A program made the translations under genes and the position numbers. Positions 1 to 64,000 of a stretch of 64,000 bases of DNA are shown here, one piece after another. The notes below the pieces were generated by a model that was not told the origin of the DNA, ran no database searches, and saw only the letters and a list, made by a program, of their open reading frames with translations. Positions within the stretch are counted from its first letter, which is position 1; each line of letters opens with the position of its first letter. This DNA comes from Victivallis vadensis. GTDB taxonomy: Bacteria; Verrucomicrobiota; Lentisphaeria; Victivallales; Victivallaceae. Location of the stretch: assembly GCF_003096415.1 (NCBI RefSeq), contig NZ_QEKH01000030.1, positions 1 through 64,000 on the forward strand, written 5' to 3'.

Positions 1-103
1 TCGACTACTGTAAGACTTCCGTCTTATCAAAGTCATTTTCAGGTTTACATCGCACTATTCAATTTTCAATCAACTCTCAACCAGCATACAGCGCCGGTTT
101 CAT
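1..103 (-). other. Probable 5' leader of a leftward transcript leaving the window
   Basis: This stretch lies downstream of the leftward promoters at 104-497 and has no supported gene. On the minus strand it carries a stem-loop with 6-bp arms TAAGAC/GTCTTA at 11-26. A GAAAATTGAATAG stretch resembles sequence seen in stable-RNA leaders, but no mature RNA begins within the window. The identity of the downstream gene is inference only. Confidence 0.35.
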
Positions 104-497
104 AATATATCACGCTTTCAGCAACTTGTCAAGCCGAAGTTTTAAGATTTTTAAAACTTTATTTCAGCCACCGTTCCGCCACCATCAGCCGCTACGCTCC
201 GTAACTCGTTGCGCAACAGATCCTTAATGTAGCACGGTTTCCAAAACTTGCAAGCCCGATTCTGAAAAATATTCCAAAATCTCAGCCGAAGCAATATCCA
301 ATTTTTTTTCATCAGCAGCGCTCCCTCTAGCAAGAGGCGCAACAGGGTTTTATAATATCATCAATTCCAGGTTTTGCAAATCAAAAGCAAAACTTTTTTC
401 AAAATTATTCGCAGAGCCTGAACGCTGAATATTTAAACAACCGTCACGATTAACGCGCAACAGAATTATAAAATATCACCGTTTCCGGCAATGTCAA
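104..497 (-). promoter_or_regulatory. Four tandem diverged leftward sigma70-type promoters
   Basis: Four copies of a related unit are spaced about 115-125 bp apart. On the minus strand they read TTGACA-17-TATATT (132 to 104), TTGCAA-16-TACATT (253 to 226), TTGCAA-16-TATTAT (379 to 352) and TTGACA-16-TATTTT (497 to 470). The three upstream copies are followed by CTGTTGCGC just past the -10. Copies 2 and 3 have lost the A of the -35 TTGACA. Tandem promoters of this kind are common upstream of rRNA and other heavily transcribed operons, so the gene to the left is expected to be strongly expressed. Confidence 0.6.
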
Positions 498-885
498 GCT
501 CAAACAACGCTTTTTTGCAGGTTTCTTATCGGAAACCGGAAAGTTTACACCGATGGCGACAGGAAGAGCAGGTTCGGTCCGCCTGAAAATACTGACGCCG
601 GGGAGACTGAAAAGCGGAGATGAATCTCCGCACTCCAAGGGGGTTACGCGATCCCATATCAATGATATAGTCTGTCGCGGCTGCACGCCGTCACTGCCGG
701 ATCACGAACGCCAACAGGCCGGGGCGGGATGACGCGCATAGGCTCATCATATTCCATTATCAATACCCACGCCGCCGGCAACGGCGCATCGGACATCTGC
801 ATCGCGATGGCCACCGCCCGCATCGACCGGCTCGTCGAATACTGTCTGGCCCATTCGCCGGATTCACCGGAGCCGTGAGGTTCCG
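498..885. other. Intergenic region with one hairpin
   Basis: No recognised gene lies between the promoter array and the purine permease. A perfect stem CGGAGA-TGAA-TCTCCG sits at 615-630. A doubtful small reading frame at 729-878 is listed separately. The rest shows nothing I can name. Confidence 0.5.
729..878 (+). CDS. Doubtful small ORF, 49 aa
   Basis: An ATG preceded by a G-rich stretch (GGGGCGGG) opens a 49-codon frame ending eight bases before the stop codon of the convergent permease. It shows no domain, signal peptide or membrane segment and matches no family I recognise. It could be a remnant of a longer gene or chance. Confidence 0.2.
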   Translation: MTRIGSSYSIINTHAAGNGASDICIAMATARIDRLVEYCLAHSPDSPEP

Positions 886-2247
886 TCACCGGGCCGCCAT
901 TCCCAGATACAGCAGCAGCAGGGCTGCCGTGAGGTAACTGAACCACCCCAGTTCCCTCCCCTTCCCCGCCAGCAGCTTGATGACCGGATAAACGCCGAGG
1001 CCGACTGCAATGCCGCCGATGATACTCGAACTCAACGGGATTCCGGCGATAACCAGAAATGCGGGAATCGCCTCGCTGTAGTCCTGCCAGTCGATGTCGG
1101 TGACATTGCGCATCATCATCGCGCCGACCGCCACCAGCGCCGACGAGGTGATCGGCGCATATCCGGCCACCGAACTGATCACCGGGAAAAAGATCAGCGC
1201 CAGCAGAAAACAGATCCCGACCACCACGGCGGTCAGCCCGGTCCGCCCGCCGGCCTCCACGCCGACCGTGCTTTCCACATAGGAGGTGACGGTGCTGTGC
1301 CCGCCCGCGGCTCCGACGATCGTCGCAATCGAATCGGCGGCGAACACCCGTTCCGCCCGTGGCAGCTCTCCGTTCCGGATCAGCCCGGCGTTGGTGCTGA
1401 CGCCGATCACGGTTCCCATCGTATCGAAAATATCCATGAACATGCAGATCACCACCAGCGGAATCAATTCGGCGGCATGGCGGAAGACCGCCGCCATATC
1501 CGCTTTCGCGACGACCGGCATCGGGTTCGCCGGCAGGCCGCAGATGCCGGTAAATTCGATCCTGCCCCAGGCCAGCGCAATCAGCGCCCCCGCCCCCATC
1601 CCGATCAGGATGCCGCCCGGAATGCGCCGGATCAGCAGCACCGCAATCACGACCAGCCCCGCCCCGAAGATGATCACGGCGGGATCGGTCAGCGCCGTGC
1701 CCAGCATCAACTGCCCCTCCTCAATCCGGATGATATGGCCGTTTTTCAGTCCCAGTGTGGCAATGAACAGCCCGAGACCGGCGGCGATCGCATTTTTCAT
1801 CGAAGGACTGATCGAATTCAACAGTGACTTGCGCAAATTCGTAAAGGAAACCGCCAGAAACAACACGCCGGAAAGCAGCACAACGCCGAGGGCGGCATGC
1901 CATACCTCGGGAGTTCCGATCGCCATCCCGGTCGCGGCCGCACAGCCGCACAGCACATTGAATACGAAAAAGAAGTTCGATCCCATGCCCGGCGCCAGCC
2001 CGATCGGGTAATTCGCAACCACTCCCATCAGGATCGAGCCGAAAGCCGACATGATACAGGTCGTCGTCAGCAGCGCCCCGAACGGCATTCCGGTCGGATG
2101 CCCACCCATCACACCGGAAAGCAGCGCGGGCTGCACGCAGATGATATAGGCCATCGCGGCGAACGTGGAGAGGCCGGCGATCACTTCGGTCCGCACGCTG
2201 CTCCCGGCGGCGGAAATCCTGAAAAAGGCATCCAATCGGTCGTTCAT
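886..2247 (-). CDS. NCS2-family purine permease (AzgA/PbuG-like)
   Basis: This 453-residue inner-membrane protein probably imports adenine, guanine or hypoxanthine by proton symport for purine salvage. Hydrophobic segments run through nearly the whole length. Near the start it has STFAAMAYII, followed by the LAPGMGSNFFF segment, which corresponds to the NAxxGxNAFF-type substrate site of the AzgA branch of NCS2. The central MFMDIFDTMGTVIGV segment is the other conserved AzgA-type block. The length fits the family (430-480). It is transcribed leftward alone, and the next gene on the same strand ends 57 bp upstream. Which purine it prefers cannot be read from the sequence. Confidence 0.9.
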   Translation of the reverse strand: MNDRLDAFFRISAAGSSVRTEVIAGLSTFAAMAYIICVQPALLSGVMGGHPTGMPFGALLTTTCIMSAFGSILMGVVANYPIGLAPGMGSNFFFVFNVLCGCAAATGMAIGTPEVWHAALGVVLLSGVLFLAVSFTNLRKSLLNSISPSMKNAIAAGLGLFIATLGLKNGHIIRIEEGQLMLGTALTDPAVIIFGAGLVVIAVLLIRRIPGGILIGMGAGALIALAWGRIEFTGICGLPANPMPVVAKADMAAVFRHAAELIPLVVICMFMDIFDTMGTVIGVSTNAGLIRNGELPRAERVFAADSIATIVGAAGGHSTVTSYVESTVGVEAGGRTGLTAVVVGICFLLALIFFPVISSVAGYAPITSSALVAVGAMMMRNVTDIDWQDYSEAIPAFLVIAGIPLSSSIIGGIAVGLGVYPVIKLLAGKGRELGWFSYLTAALLLLYLGMAAR

Positions 2248-2303
2248 TCTGTCTGATCCGTCTTATATTAAAAAGTGTAAAGGTATTTCCGTTGTCTGTC
2301 CTG

Positions 2304-2726
2304 TTATTCGTCGGCGGAAGGAGGCGCGGAACGGGCGCGCTTCAGCTCGGAACGGCGGGATTTTTCGGCAAGGCGGCGACGGACGCTGCCGGCGGTCGGG
2401 CGGGTCGGGCGCCGTTTTCTGCGCACAACCAGCGCTCCTGAAATAAGCTCCGCCAGCTTACGCCCGGCTTCACGCCGGTTCTGACTCTGGCTGCGCGATT
2501 CATGGCAGACCACCACCAGCTCCCCGGCGGCGTTCAACCGTGAACCCAACCGTTCAAGCAACCGCGCCTTGATTTCAGGCGGCAGCGAAACCGAATCCGC
2601 GAGGCGGAAAGTCAGCCGCGCCGAAGTCGCCACCTTGTTCACATTCTGCCCTCCCGGACCGGGCGACTGCACAAACTGCCACTCCAGCTCGAAATCCGGA
2701 ATAAAAATTCTGCCGTCGATCAGCAT
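2304..2726 (-). CDS. arfB: Peptidyl-tRNA hydrolase ArfB-like, class I release-factor domain
   Basis: The 140-residue protein carries the release-factor catalytic core as SPGPGGQNVNKV; the GGQ loop hydrolyses peptidyl-tRNA in the ribosomal peptidyl-transferase centre. It lacks the stop-codon recognition domains of RF1/RF2 and has a basic C-terminal tail rich in Arg and Lys, as in ArfB/YaeJ, which enters the mRNA tunnel of stalled ribosomes. The ATG at 2726 is chosen over the one at 2756 because it overlaps the stop of the upstream gene (ATGCTGA) and keeps the usual short N-terminus. The family and rescue role are known; function here is inferred. Confidence 0.85.
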   Translation of the reverse strand: MLIDGRIFIPDFELEWQFVQSPGPGGQNVNKVATSARLTFRLADSVSLPPEIKARLLERLGSRLNAAGELVVVCHESRSQSQNRREAGRKLAELISGALVVRRKRRPTRPTAGSVRRRLAEKSRRSELKRARSAPPSADE

Positions 2727-3484
2727 CGCACATAGTTCCTGAAGCAAGCCAGCCATTCGGCGTGGATTTCGGCGGGCGTCCGCATCGGCTCACCGGCGGT
2801 CTCCCCGTCGGCCGCCGGAATCCGGTAGGTATTCGCAATGAACAGATCGCACCACAGGAAGGCTTCGGCGTTCAGGGTCATCATCGCCTCGCCGAAGCTC
2901 TTCCAGTCGCGGACCTTGTTCAGGAACTTCAGGCACATCGCGTCCCGCTTCGCTCCGCCGACCCGGATCGAATCGTCCGCCGGATCGTAGACCAGCGTAT
3001 AGCGGTCGCGCTTGCGCAGCTCCGAATCCGGATTGAACAGGCCGGGATCGTCCACGTAGCCGCCTTCAAAGATCAGTTCGAGTTTGTGGCCGATTCCGGC
3101 TCCGGCGGTACGCAGCAGTTCCGCAAGCTCGCCGCGCATCATCGCCGGATAAAAGCCCTGCCAGCCCCAGTTCTCCTCCATCAGCAGCCGCCGGCCCTTT
3201 TTGCTGGGATAAACCTTTTTCAGCATCGGATCCAGCCCCTTGGTGACTCCGAAACCGCATTGCAGCGTATCACGCTTCTTCTCATCCCAGGTAAAAAAAT
3301 ATTTGCCGAAACGGAAGAACGGCAGTTCCAGCGACGGCACGATCCACCAGTCGGTCAACGCAGGCGCATAATGGTTGAAGGGGCGGCGCACCAGCCGCTC
3401 CCCTTCCCGGAGTTCCAGTTCAGGCTCCACCCCTTCGCAGAGCCGCCGCGGCGAACGCGCCAGCGTACAGGCCAATTCCATCAT
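2720..3484 (-). CDS. Uncharacterised protein, 254 aa, coupled to arfB
   Basis: I do not recognise this protein. The start at 3484 (MMELAC) is chosen because GGAAAGGATCGG lies just upstream; the longer frame to 3547 has no ribosome site. It is soluble, without signal peptide or membrane segments, rich in aromatic residues and charged pairs (for example WDEKKRD and ENWGWQGFYP). Its stop codon overlaps the arfB start by 7 nt, so the two are probably translationally coupled. That suggests, but does not show, a link to translation or ribosome rescue. Confidence 0.7.
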   Translation of the reverse strand: MMELACTLARSPRRLCEGVEPELELREGERLVRRPFNHYAPALTDWWIVPSLELPFFRFGKYFFTWDEKKRDTLQCGFGVTKGLDPMLKKVYPSKKGRRLLMEENWGWQGFYPAMMRGELAELLRTAGAGIGHKLELIFEGGYVDDPGLFNPDSELRKRDRYTLVYDPADDSIRVGGAKRDAMCLKFLNKVRDWKSFGEAMMTLNAEAFLWCDLFIANTYRIPAADGETAGEPMRTPAEIHAEWLACFRNYVRC

Positions 3485-3569
3485 TCCGATCCTTTCCCAT
3501 AGAAATTCCCACCTGCTTACTATACTCCGGTCCCAGGCGATATGCAATCCGCAAAATGGCCGTCAATAA

Positions 3570-3661
3570 CTGATAATCAGTACTGTTTATTCAAACAAAT
3601 TAGCTATTTTACGCTTTTTATTGCCATTTTTAGTTGACAATATATGAAACGGAGTTAAATT
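3570..3661 (+). promoter_or_regulatory. Promoter and upstream palindrome of the decarboxylase-secretin cluster
   Basis: TTGACA at 3634-3639 and TAAATT at 3656-3661 are 16 bp apart and form the best promoter candidate in the gap 3485-3877. A perfect palindrome ACTGAT-A-ATCAGT at 3569-3581 lies about 50 bp upstream of the -35 and could bind an activator. About 210 nt of untranslated leader follow, with a strong ribosome site (GGAGGAGTAATT) before the ATG at 3878. Nothing else recognisable lies in the leader. Confidence 0.5.
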
Positions 3662-3877
3662 TAATAATGTATAGAGGAAGAAATTGCAATATCCCTGCAT
3701 GCGGTTGAACCTGGAGAATTCGATCGCGGGCGGATCGGCGGCCATTGACCAAGGAATGTGATGGGCGGCGCCGCAGCATTGCAGGATTTTTCATAGGAGG
3801 CCGCCGACACATACGCCGGGGCCGCAAAAAACAGCGCGCCCGTTTCTGCGCGCAATTGAAATTACGGAGGAGTAATT

Positions 3878-6193
3878 ATGAAGATGTCCAAAAGTGCCTG
3901 GCCTGTGATGATCGTATCGCAGGAGCTGAATCTCGGAAACGACAACGGCGTTCGGCTGCGCGAGATCGCCGCCGAACTCGAACACGTTCAGGAGTGCAAG
4001 GTGATCCCGTCCTTCACTTATGAAGATGCGTGGGAGCTGTTCCTGTCGCGCGCCGACCTCGGCGCGGTGGTTGTGGACTGGGACCTGCCGTTCGACGACG
4101 GCGAGGAGCACATGACCCCCGATGAATTCGTCCACAAAATGCGCGAACGGAACAAGAAAATCCCGATCCTGCTGATGACCGACCGGCTCGAAACCGAGAA
4201 CATCCCCACCGGCGCCCTCGGAGAGATCAACGGATGCCTGTGGAAGAACGCCGACACCGCCGAATTCATCGCCGGACGCATCGAAATCCACCTTGTCGAA
4301 TACATCAAAAGCGTTTTCCCGGTCTTTTTCGGCGAACTGGTCAAATATGCCGAGGAGTACAAATACGCCTGGCACACTCCCGGCCACCTCGGCGGACAGG
4401 GCTTCCTGCGCAGTCCGGCGGGCGTCGCGATGTACAAATTTTTCGGAGAAAACACTTTCCGCGCCGACCTCTCCATTTCCGTGCCGGAGCTCGGTTCGCT
4501 GCTCGACCATGAGGGCGTGGTCGGCGACGCCGAGAGGAATTCGGCGCGGGTTTTCGGCGCCGACCAGACCTATTACGTGCTGAACGGCACTTCCACGGTG
4601 AACCAGATCGTGTGGCGCAGCCAGCTGGTCCGCGACGACATCGCCTTCGTCGACCGCAACTGCCATAAATCGCTGAACTATGCGATGGTAATCACCGAGG
4701 CGCTGCCGGTCTACATGGTTCCGCGGCGCAACCGGCGCGGCATCATCGGTCCGGTGCGGCTCTCCGAATTCAGCCCCGAATCGATCCATGCGAAAATTCA
4801 GGCGAGCAAGCTGATCCCCGACGCACTCAAGACCCATACGGTCAAAATGTCCGCCCTGACCAACTCCACCTACGACGGCGTCTGCTACAACGTGATCAAC
4901 ATCAAAAGCCAGCTCGAGAAATCAGTGGAAAACCTCCACTTCGACGAAGCGTGGTACGCCTACGCCCGGTTCAACCCGATGTACAAAAACCACTACGGCA
5001 TGGCCGACGGCCCGGTGAAGCCGGACGATCCGCCGATCTTCTGTTCGCAGTCCACCCACAAGCTGCTGACCGCGTTCAGTCAGGCGTCGATGCTGCATAT
5101 CAAGGACGGCGGCACCGTGAAAATCAATCCGGACGAATTCAACGAATCCTACATGATGCACGGCTCCACCTCTCCTCAGTACAATATGATCGCCTCCCTC
5201 GACGTCGCGACCCAGATGATGGACGATCAGGGCGAACTCCTGATGCACGACATCATCCGTGAAGCGGTCCAGCTCCGCAAAAAGGTGGCGGAACTCAACC
5301 GCGAATTCAAGGACAAGGGCAGCTGGTTCTTCGACATGTGGCAGCCGCGCATGGTCGAAATCGACGGCAGGAAAGTGCCGTTCGCGGACGCCGACATCGA
5401 CTACCTCGCCTCCCATCAGGAGCCGTGGGTGATGAGCGCCGACAACAACTGGCACGGCTTCGACGACATCGAACCGGACTACGTGATGCTCGACCCGATC
5501 AAGCTGACCATCACCACGCCGGGCATCGACGACGCGGGCGTGATGGCGGACTGGGGCATCCCGGCCTCGATCCTGACCAACTACCTGATCGACCACAATA
5601 TCGTGTGCGAAAAGACCGACTACTACTCCTTCCTGATGCTGAACTCCCTCGGCACCACCCGGGCGAAGCAGGGCACGCTGCTGGCGGAACTGCTGAAATT
5701 CAAGGAGGCGTTCGACGCCAACCTGCCGCTGGCGCAGGTGCTGCCCGAACTGGTGAAGAGCCATCCGGAGCGTTATGCCGGAACCGGCATCAAGGATCAC
5801 TGCGTCGAAATGCACCGCTGGATCAAAGAGCATCAGCTGCTGGACAAGATGCAGGACGCCTTTGAAGTGATTCCGGATCAGGCGCTGAAGCCCGCCGACG
5901 CCTACCACGAAGTCGTGCGCCGCAATGTCGAATACGTGCGGCTCGACAAAATGGGCGGCCGGATTCCGGCGGTGATGATGGTGCCGTATCCGCCGGGCAT
6001 TCCGATCATCATGGGCGGCGAAATCCTGAACGACCGCGCCAGACCGATCCACGACTATCTGCTGGCCCGCCAGGCGTTCGAGAACCATTTCCCGGGCTAC
6101 GAAGGCGACATTCACGGCGTCGAACGCGAGGTCGTGAACGGTAAAACCTGCTTCAAGACCCTCTGCGTGAAGCAGAACCTGATCGAGAAGTAA
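3878..6193 (+). CDS. Orn/Lys/Arg decarboxylase, large inducible type
   Basis: The 771-residue PLP enzyme has the full architecture of biodegradative basic-amino-acid decarboxylases: a response-regulator-like wing domain (about 10-140), the PLP-binding fold I core (about 150-590) and a C-terminal domain (about 610-750). The Schiff-base lysine is in STHKLLTAFSQAS, near residue 395. DRNCHKSLN and LHFDEAWYAYARFNPMY are further conserved blocks. These enzymes consume a cytoplasmic proton per decarboxylation and export the amine through an antiporter. The active-site region differs from the AdiA paralogue at 13161 (QSTHK against THSTHK), so lysine, ornithine or arginine remain possible. The GadC-like gene follows after 63 bp. 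Substrate is not assigned. Confidence 0.92.
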   Translation: MKMSKSAWPVMIVSQELNLGNDNGVRLREIAAELEHVQECKVIPSFTYEDAWELFLSRADLGAVVVDWDLPFDDGEEHMTPDEFVHKMRERNKKIPILLMTDRLETENIPTGALGEINGCLWKNADTAEFIAGRIEIHLVEYIKSVFPVFFGELVKYAEEYKYAWHTPGHLGGQGFLRSPAGVAMYKFFGENTFRADLSISVPELGSLLDHEGVVGDAERNSARVFGADQTYYVLNGTSTVNQIVWRSQLVRDDIAFVDRNCHKSLNYAMVITEALPVYMVPRRNRRGIIGPVRLSEFSPESIHAKIQASKLIPDALKTHTVKMSALTNSTYDGVCYNVINIKSQLEKSVENLHFDEAWYAYARFNPMYKNHYGMADGPVKPDDPPIFCSQSTHKLLTAFSQASMLHIKDGGTVKINPDEFNESYMMHGSTSPQYNMIASLDVATQMMDDQGELLMHDIIREAVQLRKKVAELNREFKDKGSWFFDMWQPRMVEIDGRKVPFADADIDYLASHQEPWVMSADNNWHGFDDIEPDYVMLDPIKLTITTPGIDDAGVMADWGIPASILTNYLIDHNIVCEKTDYYSFLMLNSLGTTRAKQGTLLAELLKFKEAFDANLPLAQVLPELVKSHPERYAGTGIKDHCVEMHRWIKEHQLLDKMQDAFEVIPDQALKPADAYHEVVRRNVEYVRLDKMGGRIPAVMMVPYPPGIPIIMGGEILNDRARPIHDYLLARQAFENHFPGYEGDIHGVEREVVNGKTCFKTLCVKQNLIEK

Positions 6194-6205
6194 TATCCGG
6201 CCCAT

Positions 6206-6225
6206 GCCGCCCCCGCGGGGGCGGC
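6206..6225 (+). repeat. Intercistronic GC-rich hairpin
   Basis: A perfect 20-bp palindrome built of GCCGCCCCCG and its complement lies between the decarboxylase and the antiporter. No U-tract follows, so it is more likely an mRNA-stability or processing hairpin than a terminator. Confidence 0.55.
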
Positions 6226-6256
6226 GCCGGCTCCAATCCAAACCATGAGGTGCAAT

Positions 6257-7702
6257 ATGTCGGAATCAACCAAATCACAAGCTCCGGCCAGACGGGCCGC
6301 CGGCCTGAGCGTCTTCACCATGACGATGCTGACCGTGGCCGCCGTGCTGTCGCTGCGCAATCTGCCGTCCCAGGCGGAATACGGTTACAGCATCATCTTT
6401 TACATCACTGCCGCCGCGATCTGCTTCTTCGTGCCGTCGGCTCTGGTATCGGCCGAACTCGCTTCGGCCTACCCCGAAGACGGCGGCGTCTACCTGTGGG
6501 TGAAACAGGCGTTCGGCCCCCGCTGGGGCTTCGTCGCGATTTTCATGCAGTGGGTGGAAAACCTGCCGTGGTTCCCGGCGGTGCTGACCTTCGTCGCGTC
6601 GTCGATCGCGTATGTGTTCAACCCGGCGCTGGCGACCAACCGCTGGTTCGTCTTCGGCACGATCATCGTGACGCTGTGGTTCGCCACCTGGATCAACTTC
6701 AAGGGCATGAAACTGTCGAGCTTCCTGAGCAGCTCGGGGGCGCTGCTCGGCACCGTGATCCCCGGAATCCTGATCATCCTGATGGTGGTCGGCTACCTTG
6801 TCGCCGGCAAACCCGCGCAGATCAGCTTCAGCTGGGGATCGCTGGTGCCGGACCTCGGCAACCTGAACCAGCTGATGCTGCTCTCCGGCATGATGGTCGC
6901 CCTCTCCGGCATGGAGATGTCGGCGGTGCACGTGACCGAAATGGCCAATCCGGGGCGCCAGTTCCCGAAAGCGATCTTCTCGGCCTGCTTCCTGGTGATC
7001 CTGCTGAGCGTATTCGGCGCTCTGGCGATCGCGCTGGTAATCCCGCCGAACGACATCAGCCTCGCGGCCGGAGCGGATCAGGCGTTCGCGAAAATCTTTG
7101 AAATCTTCCATATCTCGTGGATGACCCCCATCATGTGCTTTTTGCTCGCCTACGGCGCGCTGACCATGGTGATCACATGGGTGCTCGGCCCCTCCAAGGG
7201 TGTGCTCGAAGTGGCCAAAGAAGGGTATCTGCCGCAGTACTGGCAGAAGCGCAACGCGCAGGGCATGCCGACCCGCATCCTGATCCTGCAGGCGTCGCTG
7301 TCGAGCGTGCTGGCGACCACGGTGCTGTTCATGCCGACCATTTCGGGAGCATTCTGGGTGATGTCGGCGCTGACCGCCCAGCTCTACATGGTCATGTATC
7401 TGCTGATGTTCGCGGCGGCGATCCGGCTGCGCTACACCCAGCCGGACAAGGTGCGCCCGTACCGGATTCCCGGCGGCAGGCCCGGCATCTGGATCGTCTC
7501 CGGCATCGCGTTCCTGACGGCGCTGCTGGCGATCGTGGTCGGCTTCATCCCGACCGGCGGAGTCCGCAGCGACGGCGACCTCGCGGATGTGGGATATGTG
7601 CTCTTTTTGTTCTTCGGCATGGTGGTGTTCGTCGGAATGCCGCTGGTTTTCTACCACATCTACGAACAGAAGAAGAAAAAGATGGAAACGGCGGCGAAGT
7701 AA
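6257..7702 (+). CDS. APC-superfamily amino acid antiporter, GadC-like
   Basis: The 481-residue protein has about 12 membrane segments and family blocks matching glutamate:GABA-type antiporters: PEDGGVYLWV, GPRWGF and the VTEMANPGRQFPKA motif after the sixth helix, all close to GadC. It probably exchanges an amino acid for its decarboxylated amine across the inner membrane as partner of the decarboxylase just upstream. The start at 6257 is chosen because GAGGTG lies 4 nt before it; the ATG at 6245 overlaps that ribosome site. The long C-terminal plug seen in E. coli GadC is not obvious here. Substrate pair unknown. Confidence 0.88.
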   Translation: MSESTKSQAPARRAAGLSVFTMTMLTVAAVLSLRNLPSQAEYGYSIIFYITAAAICFFVPSALVSAELASAYPEDGGVYLWVKQAFGPRWGFVAIFMQWVENLPWFPAVLTFVASSIAYVFNPALATNRWFVFGTIIVTLWFATWINFKGMKLSSFLSSSGALLGTVIPGILIILMVVGYLVAGKPAQISFSWGSLVPDLGNLNQLMLLSGMMVALSGMEMSAVHVTEMANPGRQFPKAIFSACFLVILLSVFGALAIALVIPPNDISLAAGADQAFAKIFEIFHISWMTPIMCFLLAYGALTMVITWVLGPSKGVLEVAKEGYLPQYWQKRNAQGMPTRILILQASLSSVLATTVLFMPTISGAFWVMSALTAQLYMVMYLLMFAAAIRLRYTQPDKVRPYRIPGGRPGIWIVSGIAFLTALLAIVVGFIPTGGVRSDGDLADVGYVLFLFFGMVVFVGMPLVFYHIYEQKKKKMETAAK

Positions 7703-7711
7703 TCGCCCCGG

Positions 7712-7731
7712 CCGGGTCCCGGGGGGCCCGG
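7712..7731 (+). repeat. Intercistronic GC-rich hairpin
   Basis: Arms CCGGGTCCC and GGGGCCCGG (one G-U pair) lie between the antiporter and the first secretin. No U-tract follows. Confidence 0.45.
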
Positions 7732-7769
7732 TTTCCAACCGTCAATTCATGATTGCAAGGGAAAAAATT

Positions 7770-9206
7770 ATGAAATTCAGAACAATGCTTTGTTCGACAG
7801 GCGCGCTGCTGCTGGCGGCCGTCGCGCTGCACGGCGACGAGCCGGGCACCCGGAAGCTGCGTTTCGTACAGGACGACGCGCAGGATTACATGGTCTCGAA
7901 GATTTACCATTTGAAGTACGTGCAGTCCAACGACGTGACGCCGTTCCTGCTCGGCATCGTCAAGCGCTACAACATGAATTCGAGCGTGAACAACATCGAA
8001 TACGGCGCGGACAACACCCAGCTTCTGACCGTGACCTGTCCGGTCAAGATGATGCCTTATGTCGATGAATTCATCAGCAAGATCGACCGCAACATCACCA
8101 TCGACGGCAAGGTTCCGGGCGACATCATCAAGGGAACCGGCATCACCCGGGCGGTCTACCGGCCGAAGTACCGCTCCGGCCAGAACATGCTCAATGTGCT
8201 GGTCAACTCGATCATCGGCGAAGGCCCCTACGGGTCAGTGTACGCATGGGACCAGAACTCCAACCAGATCTACTGGAAGGACAACAGCTCGAACACCCAG
8301 TACGTCTATCAGTTCCTGAGCTGGATCGACCGTCCCGCACCGCAGATCACTTTCAACTTCACGCTGTATGAAGTCCGCGAAAGCACGCTGCGGGACATCG
8401 GCATCGAATACCTGGCCTGGAAGAACGGCCCCGGGTTGAACATCTTTTCAGTCGGCTGGGATGCATTCGGCCTCACTTCGGGCGGAACCGCCGCGATGCA
8501 GGCGATGTCCGGCCCGCTGGGCGGTTTCCTGTTCGCGCCGCAGTTCGACGCGAGCTTCATCCGGCTGCTGCAGCAGAGCGGCAAGGCGGAAATCAAAAAC
8601 TCCGCGAGCATCACCGTCAGCAACTCCGACACGCAGAGCAGCGAACTCTACTTCAATCCGCAGTTCGAGAATATCACCAAGAGCGACAACGACAAAACCA
8701 GCGTCGGCGTCGGCACGCTCGGCCTGACTCCCGGACTCAACCAGCTTTATTTGAAAATCATCCAGCCGATCGTGAATCTGCATTACGGCCTGCCGCAGGA
8801 CGGATATCCCGCAGCCGAGGAGTTTTCGATGAACGTCTACAAGCCGGGGGCCTACGCCAAATACCCGGGAACCGTCTTTTTCGGTTACGACGTCCAGGCC
8901 GCCAACGTGGTCGAACGCAACAACGTCGGCGCCGAGCTGGTCGAAACCAGCCAGATCGTCGGCAACACCCTGATCCAGCTCAACCACGAGACGATCCTCG
9001 CGGAGTGGAACCGGGATCAGGAGGTCGAACAGACCATCGGCGTACCGTTCCTGATGGATATTCCGATCCTGAAATACCTGTTCAGCACCACGACCACCAG
9101 CACCGAAAAGACCCGTTTCTACCTCTCGGTGACCGCCGAAATGCTCAACACCGCGGTTCCGGCTCCGAAAAACGGCGTGGTCGGCGATTTCATCAAATTG
9201 AAGTAG
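7770..9206 (+). CDS. Secretin-like outer-membrane protein, copy 1
   Basis: The 478-residue protein starts with a signal peptide (about 1-21). Two N-type ring domains follow: the first around KIYHLKYVQSNDVTPF, the second around GITRAVYRPKYRSGQNM. The C-terminal secretin domain contains the hallmark VPFLMDIPILKYLFSTTT near the end. Secretins form multimeric gated channels in the outer membrane of secretion, pilus and phage-export systems. The protein is small for a type II or pilus secretin and has no obvious S-domain. It is translated 13 bp upstream of a second secretin and sits between two amino-acid antiporter genes, with no secretion ATPase or pilin in the cluster. The ATG at 7770 follows AAGGG. 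Function inferred only. Confidence 0.82.
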   Translation: MKFRTMLCSTGALLLAAVALHGDEPGTRKLRFVQDDAQDYMVSKIYHLKYVQSNDVTPFLLGIVKRYNMNSSVNNIEYGADNTQLLTVTCPVKMMPYVDEFISKIDRNITIDGKVPGDIIKGTGITRAVYRPKYRSGQNMLNVLVNSIIGEGPYGSVYAWDQNSNQIYWKDNSSNTQYVYQFLSWIDRPAPQITFNFTLYEVRESTLRDIGIEYLAWKNGPGLNIFSVGWDAFGLTSGGTAAMQAMSGPLGGFLFAPQFDASFIRLLQQSGKAEIKNSASITVSNSDTQSSELYFNPQFENITKSDNDKTSVGVGTLGLTPGLNQLYLKIIQPIVNLHYGLPQDGYPAAEEFSMNVYKPGAYAKYPGTVFFGYDVQAANVVERNNVGAELVETSQIVGNTLIQLNHETILAEWNRDQEVEQTIGVPFLMDIPILKYLFSTTTTSTEKTRFYLSVTAEMLNTAVPAPKNGVVGDFIKLK

Positions 9207-9219
9207 GGAGAGCATCATC

Positions 9220-10944
9220 ATGAAAAAATCTCTGTTATACGCAACGATGGCGGCCGCCGCGCTCTGCCCCGCCGCCGAAATTCCCGGCGTTCCGCGCGAT
9301 TCCAATTTCAACAACACCGGCGGCTACGACAGCACCCGGGTTGAAGCCCAGCTGCTGGTCGCGGTCAAGGAGGACACCAAGGTGGTCCATTTCATCCGCG
9401 ACAACGCAGACCCGCGGGTCATCACCAAGACCTATGAACTCAAGCATGTCGATCCCTACGAATTCCGCGACTACCTGCGCCAGATGGTGCAGTCCAAGCG
9501 GGTCGGCAACACCAGCTTGCAGCAGGCGTATCCGGGCAACACCAATGCGACGCCGCCGGTGATGGCGACGGTCAGTTCCCCCGAACTGACCACGCCGCCG
9601 AACGCCCAGCCCAGCTACAATCCGCCGGTCCAGCTCGGCAGCAACACGGCGGTCGAATGCCTGAAATATGTGGACGGCACCGGATTGCTGTTCGTCAGCG
9701 CGGAGGATTACCGCTTCAAGGACCATGAAAACGGCATGGGAATCGATTCGCTGGTCGCGATGCTCGACAGCCCGAAACTCGGCGCGATCAATTACGGTTC
9801 GCAGATGTTTTTCTACCTGCCGAAATTCGTGCCGGCGCGCAACCTGATGCCGCTGATTCAGAACATGGGCATGAACATCTCCGACGTGACCGAACTGTGG
9901 CAGGGGCAGGACGTGGTCGCCTACGATCCCGACCTGAACTGGCTGATCTTCGACGTCAGCAACTACTCCTGCGACAACGTCGCGAAAATGCTCGCGCAGT
10001 ACGATGTGCCGATCCCGCAGGTCCGGCTCAACATCAAGGTCTATGAAGTCTACAGCGAAAACAACGACAAGATGGGCATCGACTTCCAGTCGTGGAAAAA
10101 CAACGAGGGAGCCGACTTCTTCTCGGTCGGAGGCCGTTACCGCAACAACTGGGCCGCGGCCTACAGCGGCGGCATGGCGCGCAGCTTCGGTTCGGAGCGG
10201 ACCAGCTTCTACAACTTCAACCCGAAGTGGAACACCCGTTACCTCGACTTCCTGGCCAGCAAAGGGCGGGCGAAGGTGGTGCATACCGGCGAGCTCTGCG
10301 TGCGCAACAACACCTCGGCCCAGCTTTCGCGCACCACCCAGATTTTCTATATCGACACCTCCAAGCCGGTCAACAACGCGATCATCCCGGGCACGACGCT
10401 CGATCCCTCCGGGAATCCCTTCCCGGATACCGGCGTAGGGCCTTATGAGCTGCTTTCCGGGCTCGCCGGCAAGCTGTTCGACAAGAGCATCGACAAACCC
10501 GGCAAGGACAGCGCGGACCTCAGCTACGGCAAGGGCAACCAGCAGATCACCACCGCCTTCACCGGTTTCGGCTTCACGATGACCGTGAACAACGCGTCGG
10601 TGAACCTTGAGGAGACCCGGTTCAACGTGACGCTGAACAACACCAGCCTGATAGGCTTCGCGTCGAACGGCACTCCGCGCATCTCCAAGGGAAATGCGGT
10701 AACTCAGGATGTCAGCCTCCCCCACGGCAAGGACAGCTTTGTGATCGGCGGGCTGCGCAAGCAGGAGACGGTCAAGTCCAGGACCGGTGTGCCGTGGCTG
10801 ATGGACATCCCCTACCTGGGCTATCTGTTTTCGACCGAATCCAATTCGGTCCGCCACGCCGAACTGATCGTGGTCGGCGAATGCTCGTGGGATTCCCCGA
10901 GCGACAGTTCCGCCGCCGCCCGAAGCACCCGAACCACCTGGTAA
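9220..10944 (+). CDS. Secretin-like outer-membrane protein, copy 2
   Basis: The 574-residue protein has a short signal peptide, a ring-type N domain (VITKTYELKHVDPYEFRDYL), a Pro/Asn/Thr-rich linker (about 100-140), a second N domain, and a secretin domain ending in VPWLMDIPYLGYLFST. It is clearly related to the gene 13 bp upstream but distant from it, so the pair is an old duplication. It also shares a YEV-x-MGID-type segment (IKVYEVYSENNDKMGID) equal to LYEVRESTLRDIGIE in copy 1, where secretin domains begin. The tail after residue 550 is Ser/Arg-rich. The two may build one hetero-oligomeric channel or two alternative channels; the sequence does not decide this. Confidence 0.82.
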   Translation: MKKSLLYATMAAAALCPAAEIPGVPRDSNFNNTGGYDSTRVEAQLLVAVKEDTKVVHFIRDNADPRVITKTYELKHVDPYEFRDYLRQMVQSKRVGNTSLQQAYPGNTNATPPVMATVSSPELTTPPNAQPSYNPPVQLGSNTAVECLKYVDGTGLLFVSAEDYRFKDHENGMGIDSLVAMLDSPKLGAINYGSQMFFYLPKFVPARNLMPLIQNMGMNISDVTELWQGQDVVAYDPDLNWLIFDVSNYSCDNVAKMLAQYDVPIPQVRLNIKVYEVYSENNDKMGIDFQSWKNNEGADFFSVGGRYRNNWAAAYSGGMARSFGSERTSFYNFNPKWNTRYLDFLASKGRAKVVHTGELCVRNNTSAQLSRTTQIFYIDTSKPVNNAIIPGTTLDPSGNPFPDTGVGPYELLSGLAGKLFDKSIDKPGKDSADLSYGKGNQQITTAFTGFGFTMTVNNASVNLEETRFNVTLNNTSLIGFASNGTPRISKGNAVTQDVSLPHGKDSFVIGGLRKQETVKSRTGVPWLMDIPYLGYLFSTESNSVRHAELIVVGECSWDSPSDSSAAARSTRTTW

Positions 10945-10964
10945 AAGTCAAGGAGAACCATATC

Positions 10965-11408
10965 ATGAAATCATATCTTGCAATACTTCCCGCCGCGCTG
11001 CTGCTTCTGGCCGCCGCCGGCTGCGCCTCCGCGAAGCCCGGCGAACCGGCGGAACCGGTCTGCGCGGTGCGTGCCGCCGACGTACAGCTCGGCGACAAAC
11101 TCCTTGAAGCGCTCCGCACCCATGACTACGATACGTTCGCGAAACTGTGGGGGAATCAGGATAAGAAGATGACGCCGGAGGAGTTCAAAACCTCCTATGA
11201 AACCATCGAAAAACAGTTCGGCGAGATGCAGAGTTTCAGCTACCTGACAGAGCTGAAGACCCCGTTGGTGCAGAACCGGATCTGGACGGTCCGCTTCGAG
11301 CGCAAAGCGGATCAGGGCAAGGAAACGGTCGAACAGGACCTGCTGTTCCGCCTGGTCACCGGAGAGGTGGACGGCAAATTACAGGTCCTCGGCATGGGAT
11401 TTCTGTAA
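10965..11408 (+). CDS. Small lipoprotein of the secretin cluster
   Basis: A 147-residue protein with a classical lipobox (LLLAAAGC, lipidated Cys20). The mature part, about 125 residues, is a small alpha+beta-looking domain with no motif I can name; it loosely resembles small NTF2-like or DUF3887-type secreted domains. It starts 20 bp after the second secretin with AAGGAGAA before the ATG, so it is in the same transcript. Secretins often need a lipoprotein pilotin for outer-membrane assembly, and this is the only lipoprotein in the cluster, so a pilotin role is a reasonable guess from position alone. Confidence 0.75.
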   Translation: MKSYLAILPAALLLLAAAGCASAKPGEPAEPVCAVRAADVQLGDKLLEALRTHDYDTFAKLWGNQDKKMTPEEFKTSYETIEKQFGEMQSFSYLTELKTPLVQNRIWTVRFERKADQGKETVEQDLLFRLVTGEVDGKLQVLGMGFL

Positions 11409-11411
11409 AAA

Positions 11412-11427
11412 CGGGATACGCATCCCG
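11412..11427 (+). repeat. Intercistronic hairpin
   Basis: CGGGAT-ACGC-ATCCCG forms a 6-bp stem right after the lipoprotein stop codon, without a U-tract. Confidence 0.45.
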
Positions 11428-11444
11428 CTCGGAGTAAACACAGT

Positions 11445-11531
11445 ATGAAAGGGAAAAACATGAAAACGAAAACAAAAACGGTCCGGGGCTGCCCGCTGCC
11501 GGAATCACAACACCGGAATGAGGAGGAATAG
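11445..11531 (+). CDS. Possible 28-aa leader ORF before the ArcD-like gene
   Basis: An ATG preceded by GGAGTAA opens a 28-codon frame, very Lys/Thr-rich at the start, ending in Glu codons that are also the GAGGAGGAA ribosome site of the next gene. Its stop lies 3 bp before that gene's ATG. The arrangement suits translational coupling or a leader peptide, but the frame is short and may be chance. Confidence 0.3.
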   Translation: MKGKNMKTKTKTVRGCPLPESQHRNEEE

Positions 11532-11534
11532 ATC

Positions 11535-13091
11535 ATGGCCGACTCGAACGACAACAAAAAACTCGGCGTAATCGCGCTGGCGGCCCTCGTCGTCTCCGCG
11601 ATGATCGGCGGCGGCATCTTCAGCCTGCCGCAGAACATGGCCGCATCGGCCTCGGTGATGGCGGTAATCATAGCATGGGTGATCACCGGCATCGGCATGT
11701 ATTTCATCGCCAACACCTTCCGCATCCTGGCCGATGCGCGGCCCGATGCGACCACCGGCATCTATGCGTATGCGCGGCTCGGCTTCGGCCGGTTCGCGGG
11801 CTTCCAGATGGCGTGGGCCTACTGGCTGTGCAACATCTTCGGCAACGTCGGTTTCGCGGTGCTGCTGATGGATGCGTTCAACTACTTCTTCCCCGGCACT
11901 TTCACCGGCGGCAACAACCTCTACTCGATCATCGGCGGCTCGATCGTGATCTGGGGCATGAACTTCATGGTGCTGGCCGGCATGAAGCAGGCGGCCTTCA
12001 TCAACGTGGTCGGCACCATCTGCAAGCTCGTGCCGATCGCGCTGTTCATCCTGATCATGCTCTTCGCGTTCCGCTGGGCATTCTTCACGACCGATATGTT
12101 CGGCACCGAGACGATCCCGGCGCACAACATCAAGCCGCTGGGCAGCATGCTCAGCCAGATCCAGTCCACGATGATGGTGACGCTGTGGGCGTTCATCGGC
12201 ATCGAGGGCGCGGTGGTGGTCTCCGGCAAGGCCAAAAGCCAGAGCGCGGTCGGCAAGGCGACGCTGCTCGGCTTCCTCGGCTGCCTCGCGATCTACGCGC
12301 TGCTTTCGATCCTGCCCTTCGGCCGGATGTACCAGCCCGAACTCGCCAAACTCGCGAATCCGTCGACCGCCCCGCTGCTGCAGGACGTGGTGCACGGCGC
12401 GTGGGCCGGCGATGTGATGAATGCCGGCGTGATCGTCGCGCTGCTGACCAGCTGGCTCGCCTTCACGATCATGATCGCGCAGATTCCATACGCGGCCGCG
12501 ATGGACGGCACCTTCCCGCGCGTGTTCAAGAAGGAAAATAAAAAAGGCACTCCGAATGTGTCGCTGATCGTGACCAGCGCCGTGATGCAATTGACCATGA
12601 TCTTCGTATACTTCGCGAGCAATGCGTGGAATACGATGCTGACCATCACCTCGGTGATGATCCTGCCGCCGTATCTGGCGTGCACGCTCTTCCTGTGGAA
12701 GATCTGCGCGAAAAAGCAGTACCCGGAAAACATGCCCGTGAAGTTCCATTTCGCGTTCTTCTGCGGCGTGGCCGGTTCGCTGTTCGCGCTGTGGATGATC
12801 TACTCGGCCGGGCTGAGCTACCTGATGATGGCATTCATCTTCCTGCTGGTCGGCATCCCGGTCTTCGTCTGGGCGCGCCGGAACTATCTCGACGACAACC
12901 CGGAAGAACAGGACCGCAGGATGTTCACCAAAGCCGAAGCGATCGGCGCGGTCATCGTCGTGGTCGTCGCCCTGATCTCGCTGATCACGATGGCGGCGAA
13001 ATCGCCGGCGGTTGAAAAACATTTCCACAAGTGGGCCAAGTGGCCGGTCGCGGAAGCGAAGGCCATCGAACACGACATCGAAAAACTGTAA
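11535..13091 (+). CDS. Basic amino acid/polyamine antiporter, ArcD-like (APA family)
   Basis: The 518-residue protein has about 12-13 membrane segments and the family opening SAMIGGGIFSLPQNMAASA, which matches arginine:ornithine antiporters of the ArcD/APA group closely. GIYAYARLGFG and the WAFIGIEGAVVVSGKAKS block of the sixth helix are also family features. With an AdiA-type arginine decarboxylase 70 bp downstream, exchange of arginine for agmatine is the most likely job, giving an AdiC-like function from a different subfamily. The ribosome site GAGGAGGAA is strong. An arginine:ornithine exchange cannot be excluded. Confidence 0.88.
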   Translation: MADSNDNKKLGVIALAALVVSAMIGGGIFSLPQNMAASASVMAVIIAWVITGIGMYFIANTFRILADARPDATTGIYAYARLGFGRFAGFQMAWAYWLCNIFGNVGFAVLLMDAFNYFFPGTFTGGNNLYSIIGGSIVIWGMNFMVLAGMKQAAFINVVGTICKLVPIALFILIMLFAFRWAFFTTDMFGTETIPAHNIKPLGSMLSQIQSTMMVTLWAFIGIEGAVVVSGKAKSQSAVGKATLLGFLGCLAIYALLSILPFGRMYQPELAKLANPSTAPLLQDVVHGAWAGDVMNAGVIVALLTSWLAFTIMIAQIPYAAAMDGTFPRVFKKENKKGTPNVSLIVTSAVMQLTMIFVYFASNAWNTMLTITSVMILPPYLACTLFLWKICAKKQYPENMPVKFHFAFFCGVAGSLFALWMIYSAGLSYLMMAFIFLLVGIPVFVWARRNYLDDNPEEQDRRMFTKAEAIGAVIVVVVALISLITMAAKSPAVEKHFHKWAKWPVAEAKAIEHDIEKL

Positions 13092-13103
13092 CCGAATGAA
13101 TCC

Positions 13104-13131
13104 GGCCGTTCCGCGGAAAAACGGAACGGCC
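13104..13131 (+). repeat. Intercistronic hairpin
   Basis: A perfect 10-bp stem (GGCCGTTCCG with its complement) around an 8-nt A-rich loop lies between the antiporter and adiA. No U-tract follows, so readthrough into adiA is expected. Confidence 0.55.
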
Positions 13132-13160
13132 ATGCAACCCAAAGAATGAGGAGAATTATC

Positions 13161-15446
13161 ATGAAAGACATCGCAATCCGGCAAGTCCTGATCGTCGCCG
13201 ACGAATCCATCGACAACAGCTGCGTGATGAACAAGGCGATCGACGCGCTCGCCGACGAACTCGAAGAGCGCAATCTCCAGGTCACCATCGCCGAATCCTA
13301 TGACGAAGCGCGCCCGATCGTCGCCAACAATATGGACATCGACTGCATCCTGCTGGCGACCGACATGCAGCTCAACCTCGATGAGGAGAACAAGGCCCGC
13401 CAACTGTTTCAGTTGATCCGGCAGCGCCAGTCCAGCGTACCGGTCTTCCTGCTCGCGGACCACGACACCACCAGCGAAGCCATGTCGCCCGAACTGATGG
13501 CGGACGCCAACGAATTCATCTGGATCTTCGAAGACAGCCCGATGTTCATCGCCGGCCGCATCGAAGCCGCGATCGAACGCTTCCGGCAGCAGCTTCTGCC
13601 CCCCCTGATGAAGGCGATCTGGGACTACAACGAGGAGAACCACGAATACTCCTGGGCGGCTCCCGGCCATCAGGGCGGACGCGGTTTCACCAAAAGTCCG
13701 GCGGGCAAGAAGTTCTACGACTTCTACGGCGAGAATTTGTTCCGCACCGACACCGGCATCGAGCGCGCCAGCATCGGTTCGCTGCTGGACCACTCCGGCG
13801 CGTTCGGCGAATGCGAAAAGAACGCGGCAAAGGTGTTCGGCGCCGACCAGTCCTATTCGGTGGTCGTCGGCACCTCCGGCTCGAACCGCACCATCATGCA
13901 GGCGGCCCTGACTCCCGGCGACATCGCGATCTGCGACCGCAACTGCCACAAGTCGATCGAACAGGGGCTGATCCTCTCCGGCGCGGTTCCGGTCTACATG
14001 CTGCCGACCCGCAACCGGTACGGCATCATCGGGCCGATCCTGCGCTCCGAAATGACCGCCGCCGCGATCAAAACCAAGGTCGCCAAAGTCAAGCTGCCGC
14101 ACAACGACGAGGCGATGCCTCCGTATTCGGTGGTCACGAACTGCACCTACGACGGGCTTTGCTACAATTCGGCCAAGGTCGAAGCCGAACTGGACCATTC
14201 CGCCGACCGCATCCACCTCGACGAGGCGTGGTACGGCTACGCGCGGTTCAACCCGATGTACGAGGACCATTTCGCGATGCGCGGCGATCCGAAGGACCAC
14301 AAGGGAGCGACCGTATTCGCGACCCACTCGACCCACAAGCTGCTGAACGCGCTGTCGCAGGCCTCCTTCATCCACATGCGCCAGGGACGCAAGCCGATCA
14401 ATTTCGACCGGATGAATCAGGCGTACATGCTGCACGCGACCACGTCGCCGCTGTACGCGATCTGCGCGTCGAACGACATCTCGGTCAAGATGATGGGCGA
14501 ATCCGGCGAATCCCTGACGCAGGAGGTGATCGACGAGGCGATCGACTTCCGGCAGGCGATGGCGCGGCTCTACCGCGACTTCACCAAGAAAGGCAGCTGG
14601 TTCTTCAAGCCGTGGAATGCGGAAAAGGTCACCAGCAGCCAGACCGGCAAGACCTACGACTTCGCCGACGCCCCGCACAAGCTGCTGGCGCACGACCAGA
14701 ACTGCTGGCGGCTCGCCCCCGGCGACAACTGGCACGGCTTCAAGGATCTGGAGGACAACTGGGTGATGCTCGACCCGATCAAGGTCAGCATCCTCGGCCC
14801 CGGCATGGGCGACGACGGCAGGATGCTCGACTCAGGCGTGCCGGCGCAGCTGGTTTCGGCGTACATCTATCAGGAAGGCATCGTGCCGACCCGGACCACC
14901 GACTTCCAGCTGATGTTCCTGTTCTCGATGGGCATCACCAAGGGGAAATGGTGCACCCTGATCAACAGCCTGCTGAAATTCAAGGAGTTCTACGACCGGA
15001 ACGCGCCGGTGGCGGAAGTGCTGCCGCAACTGGCGAAGGACCATCCGGAATTCTACGGCAATATCGGAATCAAGGATTTGAGCGACAAGATGTTCCAGTA
15101 CCTGAAGGAGAACACGCCGGGCGCCCGCCTCGACGCGGCCTTCAGTTCGCTGCCGGAACAGGCGATGACGCCGCGCGACGCCTACATGGAAATCGTCCGC
15201 GACAACATCGAACTGGTCCCGAGCGACAAGCTCGCGAACCGCGTTGCGGCGAATTCGATCATCCCGTATCCCCCGGGGATTCCGATGATGATGTCCGGCG
15301 AACGGTTCGGCGGCGACGACAGCCCGCAGATCGGCTATCTGCACGCTCTCGAAGCGTGGGACAGGCAGTTCCCCGGATTTGAACACGTCACGGAGGGCAG
15401 TGACGCGATTGACGGCATCTACCATGTGATGTGCGTCAAGGAATAG
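13161..15446 (+). CDS. adiA: Biodegradative arginine decarboxylase AdiA-type
   Basis: The 761-residue PLP enzyme matches E. coli AdiA along its length: ATHSTHKLLNALSQAS with the PLP lysine near residue 393, YMLHATTSPLYAICASND, and the C-terminal NSIIPYPPGIPMMMSGE and HVMCVKE ending. It converts arginine to agmatine plus CO2, consuming a proton, in acid resistance. Domains are wing (10-135), PLP core (about 150-580) and C-terminal (600-750). The start at 13161 is chosen because GAGGAG lies just before it; the ATG at 13146 overlaps that ribosome site. It is the last gene before a strong terminator. It is a paralogue of the decarboxylase at 3878. Confidence 0.95.
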   Translation: MKDIAIRQVLIVADESIDNSCVMNKAIDALADELEERNLQVTIAESYDEARPIVANNMDIDCILLATDMQLNLDEENKARQLFQLIRQRQSSVPVFLLADHDTTSEAMSPELMADANEFIWIFEDSPMFIAGRIEAAIERFRQQLLPPLMKAIWDYNEENHEYSWAAPGHQGGRGFTKSPAGKKFYDFYGENLFRTDTGIERASIGSLLDHSGAFGECEKNAAKVFGADQSYSVVVGTSGSNRTIMQAALTPGDIAICDRNCHKSIEQGLILSGAVPVYMLPTRNRYGIIGPILRSEMTAAAIKTKVAKVKLPHNDEAMPPYSVVTNCTYDGLCYNSAKVEAELDHSADRIHLDEAWYGYARFNPMYEDHFAMRGDPKDHKGATVFATHSTHKLLNALSQASFIHMRQGRKPINFDRMNQAYMLHATTSPLYAICASNDISVKMMGESGESLTQEVIDEAIDFRQAMARLYRDFTKKGSWFFKPWNAEKVTSSQTGKTYDFADAPHKLLAHDQNCWRLAPGDNWHGFKDLEDNWVMLDPIKVSILGPGMGDDGRMLDSGVPAQLVSAYIYQEGIVPTRTTDFQLMFLFSMGITKGKWCTLINSLLKFKEFYDRNAPVAEVLPQLAKDHPEFYGNIGIKDLSDKMFQYLKENTPGARLDAAFSSLPEQAMTPRDAYMEIVRDNIELVPSDKLANRVAANSIIPYPPGIPMMMSGERFGGDDSPQIGYLHALEAWDRQFPGFEHVTEGSDAIDGIYHVMCVKE

Positions 15447-15462
15447 CCCTCATTTCCCCCGG

Positions 15463-15502
15463 CGGCGGCCAGCTCCTTTTCCCGGCTGGCCGCCGTTTTT
15501 TT
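15463..15502 (+). terminator. Rho-independent terminator of the decarboxylase-secretin cluster
   Basis: An 11-bp perfect stem (CGGCGGCCAGC/GCTGGCCGCCG) around an 11-nt loop is followed by seven T. It is the only hairpin in the cluster with a U-tract, consistent with one transcription unit ending here. Confidence 0.9.
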
Positions 15503-15513
15503 ATCCCCCGGGA

Positions 15514-15915
15514 TTATTCCTGCGCCATCTGGAAAAAGAGCTGGACGCGGCGGGTGCGCGGCCCGTCGAATTCGCAAAAATAGATTCCCTGCCATGTCCC
15601 GAGCAGCAGCCGTCCGTTCCGGATCGGCACGGCCAGCGAAAAACCGAGCAGCGCGGCTTTCAGATGTGCGGCGCTGTTCCCTTCATAGTGCCGGTAATAG
15701 GCTTCCCGCTTCGGCACGAGTTCGTCGAGCTTGGCGAGCATGTCGCGCTTCACATCGGGGTCGGCGTTCTCGTTGACGGTGATTCCGGCGGTGGTATGCG
15801 GGCAGAAGATATGGCAGATGCCGCACTCCAGCCCGGCGGGAACCCGTTCGTTGATTTCGCGGGTGATATCGATGATTTCGCAATCCTTATGCGTGACGAC
15901 GTTGAATTCGGCCAT
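15514..15915 (-). CDS. YjbQ/UPF0047 family protein
   Basis: The 133-residue protein is a full-length member of the YjbQ family, recognised by ICHIFCPHTTAGITVNENADPDV and GTWQGIYFCEFDGPRTRRV. Members are small trimeric proteins, some with weak thiamine-phosphate synthase activity in vitro; the true role is unsettled. The start at 15915 follows AAGGAGGATTCCCG; the longer frame upstream is not supported. It converges with the adiA transcript and has its own promoter at 15944-15972. Confidence 0.9.
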   Translation of the reverse strand: MAEFNVVTHKDCEIIDITREINERVPAGLECGICHIFCPHTTAGITVNENADPDVKRDMLAKLDELVPKREAYYRHYEGNSAAHLKAALLGFSLAVPIRNGRLLLGTWQGIYFCEFDGPRTRRVQLFFQMAQE

Positions 15916-15943
15916 CGGGAATCCTCCTTTTTTTCTTTTCGGC

Positions 15944-15972
15944 AAAATACCACCTTTTCCGTTGCCTGTCAA
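15944..15972 (-). promoter_or_regulatory. Promoter of the YjbQ-family gene
   Basis: On the minus strand TTGACA (15972-15967) and TATTTT (15949-15944) are exactly 17 bp apart, about 30 bp upstream of the ATG. Confidence 0.7.
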
Positions 15973-16092
15973 GAGGTCCCGGAACTGAACGGCTTCGGTA
16001 AACGAAAAAGTTTTCGCTGTTTTATCCGGCTTCGGCTGGATTCCTCGCGAACGGCACGCTATATTCCAACCGGAACAGAAAGGAAAACTGCG

Positions 16093-16560
16093 ATGAAAAT
16101 GTTATTCCGGCAACGGTTTTTCTCATGGCTTGACAGTTACGATGTCCACGCCGAAGACGGCACCGTGCTGTTTACCGTCAAAGGGGTGCTGTCGTGGAGA
16201 TACACCCTGAAGATTTTCACTCCGGACGGGCGGGAGGCCGGCATGATCAAGGCCCGGATGATAACCTTTCCGAAACCCGTTTTCGACCTGACCGTGAACG
16301 GTGGGGCGGCCGGCTGCATCACCCAGGAGTTTTCCCTGTTCCGTCCCCGTTTCACCCTCGATTTCCGCAACTGGAAAATCTCCGGCGACTGGCTGGAGTG
16401 GAACTATCGGATCATGTGCGGCAACACCCCGGTCGCCGTCATCGCCAAACGACTCTGGAACCTGACCGACACCTACGAGATCGATGTAACGGACCCGGAC
16501 GACGCTCTCGGAGCCCTGATGGTCACCCTCGCGATCGACGTGGTCAAAAGCAGCAAATGA
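16093..16560 (+). CDS. LURP-one-related (YxjI-like) protein
   Basis: The 155-residue cytoplasmic protein begins MLFRQRFFSWLDSYDVHAEDG, and the alternating short beta strands (VLFTVKGVLSWRYTLKIF, IRMITFPKPVFDLTV-like stretches) are those of the LOR/tubby-like barrel family. Function in bacteria is unknown; the fold can bind lipids or membranes in relatives. AAAGGAAAACTGCG precedes the ATG. It is a single gene ending at a terminator whose 3' arm overlaps the last codons of the convergent kinase gene. Confidence 0.75.
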   Translation: MKMLFRQRFFSWLDSYDVHAEDGTVLFTVKGVLSWRYTLKIFTPDGREAGMIKARMITFPKPVFDLTVNGGAAGCITQEFSLFRPRFTLDFRNWKISGDWLEWNYRIMCGNTPVAVIAKRLWNLTDTYEIDVTDPDDALGALMVTLAIDVVKSSK

Positions 16561-16576
16561 ACTTCCTGAAAACCAA

Positions 16577-16618
16577 CTGCTGAAACAAGCATGATTACGC
16601 CTGTTTCAGCAGTTTTTT
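16577..16618 (+). terminator. Rho-independent terminator, overlaps 3' end of nahK-like gene
   Basis: CTGCTGAAACA and TGTTTCAGCAG form an 11-bp stem with a 14-nt loop followed by six T. It ends the LURP-one-like transcript. The 3' arm (16602-16612) is also the coding sequence for the last residues of the opposite-strand kinase. Confidence 0.85.
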
Positions 16619-17695
16619 CATCTCGTTCATCTGGCTCTCGATCGATTCGACGATCTTGAGCTGGTTGCGGCAGCGGTCGAGGTTGTGATGGGGGCGGCGG
16701 GTCTTGAAGTAGACGTCGCCCTCCAGATAGTCGGTCAGAAACCGGATCGCGGTTTCAAGCGTAATCAGCTTTCCGGCAAACGGCAGGTTTTCCCGCTCCG
16801 CCGGAGTCAGGAAGCCGCCCGCGCTGCTCAGGAACCCCCGGAACAGCGCTTCATACATCTCGAAACGCATCCCGACCTTTTCGAGGTTCACTTCGTCCTC
16901 CTCGGCGGCGCTGGTTCCGGCGCGCACCATGTCGCCGAAATCGTACAGCGCCAGTCCGGGCATCACCGTATCAAGGTCGATCACGCAGATCCCCTCCCCG
17001 GTCAGGTCGTCGATCAGGATGTTGTTGACCTTGGTGTCGTTGTGGGTGATCCGCTCCGGGATCGAACCTTCCGCGTTGAGCTTCAGCAGCTTCTCGGTCT
17101 CCTCGCGGCGCTTCATGATGAAGTCGATCTCATGGCGCACCTGCCGGGCGCGTCCGGCCTTATCCGACTTGATCGCGGCTTCCAGCGCTTCGACCCGCTT
17201 CGGAGTATTGTGGAAATTCGGAATCGTCTCGTGGAGCCGCGGCCCCGGCAGATCGACCAGGTTGCACTGGAAGTCGCCGAACGCCTGCGCCGCCATATAA
17301 GCCTGTTTCGGATTCTCCAGCACATCGTAGGAACGGGCGTTCTCCACGAACACATAGGCGCGCCAGTAGTTGCCGCGGTGGTCCTGCACACAGGGCTGGT
17401 TGGTATAGGTCCGCAGCAGCCGCAGGGTGCGTTTTTTGGTTTCAATCCGCTCAGCATGGATTTTGTTCAGCAGATGGCGGGTCACGCGGTCCATATTCTC
17501 CATCACCTGTTCGGGGTGGTGGAAGACCGCGTGGTTGATCCGCTGCATGGTGTAGTGAAGACGAACTCCGCCCTGATCGTAAGTCAACTGATACGTATCG
17601 TTGATATGACCGGAACCGAACGGCACCGCGACCAGAAAATCACCGTAAATAACAAATTTCGAAGCGATATCGCGAAGCTCATCCTGTGTGTACAT
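16595..17695 (-). CDS. nahK: N-acetylhexosamine 1-kinase-like phosphotransferase
   Basis: The 366-residue protein has the aminoglycoside-phosphotransferase fold: a nucleotide-binding opening (VAVPFGSGHINDTYQL), the catalytic ITHNDTKVNNILID and the metal-binding VIDLDTVMPG. Length and the adjacent nucleotidyltransferase match NahK, which phosphorylates N-acetylhexosamines released from mucin or milk glycans at O1. The start at 17695 follows GGGAA at a fair distance. It follows the nucleotidyltransferase by 22 bp on the same strand. Other small-molecule kinases share the fold, so substrate is inferred from context. Confidence 0.8.
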   Translation of the reverse strand: MYTQDELRDIASKFVIYGDFLVAVPFGSGHINDTYQLTYDQGGVRLHYTMQRINHAVFHHPEQVMENMDRVTRHLLNKIHAERIETKKRTLRLLRTYTNQPCVQDHRGNYWRAYVFVENARSYDVLENPKQAYMAAQAFGDFQCNLVDLPGPRLHETIPNFHNTPKRVEALEAAIKSDKAGRARQVRHEIDFIMKRREETEKLLKLNAEGSIPERITHNDTKVNNILIDDLTGEGICVIDLDTVMPGLALYDFGDMVRAGTSAAEEDEVNLEKVGMRFEMYEALFRGFLSSAGGFLTPAERENLPFAGKLITLETAIRFLTDYLEGDVYFKTRRPHHNLDRCRNQLKIVESIESQMNEMKKLLKQA

Positions 17696-17717
17696 CAAAA
17701 ATTTCCCATTCCCGAAT

Positions 17718-18632
17718 TCAACTGAACAACTTTGCCGGATAGGCTCCCTTCGCGACCAGTTCGCGCAGCGCGGCCTGCACCAGGGGCTTATCCTCACGAT
17801 AGGTGACGCCGAACCAGCTGTCGGCGCTGTGCAGCACCTTCACCTCGGCTTTCCCGGCGCGAATCAACGTATCCACCGCGAACGGCAGATAAAATTCACT
17901 CTTCAACTCGGTTCCGTGCGCTTTCAGGAACTCGACGAACAACGCCTCAAGCTCCCCGACCAGTTCCGGCCTGAAGCCCCAGCTGTTCATCGAAACCGGC
18001 TCCTCGCCGGTCAGAACCGCCTCGGAACCATCCTCCTGCACACTGACGACGCAGCCGTCATCGCGGCGGAAGATTTTCGTATTTTCGACGACCTTCGCCA
18101 GATTTCCGGCGGCGTCGACCGAACAGATGCCGCGCGAAACCGAACCGTTCTCACTCAGCGTATTGGCGAGCACGAAACTGGCGATGCAGCCTTTGATTTT
18201 GCCGTCGGCGGCGGAAACGCCGCGCAGGTATTCGGCCAGCTTGCGGTAGCTGTCCCGCCCGTAGAAATCGTCAGCGTTGATCACCGCGAAAGGTCCGGTC
18301 AGGAGCTTGCGGGCCGCATAGACGGCATGGCCGGTTCCCCACGGCTTGGTGCGCCCCTCAGGCACCGTGAAACCGGCGGGAAGGTCGCTGGAATCCTGAA
18401 ACGCATACTCCACTTCGATCTTGTCGGAATACCGCTTGCCGATCACGCTTTTGAACGCCTCCTCGATATCCCTGCGGATCACGAAGACCACCCGTTCAAA
18501 ACCGGCGCGCATCGCGTCGAACACCGAATAGTCCATCACGGTTTCTCCGGACGGCCCGACTTCGTCGAGCTGTTTGAGCCCGCCGTAGCGGCTGCCCATT
18601 CCGGCGGCAAGAATCACAAGCGTCAGTTTCAT
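17718..18632 (-). CDS. Sugar-1-phosphate nucleotidyltransferase
   Basis: The 304-residue enzyme opens with the nucleotidyltransferase signature LVILAAGMGSRYGGLKQL and has the metal-site segment VINADDFYGRDSY. It should activate a hexose- or N-acetylhexosamine-1-phosphate with UTP or a similar nucleotide. Being first in a two-gene operon with the NahK-like kinase, it probably uses that kinase's product, so free N-acetylhexosamine is turned into a UDP-sugar. The exact sugar and nucleotide are not visible. Confidence 0.85.
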   Translation of the reverse strand: MKLTLVILAAGMGSRYGGLKQLDEVGPSGETVMDYSVFDAMRAGFERVVFVIRRDIEEAFKSVIGKRYSDKIEVEYAFQDSSDLPAGFTVPEGRTKPWGTGHAVYAARKLLTGPFAVINADDFYGRDSYRKLAEYLRGVSAADGKIKGCIASFVLANTLSENGSVSRGICSVDAAGNLAKVVENTKIFRRDDGCVVSVQEDGSEAVLTGEEPVSMNSWGFRPELVGELEALFVEFLKAHGTELKSEFYLPFAVDTLIRAGKAEVKVLHSADSWFGVTYREDKPLVQAALRELVAKGAYPAKLFS

Positions 18633-18827
18633 TTTCTCATCCTTTTCTTATTATAACGTAACACCAAATGCTTCCGGGGTCAAACCGGCCGCGCGGCAAC
18701 GGCGGCAAAAATCCCGCTTTTTACCGACGGATTCAATATAGACCGCCCTCCCCTTCCCCGCAACCCGAAATCCGCGTTATGGAATCCGTTTTGCCGAAAA
18801 GTCCATATTTATTGTTGATAACTTCAT

Positions 18828-18855
18828 TTGGGAAAAATCCGGAACGGTATATATT
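18828..18855 (+). promoter_or_regulatory. Candidate promoter of nagA
   Basis: TTGGGA and TATATT are 16 bp apart, 45 bp before the nagA start. The -35 is a weak match. The rest of the gap 18633-18900 shows nothing else. Confidence 0.35.
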
Positions 18856-18900
18856 CTTCCATATAAAAGAAACCCTGTCATGATATAAGGAGCCGTTTCC

Positions 18901-20040
18901 ATGAAAACTCTGATCAAAAACTGCCGTCTGGTCTCCCCGGACCTCGATCTCGCCGATGCTTCCATCCTGATCGAAGCCGGAAAAATCGCCGGAATTTTTA
19001 CCGCTTCTTCCCTGCCCGCCGCCGACCGGACCGTCGACGCCGCCGGACTGACGGCGATGCCGGGCTTTGTGGATGTCCACTGCCACGGCCGGAACAACTT
19101 CGACTTCTGCGACGCGCTGGTCGACGGCGTGAACACCATCGCCCGCGAAAAACTCGCCGAAGGCGTGACCACCCTGCTGCCGACCACCCTGACCCTGCCG
19201 GAAGCCGACCTCGTGGCCACGCTGAAATCGGTTGCCGCCTACGACGGCAAGGGGTGCAAACTTCCCGGCGTCCACCTCGAAGGCCCCTTTATCAATCCGA
19301 AATGCACCGGGGCACAGAATCCGGCTTTCGTGCGCAAGCCGGATGTGGAGGAGGTCAAACGCCTGAATGCGATCTATCCGGTGCTGAAGGTCTCCTTCGC
19401 GGTCGAGGAGGAAGGCGGCGACCGGCTCTGCGAGGAGCTTCGCAACCTCGGAATCACTCCCTCCTGCGTGCACAGCGCCGCCAGCTACGGCCAGTTCAAG
19501 GCGGGCTACGCGAAAGGGCTTCGCAACCTGTCGCACTTCTGCAACCAGATGACGCCGCTGCATCACCGGGATATCGGGCTGGTTGGCGCCGGTCTGCTGA
19601 ACGACGGAGTTTTCATCGAATTCATCTGCGACAAGCTGCACATCTCGCCGGATATGATTGCGCTGGTGTTCAAGGTGAAGGATGCGGGCCACATCCAGCT
19701 GATTTCAGACGCGATGCGCGCCTCGGGAATGCCGAACGGAGAATATACGCTCGGCGGCCTGCCGGTGATTGTGCAGGGCGGAGCGGCGCGGCTGAAGGAA
19801 GGCGGCGCGCTGGCCGGCAGCACTCTTCAGATCATGGATGCGCTGCGCAACGTCGCCGAAATCACCTCGTTGCCGCTGAAAGAGCTGGTCAAATCGACCT
19901 CCTTTGCGCAAGCGCAGGCGCTCGGTCTGCCCGGAATCGGCAAGCTCGAACCGGGTTATCAGGCGGATATCGTGCTGCTGACCAGAGAGTTCAAAGTCAG
20001 CAAGACGCTGGTCGACGGAGAAATCCGTTACGAAGCCTGA
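18901..20040 (+). CDS. nagA: N-acetylglucosamine-6-phosphate deacetylase
   Basis: The 379-residue amidohydrolase removes the acetyl group from GlcNAc-6-phosphate in amino-sugar catabolism. Visible family marks are GFVDVHCHGRNNFDF at the metal-site strand, HLEGPFINPKCTGA, HSAASYGQ, the LSHFCNQMTPLHHRD segment and LISDAMRASG with the catalytic Asp. The ribosome site TAAGGAGC is strong. It lies near the N-acetylhexosamine kinase and sialate lyase genes, so host-derived amino sugars are probably used here. Confidence 0.92.
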   Translation: MKTLIKNCRLVSPDLDLADASILIEAGKIAGIFTASSLPAADRTVDAAGLTAMPGFVDVHCHGRNNFDFCDALVDGVNTIAREKLAEGVTTLLPTTLTLPEADLVATLKSVAAYDGKGCKLPGVHLEGPFINPKCTGAQNPAFVRKPDVEEVKRLNAIYPVLKVSFAVEEEGGDRLCEELRNLGITPSCVHSAASYGQFKAGYAKGLRNLSHFCNQMTPLHHRDIGLVGAGLLNDGVFIEFICDKLHISPDMIALVFKVKDAGHIQLISDAMRASGMPNGEYTLGGLPVIVQGGAARLKEGGALAGSTLQIMDALRNVAEITSLPLKELVKSTSFAQAQALGLPGIGKLEPGYQADIVLLTREFKVSKTLVDGEIRYEA

Positions 20041-20058
20041 CGCGAACCGTGGAGAGTG

Positions 20059-20100
20059 AAATCAAAAAATTTCGATTTTTCTCGAAAAATAATTTGATTT
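20059..20100 (+). terminator. AT-rich hairpin after nagA
   Basis: AAATCAAA at 20059-20066 pairs with TTTGATTT at 20093-20100, and an inner TTTCGA/TCGAAA stem lies between them. It could end the nagA transcript before the tRNA gene. Confidence 0.45.
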
Positions 20101-20137
20101 AAGCTCAGCATGTGTTATTTTAAGGCATGCACTAAGC

Positions 20138-20227
20138 GGAGAGATGGCTGAGTGGCCGAAAGCACAGGTTTGCTAAACCTGCGTGGGAGAAATCTCACCG
20201 AGGGTTCGAATCCCTCTCTCTCCGCCA
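20138..20227 (+). tRNA. tRNA-Ser(GCU)
   Basis: A class II tRNA with 7-bp acceptor stem GGAGAGA/TCTCTCC, discriminator G and encoded CCA, GCT anticodon at 20172-20174, a long variable arm typical of serine tRNAs, and a GGTTCGAATCC T-arm. It reads AGC/AGU codons. It borders the AT-rich island, whose first feature is a broken integrase. Confidence 0.97.
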
Positions 20228-20243
20228 TTTTAAGTTCAAAAAT

Positions 20244-20286
20244 ACCCGAAAGGTATCGTTCAGTACCGTTTCGGGTTTTCTTTTTG
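20244..20286 (+). terminator. Terminator downstream of tRNA-Ser
   Basis: CCCGAAAGGTA pairs with TACCGTTTCGGG (one bulged G) and a T-rich run follows. Confidence 0.8.
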
Positions 20287-20340
20287 TCAAAACATATCTA
20301 TATTGGCTAAATCCGGTACTTTCAAACGAAAGGACAGAAC

Positions 20341-20497
20341 ATGGCCATCCCCAAAATCAAACTCGACCCCGGAACCGTCTACCAGAAAGAGGAAGGCGGA
20401 ATCTATTATTTCCACATATCAGGTCAACGGAGCACGCAGGGCAATCAGCCTCAAAACTCGTAACCAGAAAGAAGCAAACAACAGATTCCACTTCTGA
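20341..20497 (+). pseudogene. Truncated, frameshifted tyrosine integrase N-terminus
   Basis: One frame starts MAIPKIKLDPGTVYQKEEGG and continues IYYF; another frame downstream reads YQVNGARRAISLKTRNQKEA. Joined by a one-step frame change near 20410 they give the typical arm-type DNA-binding start of a phage or ICE tyrosine recombinase. A stop follows soon after and no catalytic domain is present. It is the expected scar of an element inserted at the adjacent tRNA-Ser gene. Confidence 0.65.
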
Positions 20498-20675
20498 AAT
20501 CATGGAAAAAATCCACTTTGTAACCGTTGCTGTCCTGAATCCCATCAGTGTCATATGCTATTCAATCTAACAGGGAACTTAATAACATTCGTGCTTATGT
20601 GCAACGGTTTGTGCAGCCGTCGGTGCCGGTATATCCGCTGCAGCCGCTACCCACAATGCAACAACTCAAGCAGAA

Positions 20676-20942
20676 GTGGAATCTGCAGTAAATAATGCCG
20701 GAGAATCCATGGCTGGTGCTTTAGTGCTCTTTATAGTAATCAATATCCTCTGTTTTATTTTTTCGTTTTTCGGAAAATCAAAAATTTCCGTAATCACGGG
20801 TATTCTTTTGATTCTGGGGGCAATTTTTATCCTGATTAACGGTTTCGTAGGTCTTGGCTCAATGTTATGGGGTAGTGTTACCGGCATACTCTATTTGATT
20901 GGCGGGATTTTTTCTATTATCAACAAAAAACGTATTGCTTAA
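20676..20942 (+). CDS. Small hydrophobic membrane protein, 88 aa
   Basis: The frame encodes about three membrane segments (ALVLFIVINILCFIFSFF, VITGILLILGAIFILI, VTGILYLIGGIFSII) and a basic end. I do not recognise a family. A GTG at 20676 or an ATG at 20709 are possible starts; neither has a good ribosome site. The same frame is open upstream for about 35 codons and reads like a signal peptide (CAAVGAGISAAAATHN) but lacks a start codon, so the gene may be damaged at its 5' end. Confidence 0.45.
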   Translation: MESAVNNAGESMAGALVLFIVINILCFIFSFFGKSKISVITGILLILGAIFILINGFVGLGSMLWGSVTGILYLIGGIFSIINKKRIA

Positions 20943-20965
20943 CAGTAGTACAGGAGAACAAAGGG

Positions 20966-21739
20966 ATGCACCAATATATTCATATTTTTTCTTTAAGAAT
21001 AGGTGCTTTCCCTTTATTTATCGGGTTAGGGCTTCTTTTTATTGCATTATTAGTTTTTGACACATTACGATCATTTAAGATTAAAAATAAGTTTGAAACA
21101 AAAATAATGGTTTGTATTCCACTCTCTCTACTTTTCGGCTGTGTTACTGGTTATTTTTCTGATGTTATTTTTCGGGGTGGAATACAAGCCGTATTTCGTC
21201 CATATGGTTTTGGAGTCACCTTTTACGGATGGTTACTGGGAACAATCATATTTTATCTTGCATATTCAAAACTGCTCAATATATCATCATGCTTTCTTTT
21301 GAATTGTTTTCTTCCAACCTTTTCTATTGCACAAGCATTTGGAAGAATCGGCTGTTTTTTAGGGGGTTGTTGTTACGGTATTCCTTGCAACTGGGGAGTA
21401 CAATATCCTGCTGGCAGTCTGCCATATATAAAATATGGCAGCACTTACTTATTTCCAATACAACTACTCGAAAGTTGCTATCTTCTCATTATATTCTACA
21501 TCTTATTCAAGAAAACACGCTTTCAAGATAGGGCATTATGGTATTTAATAATGATGCCATCAGGACGGTTCTTCTTTGAGTTTTTAAGAGGAGATAATCG
21601 AGGAACAATAGGTTATTCCATTCTTTCACCGGCTCAAAATATTAGTATTATTATTTTCTTTATTGCCCTCATCATATTAACTGAAAAACAAATAACACAA
21701 GGAAACTCATCATCTTGGAAGAAACTCAGAATGAAGTAA
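20966..21739 (+). CDS. Prolipoprotein diacylglyceryl transferase-like membrane protein
   Basis: The 257-residue polytopic protein has about seven membrane segments and Lgt-family marks QAFGRIGCFLGGCCYG and GRFFFEFLRGDNRG. True Lgt adds diacylglycerol to the lipobox cysteine of prolipoproteins. The version with GGCCYG instead of the usual NGELYG belongs to a less studied branch. AGGAGAACAAAGGG precedes the ATG. It is AT-rich, unlike the host genes, and its end overlaps the next gene by 25 bp. Whether it is a functional Lgt is unclear. Confidence 0.75.
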   Translation: MHQYIHIFSLRIGAFPLFIGLGLLFIALLVFDTLRSFKIKNKFETKIMVCIPLSLLFGCVTGYFSDVIFRGGIQAVFRPYGFGVTFYGWLLGTIIFYLAYSKLLNISSCFLLNCFLPTFSIAQAFGRIGCFLGGCCYGIPCNWGVQYPAGSLPYIKYGSTYLFPIQLLESCYLLIIFYILFKKTRFQDRALWYLIMMPSGRFFFEFLRGDNRGTIGYSILSPAQNISIIIFFIALIILTEKQITQGNSSSWKKLRMK

Positions 21740-22119
21740 AGGAATGTCCATTTTGTGCACAAAAAATAAACATTCGTGCAAAAAAATGTCCATTTTGCCG
21801 TGAAGCAATAGACCCGGTCTTGATAATGTTGGAGAAACAACAAAACACACAAGGACGAGAAATAAATATTACCTTAGATTCAGGAAGGCCAACTGTTCAT
21901 ATTCCCAAAAATCGAACAAGTTATATTTTACTAGGAATCTTTTTAGGTGCATTAGGCGTCCACAATTTCTATGCCGGATATCAAGGACGTGGTTTGGCTC
22001 AATTATTGATTACAATTTTCCTTGGATGGACTATTTTATTTCTTCTTATTACATCTTTATGGGCAATCATAGAAGTATGCGTAGTCACAAAAGATGCTGA
22101 CGGCATTAATTTTCAATAA
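21715..22119 (+). CDS. Zinc-ribbon plus TM2-domain protein
   Basis: The 134-residue protein begins with two CPFC knuckles (KECPFCAQKI and KKCPFCREAI), a zinc ribbon, then a linker, then a TM2 domain with two membrane helices (LLGIFLGALGVHNFYAGYQ and the following segment). The only in-frame start is TTG at 21715, with AAGGAAA upstream, overlapping the end of the Lgt-like gene. Function is unknown; such proteins often occur on accessory DNA. Confidence 0.75.
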   Translation: MEETQNEVKECPFCAQKINIRAKKCPFCREAIDPVLIMLEKQQNTQGREINITLDSGRPTVHIPKNRTSYILLGIFLGALGVHNFYAGYQGRGLAQLLITIFLGWTILFLLITSLWAIIEVCVVTKDADGINFQ

Positions 22120-22130
22120 CTCCCAATCAG

Positions 22131-22232
22131 CTAAAGATATAGAATTACAGCAGACCAGCTCCGGAATTTTGGATTTCCACCATACAGTCGGCAGAACGGA
22201 TTCCGATTGCCAGCCTGCGTTTCATGCGGCAT
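22131..22232 (-). CDS. Possible 33-aa ORF or truncated gene at island edge
   Basis: AAAGGAGAAACTGTT precedes an ATG that opens a 33-codon frame on the minus strand, ending at the right border of the AT-rich island. It follows the sialate lyase gene in the same direction. The good ribosome site and position suggest the 5' remnant of a gene cut when the island arrived, but it could be a chance frame. Confidence 0.3.
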   Translation of the reverse strand: MPHETQAGNRNPFCRLYGGNPKFRSWSAVILYL

Positions 22233-22351
22233 AACAGTTTCTCCTTTCACCCGTTTCGCGGGTTCGGGAGTTAATATATCACAGGCAAATGCCGATTCCA
22301 TGCCGGCGGCGAAATTATCCGGGAAATCGACCCGCCGCCGGCAGCACCGGC

Positions 22352-23248
22352 TCAGCGCGCGACAATCCGCCTGAATTCCTCCACGATCCGCCGCTTGGTC
22401 GCGTCGTCCAGTCTGTCCAGCGGCGGACGCGGATCGCCGCAGTCGACGCCGTGCGCCAGCATCATCGCCTTGCCCGCCGCCACGCCGCCGTGCTTCACCA
22501 GGATGTCCACGCCGAGGCACGCCTTGCGCATCCCCCGGTCGACGCCGGACATATCCCCCCGGCGGAACGCCTCCCACACTTCCAGATAGGTCGGCGCCAT
22601 ATAGTTGTAGGTGCTGCCGATGAAGCACTCCGCCCCCAGCGCCAGCGCCCCGGCGAAGAACTCGTCGACGCCGTAGACGATGTCGTACCTGCCGTTGCAG
22701 GCGTGGCGGCAGTTCTGGTACATATACAGGTCGGGGCTGTTGAACTTGATGCCCGCGAGGTTCGGGATCACCCCGTCCGCCGCCTCCAGAAATTTGTCCA
22801 TCGGGAAAGTCACGCCGGACATCACCGTGTGATAATAATAAAACGCGGTGTCCGGAGCCGTCGCCGCCGCCAGCGCGCAGAACCGCACCAGCGACGCCAG
22901 CGAAGCCGGTTTGAAATAGTTCGGCGGCACCACCGAAGTCGCGTGCACCCGCAGTTCGTTCGCATGGCGTCCCAGCGTTTCCACATCCCGGATCGACAGC
23001 GCCCCGATATGCACGATCAGTTTCAGCCGCCCGGCGGAAGCCTCGCTCCACGCATCCATCACCTTCAGCCGTTCTTCGACGCTGCAGGAAACCCCTTCCC
23101 CGGTCGTTCCGCTGATGTAAGCGCCGGTCACTCCCTGTTCCAGAAGCAGTTCCGCCTGTTGCCGGATCACCGGGTACGCCACCATGCCGTTCCGGTCAAA
23201 CGGGGTGTGCGGCGCGGCGATCAGGCCGCGCAGACGTTCGATTTCCAT
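22352..23248 (-). CDS. nanA: N-acetylneuraminate lyase-like DapA-family aldolase
   Basis: The 298-residue TIM-barrel enzyme has the Schiff-base lysine in NLAGIKFNSPDL, the catalytic Tyr in AFYYYHTVMSG and the sugar-binding GTTGEG loop. GVDEFFAGALALGAECFIGSTYNY resembles sialate lyases of the vertebrate and Bacteroides type rather than DapA. It should split N-acetylneuraminate to ManNAc and pyruvate. Its promoter carries a palindrome and faces a GntR-type regulator gene. Other keto-acid aldolases of the family remain possible. Confidence 0.8.
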   Translation of the reverse strand: MEIERLRGLIAAPHTPFDRNGMVAYPVIRQQAELLLEQGVTGAYISGTTGEGVSCSVEERLKVMDAWSEASAGRLKLIVHIGALSIRDVETLGRHANELRVHATSVVPPNYFKPASLASLVRFCALAAATAPDTAFYYYHTVMSGVTFPMDKFLEAADGVIPNLAGIKFNSPDLYMYQNCRHACNGRYDIVYGVDEFFAGALALGAECFIGSTYNYMAPTYLEVWEAFRRGDMSGVDRGMRKACLGVDILVKHGGVAAGKAMMLAHGVDCGDPRPPLDRLDDATKRRIVEEFRRIVAR

Positions 23249-23344
23249 TTTGCTTTCTCCGTATTTTTCCCGTGCCCGCTTTCACCGCTCCGGCGGAAAT
23301 CCCTTGATCACAGCACCGGAAACCGACGGCGATGCGCGGCATAG

Positions 23345-23364
23345 TTCTATATGTTTATATAGAA
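23345..23364. promoter_or_regulatory. Palindromic operator between nanA and the GntR-type regulator
   Basis: TTCTATAT-GTTT-ATATAGAA is a perfect 8-bp inverted repeat, and ATA/TAT bases extend it outward. It abuts the -10 of the leftward nanA promoter and lies 100 bp before the regulator gene, the right place for a repressor site controlling both. Confidence 0.7.
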
Positions 23365-23392
23365 TTATACTCCAATCTCCTCCAAAAAGCAA
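23364..23392 (-). promoter_or_regulatory. nanA promoter
   Basis: On the minus strand TTGCTT and a perfect TATAAT are 17 bp apart, with the palindromic operator immediately downstream at the expected transcription start. Confidence 0.7.
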
Positions 23393-23466
23393 GGGCACGG
23401 CGCGGAAAAAATTGCATTTTCCCTCTTTTCCCCTTATATTACGCGCATCAACCCGGAGAAACAACC

Positions 23467-24501
23467 ATGCCGCGCATGCTCAAATATCAGGAAATCGAAG
23501 GATGGCTCCGTCAGGAGCTTTCCGGCGGGCGCTTCGCCCCCGGCGACCGGTTCCATTCCGAAAACGACGCGGCGCGCCGGTTCGGCGTCACGGCGGTCAC
23601 CGCCCGCAAGGCATTCGCGCCGCTGGAACAGGCCGGATATATCGACCGCAAGCGGGGCAGCGGCACCTTCGTGCTGCGCCTCCCGGACCGTCCCGAGCAG
23701 ATCCGCCTCTTCCGCCGCTGTCTCTTCGGCATCATGATCGCCGAAGCCCCGCTCGACAACCGCCTGAAAACCGGCCAGATGCTGATCGAACTGCACCGCG
23801 CCGTCGAAGCCGCCGGATACCTCGCGCTGCTGACCGGAGACGATCCGGCCCCATTGCTGGAAGCCGGAGTGGACGCGGTCATCGTCTTTCAAGTGCCCGC
23901 CGCCGCCACGCTGAAACAATTCCGCGACGCGCAGATTCCGGTCGCGGGGCTGCACACCGACCGCGCCCCCTACCCGGTCCTGAAGCCGGATTTCGACGGG
24001 GCCGCCGGACAGATGGTCCGCCTCTTTCACCGGCGCGGATTCCGACGCCTGCTGGTCACTGGAGCCGGGGCCGACGCCGAACGGGTCGACGGCGAGTTCC
24101 GCGCTCCCCTCGACCGTGCCGCCGCAGCAGCCGGAATCGAATGCTCCCGGCTGATCGCTCCCTTTGACTCTCTCACCGGCGAACTGACGGAACAGTTCCG
24201 CTCCGCCGAGCGGCCCGATGTGATCTTCGCTCTGAACTCCTGGTGCCTCGACCAGCTCTTTACCGCGCTGCGCCGTGCCCGGCTGCACATTCCCGGCGAC
24301 GTATCGCTGCTGGTACACGGTTCCAACTCGCTGGCGATCCCCAGCGAACCGCCCTGCTCGATCATCGATTTCGATCCCGCCGCCGCCGCTGCCGAAACCG
24401 TGGGTGCTCTGATCCGCCAGCTTCGCCACTTCCCCGAGCCGCCGCCGCACCGCCCGATCCCCTACCGGATCACCGACCGCGGCTCCATCGCCCGCCGCTG
24501 A
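23467..24501 (+). CDS. GntR-type regulator with LacI-like sensor domain
   Basis: The 344-residue protein has an N-terminal winged helix (about 1-70; FHSENDAARRFGVTAVTARKA and GYIDRKRGSGTFV) and a C-terminal periplasmic-binding-like sensor, as in AraR-type regulators. The start at 23467 follows CCGGAGAAACAACC. It is divergent from the sialate lyase and probably represses it through the palindrome at 23345. The ligand is likely a sugar or amino sugar, by context. Confidence 0.82.
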   Translation: MPRMLKYQEIEGWLRQELSGGRFAPGDRFHSENDAARRFGVTAVTARKAFAPLEQAGYIDRKRGSGTFVLRLPDRPEQIRLFRRCLFGIMIAEAPLDNRLKTGQMLIELHRAVEAAGYLALLTGDDPAPLLEAGVDAVIVFQVPAAATLKQFRDAQIPVAGLHTDRAPYPVLKPDFDGAAGQMVRLFHRRGFRRLLVTGAGADAERVDGEFRAPLDRAAAAAGIECSRLIAPFDSLTGELTEQFRSAERPDVIFALNSWCLDQLFTALRRARLHIPGDVSLLVHGSNSLAIPSEPPCSIIDFDPAAAAAETVGALIRQLRHFPEPPPHRPIPYRITDRGSIARR

Positions 24502-24506
24502 CGCTT

Positions 24507-24613
24507 GCCTCCGGCGGCCGGGGACGCTTCGCCCCCCGGTCCCCCAGACCGGCAAGGTGCCGGTGCCGCGTACGGTTTTGAATTTTTACTATGTAAAAAT
24601 TGCAAAACCGGGG
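24507..24613 (+). repeat. Repeat R, copy 1
   Basis: About 107 bp starting GCCTCCGGCGGCCGG, 5 bp after the regulator's stop codon. It contains three hairpins: a GC stem closed by a CTTCG-type loop, ACCGGCA/TGCCGGT, and a long A/T stem GGTTTTG...CAAAACC. Four other copies lie at 28693, 31788, 38661 and 38939. Confidence 0.85.
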
Positions 24614-24656
24614 TTATTATCTATAAGCCTGTCGGGTCCATCCGCGATATACGCCA

Positions 24657-24823
24657 CCGGGTGCTACCCGGTCGTGATCCAACGGCGAAACCGTTGGCCG
24701 TCGGAGACATCTTGTGCGCTACAGCGCCCTGCTACCGGTGCCTGATTGAAAATCAGGCCGCGTTGCGCACAAGGTCTGGAGGCCGCAAGGCCGCAAGACC
24801 CGCCTGCCTTCAAAACGGCAGGC
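24657..24823 (+). ncRNA. Structured element S, copy 1
   Basis: Five stems are visible: CCGGGT/ACCCGG; CCAACGG/CCGTTGG; an outer TTGTGCGC/GCGCACAA enclosing GCCTGA/TCAGGC with 7-nt loop TTGAAAA; GGTCT/AGACC enclosing GGCC-GCAA-GGCC; and GCCTGCC/GGCAGGC with loop TTCAAAAC. A second copy at 28844 keeps each stem while many paired bases differ. The orientation is assumed from the adjacent repeat R. No protein is encoded. Confidence 0.6.
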
Positions 24824-24835
24824 TTCCCCCGGTGA

Positions 24836-25101
24836 ACCGTTTTCGGAGGCCGGGGTTGTTTCGTTCTTTGCCATCCGACATCGCCATCCGGAATAAACAA
24901 TGCCCGAACCGGGCCGACCGTTTCACAGCACACCATTAATCCGAAATACCAGACAGGTTGAATATCAAATCAAATTACACGATCAATCCGGTCTGCCAAG
25001 GGGACAGCCGGTAAAAGTCCGATAATATGATGCGGAACCGCTTGCAAAACTTCCGGAAGAGGCTATCAGTAACATTATCGAAAAAAGAAAGGCGGTTCAT
25101 T
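24836..25101. other. Intergenic, nothing recognised
   Basis: Between element S and the secreted-protein gene I see no promoter of good quality, repeat or reading frame worth listing; only the ribosome site AAAGAAAGGCGG before 25102 stands out. Confidence 0.5.
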
Positions 25102-25713
25102 ATGGTTCGTTCCTTCTCTCTGCTGCTGTTGCTGACCGGTATTCCATTGCTTGCGGCTGATTACACACTCGAAATCGGCAACCGGAGCGTGCCGATCCGG
25201 GAAGGCCAGACCGTCACGCTCCCGAACCCGGGCGGCAGCCAACTCCAGATCACCCTGAAACCGGCAGCCGACGCCTCCGGCATGCGGACCTACAGCGCCA
25301 ACGGCATCACCTTCCAGTACCCGGCAACCGTCAGGCCGCAGGAAGTCGACTTGGCGAGCGGCCAGGCCAAACTGATCAAATTGACCGATCTGACGATGTT
25401 TCAGGTTCTGCCGAAACTGGATGCCGCCAACCGCAAAGGCTTTATCGACGGTACGCTCAAGGGATTCAAAACCACTTTCCCGGGGAAGGTCAGCGACCGC
25501 CTCTATCCGGCCTCGCTCACACTCGGCGGCAAGAAGTGGACCGGCAGCTATTTCAAGGCCACTTTGGACAATCAGGAGTTCCGTTTCAACTCTTATTTAA
25601 TCGATCATGGCGATCACACCTATGCACTCATGCTGCTGGAGCTGTCCGGCCAGGCCGGTCCGGATGCGGCGCTGGTCAAACAACTGCGCGACACCTTCCG
25701 CTTTCTGGAGTGA
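25102..25713 (+). CDS. Secreted protein of unknown function, 203 aa
   Basis: A signal peptide (about 1-18, RSFSLLLLLTGIPLLAAD) is followed by a soluble domain of about 185 residues with many predicted beta strands. The segment YSANGITFQYPATV and the ending ALVKQLRDTFRFLE resemble small periplasmic DcrB/PsbP-like domains, but I cannot assign it. The start at 25102 is chosen for the ribosome site and signal peptide; the longer frame adds an implausible basic leader. It converges with the AraC-type gene, 24 bp away. Confidence 0.7.
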   Translation: MVRSFSLLLLLTGIPLLAADYTLEIGNRSVPIREGQTVTLPNPGGSQLQITLKPAADASGMRTYSANGITFQYPATVRPQEVDLASGQAKLIKLTDLTMFQVLPKLDAANRKGFIDGTLKGFKTTFPGKVSDRLYPASLTLGGKKWTGSYFKATLDNQEFRFNSYLIDHGDHTYALMLLELSGQAGPDAALVKQLRDTFRFLE

Positions 25714-25737
25714 CACCGCCGCGCCCGCCCTCAGGCG

Positions 25738-26604
25738 TCAGATATCCGGGCGGTAGCCGGCCTCGCGCAACGCTTCGGGGGACATGCCGATCCGCTTGCG
25801 GAAAGCGCGGTAAAAGACCGAGTACTCCGTGTAGCCGCACTTTGCGGCAATCTCCTTCACGTTCAGCCGGGTCTGCAGCAGCAGGTTCACCGCGAAGCGC
25901 AGCCGCGCCCGGGTGATGTAGGCGTGCAGCGGCGTGCCGGTCTGCTCGCGGAACACCCGCGACAGGTGTTCGCGCGACACCCGGAAATGGCGCGCCATGC
26001 TCTCCACGTCGAGCCGTTCCGAGATATAGTTGGCGATCCGGTTCTGCACGTCGCCGACCAGCGAGCTGCGCGGCGATTCGCGCAGCTCGTTCTCCACCGG
26101 CGAACAGAGCTGGTCGATCACGTCGATCACCAGTTTGCCCCCTTCCAGCGGCGTCATCATCAGCACCTCGTTGCGGTACTGACGATAGTTCGACAGCCGC
26201 TCGACCAGCGGCGAATTCAGCGGCACGTCAAAGATGTAGCCGTAGGTTCCGTTGATCTCCGAAATCAATTCGTACAGCCCATCGCCGTAAAACGCCATCC
26301 ACAGGAAGTTCCACGGTTCCGTCCCGTCCGGCGGGTAGTAGTAGCACACCTGCGGATCGTTGTGGTTGTGCAGGAACGCCTTTCCGGGCGTCAGCTCGTA
26401 ATCGGTCCCGGCGATCCGCAGCCCGCCGCGCCCGCCGAGCGTGATCGAGAGCTGGCCGCCGCTGTCGCCGCGCAGCCGCCCGTCCAGCCGGTAGTTCCGG
26501 TCGTTCTGCACCTCCTCGACCACGATCTCCGGTACCGGCAGACTCCGCAGCTGGCGGTGAACCTCGAAGTTGACCTGCCATTTCCTGACTTTTCTGAAAT
26601 CCAT
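25738..26604 (-). CDS. AraC-family transcriptional regulator
   Basis: The 288-residue protein has an N-terminal cupin-like sensor (about 20-150, with ELTPGKAFLHNHNDP) and a C-terminal double helix-turn-helix (about 185-285: MARHFRVSREHLSRVF and IAAKCGYTEYSVFYRAFRK). It is divergent from the ThuA/oxidoreductase operon with promoters on both sides of the 174-bp gap, so it probably controls that sugar-utilisation operon. Confidence 0.88.
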   Translation of the reverse strand: MDFRKVRKWQVNFEVHRQLRSLPVPEIVVEEVQNDRNYRLDGRLRGDSGGQLSITLGGRGGLRIAGTDYELTPGKAFLHNHNDPQVCYYYPPDGTEPWNFLWMAFYGDGLYELISEINGTYGYIFDVPLNSPLVERLSNYRQYRNEVLMMTPLEGGKLVIDVIDQLCSPVENELRESPRSSLVGDVQNRIANYISERLDVESMARHFRVSREHLSRVFREQTGTPLHAYITRARLRFAVNLLLQTRLNVKEIAAKCGYTEYSVFYRAFRKRIGMSPEALREAGYRPDI

Positions 26605-26627
26605 AGATTTGTCCTTTCACACCTCCT

Positions 26628-26655
26628 ATACTACACGAAAAAAACGAATTTTCAA
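26628..26655 (-). promoter_or_regulatory. Promoter of the AraC-type gene
   Basis: On the minus strand TTGAAA and TAGTAT are 16 bp apart, about 25 bp upstream of the start codon. Confidence 0.5.
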
Positions 26656-26707
26656 CCGATTCTCACAAAAGGTTTTTGAATATCACAAAATGCAATCGCA
26701 AAAAAAC

Positions 26708-26736
26708 TTGTTTTTTACTCATGAAGCCCTTATACT
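26708..26736 (+). promoter_or_regulatory. Promoter of the ThuA/oxidoreductase operon
   Basis: TTGTTT and TATACT are 17 bp apart, 43 bp before the ThuA start codon. The divergent AraC-type promoter lies about 50 bp away. Confidence 0.55.
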
Positions 26737-26778
26737 AAAACAGACAGAATCGGGCAACATCACAATAAGGAGTGAAAA

Positions 26779-27561
26779 ATGGCCAAAATCAACGTCACCA
26801 TCTGGAATGAGTTTCGTCACGAAAAAGAGCATGAAGGCATCCGTAAAATCTATCCGGAAGGCATCCACGGCGCGATCGCCAAAGGCATCGCCGCCGACGA
26901 CCTGAACATCCGTCTCGCCTCCCTCGACGAGCCGGAACACGGCCTCACCGACGAAGTCATCAACTCCACCGACGTGATGATCTGGTGGGGACACTGCGCC
27001 CACAGCGAAGTCCGCGACGACATCGTCGCGAAGGTCCACAAGCGCGTGCTCGAAGGCATGGGGCTGATCGTGCTGCACTCCGGCCACTTCTCGAAGATTT
27101 TCCGCGCCGTCACCGGCACGAGCTGCTCGCTCAAGTGGCGCGAGGCGGGCGAGAAGGAACGCCTCTGGAACATCGCCCCGTTCCACCCGATCACCCAGGG
27201 AATCGGCGAATATTTCGAGCTGGAGCATGAGGAGATGTACGGCGAACGCTTCGACATCCCGCAGGACGGCCAGCTGATCTTCGTGAGCTGGTTCGAAGGC
27301 GGCAACGTGTTCCGCAGCGGCGTGACCTTCGAGCGCGGCTACGGCAAGGTTTTCTACTTCCAGCCCGGCCACGAATCCTATCCGAACTTCTACAATGAAA
27401 ACGTGCTCAAAGTGATCGGCAACGCGGTCCGCTGGGCCAGACCGGTTTTCTTCCGCGAAATGAGCGCGCCGTGCTATCCGGCGCTCGAAGAGATCCGTTC
27501 GGTCGATCCCAACGCGATCAAGGCGGGCGTGATGCAGAACGCCGACGGCAGCAACAAGTAA
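26779..27561 (+). CDS. ThuA-domain protein
   Basis: The 260-residue protein has the class I glutamine-amidotransferase-like fold of Thu[12 protein letters not shown] at the start, [27 protein letters not shown] and the end [11 protein letters not shown]. In rhizobia ThuA/ThuB oxidise trehalose or related disaccharides. It is followed after 30 bp by a Gfo/Idh/MocA dehydrogenase, the standard ThuA-ThuB pairing. Cytoplasmic, no signal peptide. Substrate unknown. Confidence 0.88.
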
Positions 27562-27591
27562 TCAATCAGCGATAAAGGAATCCGAATCATC

Positions 27592-28650
27592 ATGGCGAAA
27601 TTGAAGGCAGGCGTAATCGGCCTCGGCATGGGCTACAACCACCTCCGCGGCTATATGACCCACCCCGACGTCGAAGTCGTCGCGATCGCGGACCGGCAGG
27701 CGGACCGCCGCGAAAAGGCGCAGAAGGAGTTCAATCTCGACAAGCTCTATGTCGAAGGCATCGACATGATCAGAAACGAGAAGCTCGACATCCTCTCCGT
27801 CGCCGTCCCGAACAACCAGCACAAGGAGCTGACCATCGCCGGTCTCAAGGCGGGCGCCCACGTCCTCTGCGAAAAACCGATGGCGATGAACACCGCCGAA
27901 GCCGAGGAGATGCTCGAAACCGCGAAAAAGCTCAACCGCCAGCTCGGCATCGACTTCAGCTACCGCTTCACCCCGCAGTCCCGCGCGATGAAGGCGCTGG
28001 TCGAAGAGGGCCGTCTCGGTGAAATCTATTACGCCCGCAGCGTGTGGCTCCGCCGCCGCGGCGTGCCCGGCGGCACCAGCTCCGGCTTCAACACCGAAGG
28101 CGCGTCCGGCTCGTGGTTCTACGACAAGAAGCAGTCCGGCGGCGGCCCGCTGATCGACCTCGGCGTGCACCGGCTCGACCTCGCCCTCTGGATGATGGGC
28201 TATCCCGAACCGGCCTGGGTGATGGGCAGCACCTACAGCAAGATCGCCCCGGCGCTGGTCAAAAACTACACCGTCGAGGATCTTGCCTGCGCGATGATCA
28301 AATTCCGCAACGGCGCCACCCTCGAACTCGACGCCTCGTGGGCCAGCAACATCAAGGAAAACGAACAGATGTCCACCCGCCTCCTCGGCGACAAAGGCGG
28401 CATCTACCAGTACAACCTCGATGAAGGCTACACCTACGACGTGGAATACTATCAGGAGATCGAAGGCAAGCAGTACGACTGCAAACTTCATCCCCCGGTG
28501 CCGGAAGTCAAGAGCGCGTTCCACATGTTCGTGGAAGCCGTCCGCGACAACAAGCCCTTCCTCGCCACCGGCGAACAGGGCGTGACCGTAATGCGCCTGC
28601 TGGACGCGATCTACGAATCCGCCGCCACCGGCAAACCCGTCCAGTTCTGA
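27592..28650 (+). CDS. Gfo/Idh/MocA-family oxidoreductase (ThuB-like)
   Basis: The 352-residue NAD(P)-dependent sugar dehydrogenase has the Rossmann start KAGVIGLGMGYNHLRGY (GxGxxxxxH form), the conserved CEKPMAMN motif with the catalytic-site lysine, and GGGPLIDLGVHRLDLALWMM with the active-site His and Asp. It acts with the ThuA-like protein in oxidation of a sugar or cyclitol. The operon ends at repeat R. Confidence 0.9.
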   Translation: MAKLKAGVIGLGMGYNHLRGYMTHPDVEVVAIADRQADRREKAQKEFNLDKLYVEGIDMIRNEKLDILSVAVPNNQHKELTIAGLKAGAHVLCEKPMAMNTAEAEEMLETAKKLNRQLGIDFSYRFTPQSRAMKALVEEGRLGEIYYARSVWLRRRGVPGGTSSGFNTEGASGSWFYDKKQSGGGPLIDLGVHRLDLALWMMGYPEPAWVMGSTYSKIAPALVKNYTVEDLACAMIKFRNGATLELDASWASNIKENEQMSTRLLGDKGGIYQYNLDEGYTYDVEYYQEIEGKQYDCKLHPPVPEVKSAFHMFVEAVRDNKPFLATGEQGVTVMRLLDAIYESAATGKPVQF

Positions 28651-28692
28651 CCCGGCACACATGCCTCCGGCGGCCTCCCCCTATTCGGGAAT

Positions 28693-28800
28693 GCCTCCGG
28701 CGGCCGGGGGCGCTTCGCCCCCCGGTCCCCCAGACCGGCAAGGTGCCGGCGCCGGGTACGGTTTTGAGATTTTTGCGCAGCAAAAATCTCAAAACCGGGG
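28693..28800 (+). repeat. Repeat R, copy 2
   Basis: Full-length copy, 43 bp after the oxidoreductase stop, with a half-motif GCCTCCGGCGGCCTCCCC at 28663-28680 just before it. The A/T stem is perfect here: GGTTTTGAGATTTTTG pairs with CAAAAATCTCAAAACC. Element S follows 43 bp later. Confidence 0.88.
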
Positions 28801-28843
28801 GGACTATCTATCAGTTTATTTGCTCTGTCGGGAGTACTTGCCC

Positions 28844-29010
28844 CCGGGTGCTACCCGGTCGGGTTGCAAGGGCGAAGCGCCTTGCCCGTCGGAGACAGTT
28901 GTGCGCTACGCGCCCAGCTACCGGTGCCTGATTGCAAATCAGGCCGCGTAGCGCACAAGGTCTGCCGCCCGACAGGGTGGACAGACCCGCCTGCCTTCAA
29001 AACGGCAGGC
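28844..29010 (+). ncRNA. Structured element S, copy 2
   Basis: Same stem order as copy 1. The outer stem is a perfect 14 bp (TTGTGCGCTACGCG/CGCGTAGCGCACAA) enclosing GCCTGA-TTGCAAA-TCAGGC. The second stem is GCAAGG/CCTTGC, the fourth GGTCTG/CAGACC with inner CCGCCC-GACA-GGGTGG, the fifth unchanged. Base-pair changes relative to copy 1 are compensated, which supports a folded RNA. It ends 34 bp from the convergent ferritin gene. Confidence 0.6.
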
Positions 29011-29043
29011 TCTCCCCCGGCTCGCCCTGATCGGCAGCGAAAC

Positions 29044-29565
29044 CTAAACAGTCGCGGCGGCGGCGGGAGCGGTGGCGGCGGCACGCGCGGCCAGCTTGTT
29101 GTCGATGAACAGCAGCGCTTCTTTGGAGTTGCCGGCAAGCTCAAGCTGGTCGATGATTTCCTGAACGCTCTTTTCCTCCTGCACCTGCTCGGTGACGAAG
29201 AAGTTCAGAAAGTTCAAAGTCGCGAAACTGTTGTTTTTCATCGCGAGGGCGGCGAGCTTGTCGATGCGGGAGGTCACGATCTTTTCATGCTTCAAAGCGC
29301 CCTTGAACACCGCAAGCACACCGGAGCTGTCGAATTCCGGCTTCGGAATGGCCTGAAGTTCGACGGCGGCGCTGTTGTCGTTGATATAGCGGTAGAAGAT
29401 ATCCGCATGGATCAGCTCCTCGTCCGCCTGAATGCGCATCCAGTGGGCGCAGCCGGGCAGGTTCATGCGTTCAAGGGCGGCAGCCATGCCCAGATAGATA
29501 TAGGCGGATGAGATTTCAAACACCATCTGGTCGTTCAATGCCGCGGTCAGTTCTCCATTCAACAT
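29044..29565 (-). CDS. ftn: Non-haem ferritin
   Basis: The 173-residue protein is a four-helix ferritin: LNDQMVFEISSAYIYLGM carries the first Glu ligand, HWMRIQADEELIHADIF the ExxH ligands, and FVTEQVQEEKSVQEII the EQxxEE ligands. It stores iron as a 24-subunit shell in the cytoplasm. The start at 29565 follows GGAGGAAACGAAT. The C-terminus is extended by an Ala-rich tail (after LAARAAA) that usual ferritins lack. Its own promoter is at 29626-29653. Confidence 0.92.
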   Translation of the reverse strand: MLNGELTAALNDQMVFEISSAYIYLGMAAALERMNLPGCAHWMRIQADEELIHADIFYRYINDNSAAVELQAIPKPEFDSSGVLAVFKGALKHEKIVTSRIDKLAALAMKNNSFATLNFLNFFVTEQVQEEKSVQEIIDQLELAGNSKEALLFIDNKLAARAAATAPAAAATV

Positions 29566-29625
29566 ATTCGTTTCCTCCATAAAATAATAGTAGTGCCTGC
29601 CCGGTATTTCCGGGAAGCAATATCT

Positions 29626-29653
29626 ATAATAGATCAAAAAAATAAAAAATCAA
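29626..29653 (-). promoter_or_regulatory. Ferritin promoter
   Basis: On the minus strand TTGATT and TATTAT are 16 bp apart. A hairpin CCCGG-AAATA-CCGGG lies in the leader. No Fur-type site is evident. Confidence 0.55.
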
Positions 29654-29717
29654 TACGGGCCGGCTTGCTTTTTGCGGAAATGCGGTTAGATTAAAAGTAA
29701 CAGGAGTTATCAATCTT

Positions 29718-29849
29718 ATGCAGTTCGGTCGAAACATCTACAGCCAGATTCGCCGGGGCGCCTATCGTGGGCGGCCTCTGTTTGCTGCTGCCGAAACTCC
29801 TGCTCTGCTGCGACTTATTTGCGCCGGTCCGGTGCAGACAGGTCGTTGA
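29718..29849 (+). CDS. Possible 43-aa leader ORF upstream of leuA
   Basis: CAGGAG precedes an ATG that opens a 43-codon frame with a Leu cluster (ALLRL). Leu-operon attenuators in other bacteria use a Leu-rich leader peptide, but here only four Leu occur in the cluster and no clean terminator follows before leuA. The remaining gap to 30013 holds only the GGAGAATTATC ribosome site of leuA. Confidence 0.25.
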   Translation: MQFGRNIYSQIRRGAYRGRPLFAAAETPALLRLICAGPVQTGR

Positions 29850-30013
29850 CGTTTTCATTTCCCGCCTGTTGCAAGCCGCCGGTCCGGCGTTGAAGGAATC
29901 CGTATTCAATTCCGGCAACGCGTACTGTGATGTGTTTTCTCCGTTGAATTGTTCGGATTCCGCTCTTACCGTGCGAAATTTCCAAACCATTATTCATTTC
30001 AAGGAGAATTATC

Positions 30014-31693
30014 ATGGAACAGTATCCGAAGTACCGCGCAAGCGAACCCGTCGCCATCGAAAACCGCGTCTGGCCGACCCGCCGGATCACCCGTCCCCCG
30101 GCCTGGGTTTCAGTCGATCTGCGCGACGGCAACCAGGCGTTCGCCCGTCCGATGAACGTGGCGACCAAGATCCGCTATTTCCAGATGCTGACGCAGATCG
30201 GCTTCAAGGAGATCGAAGTGGCTTATCCCGCATCCTCGGCGGAGGAATTCGAGTTCGTGCGGCGGTTGATCGCGGAGAACCTGATCCCGGACGACGTCCG
30301 GATTTCCGTACTCACCGCGGCCCGTGAAAACCTGATCGCCCGCACCATCGAATCGCTGCAGGGCGTGCGGCAGGCGACTATCCACTGCTACGTCGCGACC
30401 AGCGACCTCCATCGGGAGTTCGTCTTTCATAAAACCGAGGCGGAAATCACGGAGATGGCGGTTTCCGCGACGAAGATGATCGCCGAAGCACTGGAGCAGA
30501 ACGGCATGCGCGACGCGATCCATTATGAATTTTCGCCGGAGGAGTTCAGCGACAGCCGGTTGGGATTCATCGTCGATCTCGCCTCGGCGGTCCACGACGC
30601 GTGGCGGCCGAACGGCAAGGCGGATTTCATCCTGAACCTCCCCGCCACCGTCGAGCGCCGTCCTCCCTACGAGTATGCCGACATGGTCGAAGCCTTCACC
30701 CGGAGCTACCCGTATATGGCGGACACCACCTTGAGCGTGCATACCCATAACGATCAGGGCGGCGCGGTCGCGGCGGCGGAGATGGCGGTGCTGGCCGGGG
30801 CGGAGCGGGTGGAGGGAACCCTCTGCGGCCACGGCGAACGCACCGGCAATATGGATCTGGTGATGTTCGCGTTGAATTTGAAGTCGCGCGGCGTCGATCC
30901 GGGGCTGGATTTCTCGAACCTCCCGGAAATCGTCGAATTCATCGAGGAGGTGTCGGACATCCGGATTCATCCGCGCGCGCCGTACACCGGGGAACTGGTT
31001 TTCACCGCATTCTCCGGCACCCATCAGGATGCGATCCGCAAGGGGATGGCGCAGCGCGAGGAGATCTCCGCCCGTTTCAAACAGGGTTGGAAAATGCCCT
31101 ATCTGCACCTCGACCCCGCCGACATCGGCCGGAACTACGACGGGCTGATCCGGATCAACAGCCAGTCCGGCAAGGGCGGCATCGCCTACATCCTCGAAAG
31201 CGTCTACGGCATCAGCATTCCCAAACTGATGCAGCCGGTGGTCGCCCGCGAGGTGCAGCGCGCCGCCGAAGCGAGCGGCAACGAGGTTTCCGCCGTCGAA
31301 ATCCACCGGATTTTCATGGAGAAATTCGTGGATGCCGGCGGGAAAGTCAGGATCGGCGGTTTCCGCATCCAGCGTCCCGCTCCGACCGGCGTGGACCAGA
31401 CCGGCGTGGAGCTGGAGCTTAAAGTAGGCGATTCAACCTACGCGGTGCTCGGCACCGGTTCCGGGCCGATTGAAGCGGCGGTCGCGGCATTGAACCGCTG
31501 CCCCGCCCTGCCCGATTTTCAGGTGGAAAGCTATTCGGAACATGCACTCGGGCGCGGTTCCTCCGCGCAGGCCATCGCCTTCATCGGGCTCAAGTTCGAG
31601 GATTCGGAGACGATCGTCTACGGCGTCGGCGTCAATGCGAACATCAACCTCGCCGCGATCGGGGCCATCGCGGCGGCGCTGAACCGCCGCTGA
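30014..31693 (+). CDS. leuA: 2-isopropylmalate synthase, fungal/actinobacterial-type (LeuA2)
   Basis: The 559-residue enzyme condenses acetyl-CoA with 2-ketoisovalerate in leucine biosynthesis. The catalytic barrel starts with VDLRDGNQAFARPM; the metal-binding HTHNDQGGA and GTLCGHGERTGN segments are present. The C-terminal LeuA dimer/allosteric domain (about 425-555) is complete, so leucine feedback is likely. Length and motifs match the long LeuA type of yeast and actinobacteria. It is a single gene; no other leu genes are in the window. Confidence 0.93.
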   Translation: MEQYPKYRASEPVAIENRVWPTRRITRPPAWVSVDLRDGNQAFARPMNVATKIRYFQMLTQIGFKEIEVAYPASSAEEFEFVRRLIAENLIPDDVRISVLTAARENLIARTIESLQGVRQATIHCYVATSDLHREFVFHKTEAEITEMAVSATKMIAEALEQNGMRDAIHYEFSPEEFSDSRLGFIVDLASAVHDAWRPNGKADFILNLPATVERRPPYEYADMVEAFTRSYPYMADTTLSVHTHNDQGGAVAAAEMAVLAGAERVEGTLCGHGERTGNMDLVMFALNLKSRGVDPGLDFSNLPEIVEFIEEVSDIRIHPRAPYTGELVFTAFSGTHQDAIRKGMAQREEISARFKQGWKMPYLHLDPADIGRNYDGLIRINSQSGKGGIAYILESVYGISIPKLMQPVVAREVQRAAEASGNEVSAVEIHRIFMEKFVDAGGKVRIGGFRIQRPAPTGVDQTGVELELKVGDSTYAVLGTGSGPIEAAVAALNRCPALPDFQVESYSEHALGRGSSAQAIAFIGLKFEDSETIVYGVGVNANINLAAIGAIAAALNRR

Positions 31694-31699
31694 CCGGCA

Positions 31700-31715
31700 C
31701 GCCAGGAAACTGGCG
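31700..31715 (+). repeat. GNRA-loop hairpin after leuA
   Basis: CGCCAG-GAAA-CTGGCG forms a 6-bp stem with a GAAA tetraloop directly after the leuA stop. No U-tract follows. Confidence 0.4.
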
Positions 31716-31787
31716 CAAAGCGTCTTTGGAAAGAGGACACAATCGCGAAGTATCGCTTATAGACTTATCACAACCCATTAGTAATAA

Positions 31788-31896
31788 CCCCGGTTTCGAG
31801 ATTTTTGCACAGCAAAAATCTCGAAACCGTACCCGGCGCCGGCACCTTGCCGGTCGGGGGGACCGGGGGGCGAAGCCCCCCCCGGCCGCCGGAGGC
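31788..31896 (-). repeat. Repeat R, copy 3 (reverse)
   Basis: Reverse-oriented copy lying just downstream of the leftward gene at 31934, so again at a gene 3' end. The A/T stem reads GGTTTCGAG...CTCGAAACC, a compensated change from copy 2. A half-motif lies at 31906-31925. Confidence 0.85.
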
Positions 31897-31933
31897 GAGT
31901 CGTGAGGGGGGAGGCCGCCGGTGGCGTACTCCG

Positions 31934-32800
31934 TCACTTCGAGCGGGAGACGACTTCGCCGGGCGTGGTGCAGCTCCCCGCGGCAAGGCTGCGGCCGGGA
32001 TAGATCGAAGTGTGGATTCCGGTGTGGACTCCTTCGCCGATGATCGCGCCGAACTTGCGGCGGCCGGTGTCGAGGAACTCCTGGTTTTCCAGCCAGCGGT
32101 GGTTGCGGCCGTCGTGGCGCAGATTCGAGATGATCGTGCCTGCGCCGAAGTTCACGCCGTCGCAGATCACCGAGTCGCCCGCATAGCTCAGGTGACCGAC
32201 GCTGACCTTGTCGCCGAGCAGGGAGTTTTTGATTTCGACCGCCTGCCCGACGTGGCATTTATCGCCGATCGAGGTGTTGCCGCGGATGTAGCAGTTCGGG
32301 CCGATCTTGCAGTTTTCACCGATCACGACGTTGCCTTCGATGTAGACGCCGGGCAGGATCACGCTGTTCGCGCCGAGCTTCACGAAACCGTCGAGGGTGG
32401 CTCCGGCGCGGACGGTGCCGCGAATGTCGTTGCTGGTCATCGCGCCGACCAGACGCTCGTTCAGCGAAAGCAGGTCCCACGGATGGCGGATGCGGGTGGA
32501 GTTTTCATCCAGCGGCAGTTCGGTGACGCCGAGCCTGCCGGGAATGGTGACTTCCGCGAGGGTGGCGCCGTCGCTGGCGTCCTTGACGACGCAGTTGCCG
32601 GCGCCGGTCGCGAGCAGCGCCGCAAATTCGAGCGAAGGCAGGAAGTCGCCGCGCACGGCGACGGTGCGATTGTCCGGCAGCGCGGGGAAACGCGAAAGGA
32701 TCAGGTCCGCGATGCGGATTCCGCCCACTTTGATCGTATTGACTTCCGCGGTGATCGGCCAGAGACTCGGAACTTTGGCGGCGATGATTTCAACAGCCAT
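31934..32800 (-). CDS. GlmU acetyltransferase-like left-handed beta-helix protein
   Basis: The 288-residue protein has a short N-terminal region without the nucleotidyltransferase signature and a hexapeptide-repeat left-handed helix (about 110-275: VILPGVYIEGNVVIGENCKIGPN and following). GHLSYAGDSVICDGVNFGAGT aligns with the GlmU acetyltransferase site, including the catalytic-type His. It sits 18 bp downstream of glmM, whose product GlcN-1-P is the substrate of that step, so N-acetylation of GlcN-1-P is the likely job. ATG at 32800 with GGGAGG upstream is preferred to a TTG at 32809. Confidence 0.78.
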   Translation of the reverse strand: MAVEIIAAKVPSLWPITAEVNTIKVGGIRIADLILSRFPALPDNRTVAVRGDFLPSLEFAALLATGAGNCVVKDASDGATLAEVTIPGRLGVTELPLDENSTRIRHPWDLLSLNERLVGAMTSNDIRGTVRAGATLDGFVKLGANSVILPGVYIEGNVVIGENCKIGPNCYIRGNTSIGDKCHVGQAVEIKNSLLGDKVSVGHLSYAGDSVICDGVNFGAGTIISNLRHDGRNHRWLENQEFLDTGRRKFGAIIGEGVHTGIHTSIYPGRSLAAGSCTTPGEVVSRSK

Positions 32801-32818
32801 GATGCTCAACCTCCCTGA

Positions 32819-34171
32819 TTATTTGAGTTCATCCTGCGCGACGGCGCAGAGCTTTTCGATCCAGGCCGGCACGTCGGCGGGATTTTCGGCTTCGACCAGA
32901 ATGCGCATCTTGTTCTCGGTGCCGGAGTAACGCACAATGGTGCGGCCGGAGTCGCCGAGCGCGGCCTTGCATTCGGCGATCGCCGCCGGCAGCTTTTCCA
33001 GCTGGTCGAGCGGCACCTTGCGGCCGATCGGGAAGGAGCGGATCTCCTGCGGAAACACCGACATGAAGCCCGCCAGCTCCGCCAGCGGTTTGCCGGTGCG
33101 TTCCATCAGCTGCAGCACGTGCAGCGCGGAGATGATCCCGTCGCCGGTGGTCGCGTAGTCCATGAAGATGATGTGGCCGGACTGTTCGCCGCCGACGTTG
33201 AATCCCTTTTCGCGCATCCGTTCGATCACGTAACGGTCGCCGACGTCGGTGACTTCGACGCTGATGCCGTTCTCCTTCATCGCGCGGTGCAGCCCGAGGT
33301 TGCTCATGCCGGTGACCACGACGGTATCGGCGGCGAGGCGGCCGCGCTTTTTGAGGTCGAGCGCGATCATGCCGATGATCCGGTCTCCGTTGACTTCGAC
33401 GCCGTCGGAGTCGCAGAAGATCACCCGGTCGGCGTCGCCGTCGAGCGCGATGCCGCAGTCGGCCTTGTGCTCAAGCACCAGCTTGCTGATGTTCTCCGGA
33501 TGGGTCGCGCCGCAGTCGTCATTGATGTTCAGCCCGTCGGGACGGACGGCGGTTTCGATCACTTCGGCGCCGAGTTCGCGGAAGATCAACGGGGCGATCG
33601 AATAAGCGCCGCCGTTGGCGCAGTCGAGCACGATCTTCAATCCGCGCAGACTCAGGTTCCTGATCGAACTTTTCGCAAATTCGATGTAGCGGCCGCGGGC
33701 GTCGTCGATCCGGTAGGCCTTGCCGATCCGGTCGCAGGGCACATGCCGCTCCCTGAGCTCAGGATCAAGGATGTGCTTTTCGATCTCAAGTTCGACGTCG
33801 TCCGGCAGCTTGAAGCCGTCGGCGGCGAAAATCTTGATCCCGTTGTCGCAGGCCGGATTGTGGCTGGCGGTGATCATGATGCCGCAGGCGGCCCCCATCG
33901 ATTTGGTCAGGTGGGCGACCGCCGGAGTCGGCATCGGCCCGACCGAAAGCACATCCATGCCCATGCCGGTCAGCCCGGCGGTCAGCGCATTTTCAAGCAT
34001 ATAACCGGAAATGCGCGTATCCTTGCCGAGCACGACCCGCTTGCGGCCGTCGTTGCCGCCCGCTCCGAGCACCAGCGCGGTGGCCTTGCCGACCAGCAGC
34101 GCGAGCTCCGGGGTAATCGGATAAACATTCGCCTTGCCGCGGATGCCATCGGTTCCAAACAGTTTTTTCAT
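32819..34171 (-). CDS. glmM: Phosphoglucosamine mutase
   Basis: The 450-residue enzyme converts glucosamine-6-phosphate to glucosamine-1-phosphate for peptidoglycan and LPS precursors. It starts KKLFGTDGIRGKAN, has the phosphoserine loop ITASHNPACDNG, the Mg-binding ALDGDADR and the C-terminal phosphate site VRYSGTENKMRILVE. The start at 34171 follows GAGGAGTCAGAACATC. It follows holB by 30 bp in a leftward operon tmk-holB-glmM-acetyltransferase. Confidence 0.95.
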   Translation of the reverse strand: MKKLFGTDGIRGKANVYPITPELALLVGKATALVLGAGGNDGRKRVVLGKDTRISGYMLENALTAGLTGMGMDVLSVGPMPTPAVAHLTKSMGAACGIMITASHNPACDNGIKIFAADGFKLPDDVELEIEKHILDPELRERHVPCDRIGKAYRIDDARGRYIEFAKSSIRNLSLRGLKIVLDCANGGAYSIAPLIFRELGAEVIETAVRPDGLNINDDCGATHPENISKLVLEHKADCGIALDGDADRVIFCDSDGVEVNGDRIIGMIALDLKKRGRLAADTVVVTGMSNLGLHRAMKENGISVEVTDVGDRYVIERMREKGFNVGGEQSGHIIFMDYATTGDGIISALHVLQLMERTGKPLAELAGFMSVFPQEIRSFPIGRKVPLDQLEKLPAAIAECKAALGDSGRTIVRYSGTENKMRILVEAENPADVPAWIEKLCAVAQDELK

Positions 34172-34201
34172 GATGTTCTGACTCCTCAATTGCTGTGGTG
34201 A

Positions 34202-35263
34202 TTACTGTCTCTTTGTCGCGAGATTGACCGCGAAGGTCCGCAATGCGAGCTCTTCGTTGACGTTGAAGCGGAGGGTGAACAGCAGTTCCTCCGCTTCGCG
34301 CAGCGCGACCGCACCGCGTGCCGGGGCGATTTTTTCCGGCAGGTCGATGCCTGCAAAAATTTCAGGGTTGGCCAGCTGATCGAACCGGATCCCCTCCGAA
34401 AGCTGGAAAACCTGCTGGCAGAAGGTCTGGATCGCGGTCAGGAACTGGCCCCGCTCTTTCATGTAAGCTCCGGCGGCGGCGTCCGCGGCCTGCTGCTCGA
34501 CCCGCTTGACCAGCGCCGGGTCTCCGGTCTGGGCGGCGGCGGTCAGCCGGGCGGTCCACTCCCCGGCGGTCCGCCCGCCGGCGTCGCTGTTGAGGCCGGA
34601 GGCGACCTGGATCAGCTGCGCGGCCCCGGCTTCGGCTTTGGCGAGGTCGCCGCGCGCCTCGAAAAACAGCGCCCCGAGCGCCGCGAACACCTGCTCCTTG
34701 CCCGCGAAATCGAATTCGCAGCGGTTGGTCAGCAGCGAAATTTGCTGGCAGCGGCTGCGGGTGGTCGGCAGCAGCGAAGCCGGGTTGCCGGTGGTCAGGA
34801 TCAGCAGAGTCTCCGGCGGCGGCTCCTCCAGCGTTTTGAGCAGCGCGTTCTGGGATTCGTCGTTCATCCGGTCGGCGTCGTAGATCACGCCGACCTTGCG
34901 GTTAGCGCCGCCGGTGCTGGTCAGATGGAACTGCTCCTCGAAATAGCGCAGCGTATTCGGCTCCGGCTTGCCCCGTTCACCGATCTTGATGAAGTACATC
35001 TTTCCGACCGGGCTGAGCGTGTAAAATTCGGAATAGGTCCCCTGCTCCAACTGGCGGCAGACCCGGCAGACCGTGCAGGGGCGCCCTTCCCGGCTGTCGG
35101 GACACGCCGCGATCTGCGCCAGCACGACCGCGAACTCCCGGCGGGCGCGCTCCGTATCGGCGTGAACCAGAAAGGCGTGGGCGAGGCGGTGATGCTTCCG
35201 GGCGTTTTCGAGATGGCTGACCAGCGCGGGGTAGTTGGAGGCGTAATTATCGTATAAGCTCAT
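34202..35263 (-). CDS. holB: DNA polymerase III delta' subunit
   Basis: The 353-residue protein is a clamp-loader subunit. The zinc module C-x8-C-x2-C-x2-C (CPDSREGRPCTVCRVC) is present, as is the sensor segment DADRMNDESQNALLKTLEEPP. The P-loop is degenerate, as usual for delta'. It overlaps tmk by 17 bp, a classic tmk-holB arrangement. Confidence 0.9.
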   Translation of the reverse strand: MSLYDNYASNYPALVSHLENARKHHRLAHAFLVHADTERARREFAVVLAQIAACPDSREGRPCTVCRVCRQLEQGTYSEFYTLSPVGKMYFIKIGERGKPEPNTLRYFEEQFHLTSTGGANRKVGVIYDADRMNDESQNALLKTLEEPPPETLLILTTGNPASLLPTTRSRCQQISLLTNRCEFDFAGKEQVFAALGALFFEARGDLAKAEAGAAQLIQVASGLNSDAGGRTAGEWTARLTAAAQTGDPALVKRVEQQAADAAAGAYMKERGQFLTAIQTFCQQVFQLSEGIRFDQLANPEIFAGIDLPEKIAPARGAVALREAEELLFTLRFNVNEELALRTFAVNLATKRQ

Positions 35264-35906
35264 CGACCAGTTTCCTGACTTCGGTCTGAATTTCCTGTGC
35301 GGGGCGGTCGGCGGCGACCACCCGGACCCGTTCCGGCTCCCGCGCCGCGATCGTCAAATAACTTTCCCTGACCTGCCGGTGAAATTCGAGTTTTTCCTCT
35401 TCAAAGCGGTCGTGCTCGCCCTGCGTTTCGGTGCGGGTGCGGGTGCGGGCAAAGCCCGCCTCCGGCGTCAGGTCGAAGAGCAGCGTCAGGTCGGGCGCGC
35501 ACTCCGCGATCGCGAGATCGTTCAGCGCGTCGATCGCTTCGGCGTCGAAGCCGCGCGCCCCCCCCTGATAGGCGGTGGTCGAATCGAAATACCGGTCGCA
35601 CAGCACGATCTTCCCGGCCGCCAGCGCCGGCCGGATCACTTCGCGCACATGCTGCGAACGGGCCGCCTCGATCAGCAGCAGTTCGGTGGTGTTGTGCAGC
35701 TTCTCCTCCCCCTCAAACGCCTTGATCACGGCGCGGAGCCGTTCGGCGAGGGGGGTGCCGCCGGGCTCGCGCGTGGCGATCACTTCGAACCCTTTTTCCT
35801 CCAGGTATCCGGCAAGCAGCTTCAACTGGGTGCTCTTGCCGGCGCCCTCCGGGCCTTCAAAGGTGATCAGCCGCCCCGGATGGGTGTGTTTGAGTCGTTT
35901 CTTCAT
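35247..35906 (-). CDS. tmk: Thymidylate kinase
   Basis: The 219-residue kinase phosphorylates dTMP to dTDP. P-loop FEGPEGAGKSTQ, the DRYFDSTTAYQGG site and a LID region with Arg residues (RTRTRTETQGEHDRFEEE) are visible. The start at 35906 is chosen for an AGTGAG site upstream; the ATG at 35930 would add 8 residues and has none, but it cannot be excluded. First gene of the leftward operon with holB and glmM. Confidence 0.92.
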   Translation of the reverse strand: MKKRLKHTHPGRLITFEGPEGAGKSTQLKLLAGYLEEKGFEVIATREPGGTPLAERLRAVIKAFEGEEKLHNTTELLLIEAARSQHVREVIRPALAAGKIVLCDRYFDSTTAYQGGARGFDAEAIDALNDLAIAECAPDLTLLFDLTPEAGFARTRTRTETQGEHDRFEEEKLEFHRQVRESYLTIAAREPERVRVVAADRPAQEIQTEVRKLVDELIR

Positions 35907-35949
35907 CGTAAAATTCTCACTTTTTTCCATAAAAGAACAATACCGCCAT

Positions 35950-35978
35950 TTGCCCTAAAGTTCAACCGGTGTTATATT
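35950..35978 (+). promoter_or_regulatory. Promoter of the AICAR transformylase gene
   Basis: TTGCCC and TATATT are 17 bp apart, 53 bp upstream of the start codon. Confidence 0.45.
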
Positions 35979-36030
35979 CCTTAATACGATTTTTTCAGGT
36001 TTTTAATTCAGTAAAACGGTATAGTTCAAA

Positions 36031-37149
36031 ATGGCAAAAGAATTGACCCGCGACAGCTATCTTTCCAAACACGTCGGCGACTTCCCGGCTGAAATCACCA
36101 TCGGTTCCCGGCGGTACGTGAAGGTCGACGATCTCCGTTACGGCACCAATCCCCACCAGGCGGCAAGTTACTACAAGCCCGCGGATGAAGCGTGCGTGAT
36201 CGGCGACATGAAGATTCTGAAGAACGGCAAGAGCGGGCTTTCACAGACCAATCTCGAAGACATCTCCTATGCGCTGAACATCGTGAAGTTCTTCGACACC
36301 CCGGCCTGCGCGGTGATGAAGCATGTGAATCCCTCCGGCGCGGCCGCGGGCCGTCCCGGCGAATCGCTGAAAACGGTCTACCTCAAGGCGCGTGACGCCG
36401 ACGCCCGCGCCGCCTTCGGCAGTTCGATCGCGTTCAACAAGGAGGTCGACCAGGAGACCGCACGCGAAATCATGTCCACCTTCGTCGAATGCGTGGTCGC
36501 CCCTTCCTATGCGCCCGGCGTGCTGGAAATCTTCAACGACGGCGAAACCTACAAGCTCAACAAACATATCCGCATCATCCAGTGCGGCGACCTGTCGAAG
36601 CTGCCCCGTTTCACCGGCGAGGCGAAGGATGAACACAACACGGTCAAGGTGCTGGCCGACGGTTCGCTGGTGATCGCCCAGCCGCTGATGACCTCGATGA
36701 AAAGCGTCGCGGACCTGGTTCCGGCGGAAGCCGAAAACAAGCGGTGCGGCCGTCAGGTTTCGACCGTCGCGGCGACCGACGCGCAGAAGTTCGACCTGCT
36801 GTTCGCGTGGTACGTGAATCTGAGCGTCCGCTCCAACGGCGTGGTGATCGTGAAGGACGGGCAGACCCTCTCCGTCGGCACCGGCGAGCAGGACCGGGTC
36901 GGCGCGATCGAACAGGCGATCGCGAAGTTCAAGCAGAAGTACAGCGGCGAAGGCACGCTGCAGGATTCGGTGATGGCCAGCGACGGTTTCTTTCCGTTTG
37001 AGGACGGAGTCGAAACCGCCGCCGCAGCCGGAGTCACCGCGATCATCGCCCCCTCCGGCTCACTGCGCGACGCGGATGTGATCAAGCGCGCCAATGAGCT
37101 CGGCGTGGCGTTGTTCCATGCTCCCGAGCGGATTTTTTCGCATCATTGA
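36031..37149 (+). CDS. purH: Stand-alone AICAR transformylase (PurH C-terminal domain)
   Basis: The 372-residue protein corresponds only to the formyltransferase half of PurH. LRYGTNPHQ and CAVMKHVNPSGAA (the KHxNP motif) and the closing TAIIAPSGSLRDADVI and ALFHAPERIFSHH are family marks. The IMP cyclohydrolase (MGS-like) domain of normal bifunctional PurH (about 520 residues) is missing and no fragment lies nearby. It should make FAICAR from AICAR; the cyclohydrolase must be elsewhere. The next gene follows after 39 bp. Confidence 0.88.
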   Translation: MAKELTRDSYLSKHVGDFPAEITIGSRRYVKVDDLRYGTNPHQAASYYKPADEACVIGDMKILKNGKSGLSQTNLEDISYALNIVKFFDTPACAVMKHVNPSGAAAGRPGESLKTVYLKARDADARAAFGSSIAFNKEVDQETAREIMSTFVECVVAPSYAPGVLEIFNDGETYKLNKHIRIIQCGDLSKLPRFTGEAKDEHNTVKVLADGSLVIAQPLMTSMKSVADLVPAEAENKRCGRQVSTVAATDAQKFDLLFAWYVNLSVRSNGVVIVKDGQTLSVGTGEQDRVGAIEQAIAKFKQKYSGEGTLQDSVMASDGFFPFEDGVETAAAAGVTAIIAPSGSLRDADVIKRANELGVALFHAPERIFSHH

Positions 37150-37188
37150 TCTTTAAAAAAAACAACAATAATCAAGGAGCCACCGACT

Positions 37189-37884
37189 ATGGCGGACAAG
37201 AAAAAACAGCTGGATGCCGCACTTTCCCATGCGCTGATGAATGATATGGAACGCATTGAATACGGCTTCGCCACCTATTGGAAACAGATCGTGATCGCCG
37301 CAGTGGCCGTCGTGATCGTGATCGCCGCGGTATTCGGTTATTTCGCGGTCAGCCGCAACGCGGCGCGCGAGGCCGCTTTCGCGCTGGCCGACGCCGCCAC
37401 CGTCGACGAACTGAACGCCGCGCTGGATAAATACGCCGACGCTCCCGGCGTCGCCGCCGCCCGCTTCCGGCTGGCCAAGCTGCTCTCCGCCGACAAGAAG
37501 TACGACGAAGCGCTGCAGGAGCTGACCGCCGTGAAAGCGGCCAAACCGGGCGAACCGCTCCTCGGCATGGCGATGCTCTCAATGGCCTACATTCAGGAGC
37601 TGAAAGGCAGCTATGAGGCCGCGGCGGCCGAATTTGAAGCGATCGGCGCACTTCCGGAGGTTTCCGCCGGTGTCCGCGCCGAAGCCTGCACCAATGCCGG
37701 ACGGCTCTACCTCCAGCTCAAGGAGCTGAACAAAGCCGCCGCCGCGCTGAAGCGGGCGGATATTCCCGACCTGCGTTCCACCACCGCCGCGGCCTGGAGC
37801 ATGGACGCCAAGTCGCTGCTGGTCGCCCTCGAAAGCGGCGAATACGGCCCCTATAAGCCCGAAACGGCTCCGGTCAAGCTGTAA
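37189..37884 (+). CDS. Single-span membrane protein with TPR domain (YfgM-like)
   Basis: The 231-residue protein has a short cytoplasmic start, one membrane helix (about 31-53, IVIAAVAVVIVIAAVFGYFAV) and an Ala-rich helical repeat domain outside (about 60-215; AAARFRLAKLLSADKKYDEALQEL is a TPR unit). This is the layout of YfgM, an ancillary SecYEG/chaperone partner. The ribosome site AAGGAGCC is strong. It precedes a TrmH gene by 4 bp. Confidence 0.75.
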   Translation: MADKKKQLDAALSHALMNDMERIEYGFATYWKQIVIAAVAVVIVIAAVFGYFAVSRNAAREAAFALADAATVDELNAALDKYADAPGVAAARFRLAKLLSADKKYDEALQELTAVKAAKPGEPLLGMAMLSMAYIQELKGSYEAAAAEFEAIGALPEVSAGVRAEACTNAGRLYLQLKELNKAAAALKRADIPDLRSTTAAAWSMDAKSLLVALESGEYGPYKPETAPVKL

Positions 37885-37888
37885 CACA

Positions 37889-38650
37889 ATGGAACTCACC
37901 CGGAAACTCGAAACGCTGCTCCGGTCGCTGTACACGCGACACGGACGGCGCAAATCCGGGTACTGTGTCTGCGAAGGCGTGCGGGCCGTCGGTGAACTTT
38001 TCGCGCGCCGCCCGGAGCTGGTGCGCTTCACGGTCGCCACGGAACGCGGCCTCGCGGAGTACGGTCCCGTCTCCGGCGCTCTCTATTCGCTCAGCGAATC
38101 CCGCTTCGCGGAGTTCGCCGGGACCGTCAACTCACAGGGAATCCTCGCCGTCGCCGCGATCCCCGCTCCGCCCGGAGAAGAAACACCTCCCGAAGTCCCG
38201 TTCATTTTCGCGCTCGACGGCCTCGGCGATCCCGGCAACTTCGGAACCGTCTGCCGCACCCTGCGTTCCACCGGCCTCGATGAACTCTGGTACACCAAAG
38301 GCTCCATCGATCCCTACGGCGACAAGGCGATCCGCTCCGGCCTCGGCGTCCAGTTCGCGCTGAAGCTCCGCTGCTTCGAAAACCTCGAAACACTCCGCGC
38401 CGCCGCCGCAAGATTCGGTTACGATAAAGTTTTCCTGACGGACCCGCATCAGGGCGAAAGCTGCTTCACCGCTCCCGACCTTTTCCAGCGCAGCGTCGTC
38501 GTGATCGGAGGCGAAGCCAACGGCGTCAACGATCTTGCCGCCGCCCGGCGCGTCACCATCCCGATGCCCGGCAACTACGAATCGCTGAACGCAGCCCAGG
38601 CCGCCACCGTCTTTCTCTTTGAATACGTCCGCCGCCTCACTACCGCATAG
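37889..38650 (+). CDS. TrmH/SpoU-family RNA 2'-O-methyltransferase
   Basis: The 253-residue SPOUT enzyme has the three motifs: ALDGLGDPGNFGTVCRT, VVVIGGEANGVND and IPMPGNYESLNAAQAATVFLFEY. It transfers methyl from SAM to a ribose 2'-OH in rRNA or tRNA. The N-terminal region (about 1-95) matches the substrate-binding domain of RlmB-like enzymes. The target is not visible. It ends at repeat R. Confidence 0.88.
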   Translation: MELTRKLETLLRSLYTRHGRRKSGYCVCEGVRAVGELFARRPELVRFTVATERGLAEYGPVSGALYSLSESRFAEFAGTVNSQGILAVAAIPAPPGEETPPEVPFIFALDGLGDPGNFGTVCRTLRSTGLDELWYTKGSIDPYGDKAIRSGLGVQFALKLRCFENLETLRAAAARFGYDKVFLTDPHQGESCFTAPDLFQRSVVVIGGEANGVNDLAAARRVTIPMPGNYESLNAAQAATVFLFEYVRRLTTA

Positions 38651-38660
38651 GCGGAACTTT

Positions 38661-38766
38661 GCCTCCGGCGGCCGGGGGCGCTTCGCCCCCCGGTCCCCCA
38701 GACCGGCAAGGTGCCGGTGCCGGGTACGGTTTTGAATTTTTACACAGTAAAAATTCAAAACCGGGG
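38661..38766 (+). repeat. Repeat R, copy 4
   Basis: Copy 11 bp after the methyltransferase stop. The A/T stem is shorter, GGTTTTGAATTTTTAC/GTAAAAATTCAAAACC, with paired changes at several positions. It faces copy 5, 173 bp away. Confidence 0.85.
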
Positions 38767-38938
38767 TATTTAAAAGACGGGGATAGCAATGCAATAAGGT
38801 CGTCAGGTGATCTTGGAATGCGGAAGTCCGAAAGGTTTGTCCGGCAAAGCCGGATAAGTTTCAGCTCCGCTTTCCAATTACACATGACATTTAATAAAAC
38901 AACGGTTTAAAATTGTTAACGACAATAAAATAAAGATG
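38767..38938. other. AT-rich spacer between two facing R repeats
   Basis: About 172 bp with no reading frame, promoter or terminator I can support. It contains a short stem-loop CCGGC-AAA-GCCGG. The two flanking R copies point at it. Confidence 0.5.
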
Positions 38939-39045
38939 CCCGGTTTTAAGATTTTTGCTATGCAAAAATCTTAAAACCGTACCCGGCGCCGGCACCTTGC
39001 CGGTCTGATGGTCCGGGGGGCGAAACGCCCCCGGCCGCCGGAGGC
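38939..39045 (-). repeat. Repeat R, copy 5 (reverse)
   Basis: Reverse copy with A/T stem GGTTTTAAG...CTTAAAACC, again a compensated change. A half-motif lies at 39056-39075, and the ribosome site of the next gene follows directly, so this copy lies in a 5' region, unlike the others. Confidence 0.85.
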
Positions 39046-39091
39046 ACTCCCGGCAGGGGGGAGGCCGCCGGAGGCATCTTCGGAGGTAAAT

Positions 39092-40243
39092 ATGAGTATG
39101 TGGAATCAGATTTATTTGTTTGCGTTTCTCGGGGGCGTGATTCTGACGCTGGTAGATACGCCGTTGTTTCAATGGCTGGCGGAAAAGACGGATTTCATGG
39201 ACCGGCCGCAGGCGAACCACAAGGGACACCGGAAGGCGACGCCGCTGCTGGGCGGCGCGGCGATGTTCACGGCGTGGATTCTCTGCCTGACGGCGGGGGT
39301 GACGGCGGCGACTTCGGGATGGGTGCCTTATTTTTCGGAGGTGCTGTCCGAACACCTCGCGGGGATGCAGGCGGTTTCGCGGCCGCTGCTGTTCATTGCG
39401 CTCGGTGCGTTCCTGTCGGTGATGCTCGGGCTGATCGACGACAAATGGGCGCTGACGGCGGCGCAGAAGTTCGGGGGGCAGTTCGTGATCGCGCTGATCG
39501 CGGTATGGTTGGGCGGCGTGCGGATCAACGTGTTCATCGACAACAACTGGATCACGGGGGCGCTGACCGTTTTCTGGATCATGCTGCTGATGAATTCGAT
39601 CAATTTCTTCGACAATATGGACGGTCTCGCGGTCGGAACCGTGACGATCGCGATGGGCTTCTTCACGATTCTGGCAGCCCTGAACCATCAGTTCTTCATC
39701 GCGGCGCTGGCGGCGCTGACCTGTGGTGTGGGAGCCGGTTTCTGGTTCTACAACTTCAATCCGGCGACGATCTTCATGGGGGATTCCGGAAGTCACTTTC
39801 TCGGTTATATGGCGGCGGTGATTTCGGCGGGGATCACCTATTTCGGCATTGATTTTTCACATTCGCGTTTCCCGATTCTGCTGCCGCTGTTCATTCTGGC
39901 GCTGCCGCTTTTCGACACCGCGATGGTGGTGCTGATCCGCACCAGAAACCGCAAGCCCTTCTGGATCGGCGACCACAACCACATTTCGCACCGGTTTGTG
40001 CGGATGGGGCTCTCCCGCAAGCAGGCGGTGATGCTGGTGCATCTGATGGCGCTCTGTATCGGGCTCGGCATTCTGCCGGTATTCTGGGGCGACTTCCGGA
40101 CGGCGGCGATTCTGGTGGCGCAGGCGTTCCTGCTGCTGCTGATCATCACGATCCTGCAATTCACGCTGTCCGACCGGCAGGACACCCGCGAACAGCCCCT
40201 GCCCCCGCCGGAGACACCCGGCGGCAAAGAACGGCGCAAGTAG
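39092..40243 (+). CDS. WecA/MraY-family phosphoglycosyl transferase
   Basis: The 383-residue polytopic enzyme has about ten membrane segments and family loops MLGLIDDKWAL, NSINFFDNMDGLAVG (NxxNxxDGxDGL-like), IFMGDSGSHFLGY and the HIP-type loop IGDHNHISHRFVRMGLS. It should move a sugar-1-phosphate onto undecaprenyl phosphate for a cell-surface polymer. HNHISHR and the length favour WecA/TagO over MraY. GGAGGTAAAT precedes the ATG. It is a single gene. Confidence 0.88.
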   Translation: MSMWNQIYLFAFLGGVILTLVDTPLFQWLAEKTDFMDRPQANHKGHRKATPLLGGAAMFTAWILCLTAGVTAATSGWVPYFSEVLSEHLAGMQAVSRPLLFIALGAFLSVMLGLIDDKWALTAAQKFGGQFVIALIAVWLGGVRINVFIDNNWITGALTVFWIMLLMNSINFFDNMDGLAVGTVTIAMGFFTILAALNHQFFIAALAALTCGVGAGFWFYNFNPATIFMGDSGSHFLGYMAAVISAGITYFGIDFSHSRFPILLPLFILALPLFDTAMVVLIRTRNRKPFWIGDHNHISHRFVRMGLSRKQAVMLVHLMALCIGLGILPVFWGDFRTAAILVAQAFLLLLIITILQFTLSDRQDTREQPLPPPETPGGKERRK

Positions 40244-40278
40244 CAAATCCCGGTTTGGAAACCTGCACACGGCGTGAG

Positions 40279-41664
40279 TTATTGGAGCCAACGCCGGTAA
40301 AAGCCGATTGCGAAGAGGCCGAAGATCAGCAGCGGAATGATCCAGCAGACGTAGACGCGCACCCAGCCGGGGAATTTGACGCCGTGGCCGGAGTTGGCTT
40401 CGGCGATGAAGTTTTTCCAGCCCCACCCCGCGGCGATGAAGAGCACGATGTAGAGCGAACCGAGCGGCAGCAGGTTGTCGCTGACGATGTAGTCTTCGAG
40501 ATCGAGGATGGTGCTGCCCTTGCCGAGCGGTTCGATCCACTTGAGCAGGTTGTAACCGAGCGCGCAGGGCAGCGACAGCACTCCGATGCCGACGCCGTTG
40601 AGCAATACGGCTTTGCGGCGCGACAGACGCCATTCGTCGATCATGAAGGCGATCAGGTTTTCAAACACCGCGATCACGGTGGTCAGCGCCGCCGAGCTGA
40701 GGAACAGGAAGAACAGCACGCCCCACCAGCGTCCGCCGGGCATGTGGTTGAACACGTTCGGCAGCGAGATGAAAACCAGCCCCGGCCCGGAACCGGCGTC
40801 CACTCCGTAGCTGAAACAGGCGGGAAAAATGATCACGCCGGCCAGAATCGCCACGATGGTGTCCAGCGCGATGATCACGAGCGATTCCTTGGCGAGCGAA
40901 TGGTCGCGGTCGATGTAGCTGCCGAAGATCGCGATGCTGCCGACGCCGAGACTCAATGTGAAAAAAGCCTGCCCGAGCGCGGCGACGATGATATTGAACA
41001 AGCCGACGGTTTCCAGCGGCTCCAGCGACGGCTTCAGATAGAAGCTCAGACCGGCGGAGGCGCCGGGCAGCGTGCAGCTGCGGATGCAGAGGCCGAGCAG
41101 CAGCAGGAACAATCCGGCCATCATCAGCTTGGTGATCCGCTCCACTCCCTTCTGCAGTCCGAGGTAGCAGGTGACCGAACCGATCAGAACGGTCAGCAGC
41201 ATATATCCGACATTGCGTCCCGGAGAGGCGAGAAAACCGTTGAAATAACCGATAATTTCCTTCTCATTCCCCAAAGCGGCCACCGAACCGTTCAGGTAGT
41301 TGACCGCATAGGCGATCATCCAGCCGGTCACGGTGGTGTAGAAGATCATCAGGAAAGCGCTGCCGGTGAAGAACACCGCACCCGGCCAGTGCCACTTGAA
41401 GGAACTTCCCTTCGGCAGGGTCTTGTAGGCGCCATAGAGATTGCGCCTGCTGGCGCGGCCGAGCGAAAGCTCCATCACCATCACGGGAAAGCCGAGCATG
41501 AACAGGAAAACCAGATAGATCAGTACGAAAAGCGCGCCGCCGTTCTGGCCGGTCACGAAAGGAAAACGCCAGATGTTGCCGAGACCGATCGCGCATCCCG
41601 CGGTCAACAGGATGAAGCCGAGCCGGGAACCCAGTGTTTCCCGCGAGGAACCGTTATCGCCCAT
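40279..41664 (-). CDS. Neurotransmitter:sodium symporter (NSS) family transporter
   Basis: The 461-residue transporter has about 11-12 membrane segments and the NSS hallmark in the unwound first helix, AIGLGNIWRFPFVTGQNGG. Bacterial relatives such as LeuT, TnaT and MhsT import amino acids with sodium. Start at 41664 (MGDNGSSRE) because the charged N-terminus and first helix fit the family; the longer frame covers intergenic sequence. The substrate is probably an amino acid. Confidence 0.9.
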   Translation of the reverse strand: MGDNGSSRETLGSRLGFILLTAGCAIGLGNIWRFPFVTGQNGGALFVLIYLVFLFMLGFPVMVMELSLGRASRRNLYGAYKTLPKGSSFKWHWPGAVFFTGSAFLMIFYTTVTGWMIAYAVNYLNGSVAALGNEKEIIGYFNGFLASPGRNVGYMLLTVLIGSVTCYLGLQKGVERITKLMMAGLFLLLLGLCIRSCTLPGASAGLSFYLKPSLEPLETVGLFNIIVAALGQAFFTLSLGVGSIAIFGSYIDRDHSLAKESLVIIALDTIVAILAGVIIFPACFSYGVDAGSGPGLVFISLPNVFNHMPGGRWWGVLFFLFLSSAALTTVIAVFENLIAFMIDEWRLSRRKAVLLNGVGIGVLSLPCALGYNLLKWIEPLGKGSTILDLEDYIVSDNLLPLGSLYIVLFIAAGWGWKNFIAEANSGHGVKFPGWVRVYVCWIIPLLIFGLFAIGFYRRWLQ

Positions 41665-41822
41665 GATGTATCTTTCATAACTGTGATTGAAATTCATGCA
41701 AAAACAGAAAATACACCGGAACCGCGTTTTCGTCAAGGCGGTGATAAAAAAACCGAAGCGGAAAACGCTCACTTCAGAAGTAAGCCCTTCCGCTCCGGCT
41801 CGATCGTATGGAGGCGGGTGCG

Positions 41823-42101
41823 TTACTTGGCCATCGCCGTCGCACAGGCGGTGCAGCCGGCGCCCGGACACTTGTCGCCGCACGGACAGGCCTTGGAAGC
41901 CTTCTTCGCGGCGCAGGCTTTCGCATCCGCCGGACAGGCCTTCACATCTTTCGGGCACTGCTTCGAGTCTTTCATCGGACAGGTCGCCTTGACCGGGCAG
42001 CCGGAGGCAGCCTTGTCACAGCTGCCTCCGGTACTGCAGCAACCGGCGGCGAGGAACATCACGGCACCGGCGAACATCGCGAACAACATCACTTTTTTCA
42101 T
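41823..42101 (-). CDS. Cysteine-rich small lipoprotein, 13 Cys in 92 aa
   Basis: A lipobox (MFLAAGC, Cys20) follows a signal sequence. The mature part is only about 73 residues and repeats C-P or K-A-C units (GCPVKATCP, KQCPKDVKACP, KACPCGDKCP). Twelve cysteines remain after the lipidated one. This could bind metal like a metallothionein or form a disulfide-crosslinked envelope peptide. GAGGAGAGAAGAA precedes the ATG. A promoter lies at 42169-42196. No family recognised. Confidence 0.75.
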   Translation of the reverse strand: MKKVMLFAMFAGAVMFLAAGCCSTGGSCDKAASGCPVKATCPMKDSKQCPKDVKACPADAKACAAKKASKACPCGDKCPGAGCTACATAMAK

Positions 42102-42168
42102 TTCTTCTCTCCTCAATTTGAGTTTGTTTCGCAGCCGCGTCTCCATAACTGCGGCCGCTCATATCAGG

Positions 42169-42196
42169 AATATAGCTTTTTTCCGCTAAAAGTCAA
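42169..42196 (-). promoter_or_regulatory. Promoter of the Cys-rich lipoprotein gene
   Basis: On the minus strand TTGACT and TATATT are 16 bp apart, about 70 bp upstream of the start. Confidence 0.6.
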
Positions 42197-42307
42197 GAAA
42201 GTCCCCGGCTGCGAGGCTTGAAATTCCGGGAAAGCAAGGTAGATTAATCAATTGCGATTGAGTTTTCAGAACTTCAACATTTTTGTTTAGGATATCAGAA
42301 GAAAATC

Positions 42308-44089
42308 ATGAAAGAAGCAGACATCCGCCGCAAATATATCGAATTTTTCAAAAGCAAAGGCCATCAGGAGATCAAGAGCGCGCCGGTCATCCCAGAAAAC
42401 GACCCGACCTGTCTGTTCACCACCGCCGGGATGCACCCGCTGGTCCCCTATCTGCAGGGCGCGAAGCACCCGGCCGGACGTCGCCTGACCGACTTCCAGA
42501 AGTGCATCCGCACCGGCGACATCGACGAAGTCGGCGACGCCGTGCACCTGACTTTCTTTGAAATGCTCGGCAACTGGTCGCTCGGCGACTATTTCAAAAA
42601 AGAGGCGATCGGCTTCAGCTTCGAATTCCTGACCGGCAAAGAGAACCTGAATATTCCGGTGGAGATGCTGGCCGTCACCGTGTTCGCAGGCGACGAGGAC
42701 TGCCCGTTCGACGCGGAAGCGTTTGAAATCTGGAAATCCCACGGCATTCCCGAAGCGCGCATCGCGAAACTCGGCAAAAAGGACAACTGGTGGGGCCCCG
42801 CCGGCGTCACCGGCCCCTGCGGCCCGGATACCGAGATGTTCTACTGGACCGGTCCGCTTCCGGCTCCCGAAGTCTTCGATCCCGCCGACAAACGCTGGGT
42901 TGAAATCTGGAACGACGTGTTCATGCAGTACAACAAGACCGCCGACGGCACGTTCGAGCCGCTCGCCCAGAAGAATGTCGACACCGGCATGGGCCTTGAG
43001 CGCGTGACCGCCATCCTGCAGGGCAAGACCAGCTGCTATGAAACCGAAATCTTCGCGCCGATCTTCGCGAAGCTCGACGAAATCCGCAAGGTCGAACCGG
43101 TCGAGGGCGCCCGCTCCAGCTCCGAACGCATCATCGCCGACCACCTCCGCGCCGCGACTTTCATCCTCGCCGACGGCATCACGCCCGGCAAGGTGGACCA
43201 GCCGTATGTGCTGCGCCGCCTGATCCGCCGCGCGATCCGCGAGGGGCGCAAGCTCGGCATCGAAGGGCATTTCACCTCGCAGATCGCCGAAGCGGTGATC
43301 GGGGAGTTCGGCGACGTCTATCCGGAGCTGCGTGAAAAAGCCGCCGTGATCAAAGAGGAGCTTGACCGCGAGGAAAAACAGTTCGCGATCACGCTGGAAA
43401 AGGGCACCCACGAATTCCAGAAGCTGATCGACCGCGTGCCGCCGCACATCACAAAGAAGGTGATTTCCGGCAAAAACGCATTCAACCTCTACGAAACCTA
43501 CGGCTTCCCGATCGAACTCACGGTCGAAATGGCCAAAGAGAAGGGCTTCGAGGTGGACCGGGCCGGTTATGACGCCGCGTTCGCCAGGCATCAGGAGCTG
43601 AGCCGCGCCGGAGCAGAACAGAAATTCAAGGGCGGCCTGGCGGACAGCTCAGAGGAAACCGCCCGGCTGCACAGCGCGACCCATCTCCTGCAGGCGGCGC
43701 TGCGCAAGGTGCTCGGCGAACATGTCGAGCAGCGCGGTTCGAATATCACCGCCGAGCGGCTGCGGTTCGACTTTTCGCACGAGGAAAAGATGACGCCGGA
43801 ACAGCTCAAACAGGCCGAGGATCTCGTCAACGACGCGATCCGGCGCGACCTGCCGATCACCTGCGAGGAGATGAGCGTCGAGGAGGCCAAAAAGAGCGGC
43901 GCGATGGGACTGTTTGAAAACAAGTACACTGCCAACGTCAAGGTTTACACGATGGGCGACGCCAGCAAGGAGATCTGTGGAGGCCCCCATGCGTCGCACA
44001 CCGGGGAACTTGGTCATTTCCGGATCGTCAAGGAGGAGAGTTCCAGTCGCGGCGTACGCCGGATCAAGGCGGTGCTGGAGCACAACTGA
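42308..44089 (+). CDS. alaS: Alanine--tRNA ligase, short form lacking C-Ala
   Basis: The 593-residue enzyme has the class II catalytic domain (about 1-240; FKSKGHQEIKSAPVIPENDP, HLTFFEMLGNWSLGDYFK motif 2 region), the tRNA-recognition helices, and the editing domain with zinc ligands HSATHLLQ (HxxxH) and CGGPHASHTGELGHF (CxxxH). It stops just after the editing domain; the usual coiled coil and C-Ala domain (total about 870 residues) are absent. The stop is followed by normal intergenic sequence and a new gene, so this looks like a natural short form, not a recent truncation. It attaches alanine to tRNA-Ala and can still edit Ser/Gly. Confidence 0.92.
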   Translation: MKEADIRRKYIEFFKSKGHQEIKSAPVIPENDPTCLFTTAGMHPLVPYLQGAKHPAGRRLTDFQKCIRTGDIDEVGDAVHLTFFEMLGNWSLGDYFKKEAIGFSFEFLTGKENLNIPVEMLAVTVFAGDEDCPFDAEAFEIWKSHGIPEARIAKLGKKDNWWGPAGVTGPCGPDTEMFYWTGPLPAPEVFDPADKRWVEIWNDVFMQYNKTADGTFEPLAQKNVDTGMGLERVTAILQGKTSCYETEIFAPIFAKLDEIRKVEPVEGARSSSERIIADHLRAATFILADGITPGKVDQPYVLRRLIRRAIREGRKLGIEGHFTSQIAEAVIGEFGDVYPELREKAAVIKEELDREEKQFAITLEKGTHEFQKLIDRVPPHITKKVISGKNAFNLYETYGFPIELTVEMAKEKGFEVDRAGYDAAFARHQELSRAGAEQKFKGGLADSSEETARLHSATHLLQAALRKVLGEHVEQRGSNITAERLRFDFSHEEKMTPEQLKQAEDLVNDAIRRDLPITCEEMSVEEAKKSGAMGLFENKYTANVKVYTMGDASKEICGGPHASHTGELGHFRIVKEESSSRGVRRIKAVLEHN

Positions 44090-44134
44090 CGGTTCCCCGG
44101 CGGCCATCAACCATTGAACACGAGGAAACTGAAG

Positions 44135-44638
44135 ATGAAAGAAACCGACCTGTTGATCTCGCACCGCGACGGCGTCTATTCCGTCAAGGCGGCGGGACGC
44201 GCCAATTTCGAATACGCGGTGCCGCTGCGGGAGCTGGCCAAGACGCTCGAAACGTTCAAATGCTTCCGGATCGATCTCGGCGAGTGTGTCGCAATGGACA
44301 GTACGTTCATGGGCGTATTGTCCATGATCGGATTGAAGGCGCGCCGCTTCAAGGCGGGCGTCGAACTGTATAACGCGAACGACACCCTGAAAAAACTGCT
44401 GCGCGACCTCGGCGTCAATAAACTTTTCACCTTTATCGACGGCGCTGATCCGGATGCTCCGGCGGAGTGGGCAAGCGCAAGCCACGACCGCCGGGACCTC
44501 CTGACCACCGCGGAAACCGTCACTGAGGCGCACCAGACGCTGGTGGAAGCCGACTCCTCCAATGCCGCCAGGTTCGATCAGGTGATCGAATTCGCGAAAC
44601 AGGATGTGGAGCGTCTCAAAGAACAGAACAATAAATAG
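44135..44638 (+). CDS. STAS-domain protein
   Basis: The 167-residue protein has an N-terminal STAS domain (about 8-105): CFRIDLGECVAMDSTFMGVLSMIGLKA carries the DST segment like the phosphorylatable Ser site of anti-sigma-factor antagonists. A charged helical tail of about 60 residues follows. Start at 44135 after CGAGGAAACTGAAG. It may act in a partner-switching cascade, but no kinase or phosphatase gene is adjacent. It lies 45 bp after alaS. Confidence 0.8.
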   Translation: MKETDLLISHRDGVYSVKAAGRANFEYAVPLRELAKTLETFKCFRIDLGECVAMDSTFMGVLSMIGLKARRFKAGVELYNANDTLKKLLRDLGVNKLFTFIDGADPDAPAEWASASHDRRDLLTTAETVTEAHQTLVEADSSNAARFDQVIEFAKQDVERLKEQNNK

Positions 44639-44659
44639 ATCGGCACTGTCAGAAAAACA

Positions 44660-44704
44660 CCGTCCGGGGGGGACGGCCGGAATCGGAGAATTCCTGTTTT
44701 TTTT
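44660..44704 (+). terminator. Terminator after the STAS gene
   Basis: A CCGTCC/GGACGG hairpin is followed by GGAAT/ATTCC and a run of eight T. Confidence 0.75.
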
Positions 44705-44772
44705 CCCCGGCTTTACCGTAACCCTGGGGCAACCCGTACATTTGGCAAGCCTCGCATCAAACAGGATCAATC

Positions 44773-45405
44773 ATGAAAGGCTTTTCCCGGCTCCTGCTCG
44801 CCGGCGCAGCCGTGGCCCTGCTGGCCGCGGGATGCGCGGACCCGAACATCACCAACACCTCCCGCTCGGCAATCGAGCAGATGCTGCTCTCGTCAGTCGT
44901 CGAACGCAGCATCGGCAGCGTGAATGTAGAGGAATTCAAAGGGAAAAAAGTCTGGATGGATTATGCCAACCTGGCCACGCAGGTGGACAAAGCCTATGTG
45001 CAGGGTTTCGTCGAATTGCATTTCAGCCAATCCGGTGCGATCGTGCTGAAAGACGAAAAAGAAGCCGAGGTGATCGTTCAGGTGATCTCCGGCGCTCTGG
45101 CGACGGACAGCAACAAATTCATGATCGGCACTCCCCAGCTGCCGATTCCGCTGCCGAATACGGACCTGAGCTTCGCGATTCCGGAAATTCCGCTGTTCAA
45201 GCGGATCATCCGCAGCGGCTACGGCAAATTCAGCCTAGTGATGCTCGAAGCGAAAAGCCGCCAGCCGATCCGGGTGGTGTCCGACATCATCGCCAAATCC
45301 GAATACGTCAACTGGACCATCCTGCTGCTGCCGTTCACCAGCCGTGATATCGACATGGCGGAGGCCACCGGCTTCACGGACATGTCTTACGATATATTCG
45401 ATTAA
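44773..45405 (+). CDS. Lipoprotein of unknown function, 210 aa
   Basis: Lipobox LLAAGC (Cys21). The mature protein reads as a folded alpha/beta domain; RSAIEQMLLSSVVERSI after the lipobox and the closing LLPFTSRDIDMAEATGF suggest a conserved Planctomycetes/Lentisphaerota family (possibly DUF6655-like), of unknown role. It is probably anchored in the outer or inner membrane. Its stop codon touches the left end of the MITE-like element. Confidence 0.72.
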   Translation: MKGFSRLLLAGAAVALLAAGCADPNITNTSRSAIEQMLLSSVVERSIGSVNVEEFKGKKVWMDYANLATQVDKAYVQGFVELHFSQSGAIVLKDEKEAEVIVQVISGALATDSNKFMIGTPQLPIPLPNTDLSFAIPEIPLFKRIIRSGYGKFSLVMLEAKSRQPIRVVSDIIAKSEYVNWTILLLPFTSRDIDMAEATGFTDMSYDIFD

Positions 45406-45567
45406 GAGCTTATCAACTAATAAAGAAAGGTTATGACGCCGCGCCGAAATTTCAGTTGCGAAACCTGAAAAAATCGGCAATCATGGAATTATCGATGATT
45501 TTTACGGACAAGCGGATGGATTTCCGCCGCAAGTCAGAACGTTTTGGTTTATTAGTTGATAAACTCT
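45405..45567. mobile_element. MITE-like element, 163 bp, 20-bp terminal inverted repeats
   Basis: The left end starts AGAGCTTATCAACTAATAAA and the right end is its reverse complement with one mismatch (45548-45567). The inside has no gene. Such short elements are moved by transposases in trans. No clear target-site duplication is visible (TTA left, AAA right). It separates the lipoprotein from the inositol phosphatase gene. Confidence 0.65.
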
Positions 45568-45585
45568 AAATAAAGGGGCCGGAAA

Positions 45586-46356
45586 ATGCTCGGCTTTATC
45601 CGCGAAATCGCAGTGGAGGCGGGAAAAATCGCAGTGGAAGGCGGCAGCCGCCTGACCGCCTCCGAAATCCACGTGAAAGGGACGCCGACGGATCTGGTGA
45701 CTGAGACCGACCGCAAGGTCGAAGCGTACCTGACCGGCCGGATCCGGGAGCGCTTTCCGGATCACGGCATTTTCGGCGAAGAGAGCGGCGAAACCGCCGG
45801 GGCCGGTGAGTACCGCTGGGTGATCGACCCGATCGACGGCACCGTCAACTTCATCCACGGTTTCCCGTACTACTCGATCTCCATCGCACTGCAGAAGCAG
45901 GGAAAAACCGTGGCCGGAGTCGTCTACTCCCCCCGGCTGAACGAACTGTACGCCGCGGCTGCCGGGCACGGAGCCGCCCTGAACGGCCAACCGCTCCGGG
46001 TTTCCGGCTGTGCCGCGCTCGCGGATTCGCTGCTGGCCACCGGCTTTGCCTGTGTACGTGCCGGAATCCGGCCCGACAATCTGGAACTGCTGCCGGGCAT
46101 TGTGCGGCAGATTCAGGGTATCCGTCGCAACGGCTCCGCCGCGCTGGACCTCTGCAACGTCGCCGCCGGACGGTTCGACGGCTACTGGGAGTTCTGCCTC
46201 AACCTCTACGACGTCGCCGCCGGCGCGCTGATCCTGCAGGAAGCCGGCGGCCGCGTCACCGACCTGGCCGGCCGAAACCGCTGGCCGGAGGCCGGAATCT
46301 GCGCCACCAACGGCCTGATCCACGCCGAACTGCTCAAAGAACTGCAGCGTCAGTGA
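45586..46356 (+). CDS. suhB: Inositol monophosphatase family protein
   Basis: The 256-residue enzyme has the FIG-superfamily metal sites GEESGE, WVIDPIDGTVNFIHGFP and LYDVAAGALILQEAGG. It hydrolyses inositol phosphates or related sugar phosphates; SuhB homologues also act in rRNA transcription. A GGGGCC-type ribosome site lies upstream. It begins 18 bp after the MITE-like element, which may provide or disturb its promoter. Confidence 0.9.
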   Translation: MLGFIREIAVEAGKIAVEGGSRLTASEIHVKGTPTDLVTETDRKVEAYLTGRIRERFPDHGIFGEESGETAGAGEYRWVIDPIDGTVNFIHGFPYYSISIALQKQGKTVAGVVYSPRLNELYAAAAGHGAALNGQPLRVSGCAALADSLLATGFACVRAGIRPDNLELLPGIVRQIQGIRRNGSAALDLCNVAAGRFDGYWEFCLNLYDVAAGALILQEAGGRVTDLAGRNRWPEAGICATNGLIHAELLKELQRQ

Positions 46357-46378
46357 CCTGCCGCCATATCGTAAATCG

Positions 46379-46405
46379 CAACAGGCGCGCTTCGCGCCGC
46401 TGTTG
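46379..46405 (+). terminator. Hairpin after the inositol phosphatase gene
   Basis: CAACAG/CTGTTG with inner GCGCG/CGCGC makes an 11-bp stem (two bulged bases) 22 bp after the stop. No U-tract. The region from here to 46670 shows nothing else I can support. Confidence 0.4.
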
Positions 46406-46673
46406 CTGATTCCCCCGTACCGCGGCGACTTCGCCGAACAACATCCGCTGCCGGGCGGACACATGCGTATTCTACCCGACGATCTGTCCGCCGCAGGTGT
46501 CGCGCTTGCGTCACCGGAATCCCCCGCCTCCCCCCGGATCGGCTCCCGCAGCCGGGCCGCGACCGGCAGATATTTGCAGACGCAGCCGACAGAGGTCACG
46601 GGATGCTTCGCGGCGGCCGGAATTTTGCAACAGCCGCAGTCATCACTTTTCCCGATAATTTTCCATTTGTCTC

Positions 46674-46702
46674 TTGACATTGACAGCAGAATATAGTATA
46701 AT
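46674..46702 (+). promoter_or_regulatory. Perfect-consensus sigma70 promoter
   Basis: TTGACA and TATAAT, both 6/6 matches, are separated by 17 bp. It lies 97 bp upstream of the GntR-type regulator gene. A strength this high with operators nearby suggests tight repression. Confidence 0.85.
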
Positions 46703-46706
46703 ATAC

Positions 46707-46719
46707 TTAGTTGGCCTAA
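46707..46719. promoter_or_regulatory. Operator-like site 1
   Basis: TTAGTTGGCCTAA is an imperfect palindrome 4 bp after the -10, at the transcription start. It matches site 2 at 46777 at ten of thirteen positions. Confidence 0.6.
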
Positions 46720-46776
46720 ATTATTCTTCCGTTATCTTCCCGGATTTCAATTCAGGTTGACTTAAATAGAATAACT

Positions 46777-46789
46777 TTAGTCCGACTAA
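46777..46789. promoter_or_regulatory. Operator-like site 2
   Basis: TTAGTC-C-GACTAA is a perfect palindrome that overlaps the ribosome site (AAGGA) of the regulator gene. Together with site 1, 70 bp away, it could give repression by looping or block translation start. Confidence 0.6.
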
Positions 46790-46798
46790 GGAACCGAT

Positions 46799-47866
46799 AT
46801 GCCGAAATTGCTGAATGAAACCAAACACTACCGGGCGGCGGTGCGAATCCGCGAGCTGGCCAATACACTGCCGCCGGGCGAAAGCCTTCCGGTGGCCAGC
46901 GAACTGACGCGGCGGCTGGGGATTTCGCACGGCACGGCGATCCGGGCGCTGAAAGTCTTGTCCGACGACGGAGTGATCTACCGGCCGCTGGGAAAGCAGC
47001 GTTACCGGATCGCGGAACGGTTCGAGCGGGCATCGGCCCGGATCAGCATGGTCCGGCCTGACTTTTCCTCCGGCGATCTCGACGCAATCACTCAAAGCGT
47101 CTATGAAGCCGGGCAGAAGCGGAACTGGAAATTCAATCAGTACTGTTTCCGCTCCGGCCGCGAACTGGATTTCTGCCGGGTCATCGGCGAATGCGACGCA
47201 ATGGTCCTGATTCCGCCGGCGGAATACCTGACCGATGAATTCGTGAAACTTCTTCTGAAACCCGCGCGGCCGGTTGCCGTGTTGCTGCAACATCTGCGCC
47301 ATCCTCAAATCAACAATGTGTGCACCAACGATTTCCGGGTCGGCGAACTGGCGGCGGAGACATTGTACGAACACGGCCATCGCCGCATCCTGTTCCTGAA
47401 AGACCAACCGGATGAGACCACGATGCGGGAACGCCGGCGCGGTTTTCAATCCGCCGCCGACCGGCTGCGGATTCCGGCGGGCGACGAACTTTATTTCGAC
47501 AGCCATCCGCATGTCTTTGAAGATCCGCTCGAGGGGACCTATCAGGGGCTTTTCAGGCTTCTGCGGAGCGGCAAAGCGGATTTCACCGCGATCTTTTCCG
47601 CCTCGCTGGTCGGAGGGATGGCGGCATTGCGGGCGGCGCATGAGCTGGGGCTGAAAGTGCCGGAACAACTGGCGGTACTCTGTTTCAGCGGAGAATCCAA
47701 TCTGGCTCCCTATTTCCAGCCGCCGCTCTCCTGCATCGAAACCGACCGGACCAAATTCGGCGAGTACACGGCGGAACTGCTGACGGCCGCCCTGACCGGC
47801 GCAAACGGAAAAATGCCGCAGCAACTGAAAATCGAACCCAAACTGGTCATGCGGAGCTCCATTTGA
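46799..47866 (+). CDS. GntR-type regulator with LacI-like sensor domain
   Basis: The 355-residue protein has a winged helix (about 10-72: VASELTRRLGISHGTAIRALKVL and GVIYRPLGKQRYRIA) and a LacI-like effector domain (about 80-350, with FRVGELAAETLYEHGHRRILFL). Two operator-like sites lie in its own control region, so autorepression is likely. It is followed after 37 bp by a secreted glycoside hydrolase, which it probably controls. Confidence 0.85.
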   Translation: MPKLLNETKHYRAAVRIRELANTLPPGESLPVASELTRRLGISHGTAIRALKVLSDDGVIYRPLGKQRYRIAERFERASARISMVRPDFSSGDLDAITQSVYEAGQKRNWKFNQYCFRSGRELDFCRVIGECDAMVLIPPAEYLTDEFVKLLLKPARPVAVLLQHLRHPQINNVCTNDFRVGELAAETLYEHGHRRILFLKDQPDETTMRERRRGFQSAADRLRIPAGDELYFDSHPHVFEDPLEGTYQGLFRLLRSGKADFTAIFSASLVGGMAALRAAHELGLKVPEQLAVLCFSGESNLAPYFQPPLSCIETDRTKFGEYTAELLTAALTGANGKMPQQLKIEPKLVMRSSI

Positions 47867-47903
47867 CTTCAGAATGGATTTCAATCAACCGAAAGGAGAA
47901 TAG

Positions 47904-50309
47904 ATGAAACACAAGCGATTCATGATTTTATGCAGCCTGATCGGATTCCTGGCCGTATTGACTGCGGCGGAAGATCCCCGACGACAGAAAATGTGCTGGG
48001 CGCATTATGTCGGCTGGGGCTTCAACCAGACCGACGGCTATGATCTGGCGATGCGTTCGCCGGGAAGCTGGATGCTGGCGCCTTTCGGAGACCGGACGCT
48101 GCTGGGAAAAAACCTCCAATGGGATTCCGGCATTTTCTTCGGCGCCCGTAAACAGATTGAAACGGCGCTCGCCTACGGGGTGGACGGCTTCTGCGTGGAC
48201 ATCGTCAATCCGAACAGCTATGTCGGCGGCCTGAACCGTTTTTTTCGGGACGCGGAAGGTACTCCGTTCAAAGTGGCGCTGTGCATAGACCGTCTGGATT
48301 ATGACAATGCGTACCTGATCGAGCATCTCGGCAAATTCATCGCGACCTGCAAAGATCATCCCAACGCCTGCCGGATCGACGGGAAAATGGTGATCTTCGT
48401 GTACAATATCGCGGGAAAGAAGATCGACGACTGGCTGGCGGTCCGGGCGGAATTGAAAAAACAGGGGCTGGATGCGTACTATCTGGTCCAGCCGGCCCAT
48501 GAAACTTCAATGTGGAGCGAGCCGGACAAACTCGCGGATGCGCTGCGCGGTTTCGAGGGGTTCTACGATTTCGGCTGCAACGGCTTCACTCCGGATGAGA
48601 TGAAACAGCGCCTCGCCAACGGACGCGCCGCCCTGAAGGCGCACCGTCCCGACGGGATTTTCGCCGGCGGCATCGCAATCGGCTATATCGGCCAGGGTTC
48701 CTCCTACTACCGCCCCTTCCTGAACAGCGGCACGCTGCGTCATAACTGGGAGGCCTCCATCGCGAACAACGTCGACTGGGTCTGCCTGACCACCTGGAAC
48801 GACTACATTGAAAGCACCCAGTTCGAACCCTCCATGATCAACCGCGACAACCTGCTGCGGATCAACCGGGAATACGTCTCCAAATGGCGCGGCGAACCTG
48901 CCCCGCAGCGGACGCCGCAGGTCATCTACACCTACCACGACGAAACGGTCCTCGGCGACGACCTGACGTTTGAAGTGATGAATTTCAGCTACACCACGGC
49001 CCCGGCTTCGGCGCTGGTACGGCTGCTCGCCCCGGACGGCAGGCTGCTGAAGGAGTTCGCGCCGGTTCAGCTGAATCCGAAAAAACTGGCCGTCAAGACG
49101 TTCCGGCTCCGTCACGAGGAGATGAAAGACTGGAAGGTGATGCGCGTACAGGCCGCCGTGGTCAGCAACGGCGAAAAACCGCAATACAAGGAGCTGCATC
49201 CGATCGTCCGCCGTTCCGGCCGCACCGAAAGCGTGCGCACCCTCCGGCTGCGTCAGGACGACATGACCGGCCCGGAAACGGAGCTGCGGATCGAAGCGGG
49301 GCCGGACGGCAGGTCCGTCGCTAAAATCATGCTGAAAAGCTGGATGTTCGCCGGAAAAGCCGAATTGCTCCGCAACGGCTGGCCCGTCGCGGAACTGGAG
49401 ATCAACCACCTGCATAAGCCGGTATGGGAGCGGACCGTGCCGCTGGAGTGGCGGCGCTCGCCTGAAGATGTGTATGTGGTACGGGTGACCGATGTCTCCG
49501 GCCGGCTCGGATTCAGCAATCCGGCGCTGCACCGCGCGGAAGGCTTCGACGGCAAAACCCGGCTGCCGGTGATCGTAACCGGTTCGGACTTCGATGAAAA
49601 CTGGCCGTTGTGGAAGAAGCGCATCTCCCGCCTGAAACGGCCCGGAGTGGTCGCCATGCCGGTCGCGGATTCCGATATTTTCTCCGTCCGCTACGATTTC
49701 GATAAGCCGGTAGACGGCATGTTGATTTCCACCTCCGGCTGGTCGATTCCGGCGCAGCTCGGCAGCTCGAAAGGCTGGTGGCAGGGGTGTGACAAAGATA
49801 CCGTGCCGCAATGGGAAAACGCAGCAGGACCGGATGGTACGGAGCGGACAGTGCTCGCTTTCGACGGCACGGATGTGGTCGCAATCGCCGCCCGCGCCAT
49901 GCCGACCGGCCCCTTCACCATCGAGCAGTGGATAAAGCCGGAGCGGAAAGAGGCGGATATGGTCCTGTTCGAAGACCAGATGGGAGTTCAACTCCTGCTG
50001 GACGCCCAACTCCGTCCCCGCCTGACGCGCGGCGGACACATCGCCGGTGCGTCCGTCCAGTCGGACAAAGCGGTTCCCGCCGGGAAATGGACCCATCTGG
50101 CCGCCGTTTATGACGGGAAATCCCTGAAAATCTATCAGGACGGCCGGAAAACAGCAGAAGCTCCGGCTCCGACCTGCACGAATCCGGTCAATTCCCTGTC
50201 GCGCATCGGCAATTCCATGAATCTCGAACGCGGTTTCAAAGGCCGGCTGGCCGGCTTCTCGCTGGAGGGAGCGGTCCGCGCTCCCGGCAGTTTCCGCCTG
50301 AAGAAGTAA
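47904..50309 (+). CDS. Secreted GH71/GH99-like glycoside hydrolase with LamG domain
   Basis: The 801-residue protein has a signal peptide (about 1-22), a catalytic barrel (about 28-345: CWAHYVGWGFNQTDGYDLAM, YGVDGFCVDIVNPNSY, VDWVCLTTWNDYIESTQF), a beta-rich middle and a C-terminal LamG/concanavalin-like domain (about 640-795: GPFTIEQWIKPE, WTHLAAVYDGKSLKIYQDG). The barrel matches the GH71/GH99 type (alpha-1,3-glucanase or endo-alpha-mannanase). It is exported and probably degrades an alpha-glucan or mannan. The promoter is that of the regulator upstream. Confidence 0.8.
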   Translation: MKHKRFMILCSLIGFLAVLTAAEDPRRQKMCWAHYVGWGFNQTDGYDLAMRSPGSWMLAPFGDRTLLGKNLQWDSGIFFGARKQIETALAYGVDGFCVDIVNPNSYVGGLNRFFRDAEGTPFKVALCIDRLDYDNAYLIEHLGKFIATCKDHPNACRIDGKMVIFVYNIAGKKIDDWLAVRAELKKQGLDAYYLVQPAHETSMWSEPDKLADALRGFEGFYDFGCNGFTPDEMKQRLANGRAALKAHRPDGIFAGGIAIGYIGQGSSYYRPFLNSGTLRHNWEASIANNVDWVCLTTWNDYIESTQFEPSMINRDNLLRINREYVSKWRGEPAPQRTPQVIYTYHDETVLGDDLTFEVMNFSYTTAPASALVRLLAPDGRLLKEFAPVQLNPKKLAVKTFRLRHEEMKDWKVMRVQAAVVSNGEKPQYKELHPIVRRSGRTESVRTLRLRQDDMTGPETELRIEAGPDGRSVAKIMLKSWMFAGKAELLRNGWPVAELEINHLHKPVWERTVPLEWRRSPEDVYVVRVTDVSGRLGFSNPALHRAEGFDGKTRLPVIVTGSDFDENWPLWKKRISRLKRPGVVAMPVADSDIFSVRYDFDKPVDGMLISTSGWSIPAQLGSSKGWWQGCDKDTVPQWENAAGPDGTERTVLAFDGTDVVAIAARAMPTGPFTIEQWIKPERKEADMVLFEDQMGVQLLLDAQLRPRLTRGGHIAGASVQSDKAVPAGKWTHLAAVYDGKSLKIYQDGRKTAEAPAPTCTNPVNSLSRIGNSMNLERGFKGRLAGFSLEGAVRAPGSFRLKK

Positions 50310-50436
50310 ATGACATCCCCCCGCTCGTGGCCGGTAACGGTACGGCAAGACAGACAGAGCTTACGTATCGTGATACGGTCACGTGCGAACGGCATCAAAC
50401 CGGATAAATAAACATAATTTTGACAAGGAGTCGCAA

Positions 50437-51180
50437 ATGCAATCTGAAAAATCTTCCCGGCACAGTGACATGCCGGACGCTGTATGCAAAAAATTTACGC
50501 TGATCGAGCTGCTCGTGGTGATAGCGATCATCGCGATTCTGGCGGCGATCATGCTGCCCGCACTGAACAAAGCGCGCTCCCGCGCACACGATACCTCCTG
50601 CAAAAGCAATCTGAAACAGCTGGGGAACTATGCCGTCCTTTACGCCGCCGACAACGACGACTATGTCGTGACCCAGATGGGCAACTATGCCTGGGACAAT
50701 ACGGCTTTCACCATGTTTCTCCAACCTTACAGTTCCCCCTGGGAAAACAATATCCCTCCTTCCGGAAGCGCAGTCCGGAAAATCGGTTACTGCCCGGGTG
50801 ACAAGAAACCGGATTTTTACTGTCCCTCGTACGGCACACTTTCCCTGGAGCAATTCATGTATCCGCAGGCCTACCAGACGGGTTGGAGAGCCGAAAAAGA
50901 CAACTACTATTTCGGCAAACTCGGAACGATCGGCAAAGTCGGAAACGTCCGCGCGAATTTCGCGCTGATTGCCGACGATCCGGCTTTGAACAACCATCAG
51001 TCCGGCAATTCAGTCTGGCTGAACTACTGGCGCGTCGACGGCAGCGTCAACGCCTTCCGGGAACATGAGGGAAATTTGCCGTATCCGGCGGATGTGGACC
51101 GGGGATTCTGGTCAAACTTTAGCTGCTATGCAAAGTGCTGGGATAGGATGTCAGGCTTCACGGTACTTTACTGGCTGTAA
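50437..51180 (+). CDS. Prepilin-like protein with type II methylation signal
   Basis: The 247-residue protein carries [17 protein letters not shown] after a 19-residue leader, the prepilin peptidase site and N-terminal hydrophobic helix, then [22 protein letters not shown] as in the large Lentisphaerota/Planctomycetes families that end in an HxxxDG-type head. Here the head includes [19 protein letters not shown]. Such proteins are often encoded beside carbohydrate-active enzymes in this group, as here. GACAAGGAGTCGCAA precedes the ATG. Its 3' end overlaps the convergent kinase gene by 13 bp. Confidence 0.85.
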
Positions 51181-52154
51181 CGGAGCAGGCAATCCAGAAT
51201 GATGCTTTTCATGCGGTGATAGTACGCTGCGTGCGCGATTGTGGCGCGGACCTCGCCGACGCCGATTTCCCGCTCATCCGCACCGCAGTCGACACCAAGC
51301 GCCCGCCGCAGGTTGTATTCCAGCCACTCAAGGCGGCCGCAGTCGGCATCGTAGAGAAGCTCCCAGTCCGCCGGCAGCTTCCCGCCCGCTTCGGCGTAGG
51401 AAGCGACGAAAGCGCAAAGCAGCTCCGGCTCCAGGCGGCACTCCTCATATCCGGCCCAGCAGAGCGCCGTCTCATACAGCTCCAGAAACGGATGCCAGTA
51501 ACCGAGGCACTCCAGATCGATGATCCGGAACTCCCCGCCGCGCCACAGCACGTTTTTGCAATCCATATCCCGGTGGCAGACCGCCAGCAGCGGCGGCATG
51601 CGCTCGGCGGCTTGGTTGCCGTTCCGCTCGCTCTGCTCCAGAATCCCGCGATTCTCCTGCAAAAGCCGGTAAAGCTCCTCGTTCTCACGCCTCAGCGCAC
51701 CGGCCAGGGACTCCCAGTCGATGTGCATCTTTTCCCGCTCAAACGGCGCCTCCTTCCGGTCAACCGCATGGATACGGGCGAGAACGCGGCCGATCTTCCG
51801 GCAGTGTTCCGGCGCGACCTCCACGCCTTTCAACGCCGTGCCGCCGTACCAGTCGAACAGGTAGAAAAAGCGCCCGTCCAGCTCCTGCATCTTCCGGCCA
51901 CCGAATTCCAGCGCGGGCAGGATCGGCAGCCGGTGTTCCTCCAGAAGCGTTTCCAGCCGTTCGGCGGTCCGGTAGTTCGCCATCGCGGTCGCCCGGCGCA
52001 TCACGTGCGGATTGAGCAGCTTCAGCGCATATCGCCCCCGCGCGGCGGACAAGGCGTACATTTTGTGCATAAAGCCGCCGGTGAGCGGAACCGGGGAGCA
52101 CTCCAACTCCCCCAGTCCGTACCGGCGGCATATCTCCGCAAACAGCGGCTCCAT
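51168..52154 (-). CDS. Aminoglycoside phosphotransferase-fold small-molecule kinase
   Basis: The 328-residue protein has the fold's marks: [21 protein letters not shown], the catalytic [12 protein letters not shown] and the metal site [12 protein letters not shown]. Relatives include CotS-like spore proteins and homoserine or choline kinases. It is last in an operon with GH130 and PPK2 (27 bp after PPK2). The substrate may be a sugar set free by phosphorolysis, by context only. Confidence 0.75.
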
Positions 52155-52181
52155 CCGTTTTCCCCCGCTCCCGCCGGAGCC

Positions 52182-53057
52182 TCAGCCTCTGGCTTTCAGC
52201 TTCAACCGCTTCTTTTCGTGGCGCTGCCGGGAAAGCTCGATCGCGGCGAGGCGCCGGGTCTCCTGCAGGTCCACCGACGGCGCGGGCAGTTCGATATTCA
52301 TCGATTCGAGCGTCTGCAGCAGGATCTGCGACACCACCAGGTTGCGGAACCACTTATGATTGGCCGGCACCACGAACCACGGAGCGGCTTTGGTCGAACA
52401 GCGCGACAGCGCGATTTCAAACGCCTCGATATACTGATCCCAGAACTGCCGCTCCGGGTAGTCGTTGCTGGAGATTTTCCAGTGCTTTTCCGGGCGTTTC
52501 AGCCGGCGCACGAAGCGGCGCAGCTGTTCATCCTTGTCGATGTGCAGATAGAACTTCACGATTTTCGTGCCGCTCCCGGCCAGCAGCTCCTCGAAACGGT
52601 TGATCTCAAGGTAGCGCCGGTCCAGCTCGGCGGGCGTCGCGAATTTATGCACGCGCTCCACCAGCACCGCCTCATAGTAAGAACGGTTGAAAATCACGAT
52701 TTCGCCCTTCTGCGGCGCTACCGCGTGGACGCGCCACAGAAAGTCGTGCGACTGCTCGATCCGGGTCGGCGTCTTGAAGGACTGCACCCGGCATCCCTGC
52801 GGATTCATCGCGGCGAACACGTTGTTGATCGTGCCGTCCTTACCGCCCGCGTCGAGCGCCTGCAGCACGATCAGCAATGACTGTTTGCCCTCGGAATAGA
52901 GGTCGTTCTGCAGCCGGGCGATCCGGCGGTTGTTCGCGGCCAGCAGCTCCAGCCCCGCCTCCTTGTCTTTGAAGTCGAGCGTGTCGTCGGGATCGTATTT
53001 GGCGAGCGATACGCGCGTATCCGGCGGAACGATGTATTTTTTATAAAACCGGTTCAT
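52182..53057 (-). CDS. ppk2: Polyphosphate kinase 2 family protein
   Basis: The 291-residue enzyme has the PPK2 P-loop ALDAGGKDGTINNV, the Walker B-like IFNRSYYEAVLVERVH and the FYLHIDKDEQLRRF segment. PPK2 enzymes phosphorylate AMP, ADP or GDP with polyphosphate. The length fits the short single-domain types. It follows the GH130 gene by 13 bp, so it may regenerate nucleotides for the kinase downstream. Subclass not assigned. Confidence 0.9.
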   Translation of the reverse strand: MNRFYKKYIVPPDTRVSLAKYDPDDTLDFKDKEAGLELLAANNRRIARLQNDLYSEGKQSLLIVLQALDAGGKDGTINNVFAAMNPQGCRVQSFKTPTRIEQSHDFLWRVHAVAPQKGEIVIFNRSYYEAVLVERVHKFATPAELDRRYLEINRFEELLAGSGTKIVKFYLHIDKDEQLRRFVRRLKRPEKHWKISSNDYPERQFWDQYIEAFEIALSRCSTKAAPWFVVPANHKWFRNLVVSQILLQTLESMNIELPAPSVDLQETRRLAAIELSRQRHEKKRLKLKARG

Positions 53058-53070
53058 GGCAGCATCCGTT

Positions 53071-54243
53071 TCAACAGTTTTTGAGCAGAGCGAGATTGCG
53101 GTCGATCAGGCTGTCGAGCGCTTCGACCGACAGCGCGGAGCGTCCGCCGTCCGGCGGAGTGTTCATACAGTAGTCCACCAGCCGCTCGACGCTTGAAACC
53201 GCCACGTGCATGCGCGTATCGCTCGACGCGTAATAGATGTAGACCGTGCCGTCGTCGTCCGCGATCCAGCCGTTGGAAAAAACCACGTTGGAGACGTCGC
53301 CGACCCGCTCCTTGCCCTGCGGCACCAGGAACGCGCCGCCCGGGGAGGCGATCACCTTCGACGGGTCCTCCAGCGAAGTCATGTACATATAGAGCACATA
53401 CCGAAGCCCCGCCGCGCAACCCCGCACTCCGTGCGCCAGATGCAGCCAGCCCGCGCCGGTCTTGATCGGAGCCGGGCCTTCGCCGTTCTTGACCTCCTTG
53501 ATGGTGTGGTATTTGCGGAAGTCGATGATCTTTTCTTCCCTGATTTCGGCATTCGTGATGTCGTCGACCAGCGCCCAGCCGATGCCGCCGCCCGAACCGG
53601 CGTCGATGAAACCGTCCTGCGGGCGGGTGTACAGCGCGTACTTCCCGTCCACGAACTCCGGATGCAGCACCACGTTGCGCTGCTGGCTCTTCGTTTTCAG
53701 GTCGGGCAGCCGCTCCCAGTTCACCAGATCGCGGGTACGGGCGATGCCGGCGGCGGCGACGGCGCTGGAGAGATCGCCGGGAGCCGCGTTCGGGTCGGGG
53801 CGTTCCGAGCAGAAAATGCCGTAAATCCAGCCGTCCTCATGGTGAACCACTCGCATATCGTAGACGTTGGTGTCGGGGTCGTCGGTCTCCGGCATCGTGA
53901 CCGGATAATCGCGAAAGCGGAAGTTGTCCACTCCATTCGGACTCTCCGCCACCGCGAAGAAGGATTTGCGGTCGGCCCCCTCCACCCGGACCACCAGGCA
54001 GTAGCGGCGGCCGAACTTGATCGCGCCCGAATTCAGCGTCGCATTCACGCCGATGCGCTCCATCAGGAACGGATTGGTCTCCTTGTTGAGGTCGTAACGC
54101 CAGAATACCGGCGCATGTTCCGCGGTCAGGACCGGATATTTGTAACGGCAGTAGACGCCGTTGCCCTTCTCCTTCACATTTTTGCGGCTGACCAGTTTTT
54201 CATGTTCGGTGAACAGGGTGTTGACTTTCTTGTAAAAGCTCAT
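53071..54243 (-). CDS. GH130 glycoside phosphorylase, mannosyl-glucose type
   Basis: The 390-residue five-bladed propeller matches GH130 subfamily 1, the 4-O-beta-mannosyl-glucose phosphorylases: [58 protein letters not shown] and [19 protein letters not shown]. It splits beta-mannosyl-glucose with phosphate to mannose-1-P and glucose, in mannan use. No signal peptide, so cytoplasmic. First gene of the operon with PPK2 and a small-molecule kinase. Confidence 0.9.
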
Positions 54244-54344
54244 GATACTCTCCCCGGTTTATTGCTTGCTTGAAGTCGTTTTCCATATCATATCAGGAGA
54301 AAGGCGAAAATGCAAGAAACTGAAATGAAAATTTAACGAATCGT

Positions 54345-54373
54345 TTGCAAAAGCACATTGATTCGGTTATTTT
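54345..54373 (+). promoter_or_regulatory. Candidate promoter of the transporter pair
   Basis: TTGCAA and TATTTT are 17 bp apart, 69 bp before the first transporter. The -35 resembles those in the tandem array at the left edge. Confidence 0.4.
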
Positions 54374-54442
54374 AAGAATACGGGAATAAGGAAGAGGGCA
54401 AGGGAGAAATGTGTACAGGATCTGGAAAATCCGGGAGTGAAA

Positions 54443-56701
54443 ATGGAAGAAACCAAGCATACGGAGCCCGCCGCTGCCGGCGGATATAATTTCGGCACCT
54501 TCGCCGGCGTCTACACCCCTGCCCTGCTGACGATTCTCGGACTGGTGATGTTCATGCGCACCAACTTCGTGCTGGGCAGCGTCGGACTGTTCCACATGTT
54601 CCTGATCCTGGTCGTCGGCGGCAGCATCACGCTGGCGACCGGGCTCTCCATCTCGGCCATCGCGACCAACACCGATATGGGCGGCGGCGGCGCGTATTAC
54701 CTGATCAGCCGGGTGCTCGGCCCTTCGTTCGGCACTTCGATCGGGCTGACGCTCTTCGTATCGCAGTCGCTGGCGATCCCTTTCAACATCCTCGGCGCCT
54801 CCGAAGCGATCGTCTCCGGCTGGCCGGTGCTGCGCCCGTGGTTCCCGGCGATCAACCTCGCGCTGGGGGCGATGATCTTCCTGCTGGTCTGGAAGGGAGC
54901 GGACTGGGCGATCAAGGCGCAATACGTGATCATGACGGTGCTCGGATTGTCGATCCTCTTTTTCCTGCTCGGCCCGATCGGGAACTTTTCGCTGGAGAAT
55001 CTCCGGGCGAACTGGGGAGCGGCGGAGGGCGTGACTTCGCTGATCCCGTACTTCGCGATCTTCTTTCCGGCGGTGACCGGCATCATGGCCGGAGTGAACA
55101 TGTCCGGCGACCTCAGGAAACCGCATATTTCCATCCCGCGCGGCACCCTGTACGCCCTCGGCACCGCGATGGGGCTTTACCTCGTGCAGATCATCGTCGC
55201 GGCGGGCTGCTTTCCCCGCGAGGAGATGATCAAAACACCGTACCTGATCCTGACCCGGAATGCGCTGTTCGGCCTCGGCTTCATGGTGCTGGCGGGCGTG
55301 CAGGCCGCGACGCTTTCCACCGCGCTCGGCTGGGCGCTCGGCGCGCCGCGCGTGCTGCAGAGCCTCGGCGTGGACAACGTGCTGCCCGGCATCGGCATGT
55401 TCCGCGCCGGAGTCGGGCCGCAGAACGAACCGCGCCGCGCGATCGTGGTGGTGCTGATCATCGTGACGCCGATCCTGATCTGGGCCGGCATCAGCGGACG
55501 CAACTCGACCGGGGCCGAAAATTCGCCGATCAACGCGATGAGCGAACTCGTCTCGCTGTTCTTTCTGTTCACCTACGCGATCATCAACCTCGCGGCGTTC
55601 GTGGAGTCGATCGGCGCGAACCCGTCGTTCCGACCCCGGTTCCGCTACTTCCACTGGTCGGTGGCGGTCTACGGCGCGGCGGCCTGCATTCTCGCGTCGT
55701 TCCTGATCGACTTCTGGCTGTCGGTGGTGGCGCTGCTGGTGATTTCGGGGTTGTACGTCTGGACCCGGTTCCGCAACCTGTCGATGACCTACGGCGACGC
55801 GCGGCGCGGCTTCGTCTATTCCCGGATTCACTCCCTGCTGCTCCAGCTGCCGCAGCTGCCGCTCCATCCCAAAAACTGGCGGCCCACGATCGCGGTGCTC
55901 TCCGGCGATCCGGTCCGGCGCGGCGCGCTGATCGACTATGCGATACTGTTCAGCCAGCGACGGGGAATCCTGAGCGTGATCCAGATCATCATCTCCGGCG
56001 ACACCCGGCATATCGGCGAACGGCGCACCCCGCAGCTGCAGGCGCTGCGCAAATTGGCCCAGGAGCGGGACTGGCCGATCTTCCCGTCGGTGGTGATCGC
56101 GCCGGAATTCGACAGCGCGTTGCGGATCATCCTGCAGAGCCATTCGCTCGACCCGATCCGCCCAAATATCGTGATGATGGGATGGCCGACGAAAGCGGAA
56201 CGGATTCCGCCCTTCTTCTCCCACCTCCAGATGATCGTCGAGGACTTCCGGCGCAATGCGCTGGTGCTGGCCAACGAACGCACCACTTTCACTCCGCAGC
56301 GGTACGACGGCGGCACCATCGACATCTGGTGGCAGAGTTCGGCGGGCGGTTCGCTGATGACGATTCTCGCCTATCTCGTGCAACTTGATCGCAACTGGCG
56401 CAAAAGCGTGCTGCGCATCTTCCTGCCGATGGACAAGGAGAAGGTCAGGCGCATCCGCAAGGTATTGGACGCCGCCCGGATCGAGGCGGAAATCGTCGGC
56501 CTCAACGAAGAAGTCAGATTGCGGACCGTATTGCCGAAATACTCCTCCGGCGCGGAGCTGATCTTCATCGAATTTCCCGACTACAGCACCCGCGACGAAC
56601 GCCGCCAGCTGATCACCCACGAATTGATCAAACGCGACCTCGGGCATCTGCCGCCCTGTTTCCTGGTGGTCTCGAACGGAGAAGCTGACCTGCTTGCCTG
56701 A
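54443..56701 (+). CDS. Cation-chloride cotransporter (SLC12-like) homologue
   Basis: The 752-residue protein has an APC-fold membrane domain (about 15-440, with GLVMFMRTNFVLGSVGL in the first helix) and a cytoplasmic C-terminal domain of about 300 residues (RPTIAVLSGDPVRRG and following). This is the layout of Na-K-Cl cotransporters of animals and their few bacterial homologues. Ion specificity is not visible. The start at 54443 follows GGGAG; a GTG two codons upstream is less likely. A sodium:solute symporter gene follows after 44 bp, suggesting a sodium or osmolyte role for the pair. Confidence 0.82.
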   Translation: MEETKHTEPAAAGGYNFGTFAGVYTPALLTILGLVMFMRTNFVLGSVGLFHMFLILVVGGSITLATGLSISAIATNTDMGGGGAYYLISRVLGPSFGTSIGLTLFVSQSLAIPFNILGASEAIVSGWPVLRPWFPAINLALGAMIFLLVWKGADWAIKAQYVIMTVLGLSILFFLLGPIGNFSLENLRANWGAAEGVTSLIPYFAIFFPAVTGIMAGVNMSGDLRKPHISIPRGTLYALGTAMGLYLVQIIVAAGCFPREEMIKTPYLILTRNALFGLGFMVLAGVQAATLSTALGWALGAPRVLQSLGVDNVLPGIGMFRAGVGPQNEPRRAIVVVLIIVTPILIWAGISGRNSTGAENSPINAMSELVSLFFLFTYAIINLAAFVESIGANPSFRPRFRYFHWSVAVYGAAACILASFLIDFWLSVVALLVISGLYVWTRFRNLSMTYGDARRGFVYSRIHSLLLQLPQLPLHPKNWRPTIAVLSGDPVRRGALIDYAILFSQRRGILSVIQIIISGDTRHIGERRTPQLQALRKLAQERDWPIFPSVVIAPEFDSALRIILQSHSLDPIRPNIVMMGWPTKAERIPPFFSHLQMIVEDFRRNALVLANERTTFTPQRYDGGTIDIWWQSSAGGSLMTILAYLVQLDRNWRKSVLRIFLPMDKEKVRRIRKVLDAARIEAEIVGLNEEVRLRTVLPKYSSGAELIFIEFPDYSTRDERRQLITHELIKRDLGHLPPCFLVVSNGEADLLA

Positions 56702-56745
56702 TCTGGAAATGAACTGTTGACATATAACTATGGAGAGTATGTAAA

Positions 56746-58458
56746 ATGCCGGATTTTTTACAACTGCCGCACCTGTTCGCCGCAGCCGGAGCCGCCGTGG
56801 AAACCACACAGAAGGGTCTGGACTGGATCACTCCGACCACCTTCCTGCTTTTCACCGGTCTGGTGGGCCTGATCACCTGGATCATCACCCACAAGGACAA
56901 CCTCAAAACCAATGAAGGCTATTTTCTGGCCGGGCGGTCGCTGACCTTCCCTTTCATCGCCGGTTCGCTGCTGCTGACCAACCTCTCCACCGAACAGATG
57001 GTCGGCCTGAACGGGGACGCCTTCACCTACGGCCTCAGCGTGATGGCGTGGGAGGTGGTCGCGGTGGTCGCCCTGGTCGCGATGGCGCTCTTTTTCCTGC
57101 CCCGCTTCCTGAAAAGCGGCATCGCGACGGTGCCGCAGTTCCTTGAACTGCGCTTTGACCGCGCCACCGGTTCGATCGCGAACCTGATCTTCCTCGCCGC
57201 CTATATGGTGATCCTGCTGCCGATCGTGCTCTACACCGGCGCGCAGGGACTGATCAGCATCCTCGACCTGCGCACCATGACCGGCATGAGCGACCTGCCG
57301 CTGCTCTACGTGATCGTGATCGCGATCGGCGTGATCGGTTCGATCTACGCGCTGTTCGGCGGATTGCGCACCGTCGCGGTCTCCGATCTGCTGAACGGCA
57401 TCGGTCTTTTGACCGGCGGTTTCATGATCGTCTACTTTGCGTTGAAGGTCGCCGGTGACGGCCAGGGGCTGATCGCCGGTTTCCAGAATGTGAAGAACTA
57501 CGAGCCGCAGATGTTCAACAGCCTCGGCGGCGCGCAGCAGGCGGTTCCTTTCACCACGCTCTTTTCGGGCGTGCTGCTGATCAACGTGTTCTACTGGTGC
57601 ACCAACCAGCAGATCATCCAGCGCACCCTCGGCGCCAGCTCCCTCGCGGAAGGGCAGAAGGGCGTACTGCTGACCGGGCTGCTGAAACTGCTCGGCCCCC
57701 TCTATCTGGTATTGCCCGGACTGGTCGCGTACTACCTGCACCAGAAGGGCGTGCTGACGGTCGGCTTCAAGCCGAACAGTTCGGTGATCGACTCATCGCT
57801 GGCTTACGGTTCGCTGGTGCGCCACGTGCTGCCGCCGGTGCTGACCGGTTTCTTCGCCGCCGTGATGGTCGGCGCGATCCTGTCGAGCTTCAACTCCGCC
57901 TTGAACTCCACCTGCACGCTGTTCAGCCTCGGCCTCTACCGCGAATACATCCGCCCGCAGGCGTCCGATCCCGAAGTGGTCAGTTCCGGCAAGTGGTTCG
58001 GCCTCCTGATCGCGATCGTATCGGTCGGAATCGCCCCGCTGCTCTACAAGGTAGACAGCATTTTCAGTTACCTGCAGCGGATGAACGGCATCTACTTCAT
58101 CCCGCTGCTGGCGGTGGTGCTGGTCGGCATCGTGTCGAAGCGGGTTCCGGCGGCCGCCGCGAAGTGGGCGCTGCTCGGCGGCGCGTTCCTGATCGCGTTC
58201 TGCTACTTCGTGCCTCCCTTCGACCTCGTGGTCAAGGCGATGAACGAATATATCTTCCTCGGATTGGTTTTCATGTATCTGCTGATCTTCATGTTCATCT
58301 ACGGCGAAATTGCGCCGCGCAAGGATGAATACGTGCAGTTCGACGCCAAAGTCGTCGACCTGACCCCGTGGAAGCACGCCAGACTCGCCGGAGCCGCCCT
58401 GCTGCTGGTCGTGCTCGCCATCTATATGATCTTCGCCGACAGCAGCGTCCTGAAATAG
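56746..58458 (+). CDS. Sodium:solute symporter family (SSS) transporter
   Basis: The 570-residue transporter has about 13-14 membrane segments. EGYFLAGRSLTFPFIAGSLLLTNLSTEQMVG-type sequence near the first helices (split here) and NQQIIQRTLGASSLAEGQKG are SLC5 marks shared with the YidK/SGLT branch that takes up sugars. The cotransporter upstream is in the same transcript. The substrate is probably a sugar or related solute. GGAGAG-type ribosome site (ATGGAGAGTATG). Confidence 0.88.
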   Translation: MPDFLQLPHLFAAAGAAVETTQKGLDWITPTTFLLFTGLVGLITWIITHKDNLKTNEGYFLAGRSLTFPFIAGSLLLTNLSTEQMVGLNGDAFTYGLSVMAWEVVAVVALVAMALFFLPRFLKSGIATVPQFLELRFDRATGSIANLIFLAAYMVILLPIVLYTGAQGLISILDLRTMTGMSDLPLLYVIVIAIGVIGSIYALFGGLRTVAVSDLLNGIGLLTGGFMIVYFALKVAGDGQGLIAGFQNVKNYEPQMFNSLGGAQQAVPFTTLFSGVLLINVFYWCTNQQIIQRTLGASSLAEGQKGVLLTGLLKLLGPLYLVLPGLVAYYLHQKGVLTVGFKPNSSVIDSSLAYGSLVRHVLPPVLTGFFAAVMVGAILSSFNSALNSTCTLFSLGLYREYIRPQASDPEVVSSGKWFGLLIAIVSVGIAPLLYKVDSIFSYLQRMNGIYFIPLLAVVLVGIVSKRVPAAAAKWALLGGAFLIAFCYFVPPFDLVVKAMNEYIFLGLVFMYLLIFMFIYGEIAPRKDEYVQFDAKVVDLTPWKHARLAGAALLLVVLAIYMIFADSSVLK

Positions 58459-58467
58459 TCCGGTCCG

Positions 58468-58500
58468 CGGCTTTGCCACCGGCCGCCGGGGGCAAAGCCG
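58468..58500. terminator. Hairpin between convergent operons
   Basis: A perfect 10-bp stem CGGCTTTGCC/GGCAAAGCCG with an inner CCGG/CCGG lies in the 43-bp gap between the symporter and the phosphatase. No U-tract on either side; it could serve both directions. Confidence 0.6.
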
Positions 58501-58501
58501 T

Positions 58502-59044
58502 TCAGCGGGCGGCGGCTGGACGGGCCAGCTCTTTGCGGAAATTGTTCCAATCGATGCCGCGCAGCAGCACCAGGAGGTTGCCGTAGATTTTCTCATGGTA
58601 GCCGTTTTCGGGGAGGCGCATTTCGGCGATCGCTTTTTCGACCTCCCAGTTCTGGACGGCGATGCGGAAAGCGGCGACCACCGTGCCGGTCCGGTCGCTG
58701 CCGTGCCAGCAGTGGATCAGCAGCGGTTTCGGGGCGTCCCGCACGATGCGGACCGCGTTCAGCAGATCCTTTTCCGTCACGCTGCCGGTGTTGACGCCGC
58801 AGCGGAACTCCTTCAGCTCCAGCCCGCGGATCAGCTTCAGGTCGGAGTGATAGTTGCGCAGATTCAGGATGCTTTTAAAGCCCCGCTTCGCCAGCGCCTC
58901 GAACTCCTTGCGCCCCGGCTGCCCGGAGCGGAATATGCCCAGCTCTTCATCCACCGCCTTGAAGTTGGTCGGATTCGTGCCGTCTCCCGCGGTGGCCCAC
59001 GGCGCGACGATCAGCATCAGCAGAAAATAAAACAGCCGGACCAT
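58502..59044 (-). CDS. Secreted dual-specificity/tyrosine phosphatase
   Basis: The 180-residue protein has a signal peptide (about 1-18) and a small dual-specificity phosphatase fold with the CX5R loop HCWHGSDRTG and the general-acid Asp region before it. GIFRSGQPGRKEFEAL is the usual start of the DSP/PFA-type domain. Acting outside the cytoplasm, it may dephosphorylate a lipid, polysaccharide or inositol phosphate rather than a protein. The start at 59044 follows GGGAGGCTTC. Last gene of the leftward envelope operon. Confidence 0.82.
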   Translation of the reverse strand: MVRLFYFLLMLIVAPWATAGDGTNPTNFKAVDEELGIFRSGQPGRKEFEALAKRGFKSILNLRNYHSDLKLIRGLELKEFRCGVNTGSVTEKDLLNAVRIVRDAPKPLLIHCWHGSDRTGTVVAAFRIAVQNWEVEKAIAEMRLPENGYHEKIYGNLLVLLRGIDWNNFRKELARPAAAR

Positions 59045-59118
59045 GAAGCCTCCCTGCGTTCGGTTGAAAATTCCGGGTATTGCGCAATATAGCACCAACA
59101 GGCGCGTTTTTCCAATTT

Positions 59119-61590
59119 TCAGAGATCGCCATAGGGGATGAAGAAAACCGCGCCGCCGCTCCTGCCGCCGTCGGTTTCGTGCCGGAACATCCCGGCGCAG
59201 AACGACCACCTGCTGCGCCCCGGCCCCTCCAGCCGGCTGATGAACGGGAAAATCGAATATTCGGTCAATCCGTCCCTGCTTCTCTCGCGGTAAAGCCCGC
59301 CCAGCACGTTCAGGTCGCGGATGTTTTCATCGCCCCGGTCGCGCGCGATCAGCCCCAGCAGCCAGCGGCTCTCAAACTCGCCCTCCTGCCGCGAATAGTT
59401 CCAGAGCAGCCCCAGCAACGCCTTGCCCTCCACCCTTTCCCGCTCCGTGCAGAAGCGGCGCGCCATCTCCTGAAACAGGGCCTGCCGCGCCTTCCAATCC
59501 TCCGGCACCGGCCCTTCCAGGCGCAGCTTTTCCAGCAGCGCGGCAGCTTCCTGCTTCCACGTTTCGTATGCCCCGGCATCTTTTTTCCCGTCGGGCTGTT
59601 CTCTCAGGAGCACCGGCAGCTTTTCCAATGTCTCCCGATCCGCCTCGTCCTTCCAGACCTGTACGCGGGTCGTACTCCGGGAACCGAGCAGCATTCCGGC
59701 CGTATATTTCACCGATTCCAGTTCCACCTCGCTTCCGCCGCCACGCCGATATATATGCTCCGGCAGCGTATAACCACCGCACCGGCGCTCCTCCCTGCGG
59801 CTGAACAACGGCGACGGCAGCACGCCGCCGCCGGGGCGCCGGTTGTCGCTGAACAGCGGCCAGACGCCGAAGCTGTCGCCGTCCTTTTCCAGCAGCGGCC
59901 ACAGGAAATGCCAGTCCCACCCCGGCCGGCTGCTGCGTCGTTTCACACCTCCCACCGGGCCGAGCAGGTTGAACTTGAAATTTTCGCCGTTGTGCCGATA
60001 ATAGTAGAACGGGAAAAGCATGTTTTCATCTCCGACTTTCCAGAACAGCGGCAGTACGCCCCAGTCACTCTTTTCCCACCAGACCGGACCGACCAGCCGG
60101 AAGTCCTGATAACGCCAGCAGAGCGGCAACACTCCGAAAGCTCTGGAACGGCGGTCATCGCCGTACCGCCAGACCACCGGCCCGGCATAATTCCATTCCT
60201 TCGACAGATACGCCAGCGGAAACAGGCCGCCCGATACGGTTTCGCCGTTTTCACGATTCCAATAGACCGGGCCGGCGAGGTTGAAACTCCGCGACAGCCA
60301 CGCCAGCGGAAACACGCCCCATGAACCGTTTTCCGGCTTCCACCAGACCGGACCGGCGAGGTTGAAGCTCCGCGACAGCCACGCCAGCGGGAACAGGCCG
60401 CCCGACTTCATGCCGTCCCCATCCGAACTCCACCACACCGGACCGGCAAGGCCGAAATTCCGCTTTACCCACAGCAGCGGAAATGCCCCCCAGCCGTCCA
60501 CTCCCCGTTCGTCGCGCGACCACCAGGCCGGCCCGCAGTACCCCCATTGCGGCGAAGTGAACATCAACGGGAAAATCCCCCACGACACCGTGCTGCCGTT
60601 CTCCCGGTTCCAATAGACCGGACCGGCAAGGCTGAAATCCCGCAGCAGCCACAGCACCGGGAAGAGTCCGCCACCCTTCACCTTTCCCGCCTCCAATTCC
60701 CACCAGACCGGACCGGCCACGCTCAATTCCGGTTTCAGCCACAGCAGAGGGAATATGCCCCTCGAACTGTTGTCGCCATCCCACCAGACCGGACCGGCGA
60801 TCCCGAAATCCTGCACGATCCACGCCAATGGGAAAACACCCCATGAATTGTTGTCCGGCTTCCACCACACCGGGCCGGCAAGGCTGAAATCCGGCGTGAT
60901 CCACGCCAGCGGAAACACGCCCCACGAACTGTTTTCCGGCTTCCACCACGCCGGGCCGATGTGATTCCACTCCACCGACGAGTGCAGCAGCGGGAAAACG
61001 CCCCACGATTCGGTATTGCCTCCGTAGAGAGTACGATAGAAAAGACCGGCCATCCGAAAGTCGGGAGTATGACACCACACCGGAAACACCCCATAGGCGC
61101 GGGCGCCGTTTTCTCCCGACTTCCACCACACCGGGCCGGCATAGCCGCCGCGCGCGCCGAAGCGCGCCAGCGGGAACACGCCCCAGCTCTCCGGCGACCG
61201 CCAGCCGAGCAGGCAGTAGCCGCCGCCGGGGCCGTGGTGAAACAGCGGCCACATCCCGAAGTTCCGCTCGGTCCAGTAGCCGTTCAGCGCCCAGCCGCTC
61301 CGGTCGTTCCACGCGAAGAGCGGAAACAGCACCGACCGCTCCCGGCCGTCCTGCACGTAAAAGGGGCGCACCGCAAAGCCCTGCGCATCGAAGTCCGCCA
61401 GCGGCCACAGGATCGCCCCGCTGCCGCCCGCGTTGAAGTAGAACGGCCACAGATTCACCGCCTCCTGATCGAAGCTGACCTCAACCTCCTTCGCCAGCGG
61501 CGACACCCGCATCGCCCGTTTGGAAGAAACACACCCGCCCGCCAGCAACGCGACCGCGCCGGCAACCGCCAGAATCCGAAATACTTGCAC
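59119..61590 (-). CDS. Large Trp-rich tandem-repeat lipoprotein, 823 aa
   Basis: A lipoprotein (GTG start at 61590 after GGAGG; the ATG at 61602 overlaps that ribosome site) with lipobox LLAGGC. About 13 imperfect repeats of 27-31 residues run from about 150 to 525, with core GPVWWK...WGVFPLAWL...F.LA. Each carries GP[VA]WW and G[VI]FPL, and adjacent units differ by charged and Asn/Gly residues in the middle. A charged helical C-terminal part (about 560-800) follows. No family recognised. The Trp-rich repeats suggest a beta-solenoid or barrel surface protein. It is co-transcribed with sugar transferases, so an outer-membrane or surface-polysaccharide role is plausible. Confidence 0.85.
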   Translation of the reverse strand: MQVFRILAVAGAVALLAGGCVSSKRAMRVSPLAKEVEVSFDQEAVNLWPFYFNAGGSGAILWPLADFDAQGFAVRPFYVQDGRERSVLFPLFAWNDRSGWALNGYWTERNFGMWPLFHHGPGGGYCLLGWRSPESWGVFPLARFGARGGYAGPVWWKSGENGARAYGVFPVWCHTPDFRMAGLFYRTLYGGNTESWGVFPLLHSSVEWNHIGPAWWKPENSSWGVFPLAWITPDFSLAGPVWWKPDNNSWGVFPLAWIVQDFGIAGPVWWDGDNSSRGIFPLLWLKPELSVAGPVWWELEAGKVKGGGLFPVLWLLRDFSLAGPVYWNRENGSTVSWGIFPLMFTSPQWGYCGPAWWSRDERGVDGWGAFPLLWVKRNFGLAGPVWWSSDGDGMKSGGLFPLAWLSRSFNLAGPVWWKPENGSWGVFPLAWLSRSFNLAGPVYWNRENGETVSGGLFPLAYLSKEWNYAGPVVWRYGDDRRSRAFGVLPLCWRYQDFRLVGPVWWEKSDWGVLPLFWKVGDENMLFPFYYYRHNGENFKFNLLGPVGGVKRRSSRPGWDWHFLWPLLEKDGDSFGVWPLFSDNRRPGGGVLPSPLFSRREERRCGGYTLPEHIYRRGGGSEVELESVKYTAGMLLGSRSTTRVQVWKDEADRETLEKLPVLLREQPDGKKDAGAYETWKQEAAALLEKLRLEGPVPEDWKARQALFQEMARRFCTERERVEGKALLGLLWNYSRQEGEFESRWLLGLIARDRGDENIRDLNVLGGLYRERSRDGLTEYSIFPFISRLEGPGRSRWSFCAGMFRHETDGGRSGGAVFFIPYGDL

Positions 61591-61641
61591 AGGGACCTCC
61601 ATGGTTCAACACGGAATAAGACGGCAATGCGCCGCCGTTTC

Positions 61642-62730
61642 TTAGAGCGACGCGACAAATGAAGAAATTTCGCGCCGGAACCGCTCCGGCGCGAACCGCT
61701 CGGCATTGGCGACCAGCGCCGCCGTATCGAAATTCTGCGCTTCGAACCGCTCGATCGCTTCGCACAGCAGATCGGTTTCGGGCCGGGCGAAGAACAAACC
61801 GGTTCTGCCGTCCACGACCGTTTCGAGCGCACCGCCCTGCCCAAGTGCGATCACCGGAGTACCGGCGGCCTGCGCCTCCAGCGGCACGATCCCGAAATCC
61901 TCGACGCCGGGGAACAGCAGCGCCCGCGCTCGGGCATAAAGACGGCGCAACTCCTGCTGGCCGGGGCGCCCGGCGAATTCGATCCCGTTCCCGGATAGTG
62001 CTTCGAGTTCGGCGCGCATACCGCCGTCCCCGACCAGAATCAGCCGCCGCCCCAGTTTCCGGCAGGCCGCGATCGCCAGATCGGGCCGCTTGTAGGCGAT
62101 CAGCTGGCCGACGAACAAATAGTAATCCTCTTTGGGCGAACCGGCGGCTTCCCGGAAGAAACCGGACTCCACCGGCGGATAGATCACCGTCGACTCCCGG
62201 CCGTAAATCCGCCGGATCCGGTCGGCCACGAAACCGCTGTTCGCGATGAACGCATCCACCGAATCGGCCGACGCCAGATCATAACGCCGCAGATAGTCGC
62301 GGAATATCCGCATCGCCGCCTTTCCGGCCAGGCCGGTCGTGCGGTAGTAATCCTCGTACATGTCCCACAGATAGCGCATCGGCGTATGGCAGTAACAGAC
62401 GTGCAGCGCCTCCTTCGGCTTGCGCACTCCCTTGATCGGGCCGGATTCGCTGCTGACGATCAGCTTGTAGCCGGAGAGGTCCAGCCGCCGGATCGCGACG
62501 GGCATCAGCGGCAGGTACTTCTGGCAGTTCCGCCGGGCGCCGGGCAATCGCCCGATGAAGCTCTCGACGATCCGGTGCGACGAAAAGGGCTCCCCGATCG
62601 CCTCCGGGTTCCATGCGTGGGTGAAGATGTCCGCCTCCGGCCACAGGCGGCAGAATTCGGCCAGCACGTTCTCACCGCCGCGGCGGTTGACCAGCCAGTA
62701 GTGCAGCAGCGCGGTCTTCTGCGGCTCCAT
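61642..62730 (-). CDS. GT4-family glycosyltransferase
   Basis: The 362-residue enzyme has two Rossmann halves; the donor-site half carries YLFVGQLIAYKRPDLAI and EDFGIVPLEAQAAGTPVIA with the E-x7-E motif. It adds a sugar (often mannose or rhamnose) to a growing surface polysaccharide. The start codon overlaps the stop of the sugar transferase upstream by one base, so the two are coupled. Confidence 0.9.
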   Translation of the reverse strand: MEPQKTALLHYWLVNRRGGENVLAEFCRLWPEADIFTHAWNPEAIGEPFSSHRIVESFIGRLPGARRNCQKYLPLMPVAIRRLDLSGYKLIVSSESGPIKGVRKPKEALHVCYCHTPMRYLWDMYEDYYRTTGLAGKAAMRIFRDYLRRYDLASADSVDAFIANSGFVADRIRRIYGRESTVIYPPVESGFFREAAGSPKEDYYLFVGQLIAYKRPDLAIAACRKLGRRLILVGDGGMRAELEALSGNGIEFAGRPGQQELRRLYARARALLFPGVEDFGIVPLEAQAAGTPVIALGQGGALETVVDGRTGLFFARPETDLLCEAIERFEAQNFDTAALVANAERFAPERFRREISSFVASL

Positions 62731-64000
62731 CAGTAGGCCCCCCGGCAGAACAGCACTTCCTTGATCGTCTTCAGAAAGATGAAATAGTCCATCCAGATCG
62801 ACCAGTTCATGATGTAGTTCATATCCAGCGCAACCCGGTTCGGATAGTCCACCTCGCTGCGCCCGGAGACCTGCCACAGCCCGGTGATGCCGGGCTTGAC
62901 CCGCTTGAGCAGTTCATATTTGTCGCCGTAATACTTCACCTCGTCCGCGACGATCGGCCGCGGCCCGATCACCGCCATCTCGCCGGTCAGCACATTCCAG
63001 AACTGCGGCAGCTCGTCGAGGCTGGTCTTGCGCAGGAAACGGCCCAGCGGGGTGATGCGCGGGTCGTTCACCAGCTTGAACTTTTCGCGCCACTCGCGTT
63101 CCAGCTCCGGGTCCTCCGCCAGCAGCTGCTCCAGCCGCTGGTCGGCGTCGGCGTACATGGTGCGGAATTTCAGCACCCGGATCGGCTTGCCGCCGACGCC
63201 GAGCCGGTTCGCCCGGTACAGCATCGGCCCCCGGGAGGTCAGCTTGATCCCCAGCCCGATCACCAGCAGCAGCGGAAACGCCATCACGATCGCCAGCACC
63301 GCGATCACCACTTCCGCCAGCCACTTGCACACGCGCGGCAGGGCCATCAGCAGCTGGTTGCGGATCTCCAGCGCGCTGCACCCGTCCAGATTGACCGGAT
63401 AACTCCACGCGATCGAAAACACTTCGTTCGACGGCACCAGCAGCACGTGCAGGAAATACTCCGAGTACTGCTTCAGCAGCGACTCCATGATATGGAACGG
63501 CACGCAGCAGATCACGTAGGAGACCTGCCGCTCCCGGCCGATCCGGACTCCGTCCGCCAGTTTTCCCAGCACCGGCACTCCGCCGACCTCCGTTCCCTGC
63601 TTGTCGGGATGGTCGTCCACAAACCCCACCGCCCGGAAACCGAAGAACTTGTCGCGGGCGATCCGCTGCACCATCAGCTGCCCGCCCAGCCCGGCCCCGG
63701 CGATCAGCACCGGAATCTGCCCGACTCCCCACCGTTTCATCAGCGAACGGCACCACCACCGGGTCAGCGGCAGCAGCAGGAAGGTCAGCCCCCAGCTCGC
63801 CACCAGCGCCACGCGCGAATACAGCTCCACCTGCCGCGTCAGCGCCAGATAGCCGAAAAGCAGGAGATAGCTCAGACTCACCGACAAAAACACCCGGCGC
63901 AGCTCCTCCACCGGCCCCAGCGCCGCGCCGGGATAGAACGGGTTGCCGTGGTAGAGCCGGATCGCCGCGTTGCAGAGCAGCATCACCGGCACCAGCGGCC
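62730..64000 (-). CDS. Initiating sugar transferase (WbaP/WcaJ type), partial
   Basis: The gene runs off the right end, so its 5' part is missing. The visible 420 or so residues comprise membrane segments, a CoA-binding-like middle with GAGLGGQLMVQRIARD, and the C-terminal bacterial sugar transferase domain: LKFRTMYADADQRLEQL, RKTSLDELPQFWNVL and GEMAVIGPRPIVADEV. It loads the first sugar-1-phosphate on undecaprenyl phosphate for exopolysaccharide or capsule. First visible gene of the leftward operon. Confidence 0.92.
   Translation of the reverse strand, partial: PLVPVMLLCNAAIRLYHGNPFYPGAALGPVEELRRVFLSVSLSYLLLFGYLALTRQVELYSRVALVASWGLTFLLLPLTRWWCRSLMKRWGVGQIPVLIAGAGLGGQLMVQRIARDKFFGFRAVGFVDDHPDKQGTEVGGVPVLGKLADGVRIGRERQVSYVICCVPFHIMESLLKQYSEYFLHVLLVPSNEVFSIAWSYPVNLDGCSALEIRNQLLMALPRVCKWLAEVVIAVLAIVMAFPLLLVIGLGIKLTSRGPMLYRANRLGVGGKPIRVLKFRTMYADADQRLEQLLAEDPELEREWREKFKLVNDPRITPLGRFLRKTSLDELPQFWNVLTGEMAVIGPRPIVADEVKYYGDKYELLKRVKPGITGLWQVSGRSEVDYPNRVALDMNYIMNWSIWMDYFIFLKTIKEVLFCRGAY

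What the first reader, a model, noticed from the sequence alone, without database searches (positions are those of the whole stretch)
59119..61590. Large Trp-rich repeat lipoprotein of unknown family
Thirteen imperfect 27-31-residue units with GP[VA]WW and G[VI]FPL cores form about half of an 823-residue lipoprotein. DNA of neighbouring units is also similar, so copy number may vary. It lies inside a polysaccharide operon. The fold may be a beta-solenoid or a novel barrel with aromatic faces suitable for glycan binding.
Basis: partly seen in the sequence, partly recalled or inferred. Interest (0 to 1): 0.7.

Follow-up and report, generated by a model that had tools for sequence, protein, structure and literature searches.

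The report
Unnamed tryptophan-rich repeat lipoprotein family
This gut bacterium of the genus Victivallis encodes a lipid-anchored envelope protein with 13 tryptophan-rich repeats; it belongs to an unnamed family found across its phylum that is probably a long, extendable protein sheet used as a scaffold, not part of a sugar operon as first thought.

Summary
Window 59119-61590 (-) encodes an 823-aa lipoprotein (GTG start behind a GGAGGT ribosome-binding site) with 13 tandem 27-31-residue GP[VA]WW...G[VI]FPL units. Shuffled sequence never approaches this.

It is one member of a family without a name in Pfam, NCBIfam, PHROGs or the PDB. Hallmarks: a lipobox, a conserved "NxWP...LWPxxDxDxxGxAxRPF" N-terminus, a variable number of proline-centred strands, usually a helical insert, and a conserved C-terminal "FFIPFG" strand. 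It is in 46/67 near-complete genomes of the order and 99/289 sampled across the phylum.

Unit number varies: two close species (93% nt identity) differ by exactly one 84-nt unit. The gene neighbourhood is not conserved, so the "polysaccharide operon" is incidental.

AlphaFold models of two members give the C-terminal domain as an open antiparallel sheet of hairpins, matching CPAP G-box (Z 10.3 and 10.7), MORN arrays and OspA. The repeats themselves model poorly (pLDDT about 30-65).

Best reading: an outer-membrane-anchored, extendable beta-sheet rod with an aromatic-lined face, acting as scaffold, spacer or partner-binding platform. Glycan binding, a lipid groove and a beta-barrel remain possible. 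Architecture is moderately supported; function is inferred.

The parts
59119..61590 (-). 823-aa lipoprotein gene (GTG start; alternative ATG at 61602 gives 827 aa)
   Evidence: ORF; GGAGGT 4 nt before GTG; homologues in 55 of 100 nearest genomes; NG86 dN/dS 0.34 between two close relatives
61531..61590 (-). signal peptide and lipobox LLAGGC, lipidated Cys codon at 61533-61531, followed in the mature protein by VSSKRAMRVSP
   Evidence: lipobox with +2 residue A, V or I (never D) in 32 of 33 members
61153..61455 (-). conserved N-terminal block NLWPFYF...ILWPLADFDAQGFAVRPF...LFPLFAWN...GW...YW...PL
   Evidence: invariant columns of A1: N50 P53 P67 D70 D72 G75 R79 P80 L92 P94 G103 W104 W110 P119 (827-aa numbering)
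60037..61146 (-). array of 13 Trp-rich units of 27-31 aa (GP[VA]WW...WG[VI]FPL), the last truncated
59452..59637 (-). helical insert (three predicted helices) before the C-terminal sheet, pLDDT about 85-96
   Evidence: AlphaFold2 model
59122..59805 (-). C-terminal domain: open antiparallel sheet of hairpins (helical insert included) ending in the conserved strand SGGAVFFIPYG
   Evidence: pLDDT mostly 70-96; CPAP G-box Z 10.3, MORN, OspA, junctophilin; same result from a homologue
61642..62877 (-). neighbour: family 4 glycosyltransferase (not part of a conserved unit)
   Evidence: Pfam; neighbourhood not conserved
61669..61695 (-). terminator-like 12-bp hairpin in the end of the glycosyltransferase gene
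   Evidence: pattern match only; number of such sites in the region is at chance level
58502..59044 (-). neighbour: signal-peptide-bearing tyrosine/dual-specificity-type phosphatase, with its own SD and a promoter-like site in the gap
   Evidence: Pfam

Best explanation
It is a lipid-anchored envelope protein of a phylum-wide, unnamed family. Shown by sequence: lipobox, conserved ends, and a middle of proline-centred strands whose number changes by whole units. Shown by model only: the C-terminal domain is an open, mostly single-layer antiparallel sheet of tight hairpins. Inferred: the WW/FPL units continue the same sheet, so the protein is a rod standing on the outer membrane; about 50 strands would give roughly 200 Angstrom, scaling from 80 Angstrom for 18 strands in MORN1. 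Inferred: the stacked Trp/Phe rows hold together a sheet that lacks a normal core and line a groove or face that binds a partner (protein, peptide or polymer), and unit gain and loss tunes the length. It would work as an extendable scaffold or spacer, as MORN arrays and the CPAP G-box do, without being related to them.
For: Lipobox with no Asp at +2 in 32/33 members, which by the E. coli sorting rule predicts the outer membrane. Conserved N- and C-terminal blocks and a variable middle in proteins of about 430-1390 aa. Close relatives differ by one exact 84-nt unit. Two separately modelled members both give the C-terminal domain as CPAP G-box/MORN/OspA-like (G-box Z 10.3 and 10.7; MORN1 about 9 and OspA about 8-9 with the homologue's model). 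Each strand is about 9 residues, hydrophobic around a central Pro, with aromatics toward the ends and then short charged turns rich in Asp/Asn/Gly/Ser. Solved MORN arrays are elongated twisted sheets with an aromatic-lined groove; their closest DALI match is CPAP G-box, and they bind proteins and form assemblies (PMC7725318).
Against: The repeat region itself has pLDDT of about 30-65, so continuing the same sheet through it is an extrapolation. Positions -2, -1, +1 and +2 around the Pro are all hydrophobic, which is too greasy on both faces for a freely exposed sheet; something must cover it. No partner, localisation or phenotype is known, and no conserved neighbour points to a pathway.
Confidence: 0.42

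Rival explanations
1. Glycan-binding surface lipoprotein: rows of Trp on the repeat face bind polysaccharide (own capsule or dietary glycan).
For: About 11% Trp in the repeat region; glycosyltransferase and sugar-transferase genes just upstream; Victivallis relatives grow on sugars in the gut (general knowledge).
Against: Neighbouring glycan genes are not conserved beside other members; many members have far fewer Trp (2-4%) with Phe, Tyr or Leu instead; no carbohydrate-binding family hit.
Confidence: 0.15
2. Lipid-handling beta-taco: the proline line bends the long sheet into a hydrophobic trough that shields lipid or LPS between membranes, as LptA/LptC/LptD or AsmA-type proteins do.
For: Foldseek's best E-values are to LptD (3e-5) and VIA-align gives Z 9.2 to LptD for residues 151-303; hydrophobic on both faces at the centre of each strand.
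Against: That region has pLDDT of about 45-65 and the whole-chain TM is only 0.13; the family was not found in about a third of near-complete genomes of the order, odd for an essential lipid bridge.
Confidence: 0.13
3. Lipidated outer-membrane beta-barrel: each unit is a transmembrane hairpin with aromatic girdles, closed by the conserved C-terminal strand.
For: Strand length near 9-10, aromatics near both turns, charged turns; the C-terminal SGHIFF resembles a beta-signal (by eye).
Against: A Pro in the middle of most strands; no inside/outside alternation; unit number varies freely; both turns are short.
Confidence: 0.1
4. Beta-solenoid with one unit per coil and stacked Trp ladders.
For: Near-constant unit length with 3-residue insertions at one turn.
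Against: The model shows an antiparallel meander in the better parts of the repeats and hairpins in the C-terminal domain; no solenoid among the leading fold matches.
Confidence: 0.1

Closest known systems
MORN repeat arrays (e.g. Trypanosoma, Toxoplasma and Plasmodium MORN1; junctophilin; radial-spoke proteins)
   Same: Tandem hairpin repeats in one elongated open antiparallel sheet with aromatics and glycines at fixed places; fold match Z about 8-9 for the C-terminal domain
   Different: No MORN profile hit; unit is 27-31 residues with GP[VA]WW/FPL, not the 23-residue YxGEW/GxG; lipidated and exported
CPAP/SAS-4 TCP10 (G-box) domain
   Same: Best structural match of the C-terminal domain in two separate models (Z 10.3, 10.7)
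   Different: Eukaryotic centriole protein; sequence identity about 10% or less; no Pfam hit
OspA of Borrelia
   Same: Exported lipoprotein with a single-layer antiparallel sheet (Z about 8-9)
   Different: No sequence similarity, not a tandem Trp repeat, different ends
NCBIfam NF047486, LA_1737 family (named after a Leptospira protein)
   Same: 7 of 33 members match weakly in strand-rich regions (best 34.7 bits, E 1.6e-8)
   Different: All below the 60-bit cut-off; the window protein itself does not match
LptD/LptA/LptC beta-taco and jelly-roll
   Same: Low-confidence fold match of repeat residues of about 150-303
   Different: No sequence link, lipoprotein anchor, not found in all genomes

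Membership tests
bacterial lipoprotein | signal peptide with lipobox and +1 Cys | tested here: met
   LLAGGC in the window; lipobox in 32 of 33 members (the remaining one was trimmed to an internal Met)
MORN repeat protein | MORN profile match | tested here: not met
   no Pfam MORN hit in 33 members at E 0.1
MORN repeat protein | 23-residue unit with YxGEW and GxG | tested here: not met
   units are 27-31 residues, GP[VA]WW...G[VI]FPL; MORN definition from PMC7725318
MORN repeat protein | open antiparallel hairpin sheet | tested here: inconclusive
   C-terminal domain matches MORN1, radial-spoke proteins and junctophilin at Z 8-9; repeat region modelled poorly
CPAP TCP10/G-box domain | profile match | tested here: not met
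   no Pfam hit; fold resemblance only
OspA lipoprotein | sequence homology | tested here: not met
   no Pfam or PDB sequence hit; fold resemblance of the C-terminal domain only
NCBIfam LA_1737 family | score at or above the 60-bit cut-off | tested here: not met
   best 34.7 bits in a relative; none in the window protein or its genome
Lpt beta-taco lipid carriers | fold match to LptA/C/D | tested here: inconclusive
   Z up to 9.2, but on residues with pLDDT of about 45-65
outer-membrane beta-barrel | alternating in/out hydrophobic pattern in strands | tested here: not met
   the four positions flanking the central Pro are all 80-100% hydrophobic
outer-membrane beta-barrel | membrane insertion | not testable with these tools
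   needs fractionation
beta-solenoid | parallel stacked coils | tested here: inconclusive
   models are antiparallel but of low confidence in the repeats
carbohydrate-binding module | match to a known CBM family | tested here: not met
   no Pfam hit; a new binding family is not excluded

The most novel reading that the evidence does not exclude
A new class of lipid-anchored beta-trough proteins in this phylum, whose proline-kinked Trp-rich sheet carries or shields lipid across the periplasm, with length set by repeat number.
Probability: 0.08. Interest if true: 0.8.

Novelty: new variant of a known kind. Interest (0 to 1): 0.45.

Why it matters
A large, widespread lipoprotein family of a phylum common in animal guts has no name, no domain model and no assigned fold. 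If the model is right it is an exported bacterial parallel to MORN and G-box sheets, and an example of an envelope protein whose length changes by whole-unit gain and loss. It gives a concrete target for structure work and for a new Pfam family.

Tried and rejected
Sequence searches of Pfam, NCBIfam, PHROGs and PDB gave nothing usable. Operon reading: rejected, neighbours not conserved. Paralogues in the own genome: none by protein, family profile or unit profile. The first genome-contig scan with the single protein found nothing; the profile scan found 54 loci. A guess that LIC12048 is LA_1737 was wrong: PMC2387172 lists LIC12048 against LA1762 and LA1764, so that literature was dropped. The viral fold library gave no convincing match. 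Papers on Victivallis lipoproteins or Trp-rich repeat lipoproteins: nothing relevant. No solenoid family appeared among the leading fold matches; this absence proves nothing.

Full report
Observation. The minus-strand ORF 59119-61602 gives 827 aa. Residue numbers below use the 827-aa form. The lipobox is LLAGGC. Thirteen units begin at residues 156, 186, 216, 243, 270, 297, 327, 357, 387, 417, 444, 474 and 505, with spacings of 27, 30 or 31. The 3-residue difference falls in the turn after the WW strand. The motif counts (12 and 13) exceed every one of 2000 shuffles (maxima 1 and 2). Unit DNA identity is mostly 60-80%, up to 86%.

Family. No usable hit in Pfam, NCBIfam, PHROGs or PDB sequences. 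By protein search 55 of the 100 nearest genomes have a relative. A profile of 33 members finds 46 of 67 near-complete genomes of the order and 99 of 289 in the phylum. Named records are uncultured Victivallis, other Lentisphaeria and Victivallales, the isolate Lentisphaerae bacterium WC36, one Opitutales MAG and one short contig labelled Planctomycetota. Members share the lipobox followed by [AVI][STV][SG]xR, the NxWP / LWPxxDxDxxGxAxRPF / LFPLxxWN N-terminal block, and the C-terminal FPFI...SF.WR....SGHIFFIPFG end. In far members the same plan is kept with strands such as WLLPLYYHDDEVTLVTPLFG. A Leptospira-named NCBIfam domain, LA_1737, is matched below cut-off by 7 of 33 members. It is a lead, not a membership.

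Variation of units. Unit counts by a strict pattern are 12 in the window, 6, 5, 4 and 3 in relatives, and none in many. Units are closest to units of the same protein in the window (11 of 12), L031, L035 and L056, which points to amplification within each lineage. Genes of two close species (L045, L046; 92.9% nt identity over aligned bases) differ by one exact 84-nt, 28-residue unit in the repeat region. Their NG86 dN/dS is 0.34.

Surroundings. Upstream on the same strand are a family-4 glycosyltransferase and a bacterial sugar transferase; downstream is an exported phosphatase. The first two have no counterpart within five genes of the other members examined, and the phosphatase has one, five genes away. 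A terminator-like hairpin lies at the glycosyltransferase end and a promoter-like site before the phosphatase; both are pattern matches only. The polysaccharide operon therefore does not explain the protein.

Structure. Two AlphaFold2 jobs were run: the window protein with 33 sequences (mean pLDDT 55.6, C-terminal residues 600-827 mostly 70-96) and a 433-aa homologue with 18 sequences (mean 46.0, C-terminal part up to 85). In both, the C-terminal domain is a row of hairpins; in the window protein these have DG/PG/GG turns and are joined at FPF, CAGM or LGGL kinks. Structural alignment ranks CPAP TCP10/G-box first in both (Z 10.3, 133 residues, rmsd 5.8; Z 10.7, 109 residues, rmsd 6.3), with MORN1, radial-spoke MORN proteins, junctophilin and OspA among the next matches. 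These are open antiparallel sheets. MORN1 itself is closest to CPAP G-box in DALI, and MORN arrays have an aromatic-lined groove that binds protein in MORN4 (PMC7725318). Residues 149-303 of the repeats resemble LptD and LptA, but with pLDDT of about 45-65. The middle of the array is effectively unmodelled.

Strand profile. Around the central Pro, positions -2 to +2 are 80-100% hydrophobic, aromatics rise at -4/-3 and at +2 to +4, and charged or turn residues dominate from 5 to 9 on each side. This argues against a classical transmembrane barrel (no alternation, Pro in mid-strand). It also argues against a freely exposed sheet, so a covered face (dimer, partner, lipid or polymer) is expected.

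Mechanism. The preferred account is an outer-membrane-anchored, extendable sheet acting as a scaffold or partner-binding platform. Anchor, domain plan and unit variation are shown by sequence. The C-terminal fold is modelled. The rod shape through the repeats, outer-membrane placement, length and scaffold role are inferred. Glycan binding, lipid handling, a barrel and a solenoid are kept as rivals.

Verdict. A real, unnamed, widespread family; the fold class is probably known, the sequence family is new, and the function is open.

Noticed in passing
L034:1318-3270 and 3490-5769: Two family members sit in tandem on one contig of a Victivallales MAG (G067), which looks like a gene duplication.
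   Followed up: partly
window 3878-6193 and 13146-15446: Two full-length Orn/Lys/Arg decarboxylase genes in one window, one followed by an amino-acid permease gene (6245-7702).
   Followed up: no
window 9220-10944 and 50383-51180: A secretin-domain protein and a gene with a prokaryotic N-methylation (pseudopilin-like) signal; adjacent secretion genes were not looked for.
   Followed up: no
L045:7125-8897 versus L046:7262-9100: Genes of close species differ by one exact 84-nt repeat unit; a second cluster of small differences lies after the repeats.
   Followed up: yes
window 61153-61455 (N-terminal block): An invariant DxDxxG turn between two strands in all 33 aligned members; an Asp-rich turn that could bind a metal ion. 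Not tested.
   Followed up: no
L124:3244-4293: Start of a family member on a short contig labelled Planctomycetota; either wider spread or a misbinned contig.
   Followed up: no
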